Assembly (NCBI GenBank): GCA_016213105.1
Contig: JACRBN010000003.1
Span: forward strand, 1-64,000
Direction: 5' to 3'
DNA length: 64,000 bases
DNA from: Chloroflexota bacterium
Lineage (GTDB): Bacteria; Chloroflexota; Anaerolineae; Anaerolineales; Villigracilaceae
Each line of letters opens with the position of its first letter. Within the stretch, counting starts at the first letter, position 1. Positions 1 to 64,000 of this stretch are shown here, one piece after another. The notes under the pieces are model-generated. The model saw only the letters and a program-made list of their open reading frames with translations, did no database searches and was not told where the DNA came from. Both the position numbers and the translations under genes were made by a program.

Positions 1-771
1 ATCAACAAGGATACCGTGCTGGTCGAACCCACCAGCGGCAACACGGGCATCGCCCTGGCCATGGTCGCCGCCGCGCGCGGATACAAAATCATCCTGACCA
101 TGCCCGAGACCATGAGCAAGGAACGCCGCATGTTGCTGCGCGCCTACGGTGCGGACCTGGTGCTGACCCCCGGCCCCGACGGCATGGGCGGCGCGATCCG
201 CAAGGCCGAGGAGATCGTGGCTTCCGACCCGCAGAAATACTTCCTGCCCCAGCAGTTCAAGAACCCCGCCAACCCCGAGATCCACCGCAAGACCACCGCG
301 GAGGAAATCTGGCGCGACACCGACGGCAAGGTCGACTTCCTCGTGGCGGGCATCGGCACGGGCGGAACGATCACGGGCGTGGGCGAGATCCTCAAGTCGC
401 GCAAGCCGTCCTTCCAGGCCATCGCCGTGGAACCCGACGCCTCACCCGTGCTCTCGGGCGGGACGAAAGGTCCGCATCCCATTCAGGGCATCGGCGCGGG
501 CTTCGTGCCCGACGTGCTCAACACGAAGGTTTACGATGAGGTCATCCGCGTCAAGAACGAGGACGCCTTCCAAACCGCCCGCCGCATGGCGCGCGAGGAG
601 GGCCTGCTGGTGGGCATCTCGTCGGGCGCGGCGACGTGGGCAGCCTTGCAGGTGGCGAACCGCCCCGAGAACGCAGGCAAGCTGATCGTGGTGATCATCC
701 CCTCCTTCGGCGAACGCTACCTCTCCACGCCGCTTTTCGCGGACCTGGCCGACGCGCAGCCAAGTTTGTAA
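1..771 (+). CDS. cysK: Cysteine synthase (O-acetylserine sulfhydrylase), 5' end outside window
   Basis: PLP enzyme that makes cysteine from O-acetylserine and sulfide. The reading frame is open from base 1, so the N-terminus, including the PLP-binding lysine, lies upstream of the window. Visible family signatures are the substrate loop TSGNTG near the start, the PLP-phosphate loop GTGGTITG and the SSGAA motif near the C-terminus. The rest of the fold-type II domain is intact to the stop at 769-771. It converges on a minus-strand sulfur gene run (persulfide dioxygenase, tRNA-Cys, thioredoxin), which fits a cysteine/sulfide role. A cystathionine beta-synthase-like enzyme is possible, but no CBS domain follows. 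Confidence 0.93.
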
Positions 772-819
772 GTTAAACCAATCAAAAAAATGGAGTGGCG
801 ATGACCACTCCATTTTTTG

Positions 820-1230
820 TTATCCTTTGTGTATTTGTAACAACAACTGCTCTGCACGAGTTACACCGTGGTTGACGTGACGTAACCTGCCGTGTGGGTC
901 GATCAGGAAGGTGGTGGGTACGCTCAAAACGCCCCAACGGTTGGCCAGGTCGGGTTGCTGGGTGGCGTCAATCTCCAGTACTTGCAGGGTGTTCCCAAGC
1001 ATTTCACTCAATCTTTGAATGGCAGGACGCTGTATTGTCTTGCACGGGACGCAGGTGGGTGTTGTGAAATAGACCAGGAGAAAAGCTCCAGGACGGATTG
1101 GCCCAAGGTTGGCCAGTAGGTTGGATGCGCGGTTCTTGAGAGTCCAGTTGTAGGCCAGGTACAGACCAAATCCACTCAGGACAATTCCAGCGGCAATCAA
1201 CGCGCGCAGCAGGGTGTCGTTGAGTAGCAT
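820..1230 (-). CDS. Membrane-anchored thioredoxin-fold protein
   Basis: About 136 residues. An N-terminal membrane segment (roughly residues 7-28) is followed by a thioredoxin fold facing outward, with active site CVPC at about residues 60-63 and the cis-proline motif SVPTT. It probably reduces or exchanges disulfides or persulfides outside the membrane. I chose ATG 1230, which follows the upstream stop as TAACATG. A GTG at 1239 would add three residues and overlap the DUF4395 gene. The tight coupling to the DUF4395 membrane protein is a pairing often seen in bacteria, and the two probably act together. Confidence 0.82.
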   Translation of the reverse strand: MLLNDTLLRALIAAGIVLSGFGLYLAYNWTLKNRASNLLANLGPIRPGAFLLVYFTTPTCVPCKTIQRPAIQRLSEMLGNTLQVLEIDATQQPDLANRWGVLSVPTTFLIDPHGRLRHVNHGVTRAEQLLLQIHKG

Positions 1231-1231
1231 G

Positions 1232-1726
1232 TTACACACCCGCTTTCGGTTTCATCCCGGGGAAAGTTCCCGCAGGCGGGTTCCTGGAAAAGCCAGGCAC
1301 GCGCAAACGAGCCAGCCAGTAATAGACGGCGCATCCCACGCAAAAACCGCCGAATGCATTCAGAGCCGCCAACGCCACCACCAGCCAGACCAGGGCCCAC
1401 CCGAGAATGGATGCGCCCAGATAGACCGCGACAGAACCGGCGGTCATGAAAAGGAAACCAAGGAACTGGGCAAATCGATGCGGTTCCGGGTTGTCGTCCA
1501 GTACGTCGGGTTTAAGCAAGCCAAGCGGTTTGTAGATATAACGATAGAGCGGAAGGAAGCCTGGCGCTTTGAGCAGTGATCCCAAACCCATCACGGCGGC
1601 GACGAGCACAGCCAGAATTGGCTGGTTGAGGATAAAGGCCAGGATGTTCAGCACAATGATGGTGAGCTGGTTTGCTTTGAGGGCAGCGTGATCCACTTTT
1701 AGAAGAGTTTGAGATTGTGTTGTCAT
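1232..1726 (-). CDS. DUF4395 family membrane protein
   Basis: 164 residues with about four hydrophobic helices. The conserved FCVGC cysteine pair lies in the last helix region, followed by a basic tail; this is the DUF4395 signature. Function is not established. Location beside a membrane thioredoxin, and the vicinal-type cysteine pair inside the membrane, suggest thiol electron transfer across the membrane (inference). It starts 25 bp downstream of tRNA-Cys and abuts the thioredoxin gene. Confidence 0.75.
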   Translation of the reverse strand: MTTQSQTLLKVDHAALKANQLTIIVLNILAFILNQPILAVLVAAVMGLGSLLKAPGFLPLYRYIYKPLGLLKPDVLDDNPEPHRFAQFLGFLFMTAGSVAVYLGASILGWALVWLVVALAALNAFGGFCVGCAVYYWLARLRVPGFSRNPPAGTFPGMKPKAGV

Positions 1727-1750
1727 AGTTCATCCTTTATATAAAATTTG

Positions 1751-1822
1751 AGGCGCCAGCGGGAATCGAACCCGCGAGTAGGGATTTTGCAGGCCCCTGC
1801 CTTTCCACTTGGCTATGGCGCC
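1751..1822 (-). tRNA. tRNA-Cys (GCA)
   Basis: Reading the minus strand, the acceptor arm GGCGCCA pairs fully with TGGCGCC. The D-arm is recognisable. The anticodon loop CTGCAAA gives anticodon GCA, and the T-arm contains GGTTCGATTCC. CCA is not encoded. The last anticodon-stem pair appears to be a C-A mismatch. It lies 8 bp after the flavoprotein stop and 24 bp before the DUF4395 start, so it sits inside a same-strand run of sulfur genes. Confidence 0.95.
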
Positions 1823-1830
1823 CTGCTTCG

Positions 1831-3225
1831 TCAAGCCACAATGCTGGACTGGACGGTTTCCACAACGAGCGTTTCTGCAAGGGCCAGGGCCTGGTTGCGT
1901 ATCTCGGGAATGGCGATCGATTCCCATAAGCCTGGAATGCGTACGGGGCCCAGGGTGAACAAGCCCTGTACTGGGTGTCCATTGGCATCCACAAAACGGC
2001 CCGCTAAATCTGTTTCGAAACCAAGCCTCAATTTATCGGCGACAAGGGTTCCCGCGCTGCGCAGTTTGGAGATCAGCGGTGACTGGATCTGCGAATAATC
2101 CCGCGACGGACCTGTACAATTGACGATGCGCACAACATCCAGCTTACGAAGGATTTCCGTGTCTGACTCGTGCCAGGTAACTTGCACTCCTGTCTCCTTG
2201 GGAGAAGCGGAGGCCAGCCTGCCGCGATGAATGGTCAAGGTGTTATCCGCCATCAGCGCAGATAGTTGCGCAGCGATCTCGGGCGCCATGCGGTGACGGT
2301 GGATGTCCCACAGATTGCGGGCGTGCCGCAGGAAGGACTTGCGCTGTGACACTGTCCAGCCGCGCCAGATGGCCGCGGTGTGCGGACGCAGACTGTCGAT
2401 CACAGCGCGCCAGTCAGAGTTATATTTCTCGGCGGATTGGCCCTCCCGTCTGATCCAGCGCAGCGCCCCCAGGGGGGATTGGAAATCCGCGGGCAGGGTG
2501 GGCAGTGGCCGAGCCTGATAGGGCTTGTGCTGCTGATACAGCCGTCCATGGCGCGAAATGGCGTGGATCGGGCCGCGATGACCGACTTCGCGTAGCGAAA
2601 GGGCCACATCCACCATCGTCAGGCCCGTGCCCACCAATAAGATGGGCGCATCCGCATCCAGCCCAGTGGTCACATCGGCCGCCCAGGGGTTCCGCCAGTA
2701 GCGGTCAGCCACCGCGTTAAAATCGATCGGGTCGCTGGGGACGAGCAGATTTCCAAAAGCCAGCACTACGCTCATGGCCTTAATGGAATGTCCGCTTTTC
2801 ATGTGGACCGACCAATGATCGAATTGCGACGTGACTCCGACCACGGTATCGCTCACATAATCAAAAGTTTCAGAATCACGGACGGTTTCATCGAAGATGT
2901 CAGTCAGGTAATCCCCATACAAGAGCCTGGGCGCGAAGGTGCCCGCGTGCCCGCCAGGTAGGTGCTGCTTGAGCCAGTTCACAAAATGCCCCATGTCATC
3001 GGGGAAGGCGCTCATGTTGCCCGCAGGGACGTTCAACAGATTGGCGTGATAAGGCGTGTCGTACGCCACGCCGCGCGCAGGGCGGGGGGAGTTTCCGATC
3101 AGAGCCAGTCGCCCATGAGGCGCAAGACGTTTGAACTGCGCCGCCACCAGTGTCCCGCTGGCGCCCACTCCGACCACAGCCACATGATAGGGAGTTCCAG
3201 TTTGTAAAGTTTTCTTCATCGTCAT
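1831..3225 (-). CDS. FAD/NAD(P)-binding protein, COG4529-like
   Basis: 464 residues. The N-terminal Rossmann motif VGVGASG (about residues 18-24) begins a FAD-binding domain like those of uncharacterised YdhS/COG4529 proteins and lysine/ornithine monooxygenase relatives. A second nucleotide-binding motif GTGLTMVD lies about 200 residues in. Substrate is unknown. The start ATG overlaps the upstream stop (ATGA), so it is translationally coupled to the persulfide dioxygenase-rhodanese gene and may take part in sulfide or persulfide oxidation (inference). Confidence 0.7.
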   Translation of the reverse strand: MTMKKTLQTGTPYHVAVVGVGASGTLVAAQFKRLAPHGRLALIGNSPRPARGVAYDTPYHANLLNVPAGNMSAFPDDMGHFVNWLKQHLPGGHAGTFAPRLLYGDYLTDIFDETVRDSETFDYVSDTVVGVTSQFDHWSVHMKSGHSIKAMSVVLAFGNLLVPSDPIDFNAVADRYWRNPWAADVTTGLDADAPILLVGTGLTMVDVALSLREVGHRGPIHAISRHGRLYQQHKPYQARPLPTLPADFQSPLGALRWIRREGQSAEKYNSDWRAVIDSLRPHTAAIWRGWTVSQRKSFLRHARNLWDIHRHRMAPEIAAQLSALMADNTLTIHRGRLASASPKETGVQVTWHESDTEILRKLDVVRIVNCTGPSRDYSQIQSPLISKLRSAGTLVADKLRLGFETDLAGRFVDANGHPVQGLFTLGPVRIPGLWESIAIPEIRNQALALAETLVVETVQSSIVA

Positions 3226-4655
3226 ACGGCTTCGTACACCCTGTTCTGTTCGACCTCATAACCAGACTCGACCCAGGCCTGGAAGCCTGCATCGAGCGCG
3301 TACACATTCTTGAAGCCTTTCTGTTCGAGCAGCGAGAGCGCCACGGTCGAGCGATTGCCGCGCTGACAGTGCACCACCACAGGCCGATCCTCGGGGAGCA
3401 GGCTGCGCGCCACATTGGCCAGGATGCCCGCCTCGACGTGCCTCGCGCCGCGAATGTGGCTTTCGTTCCACTCGCGGTTGAAGCGCACATCCAGCAGCAC
3501 GGGTGCATCCTTTTGTCCGAGCCAATCCTTGAGCTGGGGAGCTGAAAGGCTTTTGGTGTTGGTCAACGGCTGATCGCTGGCCTGCCAGGCCGCCACGCCC
3601 CCTTCGAGATAGCCGCGCAGGTCATCGTAGCCGATGCGGATGAACTGGCGCGTCGCCTCCAGGCGCTCGGCAAGCGTATCCGCCACCAGCACGAGCGGCG
3701 TCCCAAACGGGATCACCCATCCCACCCAGGTGATGAGCGGCGTCGCCAGCGGGATGCCATACGAATCGGGGATGTGTCCTGCCAGGAACTGGGACGTCTC
3801 GCGCACATCTACCACCACCGCTCCCGCCTTGAGCTGATCCTGTACCTGAGCGGGAGTCAACGCTTTGAGCACGGGCACGCCGCCCAGGATGCGTCCTCCC
3901 TTGCGGTTGACCGCGCGCATGTGACGATAATAAGTGGGATAGCTGGAAAGATTTGTTGTCGCGCGCTCGACAAATTCCTCTTCATCTGGGATTTGCAGGA
4001 AGGGATTGCTGCGGCGTTCCTGTCCGATGGTCGTAAAGCGCTCCCCACTCGATGAGGTATTACAGAATGAGCCCGCACCATGGGTGGGGTAGACCATTAT
4101 ATCGTCGGGCAATAACGCCAGCTTCTTGTGGATGGTGTCATACAGCGAATGCGCCAGGGGAATCATGTGCTCATGCCCCAGCAGGTCGGGACGGCCCGTC
4201 CCGCCGACGATGAGCGAGCCGCCGCTGAACAGGGTCTGCGGCGATTTATCCTTCTCTCCGTACACGCCGAAGCTGATATGCTCGGGCGTATGTCCGGGCG
4301 TCGCAATCACGCCGATTGACAAATCGCCCAGGGACAGTTTGTCGCCTTCCTTCAATGATACATGCTCGAATTCCGCTTTGGCCGCCGCACTGGCCCCGAT
4401 CTGAAAATCATGATGTTCGTGATGGATCCCAAGCTGGTGAGCCAATTCATGCGCGCCAGAGACGAAATCCGCATGCAGATGGGTGTCGAGGGCGTAGGTT
4501 AATTTCAAACCCAGGCCATCTGCCATGTGCAGGTATTTGTCCACGTCGCGCTGCGGGTCGATCACCGCCGCCAAGCCCGTCTCCTTCGAGGCGACCAGGT
4601 AGGAGGAGTTGCCCAGGCCTTCATCCACAAACTGTTTTACAAACAAAGATTTCAT
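3222..4655 (-). CDS. Persulfide dioxygenase-like MBL-fold protein with two rhodanese domains
   Basis: 477 residues. The N-terminal metallo-beta-lactamase fold has the ETHE1/CstB-type metal motif T58-H-L-H-A-D63 and a second site GHTPEH (about 121-126). The first rhodanese domain (about 255-350) lacks the active-site cysteine. The second (about 365-470) has the loop CQRGNRS, so it is probably catalytic. This architecture matches CstB-like persulfide dioxygenase-sulfurtransferases, which detoxify or oxidise low-molecular-weight persulfides in the cytoplasm. It is the first gene of the minus-strand sulfur run and overlaps the flavoprotein by ATGA. Confidence 0.85.
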   Translation of the reverse strand: MKSLFVKQFVDEGLGNSSYLVASKETGLAAVIDPQRDVDKYLHMADGLGLKLTYALDTHLHADFVSGAHELAHQLGIHHEHHDFQIGASAAAKAEFEHVSLKEGDKLSLGDLSIGVIATPGHTPEHISFGVYGEKDKSPQTLFSGGSLIVGGTGRPDLLGHEHMIPLAHSLYDTIHKKLALLPDDIMVYPTHGAGSFCNTSSSGERFTTIGQERRSNPFLQIPDEEEFVERATTNLSSYPTYYRHMRAVNRKGGRILGGVPVLKALTPAQVQDQLKAGAVVVDVRETSQFLAGHIPDSYGIPLATPLITWVGWVIPFGTPLVLVADTLAERLEATRQFIRIGYDDLRGYLEGGVAAWQASDQPLTNTKSLSAPQLKDWLGQKDAPVLLDVRFNREWNESHIRGARHVEAGILANVARSLLPEDRPVVVHCQRGNRSTVALSLLEQKGFKNVYALDAGFQAWVESGYEVEQNRVYEAV

Positions 4656-4713
4656 CCGTTAGGTTTCCTTCTCTATTTATCCTATTGATTTAGTATACTT
4701 TTAGATTAACATA

Positions 4714-4733
4714 AAAACGACTTGCGCCGTTTT
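4714..4733. promoter_or_regulatory. Inverted repeat upstream of the persulfide dioxygenase gene
   Basis: AAAACG-N8-CGTTTT lies 59-78 bp upstream of the start at 4655, next to AT-rich DNA containing TATACT on the minus strand. Placement and symmetry fit an operator for a repressor of the sulfur run. No matching regulator gene is visible in the window. Confidence 0.3.
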
Positions 4734-4876
4734 ATATGATTTATATAATGGGAATTATAGAATAATGATGGGCGATTGTCAAGGCTATGCCAGAAATTCT
4801 CATCCATACTTCACGTTGCCCCTCGAATGGGGCAGGGAAAATCTTGACTTCGCCCCTGAATGGGTGTATCCTTGTT

Positions 4877-4894
4877 CTACCGACCGTTCGGTAG
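4877..4894. promoter_or_regulatory. TetR-type operator palindrome
   Basis: CTACCGA-CCGT-TCGGTAG is a perfect 7-bp inverted repeat ending 9 bp before the TetR start codon. It resembles the ACCGACCGGTCGGT-like operators of fatty-acid TetR repressors. It probably autoregulates the repressor and the acyl-CoA genes behind it. Confidence 0.65.
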
Positions 4895-4903
4895 GGAGCT
4901 TCC

Positions 4904-5464
4904 ATGACCAGAGACGATATTCTCGACGCCGCCGCGCAAGTGTTCCGCCAGAAGGGCTTTAATGGCGCCTCGATGCAGGACATTGCCGCAGCTGTCAATC
5001 TGCAAAAAGCCAGTCTTTATCACCACGTGACCTCCAAGCAGGATATCCTGCTGGCCCTGTTGGACCGCGCCCTGGGGATGCTGACCGATCACATCGCTGG
5101 CATCGCCGCCCAGGAACTGCCTGTCGACCAGAAACTGCGCCAGATGATGCGCGCCTATTTGATCGCCCTGGCCGATAACTCAGACCTGTCTTCGGTGCTG
5201 CTGTTTGAGCACCGTTCCCTGGATAAGAAATCCCATGCCCGCCACGTGCCCCAACGCGATAAGTTCGAGGGCTTGTGGCGGGAAGTCATTAACGAGGGGG
5301 TGCGCAGCGCGGTGTTCGAGTGCGCCGACGCGGGTGTGGCAGTGCGCGCGCTGATGGGGGTGATGAACTGGACGCTGACCTGGTACCGTCCCGATGGAGG
5401 CAAATCCATCGAAAGCATTGCCGATGAATATGCCGATTTGATGTTTCATGGATTGTTGAAGTAA
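4904..5464 (+). CDS. TetR/AcrR family transcriptional regulator
   Basis: 186 residues. The N-terminal helix-turn-helix covers about residues 1-47, with the motif KASLYHHV typical of the recognition helix region. It is followed by an all-helical ligand domain resembling KstR2/FadR-type TetR proteins. It starts 9 bp after a palindromic operator and heads an operon of beta-oxidation genes, so it is probably a repressor released by an acyl-CoA (inference from family and context). Confidence 0.85.
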   Translation: MTRDDILDAAAQVFRQKGFNGASMQDIAAAVNLQKASLYHHVTSKQDILLALLDRALGMLTDHIAGIAAQELPVDQKLRQMMRAYLIALADNSDLSSVLLFEHRSLDKKSHARHVPQRDKFEGLWREVINEGVRSAVFECADAGVAVRALMGVMNWTLTWYRPDGGKSIESIADEYADLMFHGLLK

Positions 5465-5473
5465 TAAGGTAAT

Positions 5474-5525
5474 GGCGCCCTTCGACTGCGGCCTGCGCTG
5501 TGTTCAGGCCTCCGCTCAGGGCGAT
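5474..5525. repeat. Interspersed palindromic repeat (CCCTTCGACT...CTCAGGGCG family)
   Basis: Imperfect palindrome of the form CCCTTCGACTGCGG...CCTCCGCTCAGGGCG in the spacer between the TetR gene and the first acyl-CoA dehydrogenase. Related copies occur at about 46.75-46.85 kb. Confidence 0.6.
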
Positions 5526-5547
5526 AAGCAAATAAAGGAGAAGACGC

Positions 5548-6645
5548 ATGTATTCGTTCGAGCCTAATGAAGAACAACAAATGCTGGTCGATGCGGTGGG
5601 GAAGTACGCCACGAACGACCTGCGGCCTGCCGCCCATGAGGCGGAGGAGAGCCGTGAACTGCCGAAGAAGCTGATCGGTAAGGGTTGGGAGATCGGCATC
5701 CTGCAAGCGTCCACGCCCGAGGCGTACGGCGGCTTCGGCGAACGCTCCGCAGCGACGGGGGTGCTGGCTGTCGAGGAGATGGCCTTCGGCGACCTGGCGG
5801 GTGCCTACGCCGTGATGACCCCAGCGCTGTTTGCCACGCCGATCCTGCTGGCGGGTTCCGAGGAACAGAAGCAGCAGTACCTGCCCGAGGTTATCGAGGG
5901 CGACTGGCGTCCGTTCACCGCCGCGCTGATCGAATACGCCTTTGACTTCGACGCCAACGCCCTGCGCACGACGGCGAAGCTCGAAGGCGGCGAATACGTG
6001 CTGGACGGCGAGAAGGCCTTCGTCCCGTTTGCGAAGGATGCGGAGGCGATCCTGGTCTATGCCAACCTGGATGGGCAGACGCAGGGCTTCATCGTTCCAA
6101 AGGGCGCAGCGGGGCTGGCTGTCAATGATGAGCGCGAGAAGCTGATGGGATTGAATGCGCTCCCGTTATATCGAGTCAAACTGGACGGGGTGAAGGTTCC
6201 CGTTTCCAATCGTCTGGGCGGCGAGGCGGGCCACGACTTTGGGCCGATCCTGGCCTCGATGCAGCTGGCCTCCGCTGCGGCGGCGCTGGGCGTTGCCAGG
6301 GCTTCCCTCGAATATGCGACCAACTACGCCAAGGAGCGGGTGGCCTTTGGCGTGAAGATCGCCCAGAAGCAGGCCGTGGCCTTCATGCTGGCCGAGATGG
6401 CGACCGAGATCGAAGCCATCCGCCTGCTGACCTGGGAAGCGGCCTGGAAGATGGACGCGGGCAAGGAAGATGCCGCGGCATCCGCCTACCTGGCTGCCAC
6501 GGGCGCCGCGGACATGGCCATGATGGTCACCGACCGCGGGGTGCAGGTGCTGGGCGGGCACGGCTACATCCGCGAGCACCCCGTCGAGATGTTCATGCGC
6601 AACGGGCGCGGCTTTGCCATGCTGACGGGATTGGCGATTGTCTAG
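5548..6645 (+). CDS. Acyl-CoA dehydrogenase family protein lacking the usual catalytic Glu
   Basis: 365 residues with the complete three-domain acyl-CoA dehydrogenase layout and the signature GVQVLGGHGYIREHPVE near the C-terminus. Where active family members have a Glu-Gly (YEGT or a terminal EGLAIV), this protein ends MLTGLAIV, so Thr replaces the catalytic Glu. The isovaleryl-CoA-type alternative Glu position also appears to be non-acidic. It may be the structural partner of the next gene, as in heteromeric steroid/acyl-CoA dehydrogenases of actinobacteria (inference). RBS AAGGAG precedes the ATG. Confidence 0.82.
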   Translation: MYSFEPNEEQQMLVDAVGKYATNDLRPAAHEAEESRELPKKLIGKGWEIGILQASTPEAYGGFGERSAATGVLAVEEMAFGDLAGAYAVMTPALFATPILLAGSEEQKQQYLPEVIEGDWRPFTAALIEYAFDFDANALRTTAKLEGGEYVLDGEKAFVPFAKDAEAILVYANLDGQTQGFIVPKGAAGLAVNDEREKLMGLNALPLYRVKLDGVKVPVSNRLGGEAGHDFGPILASMQLASAAAALGVARASLEYATNYAKERVAFGVKIAQKQAVAFMLAEMATEIEAIRLLTWEAAWKMDAGKEDAAASAYLAATGAADMAMMVTDRGVQVLGGHGYIREHPVEMFMRNGRGFAMLTGLAIV

Positions 6646-6649
6646 TATG

Positions 6650-6758
6650 TCGTTGCGAGCCCGTGCGGAGCACGTGGCGAAGCAACCTCCTGGATTTTTG
6701 CAAGAAGGAGATTGCTTCGGGATTTCGGCGCTGTCGCGCCTCAACCCTCGCAATGACG
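6650..6758. repeat. Interspersed repeat with inverted ends (GTCGTTGCGAG ... CTCGCAATGAC)
   Basis: Fills the 132-bp gap between the two acyl-CoA dehydrogenase genes. The ends are an 11-bp inverted repeat with one mismatch, and the inside contains GAAGCAACCTCC / GGAGATTGCTTC, also complementary. It resembles the widespread CATTGCGAG...GAAGCAATCTCC repeats seen in many bacterial genomes. It could form a long mRNA hairpin in the operon. Confidence 0.65.
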
Positions 6759-6777
6759 TGAAACAGGAGATATAAAC

Positions 6778-8037
6778 ATGACCATTGAATTCGAAGCCCC
6801 CAAACCGATCGTTCAAATGCAGACCGTCTTGCAGACGGTTGCCGATAACATGATGCGCCCCGTCTCGCGCGAGTTTGACGAGAACGAACATACCATCCCG
6901 TGGAATTACATCGAGTTCATGCACACCGCCATGAAGAGCATGGGCGGCAGCGGCGGCCTGACCCCGCGCGACGAGAAACCCAAGGAAGGCACGGAGAAAC
7001 GCCCGCCCATCGGTTATCAACTGCTGGCGGCGCAGATCGAGATGCTGGCCTGGGGCGACGTCGGCTTTTACCTGATCACCCCTGGCGGCGGCCTGGGCGG
7101 GGCGGCGGTGCAGGCGGCAGGTTCGCCCGAACAGCGCGCCAAATTCCTGGCCCGCTTCTCCGAGGATAAGCCGACCTTTGCCGCCATGTGCATGACCGAG
7201 GCGGGCGCTGGCTCGGACACCTCCGCCATCCGCACCAAGGCCGTGCTGGATGAGGCCACCCAGGAATGGGTCATCAACGGCGAGAAGATCTTCGTCACGG
7301 CGGGCGACAAGTCCTTTACCGAATACGAACAATTCGGCAAGGGCTTCATCGTGGTGTGGGCCAGCATCGACCCGAGCGCGGGCCGCGCGGGCATGCGCGC
7401 CTTCGTGGTGGAGGCGGGCACACCCGGCGTGAAGATCGTCAAGCTGGAACACAAGCTCGGCATCCGCGCCAGCGACACGGCGGTCATCTCGCTGGTGGAC
7501 GCGCGCGTGCCGTACGACAATGTGCTCGGTTCACCGACGGTGGAGAAAACCACCACGGGCTTCAAGGGCGCGATGGCGACCTTCGACGCGACCCGCCCGC
7601 TCGTGGCGGCGTCCGGCATCGGCGTGGCGCGCGCGGCGCTGGAATTCGTCAAGGAGAAACTGGCCGAGAACGGAGTCCAGATCCGCTACGGGCTGCCGCG
7701 CAACAAGCAGACCTCGGTTGAGCGCGACGTGATCGAAATGGAGATCATGGTCAAGTCCGCGTGGCTGATGGTGCTTAAGGCGGTGTGGATGGCCGACAAC
7801 AAGAAGTCCAACGCGCTCGAGTCCTCGATGAGCAAGGTCAAGGCGGGCGACGTGACCACCAAGGTGACGCAAAAGGCGGTGGAGATTCTCGGCCCGCTGG
7901 GGTACAGCCGCGAATTCCTGCTCGAGAAGTGGTTCCGCGATGCGAAGATCACGGATATTTACGAAGGAACTGGTCAAATCAACAGGCTGGTTGTTGCGCG
8001 ACAGATCCTTGGGTATTCAGGTTCGGAGTTGCGGTAA
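6778..8037 (+). CDS. Acyl-CoA dehydrogenase
   Basis: 419 residues. It has the flavin/substrate motif CMTEAGAGSDTS (about residues 138-149) and the C-terminal signature YEGTGQINRLVVARQ, which includes the catalytic Glu base. It oxidises an acyl-CoA to the trans-2-enoyl-CoA, passing electrons to ETF. An insertion-like stretch around EYEQFGKGFIVVWA and a long middle domain make it larger than the usual 380 residues. It is the second dehydrogenase of the operon, with RBS AGGAGAT. Confidence 0.9.
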   Translation: MTIEFEAPKPIVQMQTVLQTVADNMMRPVSREFDENEHTIPWNYIEFMHTAMKSMGGSGGLTPRDEKPKEGTEKRPPIGYQLLAAQIEMLAWGDVGFYLITPGGGLGGAAVQAAGSPEQRAKFLARFSEDKPTFAAMCMTEAGAGSDTSAIRTKAVLDEATQEWVINGEKIFVTAGDKSFTEYEQFGKGFIVVWASIDPSAGRAGMRAFVVEAGTPGVKIVKLEHKLGIRASDTAVISLVDARVPYDNVLGSPTVEKTTTGFKGAMATFDATRPLVAASGIGVARAALEFVKEKLAENGVQIRYGLPRNKQTSVERDVIEMEIMVKSAWLMVLKAVWMADNKKSNALESSMSKVKAGDVTTKVTQKAVEILGPLGYSREFLLEKWFRDAKITDIYEGTGQINRLVVARQILGYSGSELR

Positions 8038-8040
8038 ATT

Positions 8041-8082
8041 ACCCTCACCCCTGGCCCCTCTCCCTAAAAAGGGAGAAGGGAA
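8041..8082. repeat. CCCTCACCCC...CCCTCTCCC/GGGAGAAGGG hairpin repeat
   Basis: A short, common bacterial interspersed repeat lying between the dehydrogenase stop and the FadN start. CCCTCTCCC and GGGAGAAGGG form a hairpin with a 6-nt loop. Confidence 0.55.
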
Positions 8083-8092
8083 TGGAGATAAC

Positions 8093-10489
8093 ATGACCTA
8101 TCAAATTCACAAAGCAGTCGTGATCGGTTCTGGGACGATGGGCGCGTCGATTGCGGCGCACCTGGCGAATGTGGGCGTGCCTGTCACGCTGTTGGACATC
8201 GTCCCGCAGGGCGCGGCCAAAGGGGATAAGGCGGCGCGCAACAAGATCGTCAATGAAGGCTGGGATCGCTGCGTCAAGGCCAAGCCCGCCAATCTGATGG
8301 GGGCCGACCTGAAAACCTTGGTCAAGCTCGGCAACCTGGAGGATGACTTCGATGTGGTGGCCGAGGCGGACTGGGTCTGCGAGGCGATCGTCGAGAACCT
8401 GAAGATCAAACAGGACTTGATGGCGCGCATCGACGCCGTCCGCAAGCCGCAGGCCATCGTCAGTACCAACACTTCGGGCATTCCCGTCAAAGCCATTGCG
8501 GAGGGACTCTCGGAGGGCTTCAAGCAGCACTTCCTCGGCACGCACTTCTTCAACCCGCCGCGCTATTTGAAACTGCTGGAGATCATCCCCACGGCCGACA
8601 CGTCCGCGGAAGTGACCGCCTTCATGAGTCAGTTCGGTGAAGCGCGCATGGGCAAGGGCATCGTGCTGTGCAAGGACACGCCCAACTTCATCGGCAACCG
8701 CATTGCCTTCGGCACGGGCGCGTTCGCGATGGACTTCATCCTCAAGAATGACTACACCGTGGACGAAGTCGATGCAATCACGGGGCCGCTGATGGGCCGC
8801 CCGAAGACGGCCACCTTCCGCCTGATCGATCTGGTGGGCCTGGACGTGTGGGATCATGTCGGACGAAACCTGGCTCCGTTGATCCCATACGACAAGCTCG
8901 GACAGGAATATCTCAAGGCCGAAGGCCCGAACAAGTTGATGGCGACCATGCTCGAGCGCAAATGGCTGGGCAACAAGACCAAGGTCGGCTTCTACAAGGA
9001 AGTGCGCGGCGAGGACGGCAAGAAGGAATTCTGGGCGCTGGATTTCAAGACGCTGGAGCATGCCCCGTCCGCGAAGGTGCGCTTCGACTCGCTTAAGGCG
9101 GCGAAAGAGGCCGAAGGGCTGGGAGCCAAGCTCCAGGTCATGCTGGGAATGGAGGATAAGGGGGCCAAGCTGGTTCAGGCGCTGACCTATCAGTCGTTCC
9201 AGTACGCCTCGTCGATCATCCCCGAAGTGGCCGACAGCGGCAAGCCCATCGACGACGCCATGCGCTGGGGCTTCGGCCACGATGCAGGCCCGTTCGAAAT
9301 CTGGGACATGCTCGGTGTGCGCAAGACGGCCGACTGCATGCAGGCCGCAGGCTATCCCGCCGCCGCGTGGGTGAACGAGATGCTCAAGGCAGGTGTCGAG
9401 ACTTTCTATCAATACGAAGGCGACAACAAGGTCGGCGCGTACGATGTGTCTGTTGGGAAGTATGTGCGCTTCCAGCGGGATGCGGGTATGGTGATCCTGA
9501 GCGACCTGAAGGCCGCGAAGAAGGTCATCACCGAGAACGCGGGCGCGACGATGTATGACATGGGCGACGGCGTGGCGCTGGTGGAATTCCACACCAAGAT
9601 GAACGCGCTCGACGATGACATCTTCACTGTGATGAGCGAAGCGCTCGACCGCGTGGAGAAGGATTTCGACGGCCTGGTGATCGGCAACGAAGCGGACAAC
9701 TTCAGCGCGGGCGCGAACCTGTTCATGGTGGTCGTGGCGGCGCAGCAGGGCATGTGGGATACGCTGGATGGCGCGATCCGCAAACTGCAACACACCAATA
9801 TGCGCATGCGTTACTTCCCCAAGCCTGTCGTGGTTGCGCCTGCGGGACTGGCCCTGGGCGGCGGCTGTGAAGTGACCATGCACGCCTCGCGCGTGGTGGC
9901 CGCAGCCGAGACCTACATCGGCCTGGTGGAGTTGGGCGCGGGCGTCATCCCTGCGGGCGCGGGCACGAAGGAATATATGCGCCGCCTGGTGAACCCCGCC
10001 ATGAAGACCGAGGGCGCGGAAGTCTTCCCCTTCCTGCAACGCGCCTTTTTGCAGATCGGACAAGCCAAGGTGGCGACCTCCGCCGAGGAGGCGCGCGGCA
10101 TGGGCATCCTCGGGCCGCAGGATCGCATCGTGATCAACCGCGGTCACCTGCTGACCGAGGCCAAGCGCGAAGTGCTGCACATGGCGGCGGCGGGATACCG
10201 TCCGCCCGCGCCCGAGTTGATCTATGCCGCAGGCCGCGATATGTACGGCGCGATGAAGATCGGCGCGTGGTCGTTCCAGGAAGGCGGCTACATCACAGGT
10301 TACGATGCGCACATCGCCACCAAACTGGCTTACATCATGGCGGGCGGCGACCTGAGCAAACCGCAATGGGTCAGCGAACAGTACATCCTCGACCTCGAAC
10401 GCGAAGCCTTCCTCTCGCTGTGCGGCGAGGAAAAGACCCAGGCCAGGATGTGGTCGTTACTTCAAACTGGAAAGCCCCTAAGGAATTAG
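8093..10489 (+). CDS. fadN: 3-hydroxyacyl-CoA dehydrogenase / enoyl-CoA hydratase fusion (FadN type)
   Basis: 798 residues. ATG 8093 was chosen because it has the RBS GGAGAT and MTYQ precedes the NAD motif; upstream in-frame starts would overlap the dehydrogenase gene. The N-terminal half is a 3-hydroxyacyl-CoA dehydrogenase with GSGTMG (about 12-17) and GTHFFNPPRYLKLLEIIP. The C-terminal part is an enoyl-CoA hydratase/isomerase with the oxyanion region FSAGANL and ALGGGCE. Dehydrogenase-first order matches Bacillus FadN rather than E. coli FadB. It carries out the hydration and second oxidation steps of beta-oxidation. The thiolase follows, as in fadNA operons. Confidence 0.92.
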   Translation: MTYQIHKAVVIGSGTMGASIAAHLANVGVPVTLLDIVPQGAAKGDKAARNKIVNEGWDRCVKAKPANLMGADLKTLVKLGNLEDDFDVVAEADWVCEAIVENLKIKQDLMARIDAVRKPQAIVSTNTSGIPVKAIAEGLSEGFKQHFLGTHFFNPPRYLKLLEIIPTADTSAEVTAFMSQFGEARMGKGIVLCKDTPNFIGNRIAFGTGAFAMDFILKNDYTVDEVDAITGPLMGRPKTATFRLIDLVGLDVWDHVGRNLAPLIPYDKLGQEYLKAEGPNKLMATMLERKWLGNKTKVGFYKEVRGEDGKKEFWALDFKTLEHAPSAKVRFDSLKAAKEAEGLGAKLQVMLGMEDKGAKLVQALTYQSFQYASSIIPEVADSGKPIDDAMRWGFGHDAGPFEIWDMLGVRKTADCMQAAGYPAAAWVNEMLKAGVETFYQYEGDNKVGAYDVSVGKYVRFQRDAGMVILSDLKAAKKVITENAGATMYDMGDGVALVEFHTKMNALDDDIFTVMSEALDRVEKDFDGLVIGNEADNFSAGANLFMVVVAAQQGMWDTLDGAIRKLQHTNMRMRYFPKPVVVAPAGLALGGGCEVTMHASRVVAAAETYIGLVELGAGVIPAGAGTKEYMRRLVNPAMKTEGAEVFPFLQRAFLQIGQAKVATSAEEARGMGILGPQDRIVINRGHLLTEAKREVLHMAAAGYRPPAPELIYAAGRDMYGAMKIGAWSFQEGGYITGYDAHIATKLAYIMAGGDLSKPQWVSEQYILDLEREAFLSLCGEEKTQARMWSLLQTGKPLRN

Positions 10490-10540
10490 TCGAAAGTCAA
10501 AGGTCGAAGGTCGCGTGACTTTTGACTTTCGACCTTTGAC
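10489..10540. repeat. GTCGAAAGTC-type hairpin repeat, copy 1
   Basis: Imperfect inverted repeat made of GGTCGAAAGTCAAAAGTC-like units, directly after the FadN stop and ending about 18 bp before the thiolase start. A sister copy lies just after the thiolase gene. Confidence 0.6.
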
Positions 10541-10558
10541 CGAAGATAAGGAGATACC

Positions 10559-11740
10559 ATGAAAGAAGCAGTTATTGTTTCCGCAGTTAGAACCCCCATC
10601 GGCAAGGCCAAGCGCGGCGGGCTGGCGACGGTGCGCCCCGATGAGATGGCGGCCACGGTGATCAAGGAATTGCTGAACCGCACGCCCAATCTCGACCCGG
10701 CCCTGATCGAGGACGTGGTCTTCGGCTGCGCCTTCCCTGAGGGCGAGCAGGGCATGAACATGGCGCGCATGATCGCCTTGCGCGCGGGGCTGCCCGATAC
10801 CGTCCCCGCCCAGACCATCAACCGTTATTGCTCCTCGGGCGTGCAGTCGATCGCGCATATTGCCTACGCCATCAAGGCGGGTGACATCGAGATCGGCATC
10901 GGCGGCGGCGTGGAGTCGATGTCGATGGTGCCGATGATGGGCTACAAGTTTTCGCCCAATCCGCACTTCGCGCTGGAACTGCCGCACTACTACACCAACA
11001 TGGGTCTGACGGCGGAAAATGTTTCCGTCAAATACGGGATCAGCCGCGAGGATCAGGATGCCTTTGCGATGCAGAGCAACCTCAAGGCGGCGCGGGCCGT
11101 GAACTCAGGCCTGTTCGACCCCGAACTGGTCGCCATCGACGTGGAAGTGACCGAACTCGGCGCGGATGAGAAGCCCGTCAAACGAGCCTTCACCGTCAAA
11201 CGCGACGAAGGTCCGCGCGCCGATACGACCCTGGATGGCCTCGCCAAGCTCAAGCCCGCTTTCAAGGAGGGCGGCACGGTCACTGCGGGCAACTCCTCGC
11301 AGATGTCGGATGGGGCCTCGGCGGTGATGGTCATGTCGGCGGAGAAAGCCCACGAGTTGGGCCTCAAGCCGATGGCGCGCTTCGTCTCCTTCGCCGTGGG
11401 CGGAGTCCCGCCCGAGTTGATGGGCGTCGGCCCGATTGCAGCCATCCCCAAGGCGCTCAAGATCGCGGGCCTTTCCTTAAACGACATCGACCTGATAGAA
11501 TTGAACGAAGCCTTTGCCGCCCAGGGCCTGGCCGTGATGCGCACGCTGGGGATTGACCCCGATAAGACCAACGTCAACGGCGGCGCGATCGCGCTCGGAC
11601 ATCCGCTCGGCTGCACAGGCTCCAAGCTGACCACGCAACTGCTTCACGAGATGGAACGCCGCAAGTCGAAGTACGGCATGGTGACCATGTGCATCGGCGG
11701 CGGCATGGGCGCGGCCGCGATTTTCGAGAATTTGCAATAG
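10559..11740 (+). CDS. fadA: Acetyl-CoA C-acyltransferase (3-ketoacyl-CoA thiolase)
   Basis: 393 residues, normal length for the family. Catalytic residues are all present: nucleophile C91 in NRYCSSG, H348 in ALGHPLG and C378 in MCIGGGMG. It cleaves 3-ketoacyl-CoA to acetyl-CoA and a shortened acyl-CoA, the last step of beta-oxidation. It is bracketed by two copies of a GTCGAAAGTC hairpin repeat and has a good RBS (AAGGAGA). Confidence 0.93.
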   Translation: MKEAVIVSAVRTPIGKAKRGGLATVRPDEMAATVIKELLNRTPNLDPALIEDVVFGCAFPEGEQGMNMARMIALRAGLPDTVPAQTINRYCSSGVQSIAHIAYAIKAGDIEIGIGGGVESMSMVPMMGYKFSPNPHFALELPHYYTNMGLTAENVSVKYGISREDQDAFAMQSNLKAARAVNSGLFDPELVAIDVEVTELGADEKPVKRAFTVKRDEGPRADTTLDGLAKLKPAFKEGGTVTAGNSSQMSDGASAVMVMSAEKAHELGLKPMARFVSFAVGGVPPELMGVGPIAAIPKALKIAGLSLNDIDLIELNEAFAAQGLAVMRTLGIDPDKTNVNGGAIALGHPLGCTGSKLTTQLLHEMERRKSKYGMVTMCIGGGMGAAAIFENLQ

Positions 11741-11743
11741 AAT

Positions 11744-11798
11744 CAAGTCAAAAGTCGAAGGTCGAAAGTCAAGCGACCTGTGACCTTCGACTTTCGAC
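11744..11798. repeat. GTCGAAAGTC-type hairpin repeat, copy 2
   Basis: Same repeat family as at 10489-10540, with GTCGAAGGTCGAAAGTC facing ACCTTCGACTTTCGAC. It lies between the thiolase and the SCP2 gene. Confidence 0.6.
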
Positions 11799-11834
11799 AC
11801 AAATCACAACGCCCCAAGATTAGGAGATACTCCA

Positions 11835-12164
11835 ATGACCCTTTCAATTTCCGACCTGATGTCCAAGATGCCTGGCGCGTTCCTTCCCGAGAAGGCGCAG
11901 GGCGTGGATGCCACCATCCATTTCAAGTTCACGGGGGAAAACCCTGGCGAGTGGAATGCCGTCATCAAGGATGGCAAGTGCGAAGTTGCGCAGGGCATCC
12001 CCAGCAAGGCCCCGACCATGACGCTGACCGCCGACTCGGCTGATTACGTCAAGATCTTCACGGGCGAACTGGACGGGATGGCCGCCTTCATGCAGGGCAA
12101 GATCAAGCTGGGCGGCGACCTGAACCTGGCGATGAAGCTCATGCAGATGTTCAAGATCCGCTAA
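11835..12164 (+). CDS. SCP2 sterol-binding domain protein
   Basis: 109 residues, a stand-alone SCP2 domain. The hydrophobic-cavity strand pattern and the closing LGGDLNLAMKLMQMFKI helix are typical. It probably binds fatty acyl-CoA or another lipid and serves the beta-oxidation enzymes encoded upstream. It is the last gene of the operon, followed by a strong bidirectional terminator. Its final codons and the terminator recur in decayed form at 16076-16165. Confidence 0.88.
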   Translation: MTLSISDLMSKMPGAFLPEKAQGVDATIHFKFTGENPGEWNAVIKDGKCEVAQGIPSKAPTMTLTADSADYVKIFTGELDGMAAFMQGKIKLGGDLNLAMKLMQMFKIR

Positions 12165-12182
12165 TACTGCGTGTGCCGAAAT

Positions 12183-12220
12183 AAAAAAAACGCCTCTCGG
12201 GAACGAGGGGCGCTTTTTTT
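12183..12220. terminator. Bidirectional rho-independent terminator
   Basis: CGCCTCTCG-GGAA-CGAGGGGCG hairpin flanked by AAAAAAAA on the left and TTTTTTT on the right. It ends the acyl-CoA operon (+) and the SLH protein gene (-). Confidence 0.88.
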
Positions 12221-12264
12221 ATTGTGGGTTGCGTTTGTGAAACAGCCTTGATTATGAACCCGTG

Positions 12265-15200
12265 TTACGGCAGGTTGAAAGTGCTGATCATGAACACAGC
12301 CATCTGTGCGCGGTTGACGATGGTTTTGGGGCAGAAGTTTCCGCCTCCGCAGCCGCCTGTAATGCCCTCTGCAGCCAGTTGTTCGATCCAAGGTGCGGCC
12401 CAGTAGTTGGCTGGCACGTCGGCGAAGACGCCAGTGGCGGGTGGGGGTGTGTAGGATGAACCATGCTTGGCAAGCAGGAGGAAGATTGCCATCTGCTCAC
12501 GTGTGACGTAGCTATTTGGACAGTAATTGTTTCCGCCGCAGCCGCCCGTGATGCCTTCCGCGGCAAGCTGCTCGATCCAACTACCCGCCCAATGCCCGAG
12601 TGGAACGTCCGTAAAGACGGTCCCCGTTGCCGGCGGTGGTGTGTAGGCTACGCCGTGCATACTCTTCAGGAGGAAGACCGCCATTTGGGCGCGGTTAACA
12701 TTTGTCGTGGGGCAGTATCGCAGTGGGGATGTGCCACAGCCGCCGGTGATGCCGTTGTTGTACAGGCGCTCGATATAGGATACGGCCCAGAAGGTATTGG
12801 GCACGTCTGAAAAGATGGGGGGCGTATCGGTGACGGTGATGACGATGGCCGTCTCGTAGCTCAAGCTGGTGCTGTCGGTGCTACGCACGCGGATGGTGTA
12901 GCTGTTCTTGGTCAGGTAGTTGAACGGTTGGGCCGTTTTAAGAGTGTTGCCAGTCAGGGTAAAGGCGCTATTGTTGTCGCTGCCCGCGCCGCTGACCAGG
13001 CTGTAGGTGAAGGTCTCGCCTGCATCCAGATCGGTGGTGCTGAAGGTGCCAACTGTGGTTCCCGCAGGCAGGTTTTCTGTGACGGCCGTGCTCGAAAGGT
13101 TGACAGCCGTGGGGGGATTGTCCTTGCTGATGGTGTAGGTTTCACCCGCAGTGAAATTCCCGTTGCCAGCGCCCGCGCCGCCCAGCGGACGGGAAACCTC
13201 ATCCAGGATGCTGTCGTTGTCGGTCACATCGAGGCGGATGGTGCCATCGCCCGCGCCCGTGTTGACGGCGACCGTGTAGGTAGTGCCCGAGCCGCTGACG
13301 CTCGTTACCGACGCGTTGATGACGCCGCTGGTGAACAGGGTAAAGTCCTGGTTGTTCACACCCGTGACGATTTCATTGAAGGTGACCGTGAAGTTGACGC
13401 TGGCTGCGCTGGACGGGTTGGGACTGGCGCGCGTGATCGACTGCACGGCGGGCGGGTTGAGATCCACCCGCCAGGTGTGGGTGGCTGTGCTGCTGTTACC
13501 CGCAGCGTCGGTGGCCCTGGCTGTGAAGGTGTGCGAGCCGTCTGCCAGGTTGGTGTAGTTCTTCGGGCTGGAGCAGGAGGAGAAGCCGGTATTATCCAGG
13601 TCGCAGGTCAATGCGGCGGTGCCGTCCGTGCTCGAGAAGTTGAAAGTTGCGCTCGTGCTGGTGGTGGGATTGGGCGGGGTGGGCGCGTCGATGCTGACGC
13701 CCGGGGCTATGTTATCCAGCGTGTAGGTCTGATCGGTGGCGGGTTCGGCCTTGATGAAGGGGTTTCCCGCTGAGTCGGATAGGACCGGGGCCGCGGAGAA
13801 ATCCAACCCAACCGTTCCGTTCAAGGAAGCCAAATCGCCGCCCGAAATCGTCACATCGTACACGCCGGTGCTGACCGGACTGACGGTGGTGATGCCCGCA
13901 GTGGTGCCGTTGGCTGCAAAGTCCGCGATGCCCACCCCCGACATGCCTTCACTGAATGTGGCGCGGAAGACAAGCGTATCTGCATTGGTGGGAGTGGCGG
14001 ACGGCGTCTGGCGGGTAAACGAAACCACGGTCGGCGCAATGATGTCGACCATGGCAACGAAGGTTTCGTAGTTGTTGCCAGGGTTCGTGGTGTAGGGACG
14101 GATGGGCGAGCCCCAGGAGGTATTGCTGCGTCCCAGCATATACACGTTTCCCTCCGTGTCCACTGCCGCGCCGCTGCATTGATCCGAGAGGGAACTGCCC
14201 AAATGACTGTTGATCAGCAATCCACCGCTGGCGTTCAGCTTGGCCAGGAAGCAGTCACTCGTGCCGCCTGCGTAGCTTTGCACGGGCGAGCCCCAGGCGG
14301 CGGAACTATCTCCCGTCACGTACAGGTTTCCGCTGGAGTCCCTGGCAAGCTGGGTGGAGGCATCGTTGTCATTACCGCCCTGGAAGGTGTTCCAGGTCAG
14401 CGCGCCGCTGGCTTCATCGAGTTTGGCTGTGAAGCCGTCGTCCATGGCCGTGTAGCCGCGGACAGGAGTTCCCCATGGATCACTGCTGACGCCAGTCAGG
14501 TACAGGCTGCCCGTTCCGTCCACCAGGATGGAGGCTGCGGTGTCCGCCCCGCTGCCGCCCAGGAAGGTGTTCCAAACCAGGTTGCCGATGGAATCCAGTT
14601 GGGCGGCGAAGCCATCATCCACGCCCGAGTGTGATTGCTCGGGTGTGCCCCAGGTGTCATCGCTGTAGCCCGACACGAACGCATCCCCGTTGCTGTTGAA
14701 GGCGATGCCCGTGCCGTAGTCGGCTCCCGCGCCGCCCAGGAAGGTGTTCCAGACCAGGTTGCCGTTCGTATCGTAGATGGCGGCGAAAGCGTCGCTGTTG
14801 CCGCCCGCAAAGGGCGACTCGGGCAGGCCCCAGGTGGAGCCGCTGGAGCCAACCACGAAGACATTCCCGCTGGAGTCGACGGCAATGCCCGTGCCTGTTT
14901 CGGCCCCCGTCCCGCCAGAGAAGGTGATCCAGACCAGGTTCCCAGCGCCATCCAGTTTGGCGGTGAAGCTGTCCACATCCTCATAGGGCGAGATGGTGCA
15001 GGGAGTGGGGGCGCAGGTAAAGGCGCTGCCTGCCTCGCCCGTCACGTAGACGTTCCCGTCAACATCCAGGGCCAGGCCGTAGATATAGTCGTCTGAGGCA
15101 TCGCCCAGGAAGGTATTCCACAACAGGTTGCCGTTCGGGTCCAGCTTGGCAACGTAGCCGTCGTAGGAGCCGCCAAAGGGACGGACGGGGGTTTCCCAGG

Positions 15201-15888
15201 TATCATCGCTGCTGCCTGCCACAAAGAGGTTGCCGCCTGCGTCCCTGACCATGCTTGCGCTGATCTCATCTCCGCTGCCGCCCAGGAAGGTATTCCAGCG
15301 GGTGATCGGATCGATGGTCAGGCCGTAGGCTGGATCGTAATTGCCCAGGATAAAGCCGACATCGCGGGTTCCCTTAAGCTGAAAGCGGACTTCCACATCC
15401 ACCCGCCGACCGTCGATCTGCTGCCACGCGATGGGCGCGCTCTCGCTGATCTGGCCGCTGCCGAATGCAACGAGCAGGTCGCCTGCGGGGCCGATGCTCA
15501 ATGGCGCGTTATAGCGCAGGCGAATGGCGGCGGGATCTGCGCCAGGCGCGAGTTGGTAGGTGCTGCGCAGGATGCCCCCCGCAGGCGTATCGTATACCAC
15601 ATCGATGCCCTTCCACAAGCCCGCATACCTGACCTGAGCCAGGGACGAACTGCTGGAGGCCGTCGGCTGGACATCCTGTGCGCCAAGGAATTGCACCTGC
15701 AGGTCATGTGCCCCTGCCGAGACGGAGTAACCGTCTGACGCAAACCCCAGGGCATGGCCGAGGGACATGAATTGCAAAGCCTGCGGGGCGGATGCACTTT
15801 GTGCATACGCTGCGGAGGTGGCCAGCGCAAACAACAGGCTGGCACATACCAAAGCATGGAGCCATTTCGTGCCGAACTTTGTTCTCAT
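12265..15888 (-). CDS. Secreted SBBP-repeat / cadherin-like protein with three SLH domains
   Basis: 1207 residues from ATG 15888, chosen for the RBS AGGAGA and the signal peptide that follows directly (MRTKFGTKW, hydrophobic core, AYAQ cleavage). Domain order: a beta domain of the type that precedes SBBP repeats; about seven to eight SBBP (beta-propeller) repeats with WNTFLGGSG motifs; bacterial Ig-like and cadherin-like domains (about 590-990); three C-terminal SLH domains with NRAQMAVF motifs. It is probably exported and attached to the cell wall or S-layer. Each SLH domain carries a conserved GCG-x4/6-CP cysteine pair. The gene is bracketed by direct repeats derived from the SCP2 gene end. 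Confidence 0.88.
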   Translation of the reverse strand: MRTKFGTKWLHALVCASLLFALATSAAYAQSASAPQALQFMSLGHALGFASDGYSVSAGAHDLQVQFLGAQDVQPTASSSSSLAQVRYAGLWKGIDVVYDTPAGGILRSTYQLAPGADPAAIRLRYNAPLSIGPAGDLLVAFGSGQISESAPIAWQQIDGRRVDVEVRFQLKGTRDVGFILGNYDPAYGLTIDPITRWNTFLGGSGDEISASMVRDAGGNLFVAGSSDDTWETPVRPFGGSYDGYVAKLDPNGNLLWNTFLGDASDDYIYGLALDVDGNVYVTGEAGSAFTCAPTPCTISPYEDVDSFTAKLDGAGNLVWITFSGGTGAETGTGIAVDSSGNVFVVGSSGSTWGLPESPFAGGNSDAFAAIYDTNGNLVWNTFLGGAGADYGTGIAFNSNGDAFVSGYSDDTWGTPEQSHSGVDDGFAAQLDSIGNLVWNTFLGGSGADTAASILVDGTGSLYLTGVSSDPWGTPVRGYTAMDDGFTAKLDEASGALTWNTFQGGNDNDASTQLARDSSGNLYVTGDSSAAWGSPVQSYAGGTSDCFLAKLNASGGLLINSHLGSSLSDQCSGAAVDTEGNVYMLGRSNTSWGSPIRPYTTNPGNNYETFVAMVDIIAPTVVSFTRQTPSATPTNADTLVFRATFSEGMSGVGIADFAANGTTAGITTVSPVSTGVYDVTISGGDLASLNGTVGLDFSAAPVLSDSAGNPFIKAEPATDQTYTLDNIAPGVSIDAPTPPNPTTSTSATFNFSSTDGTAALTCDLDNTGFSSCSSPKNYTNLADGSHTFTARATDAAGNSSTATHTWRVDLNPPAVQSITRASPNPSSAASVNFTVTFNEIVTGVNNQDFTLFTSGVINASVTSVSGSGTTYTVAVNTGAGDGTIRLDVTDNDSILDEVSRPLGGAGAGNGNFTAGETYTISKDNPPTAVNLSSTAVTENLPAGTTVGTFSTTDLDAGETFTYSLVSGAGSDNNSAFTLTGNTLKTAQPFNYLTKNSYTIRVRSTDSTSLSYETAIVITVTDTPPIFSDVPNTFWAVSYIERLYNNGITGGCGTSPLRYCPTTNVNRAQMAVFLLKSMHGVAYTPPPATGTVFTDVPLGHWAGSWIEQLAAEGITGGCGGNNYCPNSYVTREQMAIFLLLAKHGSSYTPPPATGVFADVPANYWAAPWIEQLAAEGITGGCGGGNFCPKTIVNRAQMAVFMISTFNLP

Positions 15889-16075
15889 TTTTATTTCTCC
15901 TCTTGGCGAACTGAAATAAGATGAACCGAAACAACGCAGCCCGGGCGGACGGGTGCGCATCGTTTCGGAAACTCCCAACCCGCAATGAATTGTTGTGGTG
16001 TACCACTGATTGTCGATATATAGTCGTTGTGGGATGAAAAAAGTTACGGGTATAAAGGAGCTTTTTACGATTGGG

Positions 16076-16165
16076 TGCCTGAGCCTGGCCATGAAGCTCA
16101 TGCAGATGTCCAAGATCCGCCAGATTGAAATGTGAAAAGCACCTCTCGGAAACGAGGGGCGCTGT
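16076..16165 (+). pseudogene. Decayed duplicate of the SCP2 gene 3' end plus terminator
   Basis: The segment encodes LAMKLMQMSKIR, nearly identical to the SCP2 C-terminus LAMKLMQMFKIR, and then CCTCTCG-GAAA-CGAGGGG, a copy of the terminator at 12191-12212. The rest of the SCP2 gene is absent. Together with the original it forms a direct repeat of roughly 85 bp around the SLH gene. The remaining DNA of the 15889-16236 spacer holds the SLH gene leader and nothing else recognisable. Confidence 0.75.
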
Positions 16166-16236
16166 TTGATTTGAGATTGTGGCGGCAATTTTCTAAACCG
16201 CCGCGCTGAAAGCATGACCTGAGTTTGTGTTGTGGG

Positions 16237-16779
16237 CTAGGGAGCGATTGTTAATTGTGCGGTGTTCGAGTTAAGTTCGCCTTTCCATGCGATACGATTG
16301 TCCTCAGCGCCAGCGCGGATAATGGCATCCTTTGGGTCGAGAGTATTCTGATAGTTTGCAACAATCGTATACGTCCCAGTCTCTGTAAATTCATAGTCAT
16401 AACTCTGCAGGTGAACGGTTTGTTCAAAAAATGCCCCCGGTTGAAGTTCAATAAAATGCGTGTTATAGAGCGCCCCAGGATCGATCATCACATCCGGGTA
16501 ATAGCTTTTGCCGGATGGCAATGCGATTTTAAAGGCTAACTCTCTTTGTGGGGATGAAAGGGGCGGCAGGTTTACACTCATGCGCGAATTTATGACAACG
16601 GCTTCTCTCCCAATGTTGACCAACGTGATCGTTACGACGACTGGTTCCCCGGGATGATGCACCTGCCGTTCAAGCTGAAGGGTTAATTTCAGAGATTGCT
16701 CCTGGGCAGTATCGCTCTTGATACAGGAGGACAGCAATACTATCAATATCAGGAGAACCAAAAAATTTTTCCCAGTCAT
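16237..16779 (-). CDS. Putative lipoprotein
   Basis: 180 residues. A signal peptide ends in the lipobox LSSC (Cys about residue 19), so export and lipid attachment are likely. The rest is a beta-rich domain starting with QSLKLTLQLERQVHHPGEPV, resembling domains that bind or pad extracellular proteins (BsuPI/intracellular proteinase-inhibitor-like, low certainty). No catalytic motif is seen. It stands between the SLH protein and the oxidase assembly genes, with no clear link to either. Confidence 0.6.
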   Translation of the reverse strand: MTGKNFLVLLILIVLLSSCIKSDTAQEQSLKLTLQLERQVHHPGEPVVVTITLVNIGREAVVINSRMSVNLPPLSSPQRELAFKIALPSGKSYYPDVMIDPGALYNTHFIELQPGAFFEQTVHLQSYDYEFTETGTYTIVANYQNTLDPKDAIIRAGAEDNRIAWKGELNSNTAQLTIAP

Positions 16780-16866
16780 TCACACCTCCACAAATCCCTG
16801 ATATCCATTATGCGAACGTAGGTCACGCCTGTGGTGTGAGGGTTGGCGACGATACAGTTTGTTCCC

Positions 16867-18183
16867 CTACAACACCGCATCCAGAATCAACGCCAGGAAG
16901 ATGAACGCCAGGTACATGCTCGACCAGCGGTACATCGTCCAGGCCACCTTGTTGCCAGGCACCTTCCACACGCGCCAGGCGGTGTAGATCAGCGAGAGTC
17001 CCAGCAGAATCGCCGAGACCAGATAGATCGTCCCAGCCAGGCGGAAGATGGGCAGCAGCAATGTGACGGCCACCAGTTCGAAGGTGTAGATCAATATCTG
17101 GCGGCGCGTCTCCTCCTCGCCGCGCACGACGGGCATCATCGGCACGCCCGCGCGCGCGTAGTCCTTCTGTCGCACGATGGCCAGCGCCCAGAAATGCGGC
17201 GGAGTCCACATGAAGACGATGCCGAACAGGATCAGCGCCGCCAGGTCGAGTCTGCCCGTGGCGGCCGCCCAGCCCACCATCGGCGGGATCGCCCCCGCCC
17301 CGCCGCCAATGACGATGTTCTGCACCGTGGCCTTCTTCAACCACAAACTGTAAAAGAAGACGTAATAGAAAATGCCCGCTAGCGAGAGCAGCGCGGCCAG
17401 CAGGTTGACGAACCCCGCCAGCACGTAATAACTGGTCAGACTCAGCGCCAGGCCAAAGGCCAGCCCCTCGGCGGCCGTCAGCCGCTCGGAGGCCAGCGGA
17501 CGTTTGGCGGTGCGCTGCATGTTCTTGTCCAGTTCGCGGTCGATGTACTGGTTCAGCGCAGAGGATCCGCCCGCCGCCAGCGCGCCGCCCAGCAGGGTCC
17601 AGAAGGCCAGTTCGAAGGAGGGCCACTGCTTGCCGCCCGCCACCAATCCCGCGAAGGTGGTCACCAGCAGCAGCGCCACAATCAACGGCTTGGAGAGCGC
17701 GAAGAAATCCTTCAGGCGCTGACGTCCGTCCATCACGGGAACAGACTGGGGGTCCACGGCCAGGACGCCCGCGGCCAGGGTCAGGGCCAGCAGCGCGATC
17801 CACAGCGAGACCGCCGTCAGCCCGTGCAGCACAGCCAGGTGGCGGGCCAGTCCATGCGTCACCTCCAGCGAGCCGATCAGCGCCTGCCCGAAGAACAGCA
17901 CCCCCAGCACGGTGGTTAGCGGCAGCAGGATGGCGTGTTCGCGCTGTTCGCGCCAGGCCTTGCGCAGCACCCAAATCATCTGCACCGAAACCAGTGCCGC
18001 TACCAAACGGTGCGCAAGTTGCAGCCAGCCCGCGGGTTGAATGGGCGTGCAGATCGGCCAGCCCTGACAGTAGGCGGCCGCGCCCGTCAGCGTCACCACG
18101 CGGCCCAGGATGGTCAGCGCGAGAACGAGAAAGAACAGCGCCAGGGTCTGGCGGGCGAACGAGGAACGCAGCGAATATTTCAT
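16867..18183 (-). CDS. ctaB: Half-size heme A synthase (CtaA) fused to protoheme IX farnesyltransferase (CtaB)
   Basis: 438 residues from ATG 18183, which overlaps the SURF1 stop (ATGA). Residues about 1-150 form a four-helix CtaA/COX15-like half, with a YCQGWPIC cysteine pair and histidines in LAHRL and HGLARHL. Residues about 160-438 are a UbiA-family CtaB with NQYIDRELD and a later acidic motif. It makes heme O, and perhaps heme A, for the adjacent oxidase. Full-length CtaA normally has eight helices, so only one half is fused here. No second CtaA half is seen in the window. Confidence 0.87.
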   Translation of the reverse strand: MKYSLRSSFARQTLALFFLVLALTILGRVVTLTGAAAYCQGWPICTPIQPAGWLQLAHRLVAALVSVQMIWVLRKAWREQREHAILLPLTTVLGVLFFGQALIGSLEVTHGLARHLAVLHGLTAVSLWIALLALTLAAGVLAVDPQSVPVMDGRQRLKDFFALSKPLIVALLLVTTFAGLVAGGKQWPSFELAFWTLLGGALAAGGSSALNQYIDRELDKNMQRTAKRPLASERLTAAEGLAFGLALSLTSYYVLAGFVNLLAALLSLAGIFYYVFFYSLWLKKATVQNIVIGGGAGAIPPMVGWAAATGRLDLAALILFGIVFMWTPPHFWALAIVRQKDYARAGVPMMPVVRGEEETRRQILIYTFELVAVTLLLPIFRLAGTIYLVSAILLGLSLIYTAWRVWKVPGNKVAWTMYRWSSMYLAFIFLALILDAVL

Positions 18184-18929
18184 GACAGGTCCTGCCTCGG
18201 CAGGTAGAGGAACGGGTATCCAAAAAACAGCAGCGCGGCAAAGGTGAACCACTGGCCCGCATACCCCAGGTGCGGCCCTTCGGTGACCTCGTATTGATAT
18301 TGATAGGCGATGGGCGGCTCGTCATCGTTCGGATCCACGTCGGGCTGGAGGAAGACGGGCAGCAGCGGATAAGGAAGCTGTTCCGCGATGCGCTCCAGGT
18401 TGACGATGATCCAGAAATCCAGGCGGGTCTGGCCGGGCGCCAGCGCGGGATCGGCGGCCGCCCCAAAGCCTGGTTCCGTTTGCCCCAGGTGCAGGATGCC
18501 GCTGACAGCGACCTCGCCCGGCTCGTCGTACTTGCGCCAGTCGGCGGGCGCGGCGTTGCCCTCGGCGGGAATGAATCCACGTTCGACCAGCACGGCCGTC
18601 CCGTCCCCGAGCACGAGCGGCGTGAGCAGATGATAGCCCAGCACCCCGTCATGGTCGCGGTTGCGCAGCGCGACCTGATTCTCGAAATCGTAGACGCCGC
18701 GCGCGGTCACGGCGCGGTACTCCTGGGCGGTCAGATCCTCCGTCGTCGCGCCGGCCAGTTCCAGGGTCGGCATGGCGCGCACCGATTCGAAGTGGGCGTT
18801 CGCCGTCCGTCGCTGGTCGAGGCGGTCGAGCTGCCAAATTCCCAGACGGGCGCACAGGGCCGTGCCCGCGAACACGATCAGGGTGGTCAGGATCCATTTG
18901 CGGGAGAACATCGCGCGCAGGACTCTCAT
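18180..18929 (-). CDS. SURF1 family oxidase assembly protein
   Basis: 249 residues with the expected layout: one helix near each end (about 12-31 and 223-240) and a soluble domain between. Family motifs include GIWQLDRL, RGFIPAE and a terminal GYAGQWFTFA. SURF1 helps insert heme A into cytochrome oxidase. It overlaps the CtaA-CtaB gene and follows the cupredoxin-like gene. Confidence 0.87.
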   Translation of the reverse strand: MRVLRAMFSRKWILTTLIVFAGTALCARLGIWQLDRLDQRRTANAHFESVRAMPTLELAGATTEDLTAQEYRAVTARGVYDFENQVALRNRDHDGVLGYHLLTPLVLGDGTAVLVERGFIPAEGNAAPADWRKYDEPGEVAVSGILHLGQTEPGFGAAADPALAPGQTRLDFWIIVNLERIAEQLPYPLLPVFLQPDVDPNDDEPPIAYQYQYEVTEGPHLGYAGQWFTFAALLFFGYPFLYLPRQDLS

Positions 18930-19001
18930 GTCATGCCCCTTTCTGTGTGGCGCGGAATACTCTTGCGGGGCACTTTGGCATCCCGCGAACCCTTATAAAA
19001 A

Positions 19002-19502
19002 TCATACCGCCGCTTCCTTTTTCTTTTTGTCGGATTGGATGAGGATGCTGTACACCGCGAACAACGCGGAAAGCGGAAGGCCCGCGAAGAGGATGCCCGA
19101 GATGCGCGTGCCGAGCGTCACAGGCGGGCGCACATCCAGGCCGAAATATCGCGTCGGCTGGAAGGAACATTCGAGCGCGAAGTTTTCCTCGGTGGCCAAT
19201 GTCATGCTGGCTGAAGTGCCCGAGGGCACCCACAGCGGGCCAAGCTGATGAGCGACTTCATCCTGGTTGACCACCACCAACGTGTCGCCGACGACAAAAC
19301 TCATGTCCTCGGGAATGCCGGGCGGAGCCTCGCCCGCCGCCACCCGCTCCGCCGTGCCAACTGGGATGATCAGTTCGATGCGCATCGGTTCGCGGTTCTC
19401 ACGTTTGAGCAGTTGATACGAAACCTCACTCATGATGGCGCCCAGACATGTTCCCAGGAGGAGGGCGAGCAGAATGCGCTTGAATATTTCGCCGCGGGAC
19501 AT
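19002..19502 (-). CDS. Membrane-anchored degenerate cupredoxin-like protein
   Basis: 166 residues. An N-terminal helix (about 8-27) and a C-terminal helix (about 133-153) flank a cupredoxin-like segment: GDTLVVVNQDEVAHQLG then LECSFQP. The first copper-type His and the Cys are in the right places, but the usual second His is Gln and the axial Met is missing. It sits between SCO and SURF1, which suggests a role in oxidase or copper-site assembly. Function is otherwise unknown. Confidence 0.55.
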   Translation of the reverse strand: MSRGEIFKRILLALLLGTCLGAIMSEVSYQLLKRENREPMRIELIIPVGTAERVAAGEAPPGIPEDMSFVVGDTLVVVNQDEVAHQLGPLWVPSGTSASMTLATEENFALECSFQPTRYFGLDVRPPVTLGTRISGILFAGLPLSALFAVYSILIQSDKKKKEAAV

Positions 19503-19507
19503 GAAAA

Positions 19508-20110
19508 CTACTCCTCCGCCAGCAGCAGCCTGACGTCGTGCAGCACGTCCTGCCAGCGCGACTCGAAGGTGAAGGACAGGCGCAGGTCCCCGTGCGTGTC
19601 GATGACCGTCACGCGCGAGGAATGGGTCACGAGGTAATTGCCGTTCTCGTCCTTGGGACTCAGTTCGCGATAGGCGCCATAATCACCCCAGATTTTACCC
19701 AGTTCCTCGATCGGCCCCGAGATGCCGACAAAGGTCGGATAAAAACGGCTGGCGTATTCCTGGATGCGTTCGGGAGAGTCGCGGTCGGGGTCCATCGTGA
19801 CGAAGACCACCTGCACCCGCTGCGCATCCGCGCCCAGTTCGGTCACCATCTGCTTCATGTTGGCCAGCGTGATCGGGCACACGTCGGGACAATAGGTGTA
19901 GCCGAAGAAGACCAGCACCACCTGTCCCTTGTGGTCGCTGAGTCGGAATTGCGTCCCGTCGGCCAGGGGCATGTCGATCTCAGGGGCGGGAATGGGTTCA
20001 TAGCTTGTCCCCAGGAAACTGGGCGGCCTGGCAAAGATGGCGGCGAGGGCAATTCCCACCAGGATGACGAACAGCGACCCAACTCCAACCCAGATGACCT
20101 TACGATCCAT
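19508..20110 (-). CDS. SCO1/SenC family copper chaperone
   Basis: 200 residues from ATG 20110 (RBS GGAGG). It has an N-terminal anchor, then a thioredoxin fold with the copper motif YCPDVCP (C74, C78) and the distal His in VTHSS (H163). SCO proteins deliver copper or reduce cysteines at the CuA site of CoxII, whose gene lies upstream in the same cluster. A terminator-like hairpin separates this gene from the CoxIII gene. Confidence 0.9.
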   Translation of the reverse strand: MDRKVIWVGVGSLFVILVGIALAAIFARPPSFLGTSYEPIPAPEIDMPLADGTQFRLSDHKGQVVLVFFGYTYCPDVCPITLANMKQMVTELGADAQRVQVVFVTMDPDRDSPERIQEYASRFYPTFVGISGPIEELGKIWGDYGAYRELSPKDENGNYLVTHSSRVTVIDTHGDLRLSFTFESRWQDVLHDVRLLLAEE

Positions 20111-20123
20111 GCGCAACCTCCAT

Positions 20124-20154
20124 AAAAAATCGGGGCGACCTGCTGGCCGCCCCG
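20124..20154 (-). terminator. Rho-independent terminator after the cox structural genes
   Basis: On the minus strand, CGGGGCG...CGCCCCG forms a 7-bp stem and is followed by ATTTTTTA. It lies between the CoxIV-CoxIII fusion gene and SCO, so it could lower expression of the assembly genes relative to the structural subunits. Confidence 0.7.
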
Positions 20155-20183
20155 AAATCATACCATCATTTGCTGGATCGGGC

Positions 20184-20963
20184 CTACGCGGCCAGTTGGA
20201 TCGCCGCTCCGATCAGGTACAGGGCGGGATAGAAGAAGATCCAGACCACGTCCACGAAGTGCCAGTACACGGCGGCGGCTTCCACGGCCCAATGCTTTTC
20301 GGCGGTGTACACGCCGCGCGCGCCGTTGCGCAGGATGACGATCAGAAACAGCACGCCCGTCAACACGTGGAAGGCGTGCATGCCCGTCATCATGTAGAAG
20401 ACGGCGCCCGCCACGCCCGAAGCGGGCGTGAGCCTCTCGTGGGAAGCGGTCGGCCATTCCACCGCCACCACGCCCAGCAGGAATGCTAGCGCCAGCACCA
20501 GCGTAATGGAGGTGTTAAGCAGGAAGCCCTTGCGGTCGCCGTGCGCCATGGCCGTCTCGCCGCGATTCATGAAGAAGGACGAGATCAACAGCACCGCGGT
20601 CACAGCCAGGCCCAGGGTCTGGTTCAGGTGCGGACGGGTCATGCCCAGCAGGTTGACGCGCGCCACCATCAGGCCGCCGAAGACGAAGGCGTCCGAGAGC
20701 AGGAACAGCCACAGTCCCAGGCGGTTGGTGCCTGTCTTGTAGGCCAGCGAATGCGGGTCGGAGCCGTCGTTCTCGTTGAGGCGGTAGACGTGCATGTAGT
20801 AGTACAGCACCAGTCCGCCCTTCACCAGGGCCACCAGCACGAGCAGGGGCACGTTTTCGAACGCGATCGCAATGAAGAATTCAAGCGCCGTCAGGACGCC
20901 CAGGTAAATGAAGATCAGCACACCCTGGCGCATGATGGTGGATTTATCTTGTGTGTGAGACAT
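20184..20963 (-). CDS. Cytochrome c oxidase subunit IV-subunit III fusion
   Basis: 259 residues. The first ~75 residues form a small-subunit-IV-like (CtaF/COX4_pro) two-to-three-helix segment with KGGLVLYYYMH. The rest is a five-helix CoxIII with GLWLFLLSDAFVFGG, FYMMTGMHAFHV and VYWHFVDVVWIFFYP. The seven-helix CoxIII form is thus replaced by a IV+III fusion. It is the third gene of the caa3 cluster and starts 15 bp after CoxI. Confidence 0.87.
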   Translation of the reverse strand: MSHTQDKSTIMRQGVLIFIYLGVLTALEFFIAIAFENVPLLVLVALVKGGLVLYYYMHVYRLNENDGSDPHSLAYKTGTNRLGLWLFLLSDAFVFGGLMVARVNLLGMTRPHLNQTLGLAVTAVLLISSFFMNRGETAMAHGDRKGFLLNTSITLVLALAFLLGVVAVEWPTASHERLTPASGVAGAVFYMMTGMHAFHVLTGVLFLIVILRNGARGVYTAEKHWAVEAAAVYWHFVDVVWIFFYPALYLIGAAIQLAA

Positions 20964-20977
20964 CGAAGCCCTACCCT

Positions 20978-23041
20978 TTACTTTTCATTCGCAAACTTAA
21001 CGTAACGTGAACCCGCCAGGCCGTAATCGTACGGCTCACCCACCACCTCGAACTCGTGCTCGTAGTTCTCCAGCGGCATCGGCGAGGGCACCAGCCATTC
21101 GGGCGAGCGGGATTCCCACAGGTTGCCTTCGGCCTTCTCGCCGTTCTTCATGCTGTGGAAGAAATTGATGATGAAGATCAGCACCGAAACGCCGATCAGG
21201 TAGCCCGTGACGGTCAGGATCAGATGGGTGAAGTCGAAGCCCATGGTCGGATCGTAATCCGCGATGCGGCGGCGCATGCCCAGCAGGCCGATGCGCATCA
21301 TGCCCAGGGTCAGGATGAAGAACGAGGGGGTCATCAGCCAGAAATGCACCTTGCCCCAGAACTCGCTCATGCGGCGGCCGGTCGCCTTGGGGAACCAGTA
21401 ATAGATGGCCGCAAAGAACGGGAAGACGAATCCGCCGAAGATCGTGTCGTGGAAGTGGCCAACGATGAAGTAGGTATCGTGCAGGTGCAGGTCGGTCGAG
21501 ACGGTGGCATTCGGGGGGCCCGAGAGGCCGCCCATCAGGAACACGACGATGCCGCCCAGCACGAAGAGCATCGGCGTGGGCGTGCGGATCTTGCCCTTCC
21601 AGATCGTCGCCACCCACGAGAAGAACTTGACGCCCGTCGGCACGGCCACCAGCAGGGTGCTGTACATGAAGGGCACGCGCAGGTACTCATTCATGCCCGA
21701 AGTGAACATGTGGTGCGCCCAGACCATGAAGCCCACCAGCGCAATGCCCAGAGAGGACATGGCCACCCACTTGTAGCCAAAGAGCGGCTTGCGCACGAAG
21801 ACCGGCAGCAGTTCCGAGATCACACCCAGGCCGGGCAGCACGAACACGTACACGGCGGGATGCGAGTAGAACCAGAACAGGTGCTGGAAGAGCACGGGGT
21901 TGCCGCCCTTGTCGGGATCGAAGAAGCCCATCCCGAACAGGCGCTGGAACATGACCAGTTGGAAGGACAGGCCGATCAACTGCGTGGCGGTCAGCGAGAT
22001 CAGCGAGGTCGCCACCGAAGCCCACACCAGGATCGGCATGCGGAAGGCGATCATGCCCCTGGCGCGCATGCGCAGGGAGGTCGCGATGATGTTCAGGCCG
22101 CCCAGGATGGAGGACCAGCCCGCCACGAACACGCCCAGGAAGAACATCTGCATGCCCACGGGCGCGCGCGCCGAAAGCGGCGGATAGCCCGTCCAGCCGG
22201 TGTCGAATCCGCCCAGGAACAGGCTGGCCAGCAGCAGCACGGCAGCGGGTACGGCGATCCAGAACGAGAAGGCGTTCATGCGCGGGAAGGCCATATCCTG
22301 CGCGCCGAGCAGCAGCGGGACGACATAGTTCATGATGCCCGCAATGCCCAGCAGGATCGAGACGATCATGATCATACCGTGCAGGCTCATCAGCGAGTTG
22401 TACATTTGCAGGCCGTTCTGGTCGAACAACTTGAAGCTGGTCGTCAGGAATTGCAGTTGCGAAGCGGCCAGCTCGGTGCGGAAGATCAGCGCAAACAGGC
22501 CGCCCACGCTGATGAGCAGCAGCGCCACCACGGTGTACTGAACGCCGATGACCTTGTGGTCAAGGGAAACGCCAAAATATTTTTCGAAGCCGGGCTCGTC
22601 GTGATGATGTTCGGAGGTCGGCTCGCCCAGCGCCCACTTCCACCAATCCGTCACGGCCCCCACACCGACCAGGAAGGCGAGCGCGCCCACCAGGCCGCCC
22701 AACACCCAGGCAGGCTCGGTGAAGAGGAAGCCGCCCCACAGGCTGAGTCCCATGCTCGCGCGGATGCCCGTGACGAGCAATCCGCCCGCCAGCGTGCCCA
22801 CCACCTGGAAAACCAGGCCGCGGGTCACACCGCGATACCCGACCAGGCCGAAGAAGAACATGGTGGCGCCGATCAGCAGGGAGAACAAGCCGGGCACGGG
22901 AGCGTTGAAACGCAACTCCGTCGCATTGGCAAAAAAGCCGCTCTGGACGGCATAGTCAAGGAACAGCCCCACCCCGTAACCAACCAATGCGCCAACGACC
23001 AGCATCAGCAGGCCGCGCAAAACTGGATGGACATTTTTCAT
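20978..23041 (-). CDS. Cytochrome c oxidase subunit I, A2 type, with N-terminal membrane extension
   Basis: 687 residues. The core begins near residue 161. Heme and copper ligands are visible: H221 (low-spin heme), H394 and Y398 in YSHPAVY (CuB and cross-linked Tyr), H443/H444 (CuB), H529 and H531 (hemes). YSHP without the Glu marks the A2 branch found in caa3 oxidases. D249 of the D-channel entrance region is retained. The first ~160 residues form about four extra membrane helices ending in an acidic/His linker. It reduces O2 to water and pumps protons. Confidence 0.93.
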   Translation of the reverse strand: MKNVHPVLRGLLMLVVGALVGYGVGLFLDYAVQSGFFANATELRFNAPVPGLFSLLIGATMFFFGLVGYRGVTRGLVFQVVGTLAGGLLVTGIRASMGLSLWGGFLFTEPAWVLGGLVGALAFLVGVGAVTDWWKWALGEPTSEHHHDEPGFEKYFGVSLDHKVIGVQYTVVALLLISVGGLFALIFRTELAASQLQFLTTSFKLFDQNGLQMYNSLMSLHGMIMIVSILLGIAGIMNYVVPLLLGAQDMAFPRMNAFSFWIAVPAAVLLLASLFLGGFDTGWTGYPPLSARAPVGMQMFFLGVFVAGWSSILGGLNIIATSLRMRARGMIAFRMPILVWASVATSLISLTATQLIGLSFQLVMFQRLFGMGFFDPDKGGNPVLFQHLFWFYSHPAVYVFVLPGLGVISELLPVFVRKPLFGYKWVAMSSLGIALVGFMVWAHHMFTSGMNEYLRVPFMYSTLLVAVPTGVKFFSWVATIWKGKIRTPTPMLFVLGGIVVFLMGGLSGPPNATVSTDLHLHDTYFIVGHFHDTIFGGFVFPFFAAIYYWFPKATGRRMSEFWGKVHFWLMTPSFFILTLGMMRIGLLGMRRRIADYDPTMGFDFTHLILTVTGYLIGVSVLIFIINFFHSMKNGEKAEGNLWESRSPEWLVPSPMPLENYEHEFEVVGEPYDYGLAGSRYVKFANEK

Positions 23042-23058
23042 ATCATCTCCTCCGCGTA

Positions 23059-24072
23059 CTATTTCAGCGTCTTGATGAACGCGATAATGTATTGGATCTC
23101 GGTATCGCCGATGCCCACAGCGGTCGCATTGAACGCCATCGGGGCGAAGCCCTTCACCACCTGCGACTGCGGTTCCTTGATGGACTGGATCAGGTAGGCC
23201 TCATCTGCGATAACGCTCGTGCCGTCCGCCAGTTCCACCTCGTGGCCGAACAATCCCTTCCAGGTGGGGCCGTTGCCCGCCGTGCCGTTGATCGAATGAC
23301 AGGCTTTGCAGTAGGTCTCGTAGAGCTTCTGGCCGCGCTGTTCGGGCGTGGCGTTTGCCTCCGCCTCGGCCGCCGCCAGTTTTTGCTCACCCACCCACTG
23401 CTCGAAGGCAGCCTGCTCCACGACTACGATCGGCGATTCCATGTAGGCGTGCGAGGAGCCGCAGATTTCCGCGCAGCGCACCTTGTATTCCCCGATCAGG
23501 GTCGGGGTGATGCGGTATTCTGTGATGCGCCCGGGCACCAGGTCCTGCTTTACGCGAAATTCAGGCACCCAGAAGGAATGGATCACATCCAGGGCCTGCA
23601 TCTGAAAGACAACCTGCTTGTCGACCGGCAGGTACAGCGTGGGGGACGAAAAGCCGTACTCGGGATATTCGAACTGCCAGCCCCACTGGTAGCCCGTCAC
23701 CTTGATGACCATGGCGTTCGGGTCCACACGGCGGGTCTCCCCCAACGAATAGGCCCCCAGATAGGCAAAGGCCACCACGATGATCAACGGGACGATGGTC
23801 CAGGCGATCTCCAGGGTGGTATTGCCCTCGATGTGTTCAGCATCCGTGTTGTCGCCTTTTTTCCTGCGGAAAACGACCAGGCTGTACACGAGCGGCACCA
23901 CGATCAGGGAAAAAAGGAACGAGATCGCGATGACTTGCAGATTCCATAACCAGTCGATGGGAATCGCCTGGGCGCTGGCCTCGACAGGCATCAGGCCGAT
24001 CGCATTCAACCCGGCATAGGTGAGCACGGCAGCGGCGATGACCAGAATGCCAACAATTACAAAGTGTCGCAT
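23059..24072 (-). CDS. Cytochrome c oxidase subunit II with C-terminal cytochrome c domain
   Basis: 337 residues from ATG 24072 (a GTG at 24078 is possible). Two membrane helices are followed by the cupredoxin domain with complete CuA ligands H165, C200, E202, C204, H208 and M211. A fused cytochrome c domain binds heme through CKACH (C255, C258, H259). This is the caa3 subunit II. It is first in the oxidase cluster and 17 bp from the CoxI gene. The N-terminus looks like a signal/anchor segment rather than a clear lipobox. Confidence 0.93.
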   Translation of the reverse strand: MRHFVIVGILVIAAAVLTYAGLNAIGLMPVEASAQAIPIDWLWNLQVIAISFLFSLIVVPLVYSLVVFRRKKGDNTDAEHIEGNTTLEIAWTIVPLIIVVAFAYLGAYSLGETRRVDPNAMVIKVTGYQWGWQFEYPEYGFSSPTLYLPVDKQVVFQMQALDVIHSFWVPEFRVKQDLVPGRITEYRITPTLIGEYKVRCAEICGSSHAYMESPIVVVEQAAFEQWVGEQKLAAAEAEANATPEQRGQKLYETYCKACHSINGTAGNGPTWKGLFGHEVELADGTSVIADEAYLIQSIKEPQSQVVKGFAPMAFNATAVGIGDTEIQYIIAFIKTLK

Positions 24073-24156
24073 ACACACTCTCCTGAAAAATAATCTTCCA
24101 CAGCGGAAAAAAACGTCCGCGACAGACCCCCCGAAGGGCCGCGCGTACCAGACTGT

Positions 24157-24185
24157 AATTTACCAAATTTTAGACAATTTGTCAC
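24157..24185 (-). promoter_or_regulatory. Candidate promoter of the oxidase cluster
   Basis: Minus strand GTGACA-N17-TAAATT, about 85 bp upstream of the CoxII start, in an AT-rich gap after the peroxiredoxin gene. The match to sigma70 consensus is moderate. Confidence 0.35.
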
Positions 24186-24222
24186 GTTTTTTGAGCACAA
24201 AATAATAACACTGTTCGATTTT

Positions 24223-24702
24223 TTAAGATGCGCTTTGAAATGCCGCCAATACTTCCGCGCTGTGCTCGGCGGGACGGACATTCTCGAAGACGCGCAAAAT
24301 CGACCCCTGCGGGTCGATCAAAAAAGTGGTGCGCAGGACTCCCTCGTAGGCCTTGCCCATGAACTTCTTGGGACCCCAGACGCCATAGGCGTCGCAAACC
24401 TTGTGTCCTTCGTCGGCCAGCAGGGCAAACGGCAGTTGGAACTTGGCCTTGAACTTCCTGTGCGACTCCACGGAGTCGGGGCTGACGCCCAAAACGGTCA
24501 CACCCGCCTGCTCGTAGGCCGAATAGTCGTCGCGGAAGTTGCAGGCTTCCTTGGTGCAGCCAGGCGTATCATCCTTTGGATAGAAATACAAAACCACGCG
24601 CTGGCCGCGAAAATCGGACAGGCGTCGAGTCTGGTTCATATCATCGATTAATTCGAAATCGGGTGCAGGAATCCCAAAAGAAATAGGCACAGGCTCCTCC
24701 AT
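24223..24702 (-). CDS. bcp: Peroxiredoxin, Bcp/PrxQ type
   Basis: 159 residues. The motif FYPKDDTPGCTKEAC holds the peroxidatic cysteine and, four residues on, the resolving cysteine of the Bcp/PrxQ class. It reduces hydroperoxides with thioredoxin. Its length is typical. It is encoded upstream of the oxidase cluster on the same strand, with an AT-rich gap between them. Confidence 0.92.
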   Translation of the reverse strand: MEEPVPISFGIPAPDFELIDDMNQTRRLSDFRGQRVVLYFYPKDDTPGCTKEACNFRDDYSAYEQAGVTVLGVSPDSVESHRKFKAKFQLPFALLADEGHKVCDAYGVWGPKKFMGKAYEGVLRTTFLIDPQGSILRVFENVRPAEHSAEVLAAFQSAS

Positions 24703-24799
24703 GAGCTTTGGTCGGAGGGCATTATACCCGTATTTTTCAGGTTCGGAAGTGGAACTTCCAGGTTTTGACGAAAGGTCAATGTCTCCTGACGTTGGCTTC

Positions 24800-25210
24800 C
24801 TATTCCATCACGCGCAGTGCGGCGATCACCTGCCAGATCTGCTCATCGGACAGGATGCCTTTCCAGCCCGCCATGGCTGTGCCCGCCCGGCCCGTGCGGA
24901 TGCGCCAAAACAGGTAATCATCCGCGGCGCTTTCATTTAAAGTCACCAGGTTCCTGGGCCGCGGATTGAGGGAGGCGGCCACGGGACCATCCCCGTGCCC
25001 GCTGTCGCCGTGGCAGGTGGCGCAGTTGGTCTGGTACAGTGCCTGCCCATCCGTCACAGCCTCCGCGCCGAAGGGGTTGGTCAGGCCCGCGTAATCCGAC
25101 GGGACCGCCGCCAGGGTTGCGGCAGGCGCTGCCGTGCTGACGGGCTGAGGTCCGCCACACGCCGCCAGCATCCCAGCCAGGATCATCAAAAGGAACAGGA
25201 TTTTCTTCAT
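24800..25210 (-). CDS. Lipoprotein cytochrome c
   Basis: 136 residues from ATG 25210. A signal peptide with the lipobox LAAC is followed by a low-complexity linker and one class I cytochrome c domain with CATCH and a distal Met in the GTAMAGW region. It is probably a membrane-tethered electron carrier feeding the caa3 oxidase nearby (inference). Confidence 0.85.
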   Translation of the reverse strand: MKKILFLLMILAGMLAACGGPQPVSTAAPAATLAAVPSDYAGLTNPFGAEAVTDGQALYQTNCATCHGDSGHGDGPVAASLNPRPRNLVTLNESAADDYLFWRIRTGRAGTAMAGWKGILSDEQIWQVIAALRVME

Positions 25211-25310
25211 AGTCTCTCTTTCGTAACTCGAAAAATGGTGCGTGCCCGCAAAAAACCGCTGTCTGCGCAGCGGTTGGATTTTTGTGCCCATCAGCGCTGT
25301 ACGGCGCGGG

Positions 25311-25676
25311 TTAAAGCAGCCCCGACTTGCGCAGGACGCCCTCCAGGGCTTCGAGATTGACAGGCTTGATCAGGATAGCCAGGGCGCCGCCTTTCAGCAC
25401 GCGCTGACGGGTCTCCGGTTGATCGTCGGAGGTGACGACGATCACGGGGATGCGGGACAACCGGGGTTCCCGCTTGAGATAGGACAGGATCTCGGTGCCC
25501 GCCACCCCGGGCATGTTGATATCCAGCAGGATCAAGCTGGGAACGTAGGCCCGCAGGGCCGACATGGCAGGACTGGACCCGTACGCCACTCGCGACGGTA
25601 AACCCAGCACATCCAACATCTGCTTGAGGACATCCGCCGTATTGCGATTATCATCGATCACAAGTGCGTCTTGCAT
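25311..25676 (-). CDS. Single-domain response regulator
   Basis: 121 residues, receiver domain only. It has the acidic pair VIDDN, the phospho-acceptor Asp in LLDINMPG (about residue 55), Thr in VVTSD and Lys in LIKPVN. No output domain is present. The start codon directly follows the MoeA-fusion stop (TAAATG), so the two are translationally coupled. A histidine kinase partner is not adjacent. Confidence 0.88.
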   Translation of the reverse strand: MQDALVIDDNRNTADVLKQMLDVLGLPSRVAYGSSPAMSALRAYVPSLILLDINMPGVAGTEILSYLKREPRLSRIPVIVVTSDDQPETRQRVLKGGALAILIKPVNLEALEGVLRKSGLL

Positions 25677-27686
25677 TTATACCTCCAAAATAACATTTCC
25701 CATCACGGAAACATCGTAGCCCGGTAAAGAGGCGACCGCTTCGCGAAACGCTGGGTCTGCCATAACATCGAACAGGGGAGCCAGCAGGTGGCTCACAGCG
25801 TGCTCCTTCGGAATGACCAGGTCGTAGCGCTCGCTGAAGAGCGGGATAAAGTCCAGGTCGAGAGCCTGGGCCGCAGCGGGGATTCCCAGGCCGCAATCGG
25901 CCCGTCCCGAGGCCACCGCCGCCGCCACACCCAGATGAGTATATTCCTCCTGATTGTAGCCCAGGATGCCTTCGGAAGGTATCCCCAATAAGTTTAAATG
26001 ATAATCCAGCAGGACACGCGTTCCCGCGCCGCGCTGGCGGTTCACGAACTGGATCTCGGGGCGGGCCAGGTCCCCCAGGCCTTTCAGCCCTGTTGGGTTT
26101 CCGCGCCGCACCAACAGGCCCTGCTCGCGCCCCACCAGCGTCACCAATTTAACGGGCAGGTCGGGCAGGTACTGCTTAAGGTAGGCCAGATTGTACTCAC
26201 CCGTTTCGGGATCGAGCAAATGAGAGCCTGCCAGGTGCGCCTCGCCCCGCCGCAGCGCCACCAGCCCGCCCTGCGAGCCGACGTTGGCGGAGACGAAGCG
26301 TCGGTCATGCTCCGACAGGAATTGCGCCAGCAGGTCGAGGATCACGTCGTGCGAGCCGATGCAGAAGATCGTGCGGTCCAGCTCGACCTTGTTGCGATAC
26401 AGGCGCACCGTCACCGACTGGCCCGCCTCCGCGCCCTGTTCGCCGCGCGGCAACACCACCAGCCCATCGGCGCGCACCAGCGAGGTGATCACGCCCGCGC
26501 CGCGCGAGAGCGGCGCCGCCAGGAACTTCTCTCCCACCCGCCCCACTGCCACGCGGATATAGTCATCGTCCCCCGGCGGCGAGACGATCTTGCGCGTCAA
26601 CGTGGCGCGCTCCTCGGGCAGCGCCAGCGGACGGCGTCCCTGCCACTGCGCCAGGATGCGCTCGGCGAAGATGTCCACCGTCAGCGCGGCGGAGACAGGA
26701 TAGCCCGGCACACCGATGATCGGGATCATGTCGCTGCGAGGGGCGCCCACCCCCGAAGCAGCCTCCATATTTTCGGAGGGTTTCCCGCTTTTGGCAATCA
26801 TGCCCAGGATCACGGGGTGCCCGGGCCGCACGGCCACGCCATGCACGTACAGATTGCCCAGTGTCTCCACCACCCGCGCGGAAAAGTCCTCCGCGCCGGC
26901 CGAGGAGCCTGCATTCAACAGGATCAAGTCGTGTTCCTGCGCCGCCTCGCGCACACGGGCGCAGATGGCGTCGAAGTCGTCCACGGTGATCGGGTAGCGG
27001 GTCGGCAGCGCGCCCATCGCCTTGACCTGCGCCGCCATGACCAGCGAGTTGTATTCGAGAATATCGCCTGATTTCAATTCGGAGCCGATCGGCACCAGTT
27101 CGCTCCCGGTTGGCAGGATGGCCACACGCGGCCTGCGCGCCACCGTGACTTGCGTATGCCCCGCCGCGGCAATCGCGCCCAGGTCGGCAGGCCGCAGTAC
27201 CTGTCCCGCCGAGAGGACCAGCTGCGTCGCCACGATATCCTCCCCCAGCGGGCGAACGTGACTCCACGGAGCCACCGCCGCGCGGATGCGGATAAAGGCT
27301 GGCTTGCGAATCTCCTGTGTGAGACGTCCCGCGTCATCCAGCGATTCAACGTTCTCAATGGGAATGACGGCGTCGAATTCGTTCGGCAGCGGGTCGCCCG
27401 TGTCGAGGTAGCGGGCCGCGGATCCCACCTCGAGGGTGAACGGATCGGCAGGCCCCGCCCCGGTCGTGTCCTTCGCGCGCACGGCGAAACCGTCCATGGC
27501 CGAGGCGTGATAATTCGGCGAGGATACCCTGGCCCAGACCGATTCGGCCAGCACACGGTCGAGGGCGTTCTCATCCAGCGGAATGGTTTCAGCGCCCAGC
27601 ACGCGCCAGAGTCCCGCCTCCGCGAGCGCCTGTTGGAAGCGCGCCTGGGCCTGGGCAAGCGGAATATCGTGCAGGTAGACGGACAT
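25677..27686 (-). CDS. Molybdopterin molybdotransferase (MoeA) fused to a periplasmic-binding-protein-like domain
   Basis: 669 residues from ATG 27686. Residues about 1-420 are a MoeA (domains I-IV) with HASAMDGFAV and the MoaB/Mog-like GGSSAGAED-type loop, here NAGSSAGAEDF. Residues about 430-669 resemble the LysR/PBP-like domain found in 'MoeA/LysR substrate-binding' fusions, with GSHDVILDLLAQ and NRQRGAGTR. MoeA inserts molybdate into molybdopterin; the added domain probably senses or binds a ligand. The start overlaps the methyltransferase stop (TAATG). Confidence 0.88.
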   Translation of the reverse strand: MSVYLHDIPLAQAQARFQQALAEAGLWRVLGAETIPLDENALDRVLAESVWARVSSPNYHASAMDGFAVRAKDTTGAGPADPFTLEVGSAARYLDTGDPLPNEFDAVIPIENVESLDDAGRLTQEIRKPAFIRIRAAVAPWSHVRPLGEDIVATQLVLSAGQVLRPADLGAIAAAGHTQVTVARRPRVAILPTGSELVPIGSELKSGDILEYNSLVMAAQVKAMGALPTRYPITVDDFDAICARVREAAQEHDLILLNAGSSAGAEDFSARVVETLGNLYVHGVAVRPGHPVILGMIAKSGKPSENMEAASGVGAPRSDMIPIIGVPGYPVSAALTVDIFAERILAQWQGRRPLALPEERATLTRKIVSPPGDDDYIRVAVGRVGEKFLAAPLSRGAGVITSLVRADGLVVLPRGEQGAEAGQSVTVRLYRNKVELDRTIFCIGSHDVILDLLAQFLSEHDRRFVSANVGSQGGLVALRRGEAHLAGSHLLDPETGEYNLAYLKQYLPDLPVKLVTLVGREQGLLVRRGNPTGLKGLGDLARPEIQFVNRQRGAGTRVLLDYHLNLLGIPSEGILGYNQEEYTHLGVAAAVASGRADCGLGIPAAAQALDLDFIPLFSERYDLVIPKEHAVSHLLAPLFDVMADPAFREAVASLPGYDVSVMGNVILEV

Positions 27687-28567
27687 TACAAATGCGCCTT
27701 GAGTTCGAAAATGTGAGCGGGCGTGGTGCCGCAGCAACCGCCGATGATTTTGGCGGGCCAGTGCGCGGCATGACGGCAGTAGGCGGCTGGCGCCTCCGCG
27801 TCGGTGTTGACCCAGCCGACGGCCTCGTCGGCGTAGCCAATGTTACCGTACGCGATCAACGGGAAAGCGGGCGGACAGGCCGCCTGCAATTCCTCCAGCG
27901 GCGCGGCCAGATACGGGGTCGGTCCACAGTTGACGCCGATGGCGGCAATGCCCAGCGGCAGGAGTTCGCGGGCCGCGTCGCTCAGGCTTTCGCCCGAGAG
28001 GATGTTGCCCATCGGGTCGCACACGAAGCTGACGATGACCGGCGTGCCCGTGATGGTCGCCAGTTTCGCCGCGATGGCCGCCTCGCGGATGCTGTTCATG
28101 GTCTCGATCAGGATCAAGTCCACGCCGCACTCGATGAGGTGCTGCACGCGTTCGCCGTGCTCGGCGCGCAGCTCGTCGTCGGGCGGGACCAGCGCGGGCT
28201 GGTAGCAATCTTCCAGTGTCGAAATGGAGCCAGCCACAAAGCGCGGATCGGGGGAGTCGAACTCACGGATGGCCTCGCGGGCCACATCCACGGCGCGGCG
28301 GGTCAGTTCGAGGGCCAGGTCCGCGTTGCCGCTCTTCGCCAGGGCGCGGCGGTGGGTGCGGAAGGTGTTGGCGGTCAGGATCTCGGCCCCCGCTTCGAGA
28401 TAATCCAGGTGGATGCGCTTGAGGATCTGTCGACTCTGTTCATCGAGCAGGGCGTTGGCCGACCAAAGCGGCAGGCCCGTATCCACGCCGCGGCGGTGGA
28501 GTTCGGTGCCAGTCGCGCCGTCGAGCAGGATCGGGGCGGGTTGTGCAAGTCGGGTGAGAAAATTCAT
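27686..28567 (-). CDS. Homocysteine S-methyltransferase family protein
   Basis: 293 residues. A TIM-barrel with the zinc-binding cysteines in NCGP and GGCCGTTP, and the N-terminal LLDGATGTEL motif. It transfers a methyl group to homocysteine, probably from S-methylmethionine or a similar donor; B12 domains of MetH are absent. The stop overlaps the start of the MoeA fusion. A TATAAT box lies about 10 bp upstream of the start on the minus strand, so the leader may be very short. Confidence 0.87.
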   Translation of the reverse strand: MNFLTRLAQPAPILLDGATGTELHRRGVDTGLPLWSANALLDEQSRQILKRIHLDYLEAGAEILTANTFRTHRRALAKSGNADLALELTRRAVDVAREAIREFDSPDPRFVAGSISTLEDCYQPALVPPDDELRAEHGERVQHLIECGVDLILIETMNSIREAAIAAKLATITGTPVIVSFVCDPMGNILSGESLSDAARELLPLGIAAIGVNCGPTPYLAAPLEELQAACPPAFPLIAYGNIGYADEAVGWVNTDAEAPAAYCRHAAHWPAKIIGGCCGTTPAHIFELKAHL

Positions 28568-28779
28568 GCAGTGATTATACCCAGCGCGCTCACAAATTGC
28601 ACATTTTTAAAGAAGGAAAGCGCAATTTGCAAGCGTGGGCCTTACATCATCATGGGCAGCGCTGATGCGCGAGAGGAAAGACGGCCTGATTCCGCTCGAT
28701 GAAAAGAACGGGTACGAAAAGAGTCGCATAACAGGTAAAATAAGTCAACTCAGCGCGACACAATACCACGAGGTAACTC

Positions 28780-29721
28780 ATGTCCCCCACCCTGACCGAC
28801 ATCCGCGCAGCCGCGGAACGCATCCGCCCGTACGCGCACCGCACACCTGTCCTGACCTGTCAAAGCCTGGACGAAGCTGTCGGCGCGCGGGTTTTCCTGA
28901 AATGCGAGAATTTACAAAAGGTCGGCGCGTTCAAATTCCGCGGCGCGTGCAATGCGGTCTACTCTCTCACAGATGAGGAAGCCGCCCGCGGCGTATGCAC
29001 CCATTCCTCGGGCAACCACGCCCAGGCGCTGGCCTTGGCGGCGCGCATGCGTGGCATCCCTGCCTACATCGTCATGCCGAGCAACGCCCCGCAGGTCAAG
29101 AAGGATGCCGTGGCAGGCTATGGCGGGCAGATCACCTTCTGCGAGCCGACTCTGGCGGCGCGCGAGTCGACCCTGGCGCGCATCGTGGCGGAAACGGGCG
29201 CGGAAGTCGTCCACCCGTACAACGATGTGCGCGTCATCGCAGGCCAGGGCACGGCGGCGCTGGAACTGTTGGAGCAGGTCCCCGACCTGGACGTGGTCAT
29301 CGCGCCCGTGGGCGGAGGCGGCCTCTTGAGCGGGACCAGCCTCACGGTCAAGGGCCTGGCCCCGCGCGTGCGCGTGATTGCAGGCGAACCCGAGATGGCG
29401 GATGATGCCTGGCGTTCACTGCAGGCCGACAGGATCATCCCGTCCGAAAATCCGCGCACCATCGCCGACGGCCTGCTGACCTCGCTCGGCACGCTGACCT
29501 TTCCCATCGTCCGCGAAAACGTGGAGCAGATCGTCACGGTCAGCGAGGCGGGCATCGTCGCATCCATGAGGTTCGTCTGGGAGCGCGCCAAGATCATCAT
29601 CGAACCTTCGTCGGCGGTGGCGGTGGGCGTGCTGTGGGAGCGCAAGATCGACCTAACCGGCCTGAAGGTCGGCGTTATCCTCAGCGGCGGCAACGTGGAT
29701 TTGGGAAAACTGCCCTGGTAA
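28780..29721 (+). CDS. Threonine/serine dehydratase-like PLP enzyme
   Basis: 313 residues, fold-type II PLP enzyme. The PLP Lys is in GAFKFRGA (about K49); SSGNHAQ and the glycine loop VGGGGLLSG bind cofactor phosphate; the C-terminal SGGN is typical of serine racemase/threonine dehydratase. There is no regulatory ACT domain, so it is catabolic-type. Serine racemase or hydroxyaspartate dehydratase activity is equally possible. It begins a short plus-strand pair. Confidence 0.87.
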   Translation: MSPTLTDIRAAAERIRPYAHRTPVLTCQSLDEAVGARVFLKCENLQKVGAFKFRGACNAVYSLTDEEAARGVCTHSSGNHAQALALAARMRGIPAYIVMPSNAPQVKKDAVAGYGGQITFCEPTLAARESTLARIVAETGAEVVHPYNDVRVIAGQGTAALELLEQVPDLDVVIAPVGGGGLLSGTSLTVKGLAPRVRVIAGEPEMADDAWRSLQADRIIPSENPRTIADGLLTSLGTLTFPIVRENVEQIVTVSEAGIVASMRFVWERAKIIIEPSSAVAVGVLWERKIDLTGLKVGVILSGGNVDLGKLPW

Positions 29722-29756
29722 AATGGGCAGAGATCATAATAAACGGAGAAGCACAC

Positions 29757-30922
29757 ATGAGCAAACGCAGACGTCCGCAAAATAAACCGGCCGTAAAATC
29801 GGACATCAAATGGCTCAACCATCGTCAAGGCTATCCTTCGCCCGAGGAGCGGGCCGCCATCGTCGAAATGCGCAAGGAGTTATTGATGCAATTGATGATG
29901 CTGCTGCTCCGTAAGTTGGATCCCGACCATCCTGAATATCGGGCGCTGGTCAATCGGTACGGGCCGCAGGAAATCGATCGGGCAATGGATCGATTACAGA
30001 CACGCATGGATTTGCCTCGCATCGATTATGGCGTCCGCGAATATCGCGAATACCGCCAGGGATTTGCGCTGTTTGGGGAGGGGCTGACCTTCCACCCCAA
30101 GGAGGAATGGGAGAGATTGCGCGAAAGCCGCGACACCCAGCTCATCAAGACCATGAAGGAAAATGGCGAGATGTCCTGGGAGGAAAGTCCCATGGATCAA
30201 GCGCTCTTGATCGGCTGGAGCGATTGGGATGACCTCGTCCCGACGGCTGTCCCCGCGCGCCCGGCCGATTTCACCTGCCCCGCGCCGGGTTCGTATGCGC
30301 CGCCGGCCGCGGAATTGCTGGAATATGGCCCCAACTTCGAAAAACAATACGACTACCAGGATCCCCGCTGGAGAAAGGCCGTTCCCGTCCTGACCCGCAT
30401 GGCGCTCGACCCGGGCCTGGTCAACGGCTGGCCGGGCGAGAATGCCAGTTGGGCACCCTGGCACGCGGCCCATCTGCTGGGCCTGCTGGAGGCCTGGGAC
30501 TCCGCGCCCGCCCTGGCCGAACTGGCGAATATGGAAAACGACTGGCTCAGCGACCACTTGTCGCACATCTGGGCCGACATGGGACCCGCTGTGCTCCCCA
30601 CTTTGTGGATGCTCCTGGAAGATGCGAAAGCCTCCTCCAAACTCCGCGGCCTGACAGCCGAGGCCCTGTTTACCCTGGCCGAGGAGGATGAGGCCATGAC
30701 CAGGCTGGTAACCCGCGGCTTCGAAAAAATCCTGGCAAACGAAACCGTCTACGACCCGACCCTGAATGCCAACTTGATCGTCTTCCTGAACGATCTGGAC
30801 GAGGAACTCGTAGCGGAGGCCGAGGATACGATTGCAGACGCCTTCGATGCCGGCCGCGTGGATGAGGATATTATTACATTCGACGACTTCTCGAGTCCGA
30901 CGAGGAAGACGAGGAGTTGTAG
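29757..30922 (+). CDS. HEAT-like hypothetical protein with a terminal frameshift
   Basis: About 388 residues if one missing base is restored. A basic start (MSKRRRPQNK) is followed by an alpha-helical part rich in short helical pairs (about 180-340), resembling HEAT-type repeats such as DUF1186-like proteins. Near 30890 the frame goes wrong: restoring one C gives DDFLESDEEDEEL and a stop at 30920-30922, an acidic tail typical of such proteins. As sequenced, the frame runs 340 bp further, antisense to the next genes. This is a sequencing error or a recent mutation. Function unknown. Confidence 0.6.
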
Positions 30923-30943
30923 GCAGGCATCCAGGGGTTCAAA

Positions 30944-30979
30944 CGAGCAGCGCTGGTCAGAGGCCAGTGCTGCTCGTTT
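30944..30979 (+). terminator. Terminator after the HEAT-like gene
   Basis: CGAGCAGCGCTGG ... CCAGTGCTGCTCG forms a 13-bp stem with one G-T pair, followed by TTTAAAT. It lies 22 bp after the proposed stop. Confidence 0.6.
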
Positions 30980-30996
30980 AAATGTTCCTGACAATA

Positions 30997-31025
30997 AAAA
31001 AGTCCGCAAGCAGAACTTGCGGACT
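30997..31025 (-). terminator. Terminator after the response-regulator remnant
   Basis: AGTCCGCAAG-CAGAA-CTTGCGGACT perfect hairpin, followed on the minus strand by TTTTTTATTG. It lies just downstream of the minus-strand remnant ending at 31038. Confidence 0.8.
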
Positions 31026-31037
31026 CCAGTTGATGAC

Positions 31038-31218
31038 TTACACCCCGCACAACCTGGCCGCCAGTTCCCGCAACTGCACGGGGCTGACGGGCTTGAGCAG
31101 CACCACGTCGGCCTCCTCCCGCAGGTCGCCCGACTGGACCGCGTCGGCGGTGGACATGGTCACGCGCGTGTGGCTGAGGCGTTCGTCGGCGCGGATGCGT
31201 TTAAGGATCTCGATGCCC
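31038..31218 (-). pseudogene. C-terminal half of a response-regulator receiver domain
   Basis: It encodes GIEILKRIRADERL through LLKPVSPVQLRELAARL, the last alpha/beta units of a receiver domain, including the conserved Lys-Pro. The N-terminal half with the phospho-acceptor Asp is missing. The sequence is joined out of frame to a DHFR-family fragment near 31218. It keeps its own terminator. Confidence 0.78.
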
Positions 31219-31605
31219 GCTTCCCCAAACGTGCAAATCCCGTCCTGGCTGGCGTTTGATTTGGGCGACTTTTTCCGCAATATCTCCGCTTAAAAACACG
31301 GACGGCTGCCATTCGCCAGCGGTCAGGGTATTCGAGGCGACGTACTTGGTCGCCGTGTTGACGCCAGGCCATGCGTCCCTATGTTGGGGCCAGTACGGCG
31401 CCCAAATATCGAAGGTTTTACGTCCCAGCAACAGGTCGAACGGCAGGTTCATTTGCCTTCGCAGGGCGGTTCCAAGAACCGCGTCGGAATAGGACGCGAT
31501 CCACCCGCCATGCGCGAAGCCGCCGCTGGTATCTTCATCTGGCCAGCCTGGGGCTTGTATGATGCCATCCAGGGAGATATGTTCGAGCACAATAACTTTT
31601 CTCAT
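31219..31605 (-). pseudogene. N-terminal part of a dihydrofolate reductase (RibD C-terminal family)
   Basis: From ATG 31605 it encodes MRKVIVLEHISLDG, LLLGRKTFDIW and DLHVWGSG, the NADPH-binding signatures of RibD_C/YyaP-type DHFR proteins. The remaining ~50-60 residues are gone, replaced by the response-regulator fragment. A single deletion that fused two genes explains both remnants. As it stands it is probably non-functional. Confidence 0.78.
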
Positions 31606-31685
31606 GACTGGGTTCCTCCAGTGTTTGGATTCCGATCCGTTGGCTTTGTTCAAAGTTGGAACATGACGAAGCGCTTTTTACCTTG

Positions 31686-32234
31686 TTAACCACCTTTCTC
31701 AAGGATGGTCATTTTTTTGACTTCAATACTTAACAGCAGGCTGAAACAAATCTCGACTGCTATCATAAATCCTGCAACAAAATATGGGGGAAAAATAACC
31801 CCTACGATTAAAGCCACAATTGGAATAAAAATGGATAGGACCATATAACTTTTCGATTTATAAAGCCAGCTATAGGGCAGCAAGTGCGCCCCAAATATCA
31901 TCGCCAATATCATCAACATTTTTTCTGGAACCGCATTGTATATCCACATCGCAATCAGCAGGTACAGCATTTGATTTGCGGAAAACAATATCCCCAAATT
32001 TGTTAATGGATTGTCCTTGTTCGTGAAATCCACTTTTATTATTCTTGAAATCATAAATGCCAATGGCATGAGGGGGGCCGTAAAGAAAAATGTAAGCAGG
32101 TTTTTCGTCAAAATATGCAACGTGGTCAAATGAACAATTAATAAGGCGCTCCATATAATGACCGATGCCAAAATAAAATGCAATCCCTTTTTCTGCTTAA
32201 TGGCGCTGTCCAGCCGCATTTCGTCTAGGTTCAT
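31686..32234 (-). CDS. Small multi-helix membrane protein (DUF7010-like)
   Basis: 182 residues, about six hydrophobic helices, with the start MNLDEMRLD and KGLHFILASVIIWS. I believe it resembles the DUF7010 family, with limited certainty. No catalytic residues stand out. The stop lies in GGTTAACAAGG, a motif that recurs at other gene ends in this island. A repeat-borne promoter (32288-32316) lies about 54 bp upstream of the start. Confidence 0.62.
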   Translation of the reverse strand: MNLDEMRLDSAIKQKKGLHFILASVIIWSALLIVHLTTLHILTKNLLTFFFTAPLMPLAFMISRIIKVDFTNKDNPLTNLGILFSANQMLYLLIAMWIYNAVPEKMLMILAMIFGAHLLPYSWLYKSKSYMVLSIFIPIVALIVGVIFPPYFVAGFMIAVEICFSLLLSIEVKKMTILEKGG

Positions 32235-32287
32235 CTAATATTCCTCGTAATTAATCGCGTAAAGGATGATGAAGCGGATCAAGCGAC

Positions 32288-32316
32288 ATTGTAGCATCCC
32301 TACCGCGGAGTTTCAA
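32288..32316 (-). promoter_or_regulatory. Repeat-borne sigma70-type promoter, copy 1
   Basis: Minus strand TTGAAA-N17-TACAAT at optimal spacing, the TACAAT box about 54 bp upstream of the 31686-32234 gene. The spacer CTCCGCGGTAGGGATGC is shared, with few changes, with three other copies in the island. Confidence 0.72.
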
Positions 32317-32341
32317 TCTTTCCTTTTTTGCTCGATGAGAA

Positions 32342-32395
32342 AAAGGCTAATGCGCGAAGTGCGCCGCGTCCACTTTTGGCACTGCGATTGATTGG
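32342..32395. repeat. Island palindrome module, copy 1
   Basis: GCGCGAAGTGCGCCGCG ... GGCACTGCG folds into a hairpin with an AA bulge. A near-identical copy lies at 33453-33503 and a diverged one at 36305-36352. In the first two it lies directly upstream of the shared promoter. Confidence 0.65.
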
Positions 32396-32406
32396 CGGGC
32401 TGCGTT

Positions 32407-33243
32407 TCAATTTGACGTGATTTCGGAAATTTCTATGGAGTCCATCCAAAGATTCCCACGAATGCGAAACTTGATTATTTTTTGGAATGACCATCCATCT
32501 TTGCCAAATGTTTCTTGAACAATTTTTCTTAAATCCACCCCCATTTTTACCCAATTCTGGTCAAGAAATGATTGTGGATAGATATATACGAGCCATTCCT
32601 GTTCTCCAGTTGTCTTTTGTGACGGCAATATTCGTTCCTTGCCAACTTTGAGTTTTAGCCAGCCAGATAATGTGTCACCATTATTGTTAATCATTCTGAC
32701 ATAAGCATAGAAACTTGATTTGTCGTCAAGATACCTTGCTACGACCTCCAGAAAATTGCCAAATTCACTCGTTTGGAAAGTTAAGTTGTAGTCAATCGCA
32801 TAAATATTATCGTCAGAGGTGGTTATTTTTATTGCTTTACCCACTGTGTCATCATTAATTCCTTCAAAAAACACTTTTTCATGATCGCCTTCGACAAGAG
32901 TCCATCCGTGATTTAAAGGCGAATCTGTGTAATCAAATTGGATTGTTTCTAAAACCCTTTTTTCCTGCGAAGGCGGTACTGATGTAGCGGTATTTTGCCC
33001 AAATAACACTGTGCCAATAAAATATCCGATAGCGCCAAATATCAGGGCAACCATACCTGTAATGAGCCAATTTTTAGTTTTATCTCTTGGGCTGGAGCGG
33101 CTGAGCGAAACGCTGGGCGGTAATTCGATTTTTGGTATGGCGGTTTTTTGTTGGCTGGAATTATTTCTGATAAGTTCAATAATAATATTCCCAAAAACAG
33201 GAATACAAACACCTAATAATGCAATTGCGATTTCAGGAGACAT
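32407..33243 (-). CDS. Hypothetical membrane-anchored protein
   Basis: 278 residues. An N-terminal hydrophobic segment (about 4-24) and a second one (about 58-80, LITGMVALIFGAIGYFIGTV) are followed by a soluble beta-rich domain (about 95-278) with many aromatic residues, possibly a jelly-roll/carbohydrate-binding-type fold (low certainty). No homolog recognised. Promoter copy 2 lies about 160 bp upstream. AT-rich codon use contrasts with flanking chromosomal genes. Confidence 0.55.
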   Translation of the reverse strand: MSPEIAIALLGVCIPVFGNIIIELIRNNSSQQKTAIPKIELPPSVSLSRSSPRDKTKNWLITGMVALIFGAIGYFIGTVLFGQNTATSVPPSQEKRVLETIQFDYTDSPLNHGWTLVEGDHEKVFFEGINDDTVGKAIKITTSDDNIYAIDYNLTFQTSEFGNFLEVVARYLDDKSSFYAYVRMINNNGDTLSGWLKLKVGKERILPSQKTTGEQEWLVYIYPQSFLDQNWVKMGVDLRKIVQETFGKDGWSFQKIIKFRIRGNLWMDSIEISEITSN

Positions 33244-33400
33244 AAAATTCCTTGTTGTAAACTATTGCGAAACAGCCAACTATGGATTCACAAATTGACC
33301 TGTAGATCATCCCATTTCGGGGTAGTACGCAGACTAACCTTTATCGCGACTTACGGACAATAACTTTCACCTGGACGGCAGAATAAACGGATCAAATAAA

Positions 33401-33429
33401 ATTGTAGCAGCCCTGCCGCGGAGTTTCAA
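33401..33429 (-). promoter_or_regulatory. Repeat-borne sigma70-type promoter, copy 2
   Basis: Minus strand TTGAAA-N17-TACAAT, spacer CTCCGCGGCAGGGCTGC. It points into the 32407-33243 gene with a leader of about 150 nt. Confidence 0.72.
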
Positions 33430-33452
33430 TCTTTCCTTTTCGCCCAATGAGA

Positions 33453-33503
33453 AAAAGGCCAATGCGCGAAGTGCGCCGCGTCCACTTTTGGCACTGCGCT
33501 TGA
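33453..33503. repeat. Island palindrome module, copy 2
   Basis: Near-identical to 32342-32395 (GCGCGAAGTGCGCCGCG, then GGCACTGCG). It lies between the promoter copy and the end of the 33543-34070 gene. Confidence 0.65.
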
Positions 33504-33542
33504 TCGATGGTCGCAGGTCTTGGAGCAAGAACAATCATTTAT

Positions 33543-34070
33543 CTATACCTTGGCCGTTTCATTGTTAATATTGGCTACGCTTTTCATTATTTCGTTTTTC
33601 AATTGAAACGCAACATCTTTATGACTTGCAATGCCCTTTATGGCTTTTCCTGGAGCATTTATTATCATGCGGGTATCACGAGAAACCTCAAGATCGAGGT
33701 CATAAATTTTTTTAACGAAAGGAGAAAGCCGTTCATAAGCCTTACTGCTGAGAGCAGAAACAACAATTAACGCACTGTCTATTTCTGGGAATAACCTGCG
33801 CATTTCCACATCATAATTATCAACAGCTTCTTTAGTAATTCTATCTGGACGATAATCAGCTTCCCATGTAAACCATGAGATGTTCTGTGCGGTAGCCGCC
33901 ATCTTTTTCATTAGCTCTGCTACGGCAAGGCTTATTTCTTTGGCGGTGTCATCCTGGCGAGAGCGTTGCCATTTTTGGCGCTCAAGCCGCGCTTGTTGCC
34001 AGCCAGATAAATAACCACCGAGAATACCTGCTATTGCACCGATTAGAACACCTGTCAATGTGGGATCCAT
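33543..34070 (-). CDS. Hypothetical protein with N-terminal membrane helix
   Basis: 175 residues. A glycine-rich hydrophobic helix (about 5-23, GVLIGAIAGILGGYLSG) is followed by a charged, helical region that could form coiled coil. No family recognised. It lies between the palindrome module and a set of CTCGACAA tandem repeats upstream. The stretch between this start and the upstream gene stop (34071-34343) holds those repeats and no gene. Confidence 0.55.
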   Translation of the reverse strand: MDPTLTGVLIGAIAGILGGYLSGWQQARLERQKWQRSRQDDTAKEISLAVAELMKKMAATAQNISWFTWEADYRPDRITKEAVDNYDVEMRRLFPEIDSALIVVSALSSKAYERLSPFVKKIYDLDLEVSRDTRMIINAPGKAIKGIASHKDVAFQLKNEIMKSVANINNETAKV

Positions 34071-34168
34071 GAAGCTTTACTCCAAATTCTCTGTGATTCT
34101 TTTCAGCGCTCAATGGCCTGCGGGGCCTGTCCAATGTGCTCTTCACAGGATACCTGCGCTGCACCAGT

Positions 34169-34225
34169 CGACAACCATGTCTCGACAAGCTCGACAACCG
34201 TGTCTCGACAAGCTCGACAACCACT
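34169..34225. repeat. Short tandem repeats CGACAACC(A/G)TGTCTCGACAAGCT
   Basis: Two adjacent 23-bp units and part of a third, of the CTCGACAAGCTCGACAACC family of bacterial interspersed repeats. Related sequence occurs at about 41320-41360 and 36254. Confidence 0.7.
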
Positions 34226-34343
34226 CGACCACCTTTGGATTCGAAAAGGTCAGGTGGTTAGTTTGTTCCAAACCGCATTTGCACATGAGCCAAAAACTTT
34301 TTATCAGCGTTTTTCAGCCATGAAAAGGATGCCCGCGCACTTG

Positions 34344-34769
34344 TTATGCGGCATCCGACAGGTTGCCTTCAAAAACTTCAGCCGTCCTTGTGGAAAGATT
34401 CAAGGAACTGTAGAATTTTTTGGCAGGTTCATTCTCAGGCTCGGTGGCCACCCAGACTTCCTCGCAGCCCCTTTGTACGCCGATCATAAACAATTCTTCG
34501 AGCAGGCGGGTTGCAATGCCGCGCCGCTGAACCTTTTCGGAAACGGCCAGGTCGTCGATGTATAGTTCTGTGGGTTTGTCGGGATGTTTATGAATGACCG
34601 CCAATACCTGCCCCACGACCAGGCCTTCGCTGACCGCCACGAGCATGATCTGACTCGGTTCCCTCACTAGCGCGGACAGCCTGTGCGGAACGATTTTTTC
34701 GTCGAAAATATCCTCATCGTAATGGTCGAGAATATCCATGTTGCTTTCGTTGAGTTGAATGATTTCCAT
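34344..34769 (-). CDS. GNAT acetyltransferase, AAC(3)-I-like
   Basis: 141 residues. The acetyl-CoA motif is QRRGIATRLLEELF (Q/R-x-x-G-x-G/A), preceded by ELYIDDLAVSE, as in aminoglycoside 3-N-acetyltransferase I-like GNAT proteins. The acceptor substrate cannot be read from sequence. The stop codon lies inside GCATAACAAGTGC, which resembles the start of an integron attC site. RBS is weak. Confidence 0.75.
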   Translation of the reverse strand: MEIIQLNESNMDILDHYDEDIFDEKIVPHRLSALVREPSQIMLVAVSEGLVVGQVLAVIHKHPDKPTELYIDDLAVSEKVQRRGIATRLLEELFMIGVQRGCEEVWVATEPENEPAKKFYSSLNLSTRTAEVFEGNLSDAA

Positions 34770-34950
34770 GGTCTTTTTATTCCTGGAGGCTGGTGATAAG
34801 GATAACGCGAGGTTTCTACCAACAGCTCACGTGCGCGGACCCGCCCTGCGGGCATGGCGGCGCTGGGGCGCTTGGGATGGGACGGTGGCTGAGGATGCCG
34901 TGTCAGCCCGTATCTGTTTTGTTGGCTGTGTTTATCACGTTACCCATTTT

Positions 34951-35376
34951 CTACAGGTGTTTTGTAAAAAAGTAGCGTCGATGCCCGGGCGGAAAATCTG
35001 TTAGTTCGCCAAAAACCTGGTAACCGTGCTGCGTGTAGAAACCTGGCGCTTGAAAACTGAATGTATCCAAAAATACATGCTTTGCGCCGCGTTTGCGCGC
35101 TTCATTTTCAGCCATCTCCAGGAGGCGATGCCCATATCCGCAACCGCGAAGCTCCTCCTTGATGAACAATAAATCGATATAAAACCAGTCCCAATAGGTT
35201 TTCCCGATCAAGCCGCCTGCAATTTCCTGATTGGGCGCGCGAAGGACAAAACACAATTGTTGGCTTTGAGGGTCGCCTGCGAGTTGGATGTTGTACTTGT
35301 GAAGACCCCATCCAACCACATCCCATACAGAATCATCAGGCTTTTCCACGGCAATGATCTCGTATTCTTCATCCAT
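34951..35376 (-). CDS. GNAT acetyltransferase
   Basis: 141 residues from ATG 35376, which follows the RBS-like AAGGATG. Acetyl-CoA motif RGCGYGHRLLEMAENEA and a C-terminal GFYTQHGYQVFGEL are typical of small GNAT enzymes. Substrate unknown. The following spacer on the minus strand has AGCCAACAAAAC and, 90 bp on, CTGTTGGTAG, another possible recombination-site pair. Confidence 0.78.
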   Translation of the reverse strand: MDEEYEIIAVEKPDDSVWDVVGWGLHKYNIQLAGDPQSQQLCFVLRAPNQEIAGGLIGKTYWDWFYIDLLFIKEELRGCGYGHRLLEMAENEARKRGAKHVFLDTFSFQAPGFYTQHGYQVFGELTDFPPGHRRYFFTKHL

Positions 35377-35431
35377 ATAATTTTTTTCGCATCCTTTCGG
35401 GGTGGGATTTGGCTGTCTGAACAGAAACCGT

Positions 35432-36178
35432 TTATCGGGAAACAAAATCCATTATTTCCGAGGAATTGGCCCAATCGGTTTCGTTCGGCACAAAAATAAT
35501 GTCATCCCTGTGGCAATAATACAGATTTGAATATTTATGTTTGGCCAATTCAATGGTTTGCCTGTAATTTTCCGAGGTTTCCTTTCTGCGAACGACAAGG
35601 GCTTCGCGAACATTCTTTGTCCACACCTTTTTGGCTGGATTATTGAGTTTGGCCGCGATGGGAATTAGAACAATTAAAACGCCCACACCGCAGCAAAATA
35701 GAAAAGCAGGCACGAAACCGTTTTGAGGATTGAAAAGAGAAACAAAAAAGAGCAGCGCCACCCCCGCCAATATCATCAACCCAATAACACTCAAGACCGT
35801 GGTAATTTGCGAGTCTTTCGGTTCTGGATATTTTTCCCGATATCTTTTGACAAATTCCTTTTCATCCTGTTCGATGACTTTTTTTCTCGTCTCGTCAACG
35901 GACTTTGCGGAGAAATCAATCGACAATCTTTGAGCCAATTCAGTCATTCCTGTGCCTGTTTGTGGCGCAGTGCCATAAATTTTATGCCCTGCAATTTCGC
36001 CCTGAACAGGTACTTGAGAAACTGTCGTGTAAGTGCCGCTTGTGACAATTGCGCTGACTTTTTGTACCTGGTCATCCTTCAAGCATTTTGGACATACGTT
36101 CATGGTGGTTGTGCTGCTTTCTTTTCGGATCACACGATTCGGCTGCGTATCATCTGGGGAAAAATTTGTATTTGACAT
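35432..36178 (-). CDS. Zinc-ribbon membrane protein
   Basis: 248 residues. An N-terminal CPKC pair (about 29-32) and a distant YYCHRDD (about 225) could form a split zinc ribbon. Two membrane helices lie at about 127-147 and 155-177. The C-terminal strand FVPNE resembles the SHOCT/zinc-ribbon class of small membrane proteins seen in mobile islands. Function unknown. Confidence 0.55.
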   Translation of the reverse strand: MSNTNFSPDDTQPNRVIRKESSTTTMNVCPKCLKDDQVQKVSAIVTSGTYTTVSQVPVQGEIAGHKIYGTAPQTGTGMTELAQRLSIDFSAKSVDETRKKVIEQDEKEFVKRYREKYPEPKDSQITTVLSVIGLMILAGVALLFFVSLFNPQNGFVPAFLFCCGVGVLIVLIPIAAKLNNPAKKVWTKNVREALVVRRKETSENYRQTIELAKHKYSNLYYCHRDDIIFVPNETDWANSSEIMDFVSR

Positions 36179-36304
36179 GCCTATCCTTTGCCATGGGACA
36201 GCCGCACCAACGGTCTGCAGCTCGTCCCGTGCGCTCTACGGGGGTATTTGCAATGTGTCTCGACAGTCAACAACCAGGGCGGACGGCGAAGCCGCCCAAT
36301 AAAA

Positions 36305-36352
36305 AAGTCTAATACGCGATGTGCGCCGCGCCAACCCTGACACTGCGTTTTT
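36305..36352. repeat. Island palindrome module, diverged copy 3
   Basis: GTCTAATACGCGATGTGCGCCGCG ... GACACTGCG, the same arrangement as the copies at 32.3 and 33.5 kb. Here no promoter repeat follows; a separate hairpin GGGCGG-CTTCG-CCGCCC-like sequence lies beside it at about 36270-36300. Confidence 0.55.
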
Positions 36353-36388
36353 TCGGCGGCTGACATTTTCGTATTAAGGCACATGTCC

Positions 36389-37060
36389 TCATGGGATTGT
36401 CTGCACTTCTTTTGTTTCAACAATCGATTGTAGATTTAAATCAATTTTACTGGCAAAGTAATTCCCACCAATTTTATATGCTAAAACCAAATAGTGTTCG
36501 TCTAGTATATCCATGCCGTAAATGGCGCTGACATTTTCAATAAGTTCGAGATAATTCTGACCATCGGCGTTTGAAATGGCGATGTTAACAGAATCGTCGC
36601 TGTTAATAGCGCCATCCGAATTCGTGTCTCTGTGAATAATTTGGTAAACCAACCACTTAACTACAATCGTCTGGGCTTCCTGATAAGAGTTTGGGGAGGG
36701 GAATTGAGTAGTATCAACTATATAGTTTTCATTGGTAGGAAAGAGGTAGTGTGAATCCAGTGTATTCCCATCGAGGAAAAGCAGGTTTCTTACTGAAAAC
36801 CCATAATCAAAACTAAACCAACGCCCAGAAATACGAGGAGCCCAATCCTGCTCTTGTTCAACCGTAGCAATAAACATTGAGGTTCCCTGGAGTGGCTGAA
36901 AATAATCGATGGATAGCGTTTCTGGTCCGTCTAAAGAATTTGCAGAAGTTGAATTATTTCGAAAAACTCCCGCGCGATTTGCGAGAAATACCAAAGATAT
37001 GACTGCACATATAACAATGGTAAGGAATGCAAGCCAAATTGCCACTTTTTTATATTTCAT
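36389..37060 (-). CDS. Hypothetical membrane-anchored protein with an EF-hand/dockerin-like loop
   Basis: 223 residues from ATG 37060. One N-terminal helix (about 5-27) is followed by an outside domain. The stretch DTNSDGAINSDD (about 143-154) matches the DxNxDGxI calcium-loop pattern of EF-hand/dockerin repeats. No known family recognised. Promoter copy 3 lies about 95 bp upstream. Confidence 0.55.
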   Translation of the reverse strand: MKYKKVAIWLAFLTIVICAVISLVFLANRAGVFRNNSTSANSLDGPETLSIDYFQPLQGTSMFIATVEQEQDWAPRISGRWFSFDYGFSVRNLLFLDGNTLDSHYLFPTNENYIVDTTQFPSPNSYQEAQTIVVKWLVYQIIHRDTNSDGAINSDDSVNIAISNADGQNYLELIENVSAIYGMDILDEHYLVLAYKIGGNYFASKIDLNLQSIVETKEVQTIP

Positions 37061-37149
37061 GTTTCCCTTCTTTGCGCGAAGCCAGCCAACAGTGGAATAT
37101 GCAGCCCGACAACATCCCATGGACAGAAAGATGAAACGGACCAAACGAG

Positions 37150-37178
37150 ATTGTAGCATCCCTGCCGTGGACTTTCAA
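37150..37178 (-). promoter_or_regulatory. Repeat-borne sigma70-type promoter, copy 3
   Basis: Minus strand TTGAAA-N17-TACAAT, spacer GTCCACGGCAGGGATGC. Downstream bases CTGTCCATG also match copy 4. Confidence 0.72.
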
Positions 37179-37263
37179 TCTTTTGTCCCTTTTGGCGAAA
37201 AGAGGAAAGTACGGTTACAGGCGGAGATGAAAGCTGTGCTGAGAGCGGCGCAGGGAGCACAGG

Positions 37264-37734
37264 TTATAAATTCTGAATTGTTGCTTCAAAATTATCGCAT
37301 AACTTGTTGGCCAGGTCTTCCGTTTCCTTGAAGAAGTAATCACAAACTTTTTGACGGTTCAAAGCACGGTAGCGGCGGTAGATTTTTGCAAAATCATCAT
37401 AGATTTCCTCTTCTGAAACATGGGACTTGATCTTGATAATCAGCCTGCGACCTTCCTGTGAAGTACGGACATATTCATACAAGTCTTCGATCTTTTGGGC
37501 AAACTCATCGATTAATTTGCCGACAGTTGCTTGTTGGACGTTGCGGGCTTTGATGATTTTCAGGACGCTGGATTTGGTGCCTGCGGTGATGCTTGCCGTA
37601 GGTGCCGCATGCCCTTTGGACAGTTCCCAGCGTCCAGTGTGCGCTTTGTCAGCCCATCGATTTGCGGAAATTACGCAAATTCTGCCAAGTCTTATTCTGA
37701 TTTTGCAGTTGTCCTCGTAAGGTTGGTGGCGCAC
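37264..37734 (-). CDS. Hypothetical protein or remnant overlapping a zinc-ribbon gene
   Basis: An open frame of about 156 residues if GTG 37734 is used. The last ~100 residues (SVLKIIKARNVQQ onward) look like a genuine helical protein. However, no ATG or GTG start follows the end of the upstream gene, so any start must lie inside it. It may be a truncated gene or one that lost its start. No family recognised. Confidence 0.4.
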   Translation of the reverse strand: MRHQPYEDNCKIRIRLGRICVISANRWADKAHTGRWELSKGHAAPTASITAGTKSSVLKIIKARNVQQATVGKLIDEFAQKIEDLYEYVRTSQEGRRLIIKIKSHVSEEEIYDDFAKIYRRYRALNRQKVCDYFFKETEDLANKLCDNFEATIQNL

Positions 37735-38402
37735 TCGCTGCAATACTTTGCATTGGGTGGATTCTTTTCGCCGCACAGGGGACACGCTATGAATTGTTGG
37801 GATGTCTTTGGCTCTTGAAGGCTGTTTCCGCATTCGATACAATGCTTTGCTGTGATGTCATTGTTAGTGCCGCAACTCTTACAAACCATGACTTGTGAAG
37901 TATTGTTGATCGCGGGTTTGGATTCGTCGAATACTTTCGTGGTTTCGTTTGCGAAGCGGTCTATTCCGTCGTAAAGCGCCTTGCCGCCCCTGAAGAGTGG
38001 GATGCAGAGCAGAAGCAGGAAAACCGCATTGAATATCGGATTGACAGTGCCCCTATCTGTCGCAATCTCCAACAGATTCATATAGGCGATGAAGATAATA
38101 CCAATGTGAACGGCAGAGGAGACGATCAATCCACTTTGAGGAATTTTTGACACGATAAAAGGAAGTTGGGTTTCAGCGACATGGGCAAAATTAATAAGGA
38201 TGCCCACAATGAGTAAAGCCAGGAGGGCTTTGGCAATATCGACGCCCGTTATAATTTCTTTGCTGTCCAGGGGAATTTGTTGATTTTGCAGCATATTAAT
38301 ATCTTTCGATACCGCCAGCAGGATGAACAACACCACCAGCAGGATAAAAGACCGCATTGCCGTACTGTAGAACTTTCTCTTTCGTGAATTCAACTCTTGC
38401 AT
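37692..38402 (-). CDS. Membrane protein with two C-terminal zinc ribbons
   Basis: 236 residues. About four hydrophobic helices (residues 17-150) are followed by two zinc ribbons: CKSC...CIEC and CPLC...CSEC. Such proteins are common, and their role is unknown. It ends inside the overlapping open frame described for 37264-37734 and starts 22 bp after the coiled-coil gene stop. Confidence 0.65.
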   Translation of the reverse strand: MQELNSRKRKFYSTAMRSFILLVVLFILLAVSKDINMLQNQQIPLDSKEIITGVDIAKALLALLIVGILINFAHVAETQLPFIVSKIPQSGLIVSSAVHIGIIFIAYMNLLEIATDRGTVNPIFNAVFLLLLCIPLFRGGKALYDGIDRFANETTKVFDESKPAINNTSQVMVCKSCGTNNDITAKHCIECGNSLQEPKTSQQFIACPLCGEKNPPNAKYCSECATNLTRTTAKSE

Positions 38403-38423
38403 GGGAAATCTCCTTTGAAAATT

Positions 38424-39680
38424 TTATAACAAATTAATTACTTCTCTGGCTTTTTCCAATCTGCGGATTTCGTCATTGAGCGATTTGCTTTTCTTTTTCA
38501 AATCGTCGATATTCACGATTTGACCGGATAATTTTCTCGCCCGGATGATTTCCAGTTCTTTATTTGCCGATTGGATTGCGCTTTCCAATAGAGCTGCGCC
38601 TTCCGTTTTCCATGTTTCCGCCTCTGCCAGGGATTCATTCAACAGCTTGCTTGCCGTTTCGAGGGTGTCTTTATATTCATTTGCAAGGATTTCGTAAATT
38701 GGTCTTGAAATGTTTTGTTTTTCGAGTTCCTCACCCAGTTTTTCCAAATAAATGTTGTAATCATGCATCTCTTTTTTGCAGGTGTCTATTCTGTTTTTGA
38801 GTTGGGGAATCATAATGGTCGAGGAGACGCGCGTGCCAAGTATTGCGATTTCCTCCTTGTTTATTTTCCCTGCGCAGGCTTGAAATTGCGCAATTTCCAA
38901 CTCCAAAAGATTTTCCAGGTCGGACAGCTTTGGCGACAATTCCTTTGCTTGTTTTGTGAACTCTTTTGCTTTGCCTTTGACGCCAGCGATGGATGAAAAA
39001 AACGATTTGACCACCCGTCTTTGGATTTCACTGGCTTTATCGCTTGTGATGGCATCCGCCTTGTCCGTTAGCGCCCCCCAGATTTTTTGCAGATCGTCGG
39101 TAAGGTTATCGAAAGGTTTGTTGTTTTTGCCGATTCGAATCTCAGCTTCCTGCTGAGTGTCCATAATGGTGTCGATGGCTATGCTTAATTTTGTGATTTG
39201 GTCAATATAACTTTTCCATGTTTGGGTTTCTGATCTGATGTGCAGAAGGTAGGCTTCGTCCTTATTGGATTCTATGATATTTCCATTGGGATTGTTGTCG
39301 TCATATTTTTTCAAAATCTCAGGCAATTTATCCAGGTCGTCCAAATAATTGGTAAATCTGGTAAGGACGCTATTTAAAAAATTAGTCCAATCTGTAAAGG
39401 AAAAGCCGGTTCTTTGGGTTAAATATTTGGTGGCTCCGTCTATTACGATTTTTGCTGCTGCGGGAATTGACCATGAAATGGGGTTGAGTGACCGTAGTTG
39501 GGAATTAAAACTGCTGGAATTCGTAATTACTTCAAATATCTCATTAACCTCTTTGAGCGCGACAACCAAAGACCCCATGTCTTTTTTGATAATTTCCGAG
39601 GAGGCCTTTAGTTCTATGAAAGTGGCTTTGATCGTCTTTGCTGATGGCGTAGTGAGCAGGTTGATGTTGTTGGAGGCCAT
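38424..39680 (-). CDS. Long helical/coiled-coil hypothetical protein
   Basis: 418 residues, almost entirely alpha-helical, with heptad-like stretches at about 215-330 and 345-415. A glycine/serine-rich amphipathic part at about 60-95 is flanked by helices. This general layout resembles helical pore-forming toxins (XaxA/Cry6-like) or phage-type scaffold proteins, but no diagnostic motif is present, so this is only a suggestion. Its start lies 20 bp from the end of a MITE-like element. Confidence 0.55.
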   Translation of the reverse strand: MASNNINLLTTPSAKTIKATFIELKASSEIIKKDMGSLVVALKEVNEIFEVITNSSSFNSQLRSLNPISWSIPAAAKIVIDGATKYLTQRTGFSFTDWTNFLNSVLTRFTNYLDDLDKLPEILKKYDDNNPNGNIIESNKDEAYLLHIRSETQTWKSYIDQITKLSIAIDTIMDTQQEAEIRIGKNNKPFDNLTDDLQKIWGALTDKADAITSDKASEIQRRVVKSFFSSIAGVKGKAKEFTKQAKELSPKLSDLENLLELEIAQFQACAGKINKEEIAILGTRVSSTIMIPQLKNRIDTCKKEMHDYNIYLEKLGEELEKQNISRPIYEILANEYKDTLETASKLLNESLAEAETWKTEGAALLESAIQSANKELEIIRARKLSGQIVNIDDLKKKSKSLNDEIRRLEKAREVINLL

Positions 39681-39700
39681 GATTTTTCTCTTTGGATATA

Positions 39701-39886
39701 TTAACCCAAGTTGCTACCTTGAAGAATAAATAGGAATGTGTCGCCCTGAGGGAGCGTTCTCCGCGACCGAAGGGCCTCTATGGTGGTCGTAGAGATGCTT
39801 CGGGGCCAAGAACGCCCCTCACACTGTCCCGAAGCGGTGTCCTTCGGGAGCATGACACGATAAGGGGATGGTGGCAACTTGAGTTA
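39701..39886. mobile_element. MITE-like element, copy 1
   Basis: Inverted ends TTAACCCAAGTTGCTACC and GGTGGCAACTTGAGTTA enclose GTCGCCCTGAGGGAGCG...CCTTCGGGAGCATGACAC with internal hairpins. No transposase is encoded. The remaining DNA to 40016 contains a CTCCGTGATCTCCGCGG repeat and no gene. Confidence 0.68.
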
Positions 39887-40016
39887 CATTATCACCCATT
39901 TTGGTTATTTTTGGCAAGTCGACGATTTGCGGCCCAGTGCAGGCAGAGTTTTTTTGAGGTTTTTCTCCGTGATCTCCGCGGTCTCTGTGGTGAAAAGCCC
40001 TTTAAGAAAACAGTCT

Positions 40017-40566
40017 CTAGGGTATCTGCATGGACGCCGCTATATTGTCAAATAAAGAAACATCATCCGGCGCGAGTTGAGCAATTTGCGAAATGTCACC
40101 ATCGGTGACGTGTAAACCAAGCGCGTAAAGAGTCGTAATGAAGTAATTGCCATTTCGTTCAACTACAATTTTCTTGAATTGTTGAGGCATATTACCCACC
40201 CACGGAACCAATATAACCTGTTAGCAGTTTGGCGGGATAACCCGAAAATTGAATATCGGAAGTGTTTTCAATCACTGCTCCATCCCCACGTGGCGCTGTC
40301 GGATCTACATTCATTACTTCAATCGTAATTTTGCTTCCGATCTCGACAAATTCATCACTTACGATAACGATATTGTAGGTATCTGGATAATTTAATGAAT
40401 ATCCATATTTTGAATTGTGGTAGGTATTTTGTAGAGTTGTCTGCGGGAACGGGATGGAAGTGTTGATAACGGGGGATGCAATGGGCGACTGAGGCGCATT
40501 GGAAATTGGCAGATTGCCACAACCAGCAAGAATAATCACGAACAGGATTGTAATGGAATTTTTCAT
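40017..40566 (-). pseudogene. Lipoprotein with a one-base frameshift (PsbP-like domain)
   Basis: From ATG 40566: signal peptide with lipobox ILAGC, then YGYSLNYPD, typical of PsbP/DUF1795-like lipoproteins. The frame stops at 40192 after SVGG. Removing one G from the GGTGGGT run near 40198 restores GGNMPQQFKKIVVERNG and continues to 40017, about 183 residues in all. It is a recent inactivation or a sequencing error in a G run. Confidence 0.68.
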
Positions 40567-40575
40567 AAAACCTTT

Positions 40576-40779
40576 TTTGGAAGTTACTCTTAAGAATGTG
40601 TCGCCCTGAGGGAGCGTTCTCCGCGACCGAAGGGCCTTTACAATGGATGTAGAGGCCCTTCGGGGCCAAAGCCTGCCTTGCGACTGCAAGGAGTGTCGAA
40701 GGGAGCGCCCCTCACGCCCTCCCGAAGCTGTGTCCTTCGGGAGCATGGCACAACCGAATATGGTAGCAACTTGGGTTAA
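40576..40779. mobile_element. MITE-like element, copy 2
   Basis: Shares GTCGCCCTGAGGGAGCG, GACCGAAGGGCC and CTTCGGGAGCATGGCAC with copy 1 and keeps the right end GGTAGCAACTTGGGTTAA. The left end is eroded. It carries an extra ~30 bp inside. It abuts the stop of the 40781-41041 gene. Confidence 0.62.
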
Positions 40780-40780
40780 A

Positions 40781-41041
40781 TTAAATTCCCAGCCTGGCTC
40801 TCATCTCATCTACGGCGAACCTGGCTTCTTCGAGACTCGCGTTGGTTGCCATCCGATAGAATTTAATCGCGTCAAGCAAATTATTTGCCTTCAATGCCGC
40901 GATGACTTTCGGATCGTCGGTCAGGCGCGTTTCTTCCACGAAGTTGACGCCGAGGTGTGTGTAAATAAACTCCAATCGCGCTTCCAACCTGCTGACGCGC
41001 CCCTTAAGCAAGGATATTTCCTGTTGTTCTTGAGTGGGCAT
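40781..41041 (-). CDS. Small protein with coiled coil and L7/L12-C-terminal-like helix pair
   Basis: 86 residues. Heptad-like helix at about 5-32, then DAIKFYRMATNASLEEARFAVDEM, which resembles the C-terminal domain of ribosomal protein L7/L12 (also found alone in small proteins). Role unknown. Confidence 0.6.
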   Translation of the reverse strand: MPTQEQQEISLLKGRVSRLEARLEFIYTHLGVNFVEETRLTDDPKVIAALKANNLLDAIKFYRMATNASLEEARFAVDEMRARLGI

Positions 41042-41108
41042 GCAATGTCTCCTTAATAAGATTTTTGTGGAATATACTCCAAGCGAGTTGGATATGCATA
41101 TTGTGCAA

Positions 41109-41211
41109 TGGTACTAGTATCTCGACAAGTTAAAGATGTAGGGCAAATTGCCAATTTGCCAGGCGCAATTTAGCAAATTGCGCTACAACTTCATCTGGCA
41201 GCGGTACTAGT
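41109..41211. repeat. Dispersed ~100-bp repeat, copy 1
   Basis: The core GTAGGGCAAATTGCC ... GCAAATTGCGCTACAACTTCATCTGG matches 57857-57953 in the opposite orientation almost base for base. GGTACTAGT occurs at both ends of this copy. Confidence 0.75.
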
Positions 41212-41475
41212 CGAAAACCAGAACCAAAGTGAACCAAGCAGTGTCTCCTTTGCGAGCAAAGGCGGGGTCGCAGGGAAGTGTTCTCCTATGGTTGAGTAGC
41301 GTTCTTAGCGTATCGAAACCCGCCGCCCATGTCTCGGCAGGCTCGATAACCGCTCGACCACCCCGTCCGTGGGGATGAGGTCTTCGGGATTTTGAGAGGA
41401 TGGGACTTTTCAATGGGTTAACAAAGAACAGGGACGCGGTGGGGGCGTCCCTGGGTGGGGTTTTGTCCGCCTATG

Positions 41476-41554
41476 GGTCAACGGCTAATAAATTGATGTA
41501 TAGAAAAGGCTTGAAGATGCCACAGAAGCCCATACATCAGGCGCTTTGTTGGGC
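41476..41554 (-). other. attC-like recombination-site candidate A
   Basis: Minus strand: GCCCAACAAAGCGCC, then TGATGTATGGGCTT...AAGCC...CTATACATCA (a long hairpin), ending GTTGACC. The outer pair fits RYYYAAC...GTTRRRY with one mismatch. It lies just after the 41578-42444 gene stop. Only a covariance search could confirm it. Confidence 0.4.
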
Positions 41555-41577
41555 GCTGGAAATTTGAGTCCATAATG

Positions 41578-42444
41578 TCATGGAATTACATAGGAAATCA
41601 ACCTGAATGGACCATATGATCCATCGCCACTGTAAGAGCCAACACTGGTTGGCCCAATGCCTTTTGTAAATTGAAGGCTTTGCCCTCCAAAGCCTTCATC
41701 CGTTGTCAGTGTTATCGTATCACCCACAACAGATTCTATGCTCAAGAAATGATATGTGCTGTTTGATGAATATTGATATCCTGCGAATAGATTTGATTCA
41801 GCAGGCAGGATAAGCTTATGAAAATCGCCTTCCACATGATAGATTCCACTCTCATCACAAGAATAATTTTGAATATACTGGACATCGCCGCCTTCGGCAA
41901 CAGAAAACCATATGGAATTGCTCGAAAGACGCCGTACTTCGATGATCGTCCATGTAATATTATTTTCAAATATCCATTCTGCATTCATTACAATGGGCCA
42001 GTAGGAATTTCCGCAAGCGTTTGATGTTTGAGGTTCACTCAAAATTATATCCATTCCATTTACAAGGTTTTCTGTGCCAATATAAACGATCTGCCAACCT
42101 TTGTCCCCTACAATCTTTCGCTCGAATTCATTTATATTTGTCACTCTGATGCCAGTATCCCAACGTCTCAGCGCTTCTGCAATAACGGGGTCAGCCATGG
42201 ATGTTCGATAATAATCGGCCACATCACCAAGTTGAATATCTGCAATGATGTATCGAATGCGGGCTTCAGGGGATATATCAGCGGTTGCCGTAGGTACGGG
42301 AGTTTGATAAATTGGGGTTTGAGTATCTTCGGGCTCAATGTAGTTACAACCTTGAGGTGGACATTGGTCGCAAGCCGTAGCAAATGCCAAAATGAACACA
42401 AAAACGGCGGTTAGCAAAAACATGGTTGCTTTTGTCTTAGACAT
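41578..42444 (-). CDS. Putative lipoprotein
   Basis: 288 residues. Signal peptide with a lipobox FATAC (Cys about 25), a CPPQGCNY cysteine-rich start and a threonine/proline-rich linker, then a beta-rich domain of unknown family. It is AT-rich compared with the chromosome. It is flanked by attC-like candidates A and B. Confidence 0.6.
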   Translation of the reverse strand: MSKTKATMFLLTAVFVFILAFATACDQCPPQGCNYIEPEDTQTPIYQTPVPTATADISPEARIRYIIADIQLGDVADYYRTSMADPVIAEALRRWDTGIRVTNINEFERKIVGDKGWQIVYIGTENLVNGMDIILSEPQTSNACGNSYWPIVMNAEWIFENNITWTIIEVRRLSSNSIWFSVAEGGDVQYIQNYSCDESGIYHVEGDFHKLILPAESNLFAGYQYSSNSTYHFLSIESVVGDTITLTTDEGFGGQSLQFTKGIGPTSVGSYSGDGSYGPFRLISYVIP

Positions 42445-42495
42445 AAATTCTCATCTCCAATCGAAGGTATGTCGCATTGTTCCCAAATGGGAATC

Positions 42496-42562
42496 GCCCA
42501 ACATCGGACAAATGCCAAAAATACGGTGCGTACCCGCCAGCCAGGTGTAGGCTGTGTTGGGC
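42496..42562. other. attC-like recombination-site candidate B
   Basis: GCCCAAC and GTTGGGC, exact reverse complements and both matching RYYYAAC/GTTRRRY, are 67 bp apart end to end in a gene spacer. The interior has GCCAGCCAGG partly complementary to neighbouring CTGGCTGG. It lies upstream of the 41578-42444 gene. Confidence 0.42.
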
Positions 42563-42673
42563 TGTTCTATGAACCCAAGAGTGGCTGGCTGGAAAGAACA
42601 ATCTGCCAACTACACACGCTTGTTCCACATTTTCCTGTTTGGTTCAATCAAAATACTGGTACATCATTCGAGG

Positions 42674-43138
42674 TTACTTCACAATGGTGGCTGACCATGT
42701 ACTGTCGACAGTCTGTTTCAGGGAAAAGCCATTTGTGAGATCGAGACCCATGGGAAGATATAACTCGCCTTGCGCCTCATTCTCGGAAATAAAATTCCCT
42801 GTAAAGGTGATGTAATCTTTTTTGCAGTTAAACTTCCCATCAGACTCAAACGTGCATTCAACTGGAACGAGTATGGTTTGGGTACTGCCATAATTGTCCA
42901 TATACTCTTGCGCGAAAACGCTGCCAAAGCGATTGTTTGCCGAGGTAAGATCAACAGCGATTGCCATGAACGTGATCTTGCATTCTGATACTTCAAATCC
43001 AATCAGACCCACGGATTCAGCAGTTTTCCATTTTCCTTCGGGCGGGCAATTTGAAGAACAACCTGATATTGCCACCATCAATACCAACAAACTTATTACC
43101 CAAATGCCAGTAGACAGGCGTTTCATTATGGTTTTCAT
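42674..43138 (-). CDS. Putative lipoprotein
   Basis: 154 residues from ATG 43138. Signal peptide with lipobox AISGC (Cys about 27), then CPPEGKWK. The mature part is a small beta domain with SECKITF and NGFSLKQTVDSTW. It looks like small extracytoplasmic lipoproteins of unknown function. The CPPxG opening resembles that of the next lipoprotein. Confidence 0.6.
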   Translation of the reverse strand: MKTIMKRLSTGIWVISLLVLMVAISGCSSNCPPEGKWKTAESVGLIGFEVSECKITFMAIAVDLTSANNRFGSVFAQEYMDNYGSTQTILVPVECTFESDGKFNCKKDYITFTGNFISENEAQGELYLPMGLDLTNGFSLKQTVDSTWSATIVK

Positions 43139-43259
43139 TTGCTCTCCTGCGCCGCATGGGCGTACCCGACGACTACTCTGAGCCGCATGGATTTGGGATG
43201 ACATTACGGCAGATCAACCAGGGCATCAGCCGCTTGGGGCGGAAGTGGATTGCCTATTC

Positions 43260-43718
43260 TTACTTTGAATAACGATTTGTGAAGTCCTCCAGCAGGGAAC
43301 TCAGGATGTAGATTTCGATGGCTTGCTCAGGCAGCGTGATTCCTTCCGCAAGCTGCATGTACTCGCCCGCACCCACTGTTTGAACCTGACTGCCAAAGCG
43401 GATGCCGATCTTTCCAAAATCCTTGGTTTCGATATACCCATCGACAATGGTTGTGTTTGCAATTTCCACGTCTTTCCCGTTGCACTCGAACGCAACAACA
43501 GTGCCGCTGGCAGGCTTTACAACACCAGGGGCGACAACAATCCCTTCCCAGCCAGAGTGAGAAACTACACAATCCATCGGCGCGAGAACGTAGTCCGTTG
43601 TTGCGGATGGCTGTTGAATCGGGACTTGTGTAGAAGTTGCCAGAGCGCTGCACCCAACCATAAACAAGAAAACCAATGCGATGATTATTGCCCGCTGCAA
43701 AAATCCTTTTTGATTCAT
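43260..43718 (-). CDS. Putative lipoprotein
   Basis: 152 residues from ATG 43718 (RBS AAAGGAG). Lipobox FMVGC (Cys about 23) follows a basic, hydrophobic signal peptide. The mature part is a small beta domain without recognisable motif. Promoter copy 4 lies about 108 bp upstream, and a GCCCAAC/GTTGGCA pair lies in between at 43766-43804. Confidence 0.6.
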   Translation of the reverse strand: MNQKGFLQRAIIIALVFLFMVGCSALATSTQVPIQQPSATTDYVLAPMDCVVSHSGWEGIVVAPGVVKPASGTVVAFECNGKDVEIANTTIVDGYIETKDFGKIGIRFGSQVQTVGAGEYMQLAEGITLPEQAIEIYILSSLLEDFTNRYSK

Positions 43719-44330
43719 TCTGGACTCCTTTCGATTGAGGTGGCGGCATTGGTTCGAGCAAGGCCGCCCAACCGCACATGGACAGATAATCCACCTGGTT
43801 GGCAGGATGAAAAGGTTCCAACAAAATTGTAGCACCCCTGCCGTGGAGATTCAATCATTGGCCCCTTTCCGCAGCACTTCCTGATGGGATGCGCAGTGTG
43901 CCTCGCAAGGACATATCGTATGTTTCATTTGGTATACCGCACTCGGGTGAAATTACGCTTTTTTAGAGGGTGGAATGTGCAACTTTCACCCGTGGGTATT
44001 ATATAATCTGCGGTGTGGGAAGTGTGCTCCATCTCCCGCGCTGCTATCAACGATACGGCCCAACCTTTCATCCTGCAATTTCCACCGTACCTTGTGGAAA
44101 TAGGACGCGGGTGGACGCTGATATTTTGGTATCTTTCTGCGTTTGCCGCGCTCGTCCGCGTCCCATGCAGGTTTTGCAGGGTAGGGAAATCCTGCAAAAC
44201 CTTCCCAACTCGGGCAAGCTGACCAGGGGCAGAAATGATTTACCTCGGAGCGCACAAAGTCCACGGAGAATTTATAACGGGGTTCTCCGTGTCCTCCGTG
44301 GTGAAAAATTCCTTGAAAAGGACAAACTCC
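43719..44330. other. Gene-free spacer at the right end of the island
   Basis: About 612 bp with no supported gene. It contains promoter copy 4, the hairpin GGTTTTGCAGG...CCTGCAAAACC (44170-44201) and CCACGGAG...CTCCGTGTCCTCCGTGG repeat sequence (about 44260-44310) like that at 39968. Confidence 0.6.
43826..43854 (-). promoter_or_regulatory. Repeat-borne sigma70-type promoter, copy 4
   Basis: Minus strand TTGAAT-N17-TACAAT, spacer CTCCACGGCAGGGGTGC. It drives toward the 43260-43718 lipoprotein gene. Confidence 0.7.
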
Positions 44331-44831
44331 ATGCCTCGAACCGACCAGGGTGTCAACCGTGAACGCTACATGCTCATTCCGCGCGTGCTGATCTTTCTGA
44401 CGCGCGGCGAGTCCGTGCTGCTGCTCAAGGGCGCGCCGACCAAGCGCCTGTGGGCGGGGAAATACAACGGGCTGGGCGGCCACGTGGAGCGCGGCGAGGA
44501 TCCGCTCTCGGCGGCGCGGCGTGAATTGCGGGAGGAGGCGGGCCTGTCTGCCGAGCTGAGACTGCGCGGCGTGGTGGCCGTGGACGTGGAGGAAAGCCTC
44601 GGGGTGGGGATGTACGTCTTTTCGGGTGAGTGTCCCGCGGGCGATCCAATGCCCTCCCGCGAAGGCGCCGCCGAGTGGATCCCGTTTGCCAGCCTGGCCG
44701 CCCTGCCGCTGATCGAAGACGTGGCCCTGCTGTTGGGGCGCATCCGCGCCATGACGCCTGCGAGTCCGCCCTTTTCGGCGCGCTCCTTCTACGACGAAAA
44801 CGGAAAATTGACCCTGCTCTTTGCCGAATGA
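44331..44831 (+). CDS. NUDIX hydrolase
   Basis: 166 residues from ATG 44331. The Nudix box is complete: GGHVERGEDP ... RRELREEAGL (G-x5-E-x7-REUxEExGU). It probably hydrolyses a nucleoside diphosphate derivative such as an oxidised nucleotide. It marks the return to GC-rich, plus-strand chromosome and ends at a strong hairpin. Confidence 0.9.
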   Translation: MPRTDQGVNRERYMLIPRVLIFLTRGESVLLLKGAPTKRLWAGKYNGLGGHVERGEDPLSAARRELREEAGLSAELRLRGVVAVDVEESLGVGMYVFSGECPAGDPMPSREGAAEWIPFASLAALPLIEDVALLLGRIRAMTPASPPFSARSFYDENGKLTLLFAE

Positions 44832-44833
44832 AA

Positions 44834-44866
44834 ATCGGGCGGTCCGAGGACCGCCCGATGATTTTT
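44834..44866. terminator. Terminator between convergent NUDIX and kinase genes
   Basis: TCGGGCGGTCC-GAG-GACCGCCCGA hairpin followed by TGATTTTT on the plus strand, with AAAA on the left side. Confidence 0.75.
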
Positions 44867-44893
44867 GGTTGACGCGCAGGCTTCCCGCGGGAA

Positions 44894-46063
44894 TTATCTC
44901 CTCCAGGCGGGCAGGACGATGCGGAAGGTGCTGCCGTGGCCGAAGAAACTGTCCACGCTCAGCGTGCCCTTGTGCTGTTGGATGACCTGCCTGGCGATGG
45001 ACAGTCCCAGCCCGAGGCCGCCGAAGAGGTACTCGCCGCTCTTCTCCACGTGGAAGAAGCGGTCGAAGATGCGCGGGCGGATCTCGGGGGAGATGCCGAT
45101 GCCTTCATCTTTGACGGACACCTGCACCTGGTCGACGCGGTTCATCAGGCTGATCTCCACGTCCCCGCCGTTCGGGCTGAACTTGACGGCGTTATCCACC
45201 AGCGCCGTCAGCGCCCGCTCCAGCGAACGCGGGTCGCCCGCCGCGGGGGCCAGGGAGCGATCCTTCCTGACCGAGAGGCGCACGCGGCGCGCCGCGGCCT
45301 TCTTCTCATAGGCGGCCACGATCCTGTTTGCGATGGCGGCCATATCCACGGGTTCGAACTCGGGCATGACCAATTCCACCTCCTGCATGAACAGGATGTC
45401 GTTGACCAGTGAGGCGATCTGTTCCACGTTGCGGGCGGTGGTGTTGACCGCCTCGTTCAGCTTGTCGGGCGGCAGCATACCCTTCTGCATGATCTGCAAA
45501 TAGCCGCTGGCGGCCATGAGCGGCGTGCGCAGTTCGTGGGCGATGTTGGTGAGCAGTTGGTGGCGGGTGTGATCCTCCTCCGCCAGGCGCTGGTAGGCGT
45601 CGGCCAGTTCGGCGGCGCGGATGCGCAGGTCTTCGATGGCCAGGTCGTCGTTCTGGCGCAGGCGGTTGCTGATCTCGCGCACCATGGCCATGGAGACGCT
45701 GGGACTTTGCTTGAGGATCTCGTCGAAATCGTCCTTGTTCAATTCGAGCGTGATGACGTCCGTCTTGGCTGAGACCGTGGCGGCGCGCGGCGCGTTGTGG
45801 ATCAGCGCCATCTCCCCAAAGAAATCGCCTGCGGTCAGGGTCTTGAGCAGGCGCGTCTCCTGGTGATTGATGCCCTTGCTCACCTCCACATCGCCCTCCA
45901 AGAGCATGTAAAAGGTGTACTCGATGGCATTCTCGCGGCACAGGACGGTGCCTGCCTTGTAGTTTTGAATGTGGCTTCTCGCAATGACCTGTTCGATCTC
46001 CTGGACCTTGATGCCAGGGAAGGCCCGCGGGATGATCTTGCTGGGCGCGCGCACGGTTGTCAT
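44894..46063 (-). CDS. Sensor histidine kinase with cyclic-nucleotide-binding domain
   Basis: 389 residues, soluble. The N-terminal cNMP-binding domain (about 20-135) has the phosphate cassette FGEMALIHNAPRAATV. It is followed by a helical linker, a HisKA domain with phospho-acceptor H176 in IAHELRTP, and an HATPase domain with DNAVKFSPNGG, DEGIGI and GLGLGLS. There are no membrane helices, so it senses an internal signal, perhaps cAMP/c-di-GMP or a CRP-like ligand. No response regulator is adjacent. Confidence 0.9.
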   Translation of the reverse strand: MTTVRAPSKIIPRAFPGIKVQEIEQVIARSHIQNYKAGTVLCRENAIEYTFYMLLEGDVEVSKGINHQETRLLKTLTAGDFFGEMALIHNAPRAATVSAKTDVITLELNKDDFDEILKQSPSVSMAMVREISNRLRQNDDLAIEDLRIRAAELADAYQRLAEEDHTRHQLLTNIAHELRTPLMAASGYLQIMQKGMLPPDKLNEAVNTTARNVEQIASLVNDILFMQEVELVMPEFEPVDMAAIANRIVAAYEKKAAARRVRLSVRKDRSLAPAAGDPRSLERALTALVDNAVKFSPNGGDVEISLMNRVDQVQVSVKDEGIGISPEIRPRIFDRFFHVEKSGEYLFGGLGLGLSIARQVIQQHKGTLSVDSFFGHGSTFRIVLPAWRR

Positions 46064-46180
46064 GTTCCCTCCGCCAGATGTTTCTGGCTTTCGGTTGTGT
46101 GTTCGATGAAGTCGGCAGACGCAGCCTGCCGCAAGCGGTTTGATTGGGAAAATTCTAACATTTCAATCCGCGCGCGGGTT

Positions 46181-46726
46181 TCACCCATTGGGACTAGTCT
46201 TCTGGGCGGCCAGGGCGGCTTCGATCTCGGGATGCGTCCGCCAGCCGCCATCCTGGTAGACGCGGCAGTCCCACGGGAAGATGACCAGCGCGTCGCTGAC
46301 CAGGGCGGTGAGGTTGGGGCGGGGATTGGCCCACGAGTGGCTGACCAGGCAGGCGGTCAGGGCCAGGCTGGCCCCGCGTTCGAGGGCGCGCGTCGCCACG
46401 AGGGCCAGCGTCTCGCCCGTGTCCGCGATTTCATCGATCACGGCCACGCGCTGGCCGCGCACGCTGGAGGGCACATCCACCCGCCAGATCGGGCTGGCGT
46501 ACTGGACAACGTCATCCACGCGGCGGGTGACGCGCACGGGCGTCAACTCGCGGCGCAGGACGCAGGCCACCGCCGTGGCGGGAAACAGGCCCGCGCGGGC
46601 GATGCCGATGACCACGTCGATGGCGTGGGGCGCGAGTGCCTCGGTCAATTGGGCCGACAGCGCGGCGAAGCGCTCCCACGAGATTTCCTCGATGCCCTGG
46701 CGGTGCTGGTAATCGTAGCTTTTCAT
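46181..46726 (-). CDS. Phosphoribosyltransferase family protein
   Basis: 181 residues with a type I PRTase fold. The PRPP loop is VAVIDEIADTGETL, and GIARAGLFPA near residue 43 is the substrate loop. It resembles xanthine/hypoxanthine-guanine PRT-like proteins (COG2236). The base cannot be assigned. It lies upstream of the kinase gene on the same strand. Confidence 0.85.
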   Translation of the reverse strand: MKSYDYQHRQGIEEISWERFAALSAQLTEALAPHAIDVVIGIARAGLFPATAVACVLRRELTPVRVTRRVDDVVQYASPIWRVDVPSSVRGQRVAVIDEIADTGETLALVATRALERGASLALTACLVSHSWANPRPNLTALVSDALVIFPWDCRVYQDGGWRTHPEIEAALAAQKTSPNG

Positions 46727-46739
46727 GGTTTACTCCGTC

Positions 46740-46850
46740 CTGAGCGGAGCCGCTGGTGTTCGCGGCGCAGTCGAAGGACGCGTATTTTTGAAACCCTGCC
46801 CTTCGACTACGGGCCTCGAAGAGCACTCGGCCCTCCGCTCAGGGCGAAGA
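46740..46850. repeat. Inverted pair of CCCTTCGACT/CTCAGGGCG repeats
   Basis: CTGAGCGGAG...CGCAGTCGAAGGA followed by CCCTTCGACTACGGGCC...CCTCCGCTCAGGGCG. The two units are reverse complements and could form a large hairpin between the phosphoribosyltransferase and adenosine-specific kinase genes. The same family occurs at 5474-5525. Confidence 0.65.
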
Positions 46851-47336
46851 TTAGAACTTATATCCGATCATGCGCAGGAAGTCCTTGCGCCAGGCCTGGT
46901 CCTCGGGGCCTTCCACGCCCTTTGGGGAGAAGCCGTCCACCACGCCCAAAATGCCGCGGCCCTGCTCGGTCTGGGCGACCAGCACCTCGGTTGGGTTGGC
47001 GGTGGCGCAGAAGATGCGCGCCACTTCGGGCAGGGATTTGACCGTGTTCAGCACGTTGATCGGGTAGAAGCCCGCGCCGAGGAACAGGATGAACGAGTGC
47101 CCCGCGCCGACAGCCTGGGCGTTGGCCCTGGCCAGCTCGATCATGGCCTCGTCCGTGCCCGACCAGCGGATCAGGCATTTACCCGAGGCCTCGCAAAAGG
47201 CCAGCCCGAACTTGATGCCAGGCACCGCGCCGACCAGCGCCTCGTGCAGATCCTCGACGGTTTTGATGAAATGGGATTGCCCGAGAATAAAGTTGATGTC
47301 TTCGGGCTTTTCGATTTTTACGGTCTGGATGTCCAT
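46851..47336 (-). CDS. Adenosine-specific kinase family protein (DUF355/COG1839)
   Basis: 161 residues. The sequence ETMNS-like start is absent, but EKPEDINFILGQSHFIKTVEDLHEAL, RWSGTDEAMIELA and CATANPTEVLVAQTEQGRGILGVVDG (split here into shorter parts) are hallmark conserved stretches of this small family. Crystal work on archaeal members suggested adenosine binding. Function in bacteria is unsettled. It is next to a phosphoribosyltransferase, so a nucleoside-salvage link is possible. Confidence 0.85.
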   Translation of the reverse strand: MDIQTVKIEKPEDINFILGQSHFIKTVEDLHEALVGAVPGIKFGLAFCEASGKCLIRWSGTDEAMIELARANAQAVGAGHSFILFLGAGFYPINVLNTVKSLPEVARIFCATANPTEVLVAQTEQGRGILGVVDGFSPKGVEGPEDQAWRKDFLRMIGYKF

Positions 47337-47412
47337 GGAGCCTCCCGAATTGCGAAATGATCTTTTTTATGATACAACAAATCCCGCCCCAGAAAAGGTT
47401 AATGAGGTTGCA

Positions 47413-48399
47413 ATGTCCCGACTTTGGAGAATGATCCTGCTCGTCCCGCTGCTGTTATGCGCCTGCGCGCCCGCCGCCCCGTCTGCAACGCCGACCTTCA
47501 CCGCCGAGCCGACCCTCCCGCCCACCCCGCGGCCCACAGCGACGCAAACGTCCATGCCGTTGCCCACGCCGACAGCCATCCCGCTGGTGCCGAATTTCGA
47601 ACACATTGTGGTGGTGGTCTTCGAAAACAAGGAGTTTGGCTCGGTCGTCGGCAGTCCCAACATGCCCTATTTCAATGTGCTGGCCCAGACCAATACCCTG
47701 CTGACCCAGCATTACGCCGTCACGCATCCCAGCCTGCCGAATTACATCGCCCTAATCAGCGGCGACACTCACGGCATCACCGAAAACTGCGAGGATTGCT
47801 TCCTCGCTGCGCCCAACCTGGCCGACCAGATCGAGGCGGGCGGCCGCACCTGGAAGACCTACCAGCAGAGCATGCCCGCGCCGTGTTTTCTGGGCAGCAC
47901 CCTGGCCTATGCCCAAAAGCACAATCCCTTCATTTACTTCGACTCGATCCGCCTGGACGCGCAGCGCTGCGACCAGCGTGTCGTTCCGCTCGACCAGTTG
48001 GATGTGGACATTGCCACCCAGTCCCTGCCGAATTTCGTTTTCATCACGCCGAACTTGTGTTACTCCTCCCACGACTGTGCGCTCGAACTGGCCGACGCCT
48101 GGCTCAACACCCTGCTGGATCGACTCGTCCCCGCCCTGGACGCCGCCTCGGAGTCCTACCTGGTGGTCGTCACCTGGGACGAGGGCCAGGGCAATCACTC
48201 GTGCTGCGGGCTGCCCCTCGAAGCGGGCGGGCGCATTGCCACCATCCTGATCTCCCCGCAGGCGAAGGACAATTTCCAGGACGACACGCCCTATTCGCAT
48301 TATTCGCTGTTGAAGACCATCGAGGAAGCCTGGAACCTGCCCTATCTCGGCCACGCCGCCGATGACACCTCCGCGCTGATCCTGCGCCCGTGGAAGTGA
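47413..48399 (+). CDS. Phosphoesterase-family lipoprotein (acid phosphatase-like)
   Basis: 328 residues from ATG 47413. Signal peptide with lipobox (LLLCAC), a proline/threonine-rich linker (TPTFTAEPTLPP), then a phosphoesterase domain of the AcpA/phospholipase C superfamily: HIVVVVFENKEFG, THPSLPNYIALISGD and TWDEGQGNHSCC. It probably hydrolyses phosphate esters outside the membrane. Confidence 0.85.
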   Translation: MSRLWRMILLVPLLLCACAPAAPSATPTFTAEPTLPPTPRPTATQTSMPLPTPTAIPLVPNFEHIVVVVFENKEFGSVVGSPNMPYFNVLAQTNTLLTQHYAVTHPSLPNYIALISGDTHGITENCEDCFLAAPNLADQIEAGGRTWKTYQQSMPAPCFLGSTLAYAQKHNPFIYFDSIRLDAQRCDQRVVPLDQLDVDIATQSLPNFVFITPNLCYSSHDCALELADAWLNTLLDRLVPALDAASESYLVVVTWDEGQGNHSCCGLPLEAGGRIATILISPQAKDNFQDDTPYSHYSLLKTIEEAWNLPYLGHAADDTSALILRPWK

Positions 48400-48416
48400 G
48401 GCTGTAGGCACAGCAG

Positions 48417-48464
48417 AAAGCAAACTCACCCCGAAATTAATCCTCGTGGGTGAGTTTGCTTTTA
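48417..48464. terminator. Terminator between phosphoesterase and MFS genes
   Basis: AAAGCAAACTCACCC...GGGTGAGTTTGCTTTT, a 15-bp perfect stem with a 16-nt loop. It serves convergent genes on both strands. A second hairpin GCGGCGGATT...AATCCGCCGC follows at about 48480-48502. Confidence 0.85.
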
Positions 48465-48536
48465 AGGGCAAATTGGTTGTGCGGCGGATTACAAATCCGC
48501 CGCGAGCAGAAAAGCCTGCCGCGAGCGAGGGCGAAG

Positions 48537-49700
48537 TCACGCCACGGAAGCGCGCCGCCTGGCGGTCAGGACGATCAGGAAGACGCCGATTAGCAGAACG
48601 CCCACAATGGCATACGCGGAGCGAATGCCCGCCAGGTCCGCCAGGCGGCCGAGGGCCAGCGGCAGGATCAGGATGGCCGTGCCCGAAGCCAGGGTGGTGC
48701 GGGCGCTGGCCTGGGTGGTGTTGCTCCCCGCCACGCCCATGGCCAGCGAGAGCAGCAGCGGATACAGTCCCGCCACGCCCAGCCCCGTCAGGAACAACCC
48801 TATCAGACCAGGGACGACGGCGCCTGTCAGCCAGAATAGGCCGAAGCCGAGGCTTGCCACCAGCACCGAAACGATCACCACGCCCCGCACGGAAAAACGC
48901 TGCACCAGGCGGCTGACCGCGATGCGGCCGACGATCATGGCCGCCAGGAACAGACTGACCGCCTTGGCGGCGTCGGTCAGGGGCAGGTGAAGGGTCTTTT
49001 CGAGGAAATCGGCGCTCCAGGAGATCATGCAAAATTCCACGGCAACGCTCAACACGATGGCCACCCAGTAGACCCAAAAGAGGGGCGGCAGGGCTTGCGG
49101 AGCTGGGACAGACGCGGCCTGCGGCGAGGCGGGTTGCGGAAGCCTGGCCCGTCCCAGCCCGAGCAGCATCAGGAACGGGGCCAGGGCGGCGATGCCCAGC
49201 GCCAGCCGCCAGCCGCCAGGCAGGGTGGCGGTCCAGCCGACCATCAGCGGCGCGGCCGTGGACAGGATCGAGGCGATCACGTTGGCCTCCGAGAGGGCGA
49301 CCGCGCGCGACTCGCCATGCTGGTCGGACAGCGCCGAAGGGACGATGATCAGGATCAGCGAGCCGATCAGGCCCATGCCGAAGGCGGCGCCGATGGTGAG
49401 CGGCGCCGTCCGCCCGAGCAGCAGGAGCAGGGCGCCCGCGCTCAACCCGAAGGCCGCGAGCCAGAGCGCGCGCGTCCGCCCGATGCGCTGAATGACGGTG
49501 TGCCCGCCGAAGCCCACCAGCAGGATGCCCAGGGCAAAGGCCGTGTAATGCAGACTGCTGACCGTGTAGGTCAGGCCCAACTCCTCCTTGAGGAAGGGCG
49601 TGATCGGGCCGATAACGTTGATGAAATAGGCGTAGAGGGCCAGCATCAAATATGCCAGCCAGGTGAGGAGATTGCGTTGAAAGGTGGGAGTGTTGTTCAT
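48537..49700 (-). CDS. MFS transporter
   Basis: 387 residues from ATG 49700, with about twelve hydrophobic helices and the internal MFS half symmetry. The loop 2-3 region has VIQRIGRTRALWL, and the equivalent loop of the second half has IAVSRLVQRFSVRG. Similar proteins are annotated as sugar or drug efflux permeases; the substrate is not readable. It is not linked to the next operon by overlap. Confidence 0.82.
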   Translation of the reverse strand: MNNTPTFQRNLLTWLAYLMLALYAYFINVIGPITPFLKEELGLTYTVSSLHYTAFALGILLVGFGGHTVIQRIGRTRALWLAAFGLSAGALLLLLGRTAPLTIGAAFGMGLIGSLILIIVPSALSDQHGESRAVALSEANVIASILSTAAPLMVGWTATLPGGWRLALGIAALAPFLMLLGLGRARLPQPASPQAASVPAPQALPPLFWVYWVAIVLSVAVEFCMISWSADFLEKTLHLPLTDAAKAVSLFLAAMIVGRIAVSRLVQRFSVRGVVIVSVLVASLGFGLFWLTGAVVPGLIGLFLTGLGVAGLYPLLLSLAMGVAGSNTTQASARTTLASGTAILILPLALGRLADLAGIRSAYAIVGVLLIGVFLIVLTARRRASVA

Positions 49701-49793
49701 GCAGGAAAGTATACCCAGCACGGTCAATTTTAAGCAGGGGAAAACGCAATTTGTGCGCGCGGGTGGTGCTTCCTGTCTGATCTGATCGGGCGG

Positions 49794-50897
49794 TTATTCG
49801 AATACGCCCTGCTCCACAAAGCGGGTAATCTCGCTGACGCTCAACTGTTGCAGGCCGAGTTTCTCCACGGTGCGCCCGCGCCGCCAGTAGTCGGTGCGGT
49901 GGATGATGCTGCCCAGGCGGATAATGCTCTCCATGCCGCGCACCGAGACGCCGTAGCGAATGCCCAGCGAAGCGATGGGCACCAGGCTCATGGGCACATC
50001 CTCGAAGATGTAGCGGTGATTGAGGGTGGGCGGGGCCTTGATGCCGTAGTAGCCAGGCTGGTTGTGAATGGCCTCGTGCAGGTCTTCGCCGACCGTGTCG
50101 TAGGCCAGCTTGAGCCATTCGAGCGAGGTGCGGGCGCGGATGCCCAGCGAGGAGGCCACGGTCACGCGTTCGCGGTCAAGCACCTCCAGCACGCGCGCCA
50201 CCGACGGGGTGACGCCGTCGATGTAGAACTGGTAGTCGCCGTGCGTGCTTTCGATCCAGCCCATGTTGAGCAGGGTCAGGGCGGGATGGAAGATGGCGCC
50301 CATGTTATTCAGGCCGGTATGCAGCACATCCACGCCGTCGATGAACTGAGGGTAGGCGTGCTGGATGGCTTCGAGCACCATCTCGTTGCGGCTGGAGGGC
50401 AGCGCCGCCAGGGGCACGGCTTCCTTGATGCGGAAGATGCGCGCCTGGGCGGGGCCGTCGGCGCGGCTGGCATAGATGAAGGTCTCGGCTTCGGCCACGG
50501 TCACATCGGCGATGCAGCCGTTGTCGCGCATGACCTTGGTAAATTCCACCGCGCCCAGCGTGCGGCCGGGGTGCAGGATGACGATCTGCCCGTCCTTCAG
50601 GTACGGGGCGGCGGCCCTGGCGATGTCGCCGTGCGCGGAGGAGGGCAGTACGACCATGATGATCTGCGCGTGGGCAATGGCCTCGGATATGTCCGAGGTG
50701 ACAAGATGGATCCTGCCGAAACCATGCGGCCCGCCCTCGGGACTCTCCAACTCGATGCCGCCGCGTTTCTTGACGACCGAAATATGCTCGAAGGTGCGAT
50801 TCCACAGGGCCACATCCGCGCCCATCAACGACAGGTGGGCGGCCATAGCCTTGCCTCCGTGTCCCGCCCCGATGACCGTGTACTTTTCCGTATTCAT
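49794..50897 (-). CDS. NAD/NADP octopine/nopaline dehydrogenase family protein
   Basis: 367 residues. N-terminal Rossmann motif VIGAGHGGKAMAAHL, then the C-terminal octopine-dehydrogenase domain with H in HTGLNNMGAIFHP, the family signature. It reduces an imine formed from an amino acid and a keto acid, or oxidises the opine. It overlaps the B12-binding gene by ATGA, so the two products probably act in one pathway. The in-frame open region upstream of ATG 50897 belongs to another reading. Confidence 0.85.
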   Translation of the reverse strand: MNTEKYTVIGAGHGGKAMAAHLSLMGADVALWNRTFEHISVVKKRGGIELESPEGGPHGFGRIHLVTSDISEAIAHAQIIMVVLPSSAHGDIARAAAPYLKDGQIVILHPGRTLGAVEFTKVMRDNGCIADVTVAEAETFIYASRADGPAQARIFRIKEAVPLAALPSSRNEMVLEAIQHAYPQFIDGVDVLHTGLNNMGAIFHPALTLLNMGWIESTHGDYQFYIDGVTPSVARVLEVLDRERVTVASSLGIRARTSLEWLKLAYDTVGEDLHEAIHNQPGYYGIKAPPTLNHRYIFEDVPMSLVPIASLGIRYGVSVRGMESIIRLGSIIHRTDYWRRGRTVEKLGLQQLSVSEITRFVEQGVFE

Positions 50898-52621
50898 TGG
50901 CTCTCCTTTTTCAAAGCCGAAAGTCTTGCCTTCTCGGATAACGGATTCCCCGACTCGTCCACCGCGACGGACTTGCCATCCACGATACGGGTGCGCGTCC
51001 TGCCCCGCCCGAACTTGTTGTTGCGCAATTGGGGCGCGTCCATCAGCCCCAGGGTGACGGCGCGCGCCAGGGTGGCGGCGTCCGCCCACGGGTCTGCGGT
51101 GCCCGCTGGGGCCAGTTCGCGGATGGCGTCCAGCAGCACGCCCGCCTCCGCGACCAATTCCTGTTTGCGGGCCTGCACCTCGGGCGCCTGGCGCATGTCG
51201 GGCGCGCCCAATGAATTCTGGATGGCGCGGCGCGTGATCTTGACCGCTTCGATGATGTCGTCGGCGCTGGCGGCGTGGTCGGCCTCGGTGTGCCCGACGA
51301 TGTGGTAGATGTCGGGACGCAGGGCCATTTGCAGGTAGGTGCTGGCGGCCAGGTGTCCGCGCGCGGCGTGCCCGTCGAGCGGATGGCTGAGCAGGCCGAT
51401 GCGGGTTTGTGTCCAGATGTGGAAGTTGCCCCCCTCGGTCCCCCCATTTGGCTGCGCAAAATGGGGGGAGGGCAGGGAAGTTGAATCCCCGTTTGGCTGC
51501 GCAAAATGAGGGGAGGAAAGCGGGGTGATTAGTTCCAGTGCGGCCAGCATCTTGGCCAGATCCATCGCGTCGCTGGTGCCTGGCGGACTGTTGAACATGA
51601 ACTGGGCGATGTAATCGCGCACGCCGCAGCGTTTGGCATTGTAGGCCGAGAGGAAGGCAGCGGCCACATAGGTCACATCGGACGAGTCGCGCATGCCCCA
51701 GTGATGCGGCTCGTTCAACTCGACGGGGATGCCGCGTTCGCCGTACCAACCCATGACCTGCTGGTGTTCTCGGATCGAGCCTTCCAAATCCCACGGGCCG
51801 CGCCCGTCCATCTGGTTGAACCAGAAGAGCGGGATGGCGCACCAAGCGTTGTGGATCGTTTCGACCAGCACCTCGGCGTAGCGGATGAAATCGTCGGTGC
51901 CCGAGTAGGCGCGCATCAGCGGATGGTTCCCACGGCGGCTGGCGGCGAAGAGCGCGCGGAAGTCGTCGGGGCTGCGCACGGGTACGCCGCCCGCTCCCTT
52001 GCGGCGCGGATCCTGCCGTTCGGGGTGGAAGAAGTTCTCCTGCGCGTCCTGGTCGGTGCCGAGCGAGATCAGGTCAAGGACTTGCGCTTCGGTGATCTGC
52101 TCGATGCCTGCCAGGGTGGCCTCCATCGTCGGCAGGCCGAAGTGATGCCGCAGGATGGGGTAGGGGCGCTTCCACAGAATGCGCTCGACGGTGGTTTGCG
52201 GAAAATCCGATTCGCCCAGGTCGCGGGCGGGCTGTCCCTTGAGCCAGGCCAGCACCTGTTCGGGCGTCTCGCTGCCGTCGAAGATGCGCTCGAAGAAGTC
52301 TCCCAGTTGGGCTGCCCTTTGCGCCACGGGCGGTGTGCCGCCAAAGGCGAAGCGGACGCCTGCCGCGTGCAGTTCCGCGGCCTCCTCGGCGAATTGCCCA
52401 AACAGCCGTTCGCCGTTCTCAGGCGTCAGCCGATACGAGACGCCGACCAGATCTGCTTTTTCGCGGCGCGCGGCCTCCAACACCTCCGCCACAGAGACGG
52501 CGGGGCCGAGGAAGATTGTCCGCCAGCCTGCCAGCTCGGCCAGCCGCAGGAAGTTCGATACACCCGCCACGTGGACACATTCGCCCAGTGCGGCGGCCAC
52601 AACGGTTTTGTGCGTATTCAT
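50894..52621 (-). CDS. B12-binding-domain protein with mutase-like TIM barrel
   Basis: 575 residues from ATG 52621 (RBS AAAGGAG). The N-terminal ~115 residues form a cobalamin-binding-like Rossmann domain: CVHVAGVSNFLRLAELAGW and LVGVSYRLTPENG, with the lower-ligand His present but without the full DxHxxG. Residues about 175-560 look like a glutamate/methylaspartate mutase epsilon-type barrel: YSGTDDFIRYAE, NEPHHWGMRD, FNSPPGTSDAMDLAKML. It may be a B12-dependent aminomutase or a relative; substrate unknown. It carries a repeat-derived insertion at 51432-51530. Confidence 0.78.
   Translation of the reverse strand: MNTHKTVVAAALGECVHVAGVSNFLRLAELAGWRTIFLGPAVSVAEVLEAARREKADLVGVSYRLTPENGERLFGQFAEEAAELHAAGVRFAFGGTPPVAQRAAQLGDFFERIFDGSETPEQVLAWLKGQPARDLGESDFPQTTVERILWKRPYPILRHHFGLPTMEATLAGIEQITEAQVLDLISLGTDQDAQENFFHPERQDPRRKGAGGVPVRSPDDFRALFAASRRGNHPLMRAYSGTDDFIRYAEVLVETIHNAWCAIPLFWFNQMDGRGPWDLEGSIREHQQVMGWYGERGIPVELNEPHHWGMRDSSDVTYVAAAFLSAYNAKRCGVRDYIAQFMFNSPPGTSDAMDLAKMLAALELITPLSSPHFAQPNGDSTSLPSPHFAQPNGGTEGGNFHIWTQTRIGLLSHPLDGHAARGHLAASTYLQMALRPDIYHIVGHTEADHAASADDIIEAVKITRRAIQNSLGAPDMRQAPEVQARKQELVAEAGVLLDAIRELAPAGTADPWADAATLARAVTLGLMDAPQLRNNKFGRGRTRTRIVDGKSVAVDESGNPLSEKARLSALKKESQ
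51432..51530. repeat. Repeat inserted in frame in the B12-binding gene
   Basis: Two tandem units of the palindrome CCCCATTTGGCTGCGCAAAATGGGG, spaced by GAGGGCAGGG-type sequence, lie inside the coding frame. They encode two SPHFAQPNG stretches. The insertion is in frame and within a loop before the last helices of the barrel. Confidence 0.72.
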
Positions 52622-52730
52622 TCGTGCTCCTTTCAATAACGCTTCAGTTCATCACCAGTAATTGAGCGCGTCCTGCCCACGCTGGCAGAGTCAAGCCGCT
52701 CGCCGAATGCAGTAAAGGATGTTCATGTTT

Positions 52731-54020
52731 TCAGCGGGTGAAGTAGGGAAACGCAAAAACATACAGGATGGTGGTCACGATCAACGTAGCCAGCATGACG
52801 GGCAGTCCGCGTTTGCTCCACAGGGCCGAGGTGATGGGAGAGCGCGTCCGCTCGGAGAGGGAGGCCACCACCACGTTGGCGGTCGAGCCGATGATCGTCC
52901 CGTTGCCGCCCAGGCCCGCGCCGAAAGCCAGCGCCCACCACAGCGGGCCGACGTTGATGCCCGAACCTTCCAGGCTTTGAATGACGGGGATGAGCGCGAT
53001 GGTGATCGGAATGTTATCGACCACGGCCGAGAGTCCCGCCACCAGCCAGAGCAGGCCCACGCCCAGCATGACGGGATTGGCGCTGCTGACGTGCGCCACC
53101 AGTCCGGCCAGTTGTCCCAGCACGCCCGCATGTTCCAGTCCGCCGACCAGCACAAAGAGCGCCACAAAGAAAGCCAGCACGCTCCACTCGATCTTTTCGA
53201 GGATCTTGCGGATGTCGGGGCGCACCCAGGCCAGCGCGGCCGAGGCTGCCGTGACCGCGATGAAGGCGGGGCTGATCCCCAGTGCTCTTTCGAAAAAGAA
53301 CAGCAGGATGGCGATGCCGAGCACGATCAACACACGGCGCGCGGTCGGCCAATCATCCAACGCTTCGGCGGGATTCAGGTGCAGCACCGCATCCGCGTTT
53401 TCGGGGCTGACGGCCAGTTCGCGGCGGAACAGGTGGCGCAACAGGAACAGGGCGGTCAACCAGGCGACGGCCACGATGGGCAGAGCGTAGATCAGAAAGT
53501 CGTTGAAGCTCAGCCCTGCCGCGGAGGCGATCAACACGTTGGGCGGATCGCCAATCAGGGTGGCGATGCCGCCCGTGTCGGCCAGGAGCGCCTCGGCCAT
53601 GAGCAGGGGCGCGGGATTCATCCCCAGGATTTCGCTGATCAGGATCGTGACGGGCGCGATGAGCACCACCGTGGTGACGTTATCCAGGAACATCGAAAGC
53701 ACGGTGGTCACGGAGCCGAGCAGCACCAGCAGGCGCACGGGCCTGCCTTTCGAGATGCGCGCGGCCTGCACGGCCAGGTATTGGAAGAAGCCCGTCGGCT
53801 CCAGCAGTGCCACCAGGATCATCATGCCCAACAGCAGGCCGATGGTCTCGATGTCGATGGTGTCGATGGCCTGTTCCTCTGTGTAGAAACCCAGCAGCAG
53901 GCCGCTGACAAGCATGAGCGCCGCGCCTGTCACGGCGGCAATCGTGCGATTCACTTTTTCGGTGAAGATCACATACAGCGTCGCCCCAAAGATCAGAAGT
54001 GCGACCACGCCCGCGATCAT
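52731..54020 (-). CDS. ArsB/NhaD-type (SLC13-like) ion transporter
   Basis: 429 residues from ATG 54020, overlapping the CBS gene stop (ATGA). About eleven to twelve helices. The conserved DNVTTVVLIAPV and DPPNVLIAS in the first half and DNIPITIALIPV with GSTANVVVAS in the second are hallmarks of the ion-transporter superfamily (citrate/arsenite/Na+:H+). The ion is not decided. Coupling to a CBS-domain protein suggests regulation by an adenine nucleotide. Confidence 0.85.
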   Translation of the reverse strand: MIAGVVALLIFGATLYVIFTEKVNRTIAAVTGAALMLVSGLLLGFYTEEQAIDTIDIETIGLLLGMMILVALLEPTGFFQYLAVQAARISKGRPVRLLVLLGSVTTVLSMFLDNVTTVVLIAPVTILISEILGMNPAPLLMAEALLADTGGIATLIGDPPNVLIASAAGLSFNDFLIYALPIVAVAWLTALFLLRHLFRRELAVSPENADAVLHLNPAEALDDWPTARRVLIVLGIAILLFFFERALGISPAFIAVTAASAALAWVRPDIRKILEKIEWSVLAFFVALFVLVGGLEHAGVLGQLAGLVAHVSSANPVMLGVGLLWLVAGLSAVVDNIPITIALIPVIQSLEGSGINVGPLWWALAFGAGLGGNGTIIGSTANVVVASLSERTRSPITSALWSKRGLPVMLATLIVTTILYVFAFPYFTR

Positions 54021-54487
54021 GCGCCACCGCCCTGCGAAATGGTCCAACCTTTAAGGAAGGCCGTGCCAACGTCCACGCGCGAAGCGATGCCGACCAGCTT
54101 TCCATCCGCGTCGACGACGGGCAGGTCGTGCAGGTCGTGTTTGTGGAGCAGGGCCGAGGCGCGCAGCAGGCCGCTGGTAGCCTCCACAGATTCAGGCGGC
54201 TTCATGTGGATTTCGACCTTTTGCGCCAGCAGTTCGGGGCTGGGCTGGCGATTCTCGGCCGCGCCGAAATCCATCACGAAGTCGAAGTCCTCGATGAATT
54301 TCACGAAGTCGGGCATAACCAGGGTCAACAGGTCGCGCAGTTGCAGCAGCCCAACCAGCGCACCCTTTTCATCCACCACGGGCAGGGTGCCGATGTGACG
54401 TTCCGCAAAGATCCTGACGGCTTCCCCCAGCGTATTGCTCTTTTGGATGGAGAAGATATTGCGTTTCATGCAGTCTGAGATGCGCAT
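54017..54487 (-). CDS. CBS-domain pair protein
   Basis: 156 residues, two CBS motifs: GTLPVVDEKGALVGLLQLRDLL and LHDLPVVDADGKLVGIASR (regions about 33-54 and 120-138). Stand-alone CBS pairs bind AMP/ATP-type ligands. It is co-translated with the transporter gene it overlaps, so it probably regulates transport (inference). Upstream lies a pair of palindromic repeats. Confidence 0.85.
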   Translation of the reverse strand: MRISDCMKRNIFSIQKSNTLGEAVRIFAERHIGTLPVVDEKGALVGLLQLRDLLTLVMPDFVKFIEDFDFVMDFGAAENRQPSPELLAQKVEIHMKPPESVEATSGLLRASALLHKHDLHDLPVVDADGKLVGIASRVDVGTAFLKGWTISQGGGA

Positions 54488-54521
54488 GGGAACTCCTTTT
54501 GTGGTGAGTCGAAAATCGGAA

Positions 54522-54573
54522 TGCAGACTTTAGTCTGCTCTGGAATTGCGGACTGAAGTCCGCGCTCCGACAA
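54522..54573. repeat. GCAGACTTTAGTCTGC / GCGGACTGAAGTCCGC palindromes
   Basis: Two near-perfect 16-bp palindromes in the spacer between the CBS and exchanger genes, of the GCGGACTGAAGTCCGC family frequent in bacterial genomes. Confidence 0.6.
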
Positions 54574-54579
54574 ATTTCG

Positions 54580-55584
54580 TTAGCTTAGCCAGTAAAGAAC
54601 GATCATCGAGCCGAGGTACATGCCTGCGAGCGCCAGGCCGTCCCAGGAGAAGCGATAGGGCAGGCGCGGCGAGGCGCGGTACATCAGGCTGATGATGACC
54701 ACGCCCGTCATCATCATGGCCATCACGGCGGCGAAGGCGTTGGTATTATTCAACGAGGCCCAGAAGTTGGCCCGTCCATCGGCGATATCATAAATGGCAA
54801 ACAGCATGATATTGAACAGGTTGCTGCCCAGCACGTTGCCGATGGCCAGGTCGATGGCGCCCAGGCGGATGGCGGCCAGGCTGGCTGCAATCTCGGGCAG
54901 GGAGGTGGTGGTCGCCAGAAACAGGTTGCCGACAAAGCTGCGTGAGAGTCCCGTGATGGTCGAGAGGCGGTCGCCGATGCTGGAAAGCCAGATGCCCAGC
55001 GCCACTACGGCCACGGCGTTCAGGATGAATATGATGTAGGCCTTGCGGGCAGTGATCTTTTCATAGTGCTGTTCCCTGGCTTCCTGCTCCAGCACCTCGG
55101 TCATGCGCTGCTGTTCGAGGCGGGCGATCATCCTGCCGCCCAATGCGTACAGCACGACAAGGGCTATGCTTAGAACGCTGATGCCAAAAAAGCCAACCCC
55201 GTTCAAATCCGCGCCGATCTCCACACCCAGGGCGACCATGCCTAACAGCAGGATGCCCAGTCCGCCCGAGAGGATGTGCACATCCTGGGCCTTGGCCAGC
55301 ACGCGCCCGGGCTGGTAGGCCAGATCCATCATGGCGATCAGGGCCAGGTTGAACAGGCAACTTCCCAGCACGGCGCCCGCCGCCAGGTTGGGAGCGTCCA
55401 GCCAAACGACTGCCGAAACGCCCGAGGACAACTCGGGCAGGGACGTGACGCCTGCGATCAAAATGGCGCCGATCCAGGCCCGTCCCAGGCCGGTCTTTTC
55501 GGCGATAACGTCGCCGTATTTCGAGAGAATGCTGGCGGCCCAAATCAGGAATGCGCCGCAGACGAGTAATTCGAGCCAGATCAT
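54580..55584 (-). CDS. Sodium/calcium exchanger family protein (CaCA)
   Basis: 334 residues from ATG 55584. Two inverted repeats each carry the alpha-motif: TSLPELSSGVSAV with GSCLFNLALI, and TSLPEIAASLAAI with GSNLFNIMLF. The acidic Glu in TSLPE of both repeats is conserved, as in cation-binding sites. It exports Ca2+ or a similar cation in exchange for Na+ or H+. Its start overlaps the LacI gene stop. Confidence 0.9.
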   Translation of the reverse strand: MIWLELLVCGAFLIWAASILSKYGDVIAEKTGLGRAWIGAILIAGVTSLPELSSGVSAVVWLDAPNLAAGAVLGSCLFNLALIAMMDLAYQPGRVLAKAQDVHILSGGLGILLLGMVALGVEIGADLNGVGFFGISVLSIALVVLYALGGRMIARLEQQRMTEVLEQEAREQHYEKITARKAYIIFILNAVAVVALGIWLSSIGDRLSTITGLSRSFVGNLFLATTTSLPEIAASLAAIRLGAIDLAIGNVLGSNLFNIMLFAIYDIADGRANFWASLNNTNAFAAVMAMMMTGVVIISLMYRASPRLPYRFSWDGLALAGMYLGSMIVLYWLS

Positions 55585-56600
55585 TTCTTTCCTCCGCTGG
55601 AAGCACGGATCAATAAATTCGGTTGGATGGTGACGACCCGTTCCCCGATCTCCTCGCGCGCGACGACCTTCAATAAAAGCCTGGTCAGGGTGCGCGCGAT
55701 GGTGTACACGGGCTGGTCGAGTGTGGTCAGGGGGGGCTGGGTGTGCGCCGAATCGGCGACGCCGTCGAAGCCAGCAATGGCGATGTCGCGCCCGACCACG
55801 TATCCCTGGTTGTGCGCGGCGTGCATGGCGCCGATGGCCGTCAGGTCGTTGACGCACACCACCGCACTGGGTGGATGCTCGCTGGTGAGCAGCCTGAGCA
55901 TGGCCTGGTACCCGCCTTCGGGCGTCAGGTCGCCTGTGGCGATCAGGTCGGGCCGCGGCTGGATGTGGAGCGCGGTCAGCGATTTCTGGAAGGCTTGCAA
56001 ACGGTCATACTGGAGCTTGAGGCCGGCGTCCGCGCCGATGAAGGCGATGTGACTGTGGCCCTGGGCCGCCAAATGACCGAGCAATTCCAGGTAGCCACCC
56101 TCGATCTCCGTCTCCACGCCCAGGAAATCGGCAGCCTGGTCGAGCGAGCGTTCCAGGCAGGCAAACGGGATTTTATTCTCCCGTAGAAAATCCACGCGCC
56201 AGTCGCTCAGCCGTGTGCGGTTGAGGATCACCCCATCCACTTTTTCGCCCTGCACCCAGCGGCGGTAGAGGGCTTGCTCCTCCGCGGAGTTGGGCGGGGC
56301 GGTGGAGACCAGCAGGTCGTAATTGGCGCTGGCGGCCTCGTCGCCCAGGCCCGCGATGAACTCCGCGAAGAAGGGATCGGCGAACTGCGGCTTCGCGGCG
56401 GGGACGATGTAGCCGATGCTGTCCGTCCGCCGACGGCGCAGTTGACGGGCGGCGCGGTTGGGCACGTAGCCCATCTCCCGCGCGGCCTCGATCACGCGCT
56501 GGCGGGTTTCCTCGGAGACATCGGCGTACCCGTCCAGGGCGCGCGAGACGGTGGTGATGGAAATATTGAGCTTCCTGGCGACATCACGGATGGTTGGCAT
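55581..56600 (-). CDS. LacI family transcriptional regulator
   Basis: 339 residues from ATG 56600. N-terminal HTH TIRDVARKLNISITTVSRAL and hinge helix region RAARQLRRRR, then a periplasmic-binding-type effector domain with GFDGVADS. The effector is probably a sugar or nucleoside, unknown. A perfect palindrome CCAAAACGTTTTGG lies 14 bp upstream of the start, so it probably represses itself. It overlaps the exchanger gene, which suggests control of both. Confidence 0.9.
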   Translation of the reverse strand: MPTIRDVARKLNISITTVSRALDGYADVSEETRQRVIEAAREMGYVPNRAARQLRRRRTDSIGYIVPAAKPQFADPFFAEFIAGLGDEAASANYDLLVSTAPPNSAEEQALYRRWVQGEKVDGVILNRTRLSDWRVDFLRENKIPFACLERSLDQAADFLGVETEIEGGYLELLGHLAAQGHSHIAFIGADAGLKLQYDRLQAFQKSLTALHIQPRPDLIATGDLTPEGGYQAMLRLLTSEHPPSAVVCVNDLTAIGAMHAAHNQGYVVGRDIAIAGFDGVADSAHTQPPLTTLDQPVYTIARTLTRLLLKVVAREEIGERVVTIQPNLLIRASSGGKK

Positions 56601-56613
56601 GGGAATTATTTTA

Positions 56614-56627
56614 CCAAAACGTTTTGG
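56614..56627. promoter_or_regulatory. LacI-type operator, perfect palindrome CCAAAACGTTTTGG
   Basis: 14-bp perfect palindrome with the central CG step typical of LacI-family operators, 14-27 bp upstream of the LacI start codon. Autoregulation is the simplest reading. Confidence 0.7.
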
Positions 56628-56688
56628 AAGGGGCAAGAAAAAACGCTGACCAAAGGCCAGCGCTATATTACTGCGTATTTCGTGTAGA

Positions 56689-57753
56689 TTACTTCAGATA
56701 TGCATCATAGAAGGCAATGGTCTGGATCATGGCGCTGTCGAAGGAGGCGGAGATGTTGTGATTGTCGCCCGGGTAGGTGTACAACTCGGCGTATTTGCCC
56801 GCCGTGCGCACCTGTTCGTACAAGGATTGGGAGAAGGCCACGGGCACATCCTCGTCCGCGCTGCCGTGATGGAGTTGGATGGGGCCTGAGAGGTCGGCCA
56901 GGTACGAGTTGGCCGAGACGGCGCCCCAGAAAGCGGGATTTTCTTCAGGCGTTCCATATTGTGTCAGCCAGGCTGTGCGCCAGCCGCGCCCCTGCGAGCT
57001 GGGGGAGGGTGTTACCGCGGCGCCTGTCCGCCGCCAGTTGTAGACCAGGTCGGGGTACGAGCCAACCACGCCCGCCCAGATCACGCCCACCTTGATATCC
57101 TTCGAGATGACCATTGCGCGCAGGGTCAGGAAACCGCCCATCGAGTGACCCCACATGCCGATCCTTTCGGGGTCCGCCTCGGGGAACTGCCTGATCGAGG
57201 CCACCGCGTTCAGCACGTCCGCGAGGTAGCCCGAACTGCCGTACGCGCCCGTGGCTTCGCCTTCGGACTGGTCATGCCCGCGATAGTCGATGCGGAAGAC
57301 GATGTAGCCGCTGCGGGCGATCTTGTCCACGTAGGCGATGTAGCGTTCGGTGGTCTTGTAAATATCGGGCGGGATGTAGCCGTGATTGAAGACGATGGCA
57401 GGCCAACCATCTGCGGGCATTTCACCTTCGGGAATGGTCAGCAGACCGTAAATCTTCAATCCCTCCGAGAGGTAGGAGGCGTAATAGCGCCGATAGTTTG
57501 CGCCGCGCTCCAATTCCTTTTCGATCAGGATGTCGCTGCCCGGGTACGATCCCTGCCGCAGGGTCTCGATGGACATCGGATGCTGGAACGGAGTGGCCGT
57601 GGGGATGGGCGTTTCGGTCGGGATGGGTGTCCCGCTGGGAATGGGCGAGGGTGTGAAGGTGTGGGTCGGTTCGGTGGTGGCGACGATGGGCGCCGGAGCG
57701 GCCTGGGCGCAGGCGCTCAGGAAAAGCAGGCATACCAGGGCAAGTCTTCTCAT
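56689..57753 (-). CDS. Alpha/beta-hydrolase lipoprotein (prolyl oligopeptidase-like esterase/peptidase)
   Basis: 354 residues from ATG 57753. Signal peptide with lipobox FLSAC, a TPTP-rich linker, then an alpha/beta hydrolase with nucleophile Ser in GHSMGG, Asp in HGSADEDVP and His in PGDNHN. It resembles dienelactone-hydrolase/S9-type esterases. A short GC-rich insert encoding TPSPSSQGRG lies about residue 255 and resembles repeat sequence. Confidence 0.85.
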   Translation of the reverse strand: MRRLALVCLLFLSACAQAAPAPIVATTEPTHTFTPSPIPSGTPIPTETPIPTATPFQHPMSIETLRQGSYPGSDILIEKELERGANYRRYYASYLSEGLKIYGLLTIPEGEMPADGWPAIVFNHGYIPPDIYKTTERYIAYVDKIARSGYIVFRIDYRGHDQSEGEATGAYGSSGYLADVLNAVASIRQFPEADPERIGMWGHSMGGFLTLRAMVISKDIKVGVIWAGVVGSYPDLVYNWRRTGAAVTPSPSSQGRGWRTAWLTQYGTPEENPAFWGAVSANSYLADLSGPIQLHHGSADEDVPVAFSQSLYEQVRTAGKYAELYTYPGDNHNISASFDSAMIQTIAFYDAYLK

Positions 57754-57856
57754 GCCATGTGGACAAAACATCCCGCCCAATCCTTACACTGGTTTTTTGT
57801 GCGAAGGTCCGTCCGTTGCTGGACAAATCGGTTCATACATGGGAAAATTTGCGCCC

Positions 57857-57953
57857 GTAGTGCCGTTACCAGATGAAGTTGTAGCGCAATTTGCCAAATT
57901 GCGCCCGGCAAATTGGCAATTGCCCTACAGATCCAACTTGTCGAGATGGTAGT
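57857..57953. repeat. Dispersed ~100-bp repeat, copy 2 (inverted)
   Basis: Reverse complement of the repeat at 41109-41211, with GCGCAATTTGCC ... GGCAATTGCCCTACA. It lies between the hydrolase and DsbA-like genes. Confidence 0.75.
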
Positions 57954-57973
57954 CATTCCAAAGGAGAAACAGG

Positions 57974-58678
57974 ATGAAAAGAAAGAACAAACGCAAAGAG
58001 GGAATGAGTTCCCGCCAAGTAATGATCGGCCTGGTGGTCGCTGGAGCCTTATTGGTTGCCCTTGCCCTGGTGATACCCGGCATCAATTCCACGCCCCAGG
58101 TGACAGGGGTGGTCACGCCGACCACCGTTCTGCGCCAAAATGTGGACGGCCTGACCATTGGCGACCCGAACGCCCCCGTACGTATCGACGTCTTCGAGGA
58201 TTTCCAGTGCCCGGCCTGCAAGCGTTTTACAGAGGAGGTGGAGTCCCGCGTCCTCACCGAACTGGTGGAGAGCGGCCAGGCTTATTACGTTTTCCATAAC
58301 TACGCCTTCCTGGACCGTAGTTCCACTACCAAGGAGTCCCAGCGGGCGGCGTTGGCCAGCCTGTGCGCGAACGAGCAGGGGAAATTCTGGGAATATCACG
58401 ACACGCTCTTTGCCAACTGGAACGGGGAAAACCAGGGCGCCTTCAAGGACAGCCGCCTGGTCGATTTTGCCACCGTCCTGGGGTTGGATGCCGACGCCTT
58501 CGAAGCCTGCATGAACGAAGGCCGCTATGTGGAGGATGTCCAGGCGTCGTTCAGGCTGGGCAACGAGATGGGAGTGCAGGGCACCCCCAGCGTCTTTGTC
58601 AACGGGACGATCATCAAGCCTGGATACATTCCCAGCTTCGACGATATCGCCGCCGCCGTGAAAGCCGCCCAGCCCTGA
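57974..58678 (+). CDS. DsbA-like thioredoxin-fold protein
   Basis: 234 residues. An N-terminal membrane helix (about 16-35) anchors a DsbA-type thioredoxin domain with CPAC (C79, C82) and the cis-proline loop GTPSVFVNG. It probably forms or shuffles disulfides outside the membrane. Candidate partners include exported proteins with cysteine-rich SLH domains (inference). It ends at a strong hairpin. Confidence 0.88.
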   Translation: MKRKNKRKEGMSSRQVMIGLVVAGALLVALALVIPGINSTPQVTGVVTPTTVLRQNVDGLTIGDPNAPVRIDVFEDFQCPACKRFTEEVESRVLTELVESGQAYYVFHNYAFLDRSSTTKESQRAALASLCANEQGKFWEYHDTLFANWNGENQGAFKDSRLVDFATVLGLDADAFEACMNEGRYVEDVQASFRLGNEMGVQGTPSVFVNGTIIKPGYIPSFDDIAAAVKAAQP

Positions 58679-58730
58679 CCTGGACCCGCGCCTGACCCCG
58701 TCAAAGGGGGCGAGTCCGCACCGAAAACGG

Positions 58731-58765
58731 AACCCGCTTCAGGTCCAGGCCTGAAGCGGGTTTTT
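58731..58765 (+). terminator. Rho-independent terminator
   Basis: AACCCGCTTCAGG-TCCAGG-CCTGAAGCGGGTT followed by TTT, about 50 bp after the DsbA-like stop. Confidence 0.85.
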
Positions 58766-58776
58766 GATTCAATCAA

Positions 58777-58802
58777 GTAGGGCGGGATACTTCCCGCCCT
58801 AC
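58777..58802. repeat. GTAGGGCGGG...CCCGCCCTAC hairpin
   Basis: Perfect 11-bp stem with a 4-nt loop, just after the MttB gene stop on the minus strand. It may act as a weak terminator; no T-run follows. It is a common repeat type. Confidence 0.5.
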
Positions 58803-58806
58803 CCAT

Positions 58807-60264
58807 TTATACGAGCGCCTTTTCCTCCGCGGCGATGATGCGTTCCAGCTCGGCGTCGAGGGCCGCATCCAACGGATCGGGCTGATGCTCGGCCAGCAGT
58901 TTGCGGGCCTTGGTCAGCGCCCAGTCGCGGGCGTCGTCCTTCTTCGACTCCCATTCGGTATAGGGGCGGCGGTCCATGAACTGCGGCAGGAACAGGTCGC
59001 GCATGTGGGCGCGGGTGTGCTTCTGCGAGAGGAAGTTTCCGCCCGGGCCGACCGCCGCGATGGCCTCCAGCGCCAGCGTCTCAGCATTGACCGGGATGCC
59101 CTGCATCATTTTGTGGACGATCGAGAAGATCTCGGCGTCCAGCATCATCTCGGCGAAGGACCAGATGCGGCTGCCATGCAGGAAGCCCAACCCCAACAGC
59201 ATATCGGACATAACCAGACTGGCCATGAAGGTGGACAGACTGTTTTCGAGGCCCGCCTGCCAGTTGGGTTCCTTGGCGCCTGTGGCGAAGGAGCCCATCG
59301 AGAGCGGGATATTGTAGTAATCGGCCAGCACGTTGGTGGCCGCGCCGAAGAGGAAATCCTCGGGGCCGCCGCCCGTGTAGGCGCCGTTGCGCAGATCCGA
59401 GGCGGTCTGGGCCGCGGCGTAGAAGACGGGCGCGCCCGGGTGGGCCAGTTGCAGCATGGCAGTGGCGGCGATCACCTCGGCGTTGCCCACGGCCAGGTTG
59501 CCCGCCATGGTGGCGGGACCCGTGGTCAGGCAGGCGGCCATGGTCATGAAGCCGGTCGGGATGCCCGCTTCGGCGGCCAGCAGGGCCGCATCCAGCGAGC
59601 CGCCGTCGTGGCCGAGCGGCGAGGCGGTGCACTGCATCAGCGAGAGCACCGGGCGCTTGCGGAGCTGGTCTTTTCCGCCCGCGATCAGGGATGCCATCTC
59701 GATGGCGGCGCGCGCCTCGTGTTCGCTGTAAACCGACTCGGTCTGCACGTGTTTGGTGGAGTTGCCCCAGATGGCGCGGATCTCGTGCAGGCCGCGCGTT
59801 TGATGCGGCTTGTCCTGGGCCGAAACGGGTACCCAGTGGAAGGCCACCTCCTCGGTGGCGTCGGCGATGCGGGCGATGTCGCGCACATCCTGTAATTCCG
59901 AGGTGCGCTTCACGCCCGTGTGAATGTCGATGACTTCCACGCCGCAGCCGTCGGTGCCGGCGTAGACGTGGTTGCCGTCCAGCGGCAGATCCTGTTGCGG
60001 GTTGCGCGCGGCCAGCGTGTAAAAAGGCGGACAGGAATCGAGCGCCTGCTCGATCAGCTCGGGTCTGGCGCGCACGATCATCCTGTCGCGGTCGATCTCA
60101 GCGCCGTTTTCCGCCCACACCTCCAGCGCACGCTGCGAGGGAAACCTCACGCCGACCTTTTCGATGATCTGCAGGGTGGCGTCGTGGATTTTCCTGACGT
60201 CTTCGGGTGTTAACACCTTCAACTGCAATTTTGGATTGGTGATGGACTTGATGTTCTTGGACAT
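58807..60264 (-). CDS. MttB/trimethylamine methyltransferase family protein (non-pyrrolysine)
   Basis: 485 residues, a TIM-barrel methyltransferase of the MttB superfamily. There is no in-frame TAG, so no pyrrolysine is used, as in MtgB-type glycine-betaine methyltransferases. Signatures: NPQQDLPLDGNHVYAGTDG, TGFMTMAACLTTGPA and GPGGNFLSQKHTRAHM. It moves a methyl group from a quaternary amine or related compound to the corrinoid protein encoded next door. The substrate is not known. Confidence 0.88.
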   Translation of the reverse strand: MSKNIKSITNPKLQLKVLTPEDVRKIHDATLQIIEKVGVRFPSQRALEVWAENGAEIDRDRMIVRARPELIEQALDSCPPFYTLAARNPQQDLPLDGNHVYAGTDGCGVEVIDIHTGVKRTSELQDVRDIARIADATEEVAFHWVPVSAQDKPHQTRGLHEIRAIWGNSTKHVQTESVYSEHEARAAIEMASLIAGGKDQLRKRPVLSLMQCTASPLGHDGGSLDAALLAAEAGIPTGFMTMAACLTTGPATMAGNLAVGNAEVIAATAMLQLAHPGAPVFYAAAQTASDLRNGAYTGGGPEDFLFGAATNVLADYYNIPLSMGSFATGAKEPNWQAGLENSLSTFMASLVMSDMLLGLGFLHGSRIWSFAEMMLDAEIFSIVHKMMQGIPVNAETLALEAIAAVGPGGNFLSQKHTRAHMRDLFLPQFMDRRPYTEWESKKDDARDWALTKARKLLAEHQPDPLDAALDAELERIIAAEEKALV

Positions 60265-60277
60265 GGGAAACTCCTGC

Positions 60278-60928
60278 TCAGCCTGCCGCGACCAGTTGTT
60301 TGGCGATATTGACCGCGCCGATGGCGTCCTCGGAATAGCCGTCCGCTGAAATCCTGGAGACCCAGTCGCGCGTGATCGGCGCGCCGCCCACCATGACCTT
60401 GAAACGGCTGCGCAGGCCCTCCTTTTCCAGGTCGTCGATCACCTCGCGCTGTTTGACCATGGTGGTGGTCAGCAGGGCGCTCATGGCGATGATGTCGGCA
60501 TTCACCTCGATGGCCTTGGCGATGATCTTGTGCGGGGAGGCGTCCACGCCTAGGTCGAAGACCTCGAAGCCGGCCGCGGTCAGCATGGTGCCGACCAGCG
60601 ACTTGCCGATCTCGTGGATGTCGCCTTCCACGGTGGCCAGCACCACCTTGCCGAGCACCTCGCGTTCGGCGCCGCGCTTCATCATCTCGGGTTCGAGGGT
60701 CTTGACGGCAGCCTTCATGGCTTCACCCGCCATGACCAACTCAGGCAGGAAGGCCTCGCCCTCCGCGAACTGCTGCCCGACGAAGTTGACGCCCACCACA
60801 AAGCCTTTGGTGATGGCCTCCAGCGGGTCCAGTCCGCCCTGAATGGCTTGTTCGGCCAGTTGCGTGGCGGCATCCGCATCGCCGTCGATGATGCTTTGCG
60901 CCATTTGCTTGAATAATTCGTCGGTCAT
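60278..60928 (-). CDS. Corrinoid methyl-carrier protein (MtbC/MttC type)
   Basis: 216 residues. A helical cap (about 1-85) is followed by a B12-binding domain with the complete DxHxxG motif in GDIHEIGKS, then SALLTTTM and GGAPIT. It accepts the methyl group from the MttB-like enzyme, which begins 13 bp downstream. A partner that passes the methyl to a thiol or tetrahydrofolate is not in the window. The gap 60929-61194 holds a TATATAAT-rich stretch and a terminator, no gene. Confidence 0.92.
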   Translation of the reverse strand: MTDELFKQMAQSIIDGDADAATQLAEQAIQGGLDPLEAITKGFVVGVNFVGQQFAEGEAFLPELVMAGEAMKAAVKTLEPEMMKRGAEREVLGKVVLATVEGDIHEIGKSLVGTMLTAAGFEVFDLGVDASPHKIIAKAIEVNADIIAMSALLTTTMVKQREVIDDLEKEGLRSRFKVMVGGAPITRDWVSRISADGYSEDAIGAVNIAKQLVAAG

Positions 60929-61145
60929 GGTTGGGATCTCCGTGGTTTGGAAGGATGGGCGGGGTCGGCATTTCTGCGGCCGCCCCGTCTTTATTCATGA
61001 GGCGGTGTTGCATATTATATATAATCCAATGGCCGCGGGGAAAGTCACATCTGTCACAGAAATGGGATGAGTTTCGATTTTCGGGCGGCGGTGGGCCGTT
61101 TATTGGGCGCCATCCCCGTCGATTGCCTGTTTTGGAAGAAAAGAG

Positions 61146-61173
61146 GAGCGCCCCTGAATACTCAGGGGCGCTC
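61146..61173 (-). terminator. Terminator of the SLH-nucleotidase gene
   Basis: GAGCGCCCCTGA-ATAC-TCAGGGGCGCTC hairpin, followed on the minus strand by CTCTTTTCTT. It lies about 20 bp after the stop. Confidence 0.75.
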
Positions 61174-61194
61174 ACGAACAGCGTGCTTACGGTG

Positions 61195-64000
61195 TTACGG
61201 GAGATTGAAGGCGGTGACGAGGAAGACAGCCATTTGGGCGCGGGTCACGAAGGCGTTGGGGCAGAAGTTGCCGCCGCCGCAGCCGCTGGTGATGCCTTCA
61301 GCCTCGAGGGCTTCGATGTAGGCAGCCGCAAACGCATCGGCGGGAACGTCCGTGAAGACGGTGCCGAGGGCAGTCGGGGGAGTATAGGCGCTGCCGTTCA
61401 GGGTGCGGAGCAGGAAGACGGCCATTTCAGCGCGGGTCACGTTGCTGTTGGGGCAGAAGTTGCCGCCGCCGCAGCCGCTGGTGACGCCTTCAGCCGCCAG
61501 GGCTTCGATGTAATCAGCTGCGAAGTCGTCCACAGCAACATCGTTGAAGACCAGGCCGGTCGCAGCCGGGGGCACGTAGGTGTCGCCATACTTGGCGCGC
61601 AGGAGGAAGACCGCCATCTGGGCGCGGGTGGTGTAAGCATTGGGGCAGAAGGTGCCGGTACCGCAGCCGCCCGTGACGCCAGCCGCAGCCAGCTTCTCGA
61701 TGAACGGCCAGGCCCAGTTGGTGGTGGGCACGTCATTGACGAAGGTGGTGGGCAGGAATTGCAGGCGACCTTCGATGGCCGGGGAGACGGTGCCCATGTG
61801 GGTGACGTAGTTGATGACCGCATCGCGCACATAGAACTGCGTGTCGGCCACGATCTGATCCAGCGGCCAGAGGGTGGCACCCGCATCGTTGAAGTTGCAG
61901 GAACCAGCCGCCAGGTAGTTGACCGTGGACACGTTGTAGAACGTGTCGGCGTCCGTGAAGTCAATCAGATTTCCACCGATGTTGAGCGACACAACGTTGT
62001 TGCCGTTGGGCAGAGCGGGATACAGCTCATTGTAGGTGATCTGGTTGCCGGCGTTGGTGTCGATCATGCAGGTGGTGTAGTGCGAGTACCCACCCCAATC
62101 GGGGTAATACTTGTAGTAGTAGTAGTTGCGATAGGCGCGCTCGAGAACCGCCTTGAGCTGTGGGCCGTTCATGCTGATGACCACCAGCGAGTTCTCGTAG
62201 GGCATCGCGGCGAACATGTCGGTGATCGTCAGGTTGTAGGGCGTGGCCGGGGTGGCGGTGGTGGCGATCAGCTTGTTGGTCATGGCGCCGGAGAGATGGA
62301 AGTCCACGTCGATGCCGTGGGATTCCAGTTCGTACACCGAGGCGTCGGCTTGCAGGTTCGCGCCGTTGGTCTCTTCGGTGAAGGCGTTCATGGTGTCGAT
62401 GGGAGCGGTCGTCGCGCCGATCGGGGTGGCATTGTAGGCAGCCAGCAGGACCGAGTACGGGTCGACGATGGCGTTGATGGCCGCATCCTCAGCGGTGGAA
62501 CTGCTGACGGAGATATAGCGGCCGGTCTGGCTGACGACTTCGTAGTTGTTCAGGGCCAGGGGGGCGTCCGCACGCAAACCCATGACCACCTCGCCCAGGG
62601 TGTTGTTGTAGCGGTAGGCGTGGTTGATCACGACCGGGTTTCCATCCGCGTCGGCCACGATGGTCGGCAGGTACTTGTAGGCGCCGAAGCCGCTGGCCGG
62701 GTTGGTATGGCTGTGACCACCGATGACTGCGTCGATATTGGTGGTGGAGGCGGCCAGGTTGGTGTCGACCTTGTCATCCACTTCGACGGAATTGGGGTTC
62801 TCGGTGAAGCCGATGTGGGTCAGGGCAATCACAACATCGTTGGTGGGGGCAAGAGCGGCGGCGTACGTCTGAGCCGTGCCAATTGGGTCTGTGAAGGTCA
62901 GGCCGGGGATATTGCTGGGCAGTTCGTAGTTCGGGATGCGGTGGTTGCCGATGCCGAGGATGGCGACCTGGATGTCACCGCCCACAGTCTTCTGAACGTA
63001 GGGCAGAACGCCGGCACCCGCCAGTCCGTATTCGCCGGTGTCGGAGATGTTGGCCTGCAGGAGCGGGAAGGTGGCCTGGCCCAGGACGCTGGTGAAGACG
63101 TCGCTGCCGAAGTTGAACTCATGGTTGCCCAACACCATGGCATCGTAATCCATGGCATTGAAGGCCTTGATGAGCGGGTTGATGTGCAGGGCGGGATCGA
63201 CAATCGGGGTACCGTTCGAGGTGAAGCCGGTCGGCGCGGTCTTGAAGTAGTACATCATCGCGTCGCCCTGGATGTTGTCGCCCGAACTGAGCAGCAGGGT
63301 GCGGTCGGGGTTGTGCAGGCGTTCCTGTTTGATCAGGGTGGCCAGCTGGGTGTAGCCCACGTAAGTACCCTTGTCCAGGTTGCCGTGCGAGTCGTTGTGG
63401 TGCAGGATGGTCAACGGGACGATTTCGTTGCCGCCTTCGAAGATATCATCGCCGTCGCCGTTGCGGGTAACGCGTCCGTCGAGCAGACCGTCATCGTTGG
63501 GGCCACGGTAGGGGTGGTCGACATTATAGTTGGCTTCCACGTAGGCGTTGACGGCGTCGAGCATGTCGCCCCAGTACGTGATGTTGGTCATGTACTTGAA
63601 GGGTACGTAGCCGTCCTGTCCTGCCGGGGCCAGGAATTCATTGGTGCCGACACGGTAGGTCTTGGTCAGGTCCAGGGGAACCCAGGTGGAAGTATCCTTG
63701 TCGAAGACTTCCACATCGTACGCGCCCCAGCCGTAGGGCTGCGGGCCCGGCAGGGCATCCGAATAGCGGAAGAACGAGTAGCGGATGCCGGAGGGCTGGA
63801 TGGCGCCCTTGAACAGGGTGGCGGACTGGTGCAGCAGTTCAAGGATCTGCGCGCCGGTCATGTCGCCGACGATGGTCTGGTTGCCGAAGGGCAGAATCTG
63901 GAACATCTGGCCGTAGTTCAACACCATGGCGGGATGCGCCCAAATGCCAGCATTGCAGTCTGCCGCGGTGCTGCTCCAGATGTAGGTGCCGGGAGCAAGC
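61195..64000 (-). CDS. Secreted 5'-nucleotidase-type protein with three SLH domains, 5' end outside window
   Basis: At least 935 residues; the frame is open to base 64000, so the ATG at 63927 is probably internal. Order: C-terminal part of one 5'-nucleotidase (GDMTGAQILELL), then a complete metallophosphatase (ILHHNDSHGN, GNHEFNFG, GGHSHT), its own 5'-nucleotidase C domain (ENSLVVISMNGPQL) and three SLH domains with RAQMAVF and GCG-x4-CP. It probably hydrolyses nucleotides or other phosphate esters at the cell surface. The tandem nucleotidase layout is unusual. Confidence 0.88.
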   Translation of the reverse strand, partial: LAPGTYIWSSTAADCNAGIWAHPAMVLNYGQMFQILPFGNQTIVGDMTGAQILELLHQSATLFKGAIQPSGIRYSFFRYSDALPGPQPYGWGAYDVEVFDKDTSTWVPLDLTKTYRVGTNEFLAPAGQDGYVPFKYMTNITYWGDMLDAVNAYVEANYNVDHPYRGPNDDGLLDGRVTRNGDGDDIFEGGNEIVPLTILHHNDSHGNLDKGTYVGYTQLATLIKQERLHNPDRTLLLSSGDNIQGDAMMYYFKTAPTGFTSNGTPIVDPALHINPLIKAFNAMDYDAMVLGNHEFNFGSDVFTSVLGQATFPLLQANISDTGEYGLAGAGVLPYVQKTVGGDIQVAILGIGNHRIPNYELPSNIPGLTFTDPIGTAQTYAAALAPTNDVVIALTHIGFTENPNSVEVDDKVDTNLAASTTNIDAVIGGHSHTNPASGFGAYKYLPTIVADADGNPVVINHAYRYNNTLGEVVMGLRADAPLALNNYEVVSQTGRYISVSSSTAEDAAINAIVDPYSVLLAAYNATPIGATTAPIDTMNAFTEETNGANLQADASVYELESHGIDVDFHLSGAMTNKLIATTATPATPYNLTITDMFAAMPYENSLVVISMNGPQLKAVLERAYRNYYYYKYYPDWGGYSHYTTCMIDTNAGNQITYNELYPALPNGNNVVSLNIGGNLIDFTDADTFYNVSTVNYLAAGSCNFNDAGATLWPLDQIVADTQFYVRDAVINYVTHMGTVSPAIEGRLQFLPTTFVNDVPTTNWAWPFIEKLAAAGVTGGCGTGTFCPNAYTTRAQMAVFLLRAKYGDTYVPPAATGLVFNDVAVDDFAADYIEALAAEGVTSGCGGGNFCPNSNVTRAEMAVFLLRTLNGSAYTPPTALGTVFTDVPADAFAAAYIEALEAEGITSGCGGGNFCPNAFVTRAQMAVFLVTAFNLP

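Follow-up and report, generated by a model that had tools for sequence, protein, structure and literature searches.

A gene for a B12-binding protein with a glutamate-mutase-type barrel (MUT) and a gene for an opine dehydrogenase (ODH) overlap in the window, the 64,000-nucleotide stretch of DNA analysed here, and the two are kept together across Chloroflexota. The predicted folds and the conserved cofactor and specificity residues lead us to propose, with a probability of roughly one half, that the pair forms a two-enzyme biosynthetic module making a rearranged acidic opine, in which the B12 mutase would rearrange its substrate and ODH would capture the product as an N-(1-carboxyethyl) opine. 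Tentatively, and in broader terms, a glutamate-mutase-fold enzyme with a rebuilt substrate site and an opine dehydrogenase of the acidic-amino-acid type may make (or break) a skeleton-rearranged N-(1-carboxyethyl) opine in a B12-dependent pathway that is widespread in Chloroflexota. By title and abstract, the open-licence literature yielded no description of a pairing of this type, in keeping with the first-pass annotation, which had spoken of a pathway it did not recognise; nor did that literature yield a description of such opines as a metabolite class or mutase substrate.

A conserved overlapping gene pair

The pair and the gene that follows it are arranged as follows.

50894..52621, minus strand: MUT, B12-binding/glutamate-mutase-fold fusion protein, 575 aa (open frame, Pfam B12-binding match, predicted fold)
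49794..50897, minus strand: ODH, CENDH-like opine dehydrogenase, 367 aa (PF02317, full-length 1bg6 match)
50894..50897, minus strand: ATGA, in which the MUT stop codon overlaps the ODH start codon (sequence)
48537..49727, minus strand: MFS transporter, 66 bases after ODH (MFS_1, E 1.9e-31)

A Shine-Dalgarno-like AAGGAG/AAAGGAG precedes the start codons of both MUT and ODH. The ATGA overlap and the operon-like pairing of a B12-mutase-type protein with an opine dehydrogenase, both proposed in the first-pass annotation, are thus borne out by the sequence, the Pfam matches, the predicted fold and the conserved pairing. The MFS transporter gene is possibly the third gene of this copy of the pair. 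A cobalamin riboswitch was sought within the 64-kb window and not found.

The best 80 of the 290 candidate stretches in genome_contigs that encode a MUT relative were analysed with tblastn, and by their titles they come from Chloroflexota or from groups that we take to belong to it. ODH lies directly downstream of MUT, within 300 bp and on the same strand, in 76 of these 80 loci; the order is swapped in L104, MUT has no ODH in the following 4 kb in L050, and in L105 no ODH is present in the 475 bases remaining on the contig. Among 61 related genomes, all 29 with MUT have an ODH match (an 82-residue piece only in G026; cut by the contig end in G032), versus 1 of the 32 without MUT, and the Fisher p of 1.4e-16 for this co-occurrence is overstated because the genomes are related. 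Similarly, in a 400-genome sample of the phylum, an ODH with 61% identity or more was found in 26 genomes, and in every one of these it lies on the strand of MUT at a distance of 11 to 247 bases. The ODH counts are lower bounds, as the ODH query (P0002) misses distant ODHs, such as that of G234. In G403, where MUT is cut by the contig end, no ODH was found elsewhere in the assembly. Chance adjacency is rejected by the locus counts, the genome counts and the phylum sample, and one half of the refuting condition set in the first-pass annotation, a pair not kept in other genomes, does not hold. Cultured thermophiles also carry both genes, among them Bellilinea caldifistulae and Anaerolinea thermolimosa (L077, L082). 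Nothing points to viruses or plasmids as carriers of MUT: none of 48 stretches matching a pattern in viral contigs was confirmed as MUT, 72,556 plasmid records gave no MUT match, and the 10 plasmid records matched by the divergent protein P0003 were all matched within its MutL half.

Predicted cofactor and substrate sites of MUT

The following parts of MUT are referred to below.

52301..52606, minus strand: N-terminal B12-binding domain, residues 6-107 (PF02310, E 7.1e-11, and Foldseek)
52562..52582, minus strand: motif ECVHVAG, residues 14-20 (DxHxxG with the putative ligand His17 and Gly20 kept, Asp replaced by Cys15)
50915..52213, minus strand: catalytic-barrel part, residues 137-569 (VIA fold match and hhalign)
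51425..51517, minus strand: residues 369-399, an extra loop that contains two palindromic elements (loop lengths, DNA)
51284..51286, minus strand: Glu446, aligned with GlmE Glu330 (hhalign; Glu in 73/73 rows and in alignment A5)

The B12-binding domain is matched by Foldseek to the small B12 subunit of 2-hydroxyisobutyryl-CoA mutase (4r3u, E 5.4e-6) and to glutamate mutase GlmS (1i9c_A, E 7.1e-6, 24% identity). Conservation was read from a 73-row alignment (A3) in which the window MUT is joined by the proteins of 72 retrieved loci, all of the 80 but L035, L043, L044, L065, L083, L089, L094 and L103. The putative lower-ligand His within an incomplete DxHxxG motif, pointed out in the first-pass annotation, is found throughout: His-x-x-Gly is present and Asp is replaced by Cys in 73/73 rows. 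E14, C15, V16, H17, A19 and G20 are invariant, V18 is kept in 72 rows, and C15, V16, H17 and G20 are present in P0003 as well. Residues 1-135 contain no fully invariant Lys, with K5 at 90% or more, as judged from the alignment and not from superposition on a structure. The window genome encodes a corrinoid adenosyltransferase.

The predicted structure of MUT has a pLDDT of 84.4, and the best PDB match of its barrel is the glutamate mutase epsilon subunit (1cb7_B; VIA Z 31.4, rmsd 3.1, 380 residues aligned), followed, among the matches listed, by lysine 5,6-aminomutase (29.2), ornithine 4,5-aminomutase (25.4) and methylmalonyl-CoA mutase (20.9). Comparison of the barrel with a MutE alignment by hhalign gives an E of 7.8e-8. 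The predicted fold hence agrees with the earlier assignment of a glutamate/methylaspartate mutase epsilon-like barrel, although the family models do not recognise it: PF06368 (methylaspartate mutase E) has no MUT match at E up to 1 and none in genome G000, and NCBIfam gives only weak subunit S matches, with subunit E unmatched. The extra loop measures 31 residues in the window MUT versus 4 residues at the same place in 57 of 72 relatives, and within it residues 376-397 have a pLDDT below 50. Invariant in the aligned barrel are R158, H160, Q194, R216, R237, R274, H306, R311, R407, H440 and H449.

A divergent locus, L109, carries ODH and then, with a 4-base overlap, a fusion of B12 domain, barrel and MutL that is 33% identical to MUT, its MutL part matching PF13941 with E 4.8e-80. 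GlmL, a mutase accessory protein, belongs to the MutL family, and an annotated GlmL gene is located between glmS and mutE. That a B12-barrel-MutL fusion occurs beside a further opine dehydrogenase argues for an adenosylcobalamin mutase. Co-occurrence with MutL was rejected as evidence in the window genome, since 60 of the 61 relatives have a MutL match, with or without MUT.

Which substrate might MUT bind? In glutamate mutase, Arg66, Arg100 and Arg149 of GlmE form the substrate-binding Arg claw. At about 20% identity, Arg100 falls on MUT Gln194 in both profile alignments, while Arg149 falls on Tyr239 in one of the two only and Arg66 on His160 in the other only; His160, Gln194 and Tyr239 are each invariant in 73/73 rows. 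GlmE Glu171 and Tyr181 are likewise unconserved in these alignments. Free glutamate may therefore not be the substrate, and the substrate of MUT probably differs, on the evidence of these alignments, from that of glutamate mutase. A plain glutamate mutase was rejected as improbable on the missing PF06368 match and the claw, unconserved in these alignments. Glu446, on the other hand, is kept; its GlmE counterpart Glu330 and the equivalent residue in OAM are said in PMC3958899 to contact the adenosyl ribose and to influence Co-C homolysis.

The opine dehydrogenase and the direction of the proposed pathway

ODH matches PF02317 (Octopine_DH; E 1e-45) and contains GAGHGG (GxGxxG). The first-pass annotation had called it octopine-type; it is an opine dehydrogenase, but of a CENDH-like, acidic-amino-acid type, as judged from its specificity residues and from its full-length match to Arthrobacter CENDH, its nearest relative (1bg6; E 8.9e-77, versus 2.9e-7 for octopine dehydrogenase). 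Residues were scored in 78 of the 80 loci, L050 and L105 having no ODH match. The His of the His-Asp dyad is present in 77/77 readable loci and the Asp in 71/74, with Glu in 3, and at ArODH position 35 Arg is found in 78/78 loci of the main family. Two further specificity positions are placed as follows.

50562..50564, minus strand: Arg112, ArODH position 111 (Arg in 78/78 loci)
50298..50300, minus strand: Gly200, ArODH position 198 (Gly in 77/78 loci, gap in 1)

Arg at position 111 marks use of acidic amino acids, and in the measurements of PMC10787698 hot-spring opine dehydrogenases (mODHs) with the Arg111/Gly198/Arg35 pattern preferred pyruvate together with L-Asp, L-Glu or the sulfonate analogues of these two. 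The same text links Arg35 to NADPH use, not strictly: mODH-582 has Ile at this position, two of six mODHs have no kinetic NADPH preference, and four of six performed better with NADH in preparative reactions. NADPH is thus a weak sign of synthesis. The mODHs measured accept plain L-Asp and L-Glu, so a rearranged amino acid is not required. Their efficiency on L-Asp is low, 0.04 to 1.46 per s per mM (PMC10787698), which leaves room for a better natural substrate.

In the proposed module, MUT would be a single-chain adenosylcobalamin mutase of the S-E type, with a B12 domain that would hold the cofactor base-off and His17 as its lower ligand. With the ribose held by Glu446, substrate binding in the barrel would lead to Co-C homolysis, and the resulting radical would allow carbon-skeleton rearrangement of an acidic (glutamate-like) amino acid. 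ODH would condense the acidic amino acid with pyruvate and reduce the imine with NADPH to the N-(1-carboxyethyl) opine, a step that would pull the mutase equilibrium forward. We infer the use of adenosylcobalamin, the substrate class and a metabolite common to both enzymes; that the mutase acts first, and in the biosynthetic direction, is a guess. The gene order MUT-ODH, as found in 76 of the 80 loci, leaves mutase-first versus ODH-first undecided.

The neighbouring genes fit acidic amino acids. An asparagine-synthase-like gene lies within 3 kb downstream in 22 of the 65 loci with room, and in L091 MUT, a D-glutamate-cyclase-like gene, an asparagine-synthase-like gene and ODH follow in an overlapping row. 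The commonest recurring enzymes near the pair, in clusters mostly named by eye from the first 150 residues, are ATP-using and amide-forming, and beyond the pair no gene is kept in more than 30 of the 80 loci. In some lineages, an adjoining asparagine-synthase-like or ATP-grasp enzyme may modify the product by amide formation.

A reversed order is unlikely, in which ODH would first convert an acidic amino acid to its N-(1-carboxyethyl) form and MUT would rearrange the resulting tricarboxylate opine; no N-substituted amino acid is known to us as the substrate of a mutase with the glutamate-mutase fold. The reversed order would nonetheless suit the barrel, where the small Arg claw of GlmE is unconserved and many other Arg, His and Gln residues are invariant, as a larger polyanionic substrate might need, although the pocket contents are read from alignment and not from coordinates; the mODH relatives produce opines of this type with L-Asp and L-Glu as substrates (PMC10787698).

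Alternatively, the pair may be catabolic, an opine being taken up and split by ODH into pyruvate and an acidic amino acid that the mutase would convert for central metabolism. At L109, an amino acid permease and oligopeptide-type ABC genes suggest uptake and breakdown; an RpiR-type regulator is also present, and ODH position 35 lacks Arg. One of the 30 largest neighbour clusters, identified by eye as a MetN-like ABC ATPase, is represented in 5 of the 80 loci. Elsewhere, however, Arg35 in 78/78 main-family ODHs, with its loose link to NADPH, and the prevalence of ATP-using amide-forming enzymes are more typical of synthesis, and none of those 30 clusters that looked by eye like a transporter of peptides or amino acids extends to more than 5 of the 80 loci (ion-type transporters recur in up to 9). 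As a general account, breakdown seems improbable.

It is very improbable that MUT is not a mutase at all and serves as a B12 methyltransferase partner, B12 light sensor or ODH scaffold: its cobalamin use is predicted and the DxHxxG Asp is Cys, but the full mutase barrel with Glu446 is kept and a relative is naturally fused to MutL. Staphylopine is exported by CntE, and opine metallophores are made with opine dehydrogenases of the superfamily of ODH, yet a metal chelator exported in the same way by the adjoining MFS protein, 66 bases downstream of ODH in the window, is the least probable reading, as inspection by eye of the 30 largest neighbour clusters showed none of MFS type and the 9 neighbouring proteins scanned (window and retrieved loci) include no nicotianamine-synthase-like one.

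Comparison with known systems

To our knowledge, the carbon-skeleton and aminomutase reactions established for adenosylcobalamin are few, and a conserved family whose substrate site has changed may therefore add one. If the mutase-opine dehydrogenase module proposed here is correct, it would also provide a natural context for acidic-amino-acid opine dehydrogenases, which PMC10787698 does not appear to offer. The occurrence of both genes in cultured thermophiles makes expression and assay possible, and the pairing in Chloroflexota points to a directly testable metabolic pathway.

Glutamate mutase (GlmS and GlmE, EC 5.4.99.1; C. cochlearium 1cb7/6h9e) has in common with MUT the B12 domain, the barrel fold, the lower-ligand His (putative in MUT) and the Glu330 equivalent. 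MUT differs in being one fused S-E chain with 16% identity over the aligned barrel, in lacking a PF06368 match and, by alignment, the Arg claw, and in having Cys for the DxHxxG Asp. MutL (PF13941), fused to the MUT-like protein in L109, is absent from the window's pair. The barrel also resembles those of the PLP-dependent lysine 5,6- and ornithine 4,5-aminomutases (1xrs, 8t0v, 3kp1; Z 25 to 29). In 5,6-LAM the PLP-binding Lys sits in the Rossmann (B12) domain (PMC3958899); among residues 1-135 of MUT no Lys is fully invariant, with K5 nearly so.

The metagenomic mODH-45 to -582 (PMC10787698) share with the window-type ODH the CENDH-like character, Arg111, Gly198, Arg35 and the His-Asp dyad. 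ODH, however, is tied to a B12 mutase-like gene, whereas in the main text of PMC10787698 the terms mutase, cobalamin, B12, operon and methylaspartate do not occur. Arthrobacter N-(1-D-carboxyethyl)-L-norvaline dehydrogenase (CENDH/ArODH, 1bg6) is homologous to ODH over its full length, but has Ala111, Asn198 and Ile35 and prefers apolar amino acids and NADH (PMC10787698).

A conserved gene pair and its surroundings

The genome holding the window (G000; 5.39 Mb; closest named relatives Anaerolineales/Chloroflexota) encodes a B12-binding/glutamate-mutase-fold fusion, MUT, next to an opine dehydrogenase, ODH. The MUT stop and ODH start share ATGA, and an AAGGAG-like site precedes each start:

52621-50894, minus strand: MUT, 575 aa
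50897-49794, minus strand: ODH, 367 aa
66 bases 3' of ODH, same strand: MFS gene
52731-56636, minus strand, 5' of MUT: CitMHS-type transporter, CBS protein, Na/Ca exchanger, LacI regulator

Full-strength MUT occurs in 29 of 61 related genomes, three further matches being weak and confined to the B12 domain, and ODH in 30. All 29 MUT-bearing genomes carry both genes, one (G026) with only an 82-residue piece of ODH, and a distant ODH (33% identity) is present in 1 of the 32 relatives lacking MUT. Adjacency is not universal among these relatives, the genes lying ~1.9 kb apart in G047. In G026, MUT residues 1-537 and ODH residues 286-367 form one open frame (locus L018:422-2230), as if by internal deletion or misassembly.

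Among the best 80 of 290 candidate stretches encoding a MUT relative, ODH lies directly downstream of MUT in 76; it is directly upstream at locus L104 and separated by two genes at L091, and there is none in the 475 bases up to the contig end at L105 or within 4 kb after MUT at L050. A 400-genome sample of the phylum contained MUT in 27 genomes (cut by contig ends in G070 and G403) and a divergent form in one, G234. Where ODH of at least 61% identity is present in this sample, it lies on the MUT strand, 11-247 bases away (26/26), pair counts being non-independent because the genomes are related; G403 shows no ODH, and a further 41 genomes lack a full MUT, the ODHs that they carry reaching only 27-39% identity.

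Asparagine-synthase-like genes are found in 30 of the best 80 loci, always on the MUT strand (32/32 genes; 27 downstream, 5 upstream), and some of their products lack the glutaminase-domain Cys2 (e.g. MSGIAGI). The sequence extends 2 kb or more past ODH in 65 loci; as raw counts, 22 of these have such a gene within 3 kb downstream and 43 do not, 26 encode DUF5698 proteins within 3.5 kb downstream, and 4 encode D-Ala-D-Ala-ligase-like ATP-grasp proteins within 3 kb downstream. At L091:1655-6945, from a Thermoflexales genome, MUT, a D-glutamate-cyclase-like gene, an asparagine-synthase-like gene without Cys2 and ODH follow each other with overlapping ends; the cyclase-like gene was found nowhere else among 84 sequences searched.

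By eye, relatives of the CitMHS-type transporter, CBS protein, Na/Ca exchanger and LacI regulator lie near MUT in 9, 7, 9 and 13 of the 80 best loci, respectively, a recurrence that may be plain synteny. A second B12 system lies ~6 kb from the pair, where an MttB-family methyltransferase (PF06253) adjoins a corrinoid protein carrying both a B12-binding and a B12-binding_2 domain (58807-60928, minus strand).

Architecture of the mutase-like protein

Pfam matches MUT only to the B12-binding domain (E 7.1e-11), and NCBIfam weakly to methylaspartate mutase S. The structure predicted from 73 rows (the window protein and 72 of the best 80 loci; pLDDT 84.4) has glutamate mutase E as its top PDB matches in Foldseek (7.5e-14 and 1.0e-13), and its N-terminal domain resembles two small B12 subunits, that of 2-hydroxyisobutyryl-CoA mutase (5.4e-6) and that of glutamate mutase (7.1e-6). 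When the Foldseek matches were re-examined with VIA-align, glutamate mutase E again came top among those listed (Z 31.4, 380 residues), followed by lysine 5,6-aminomutase (29.2), ornithine 4,5-aminomutase (25.4) and methylmalonyl-CoA mutase (20.9). The MUT profile matches five sequences of MutE, the epsilon subunit, with E 7.8e-8 over 351 columns and, in the other comparison, 2.3e-6 over 380 columns. The first-pass annotation, which had described a cobalamin-type domain and a barrel like mutase epsilon subunits, is therefore borne out, MUT being by predicted structure a fusion of S and E parts with a glutamate mutase fold.

One MUT loop (window 51425-51517) holds in-frame palindromic elements, found also at L030, L078 (same contig as L017), L038, L102, L042 and L049, with stem cores that differ between genomes. 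The tail GGGGGGACCGAGGGGGG is shared by the window, L030 and L017/L078 and has no other exact copy in G000. The loop may be a recurrent small-palindrome insertion site or a decaying old insert.

Dehydrogenase specificity and a possible role of the pair

ODH matches the Arthrobacter enzyme CENDH (1bg6) over its full length (E 8.9e-77), octopine dehydrogenase being far weaker (E 2.9e-7). Hot-spring opine dehydrogenases with close to 40% identity to CENDH are described as preferring, with pyruvate, L-Asp, L-Glu and their sulfonate analogues. This acidic/sulfonate preference is set by Ala111 to Arg plus Asn198 to Gly, and Arg35 goes with NADPH acceptance (Telek et al, 2024; PMC10787698). NADPH was kinetically preferred by 4/6 of those enzymes, and NADH was better for 4/6 in preparative reactions; the words mutase, cobalamin, B12 and operon are absent from that paper's main text. 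In the 78 ODH-bearing loci among our best 80, Arg111 (78/78), Gly198 (77/78, one gap) and Arg35 (78/78) are kept. Given the mutase fold, an ODH of the acidic-amino-acid type and acidic-amino-acid neighbours, an acidic amino acid is likely the common theme. MUT would rearrange an acidic amino acid, which ODH would capture as an opine, a reading to which we give about even odds (0.5); the reverse order of the two enzymes seems unlikely.

In which direction might the pair operate? ODH Arg35 and the ATP-using partners weakly favour biosynthesis, and a catabolic role is somewhat less probable again than the reversed order; for the branch represented by L109 (G234), the gene context points to uptake and breakdown. 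At L109, the gene order is amino acid permease, RpiR-type regulator, ODH, a 1264-aa fusion and oligopeptide-type ABC genes, the solute-binding protein being split across two frames. The ODH belongs to another branch (23% identity to the window ODH), has Arg111 and Gly198 without Arg35, and overlaps by 4 bases with the fusion, which joins a B12 domain, a MUT-like barrel and MutL (E 4.8e-80), is 33% identical to MUT over 549 aligned positions, and was the sole match in an open frame above 800 aa in the 400-genome sample. At L109 an opine dehydrogenase and a B12 mutase-like protein are paired a second time, in another arrangement and together with a mutase accessory domain, which supports both a functional link and a putative true mutase activity.

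MutL-like proteins (G000:C25:159233-160594 and relatives) match in 60/61 related genomes, 59 over the cut-off, with MUT in only 29; PF06368 is over the cut-off in only 4/251 phylum genomes.

Comparison with glutamate mutase

Among the papers listed by full-text searches of open-licence PMC literature, none has a title or abstract linking an opine dehydrogenase to a B12 mutase, which is not proof of absence. MUT carries ECVHVAG, with Cys at the Asp position of DxHxxG in 73/73 rows, and the L109 fusion carries CVHxxG. Residues Arg66, Arg100 and Arg149 of GlmE, which we take to bind substrate, correspond in MUT to His160 (380-column profile alignment only), Gln194 (both profile alignments) and Tyr239 (351-column alignment). 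GlmE Glu330 aligns with the invariant MUT Glu446; Glu338 of ornithine aminomutase is described as important for Co-C homolysis, with a similar ribose contact suggested for Glu330 (PMC3958899). The kept glutamate and the changed arginine positions therefore suggest, in an alignment near 20% identity, that MUT may perform cobalamin radical chemistry on a substrate other than that of glutamate mutase.
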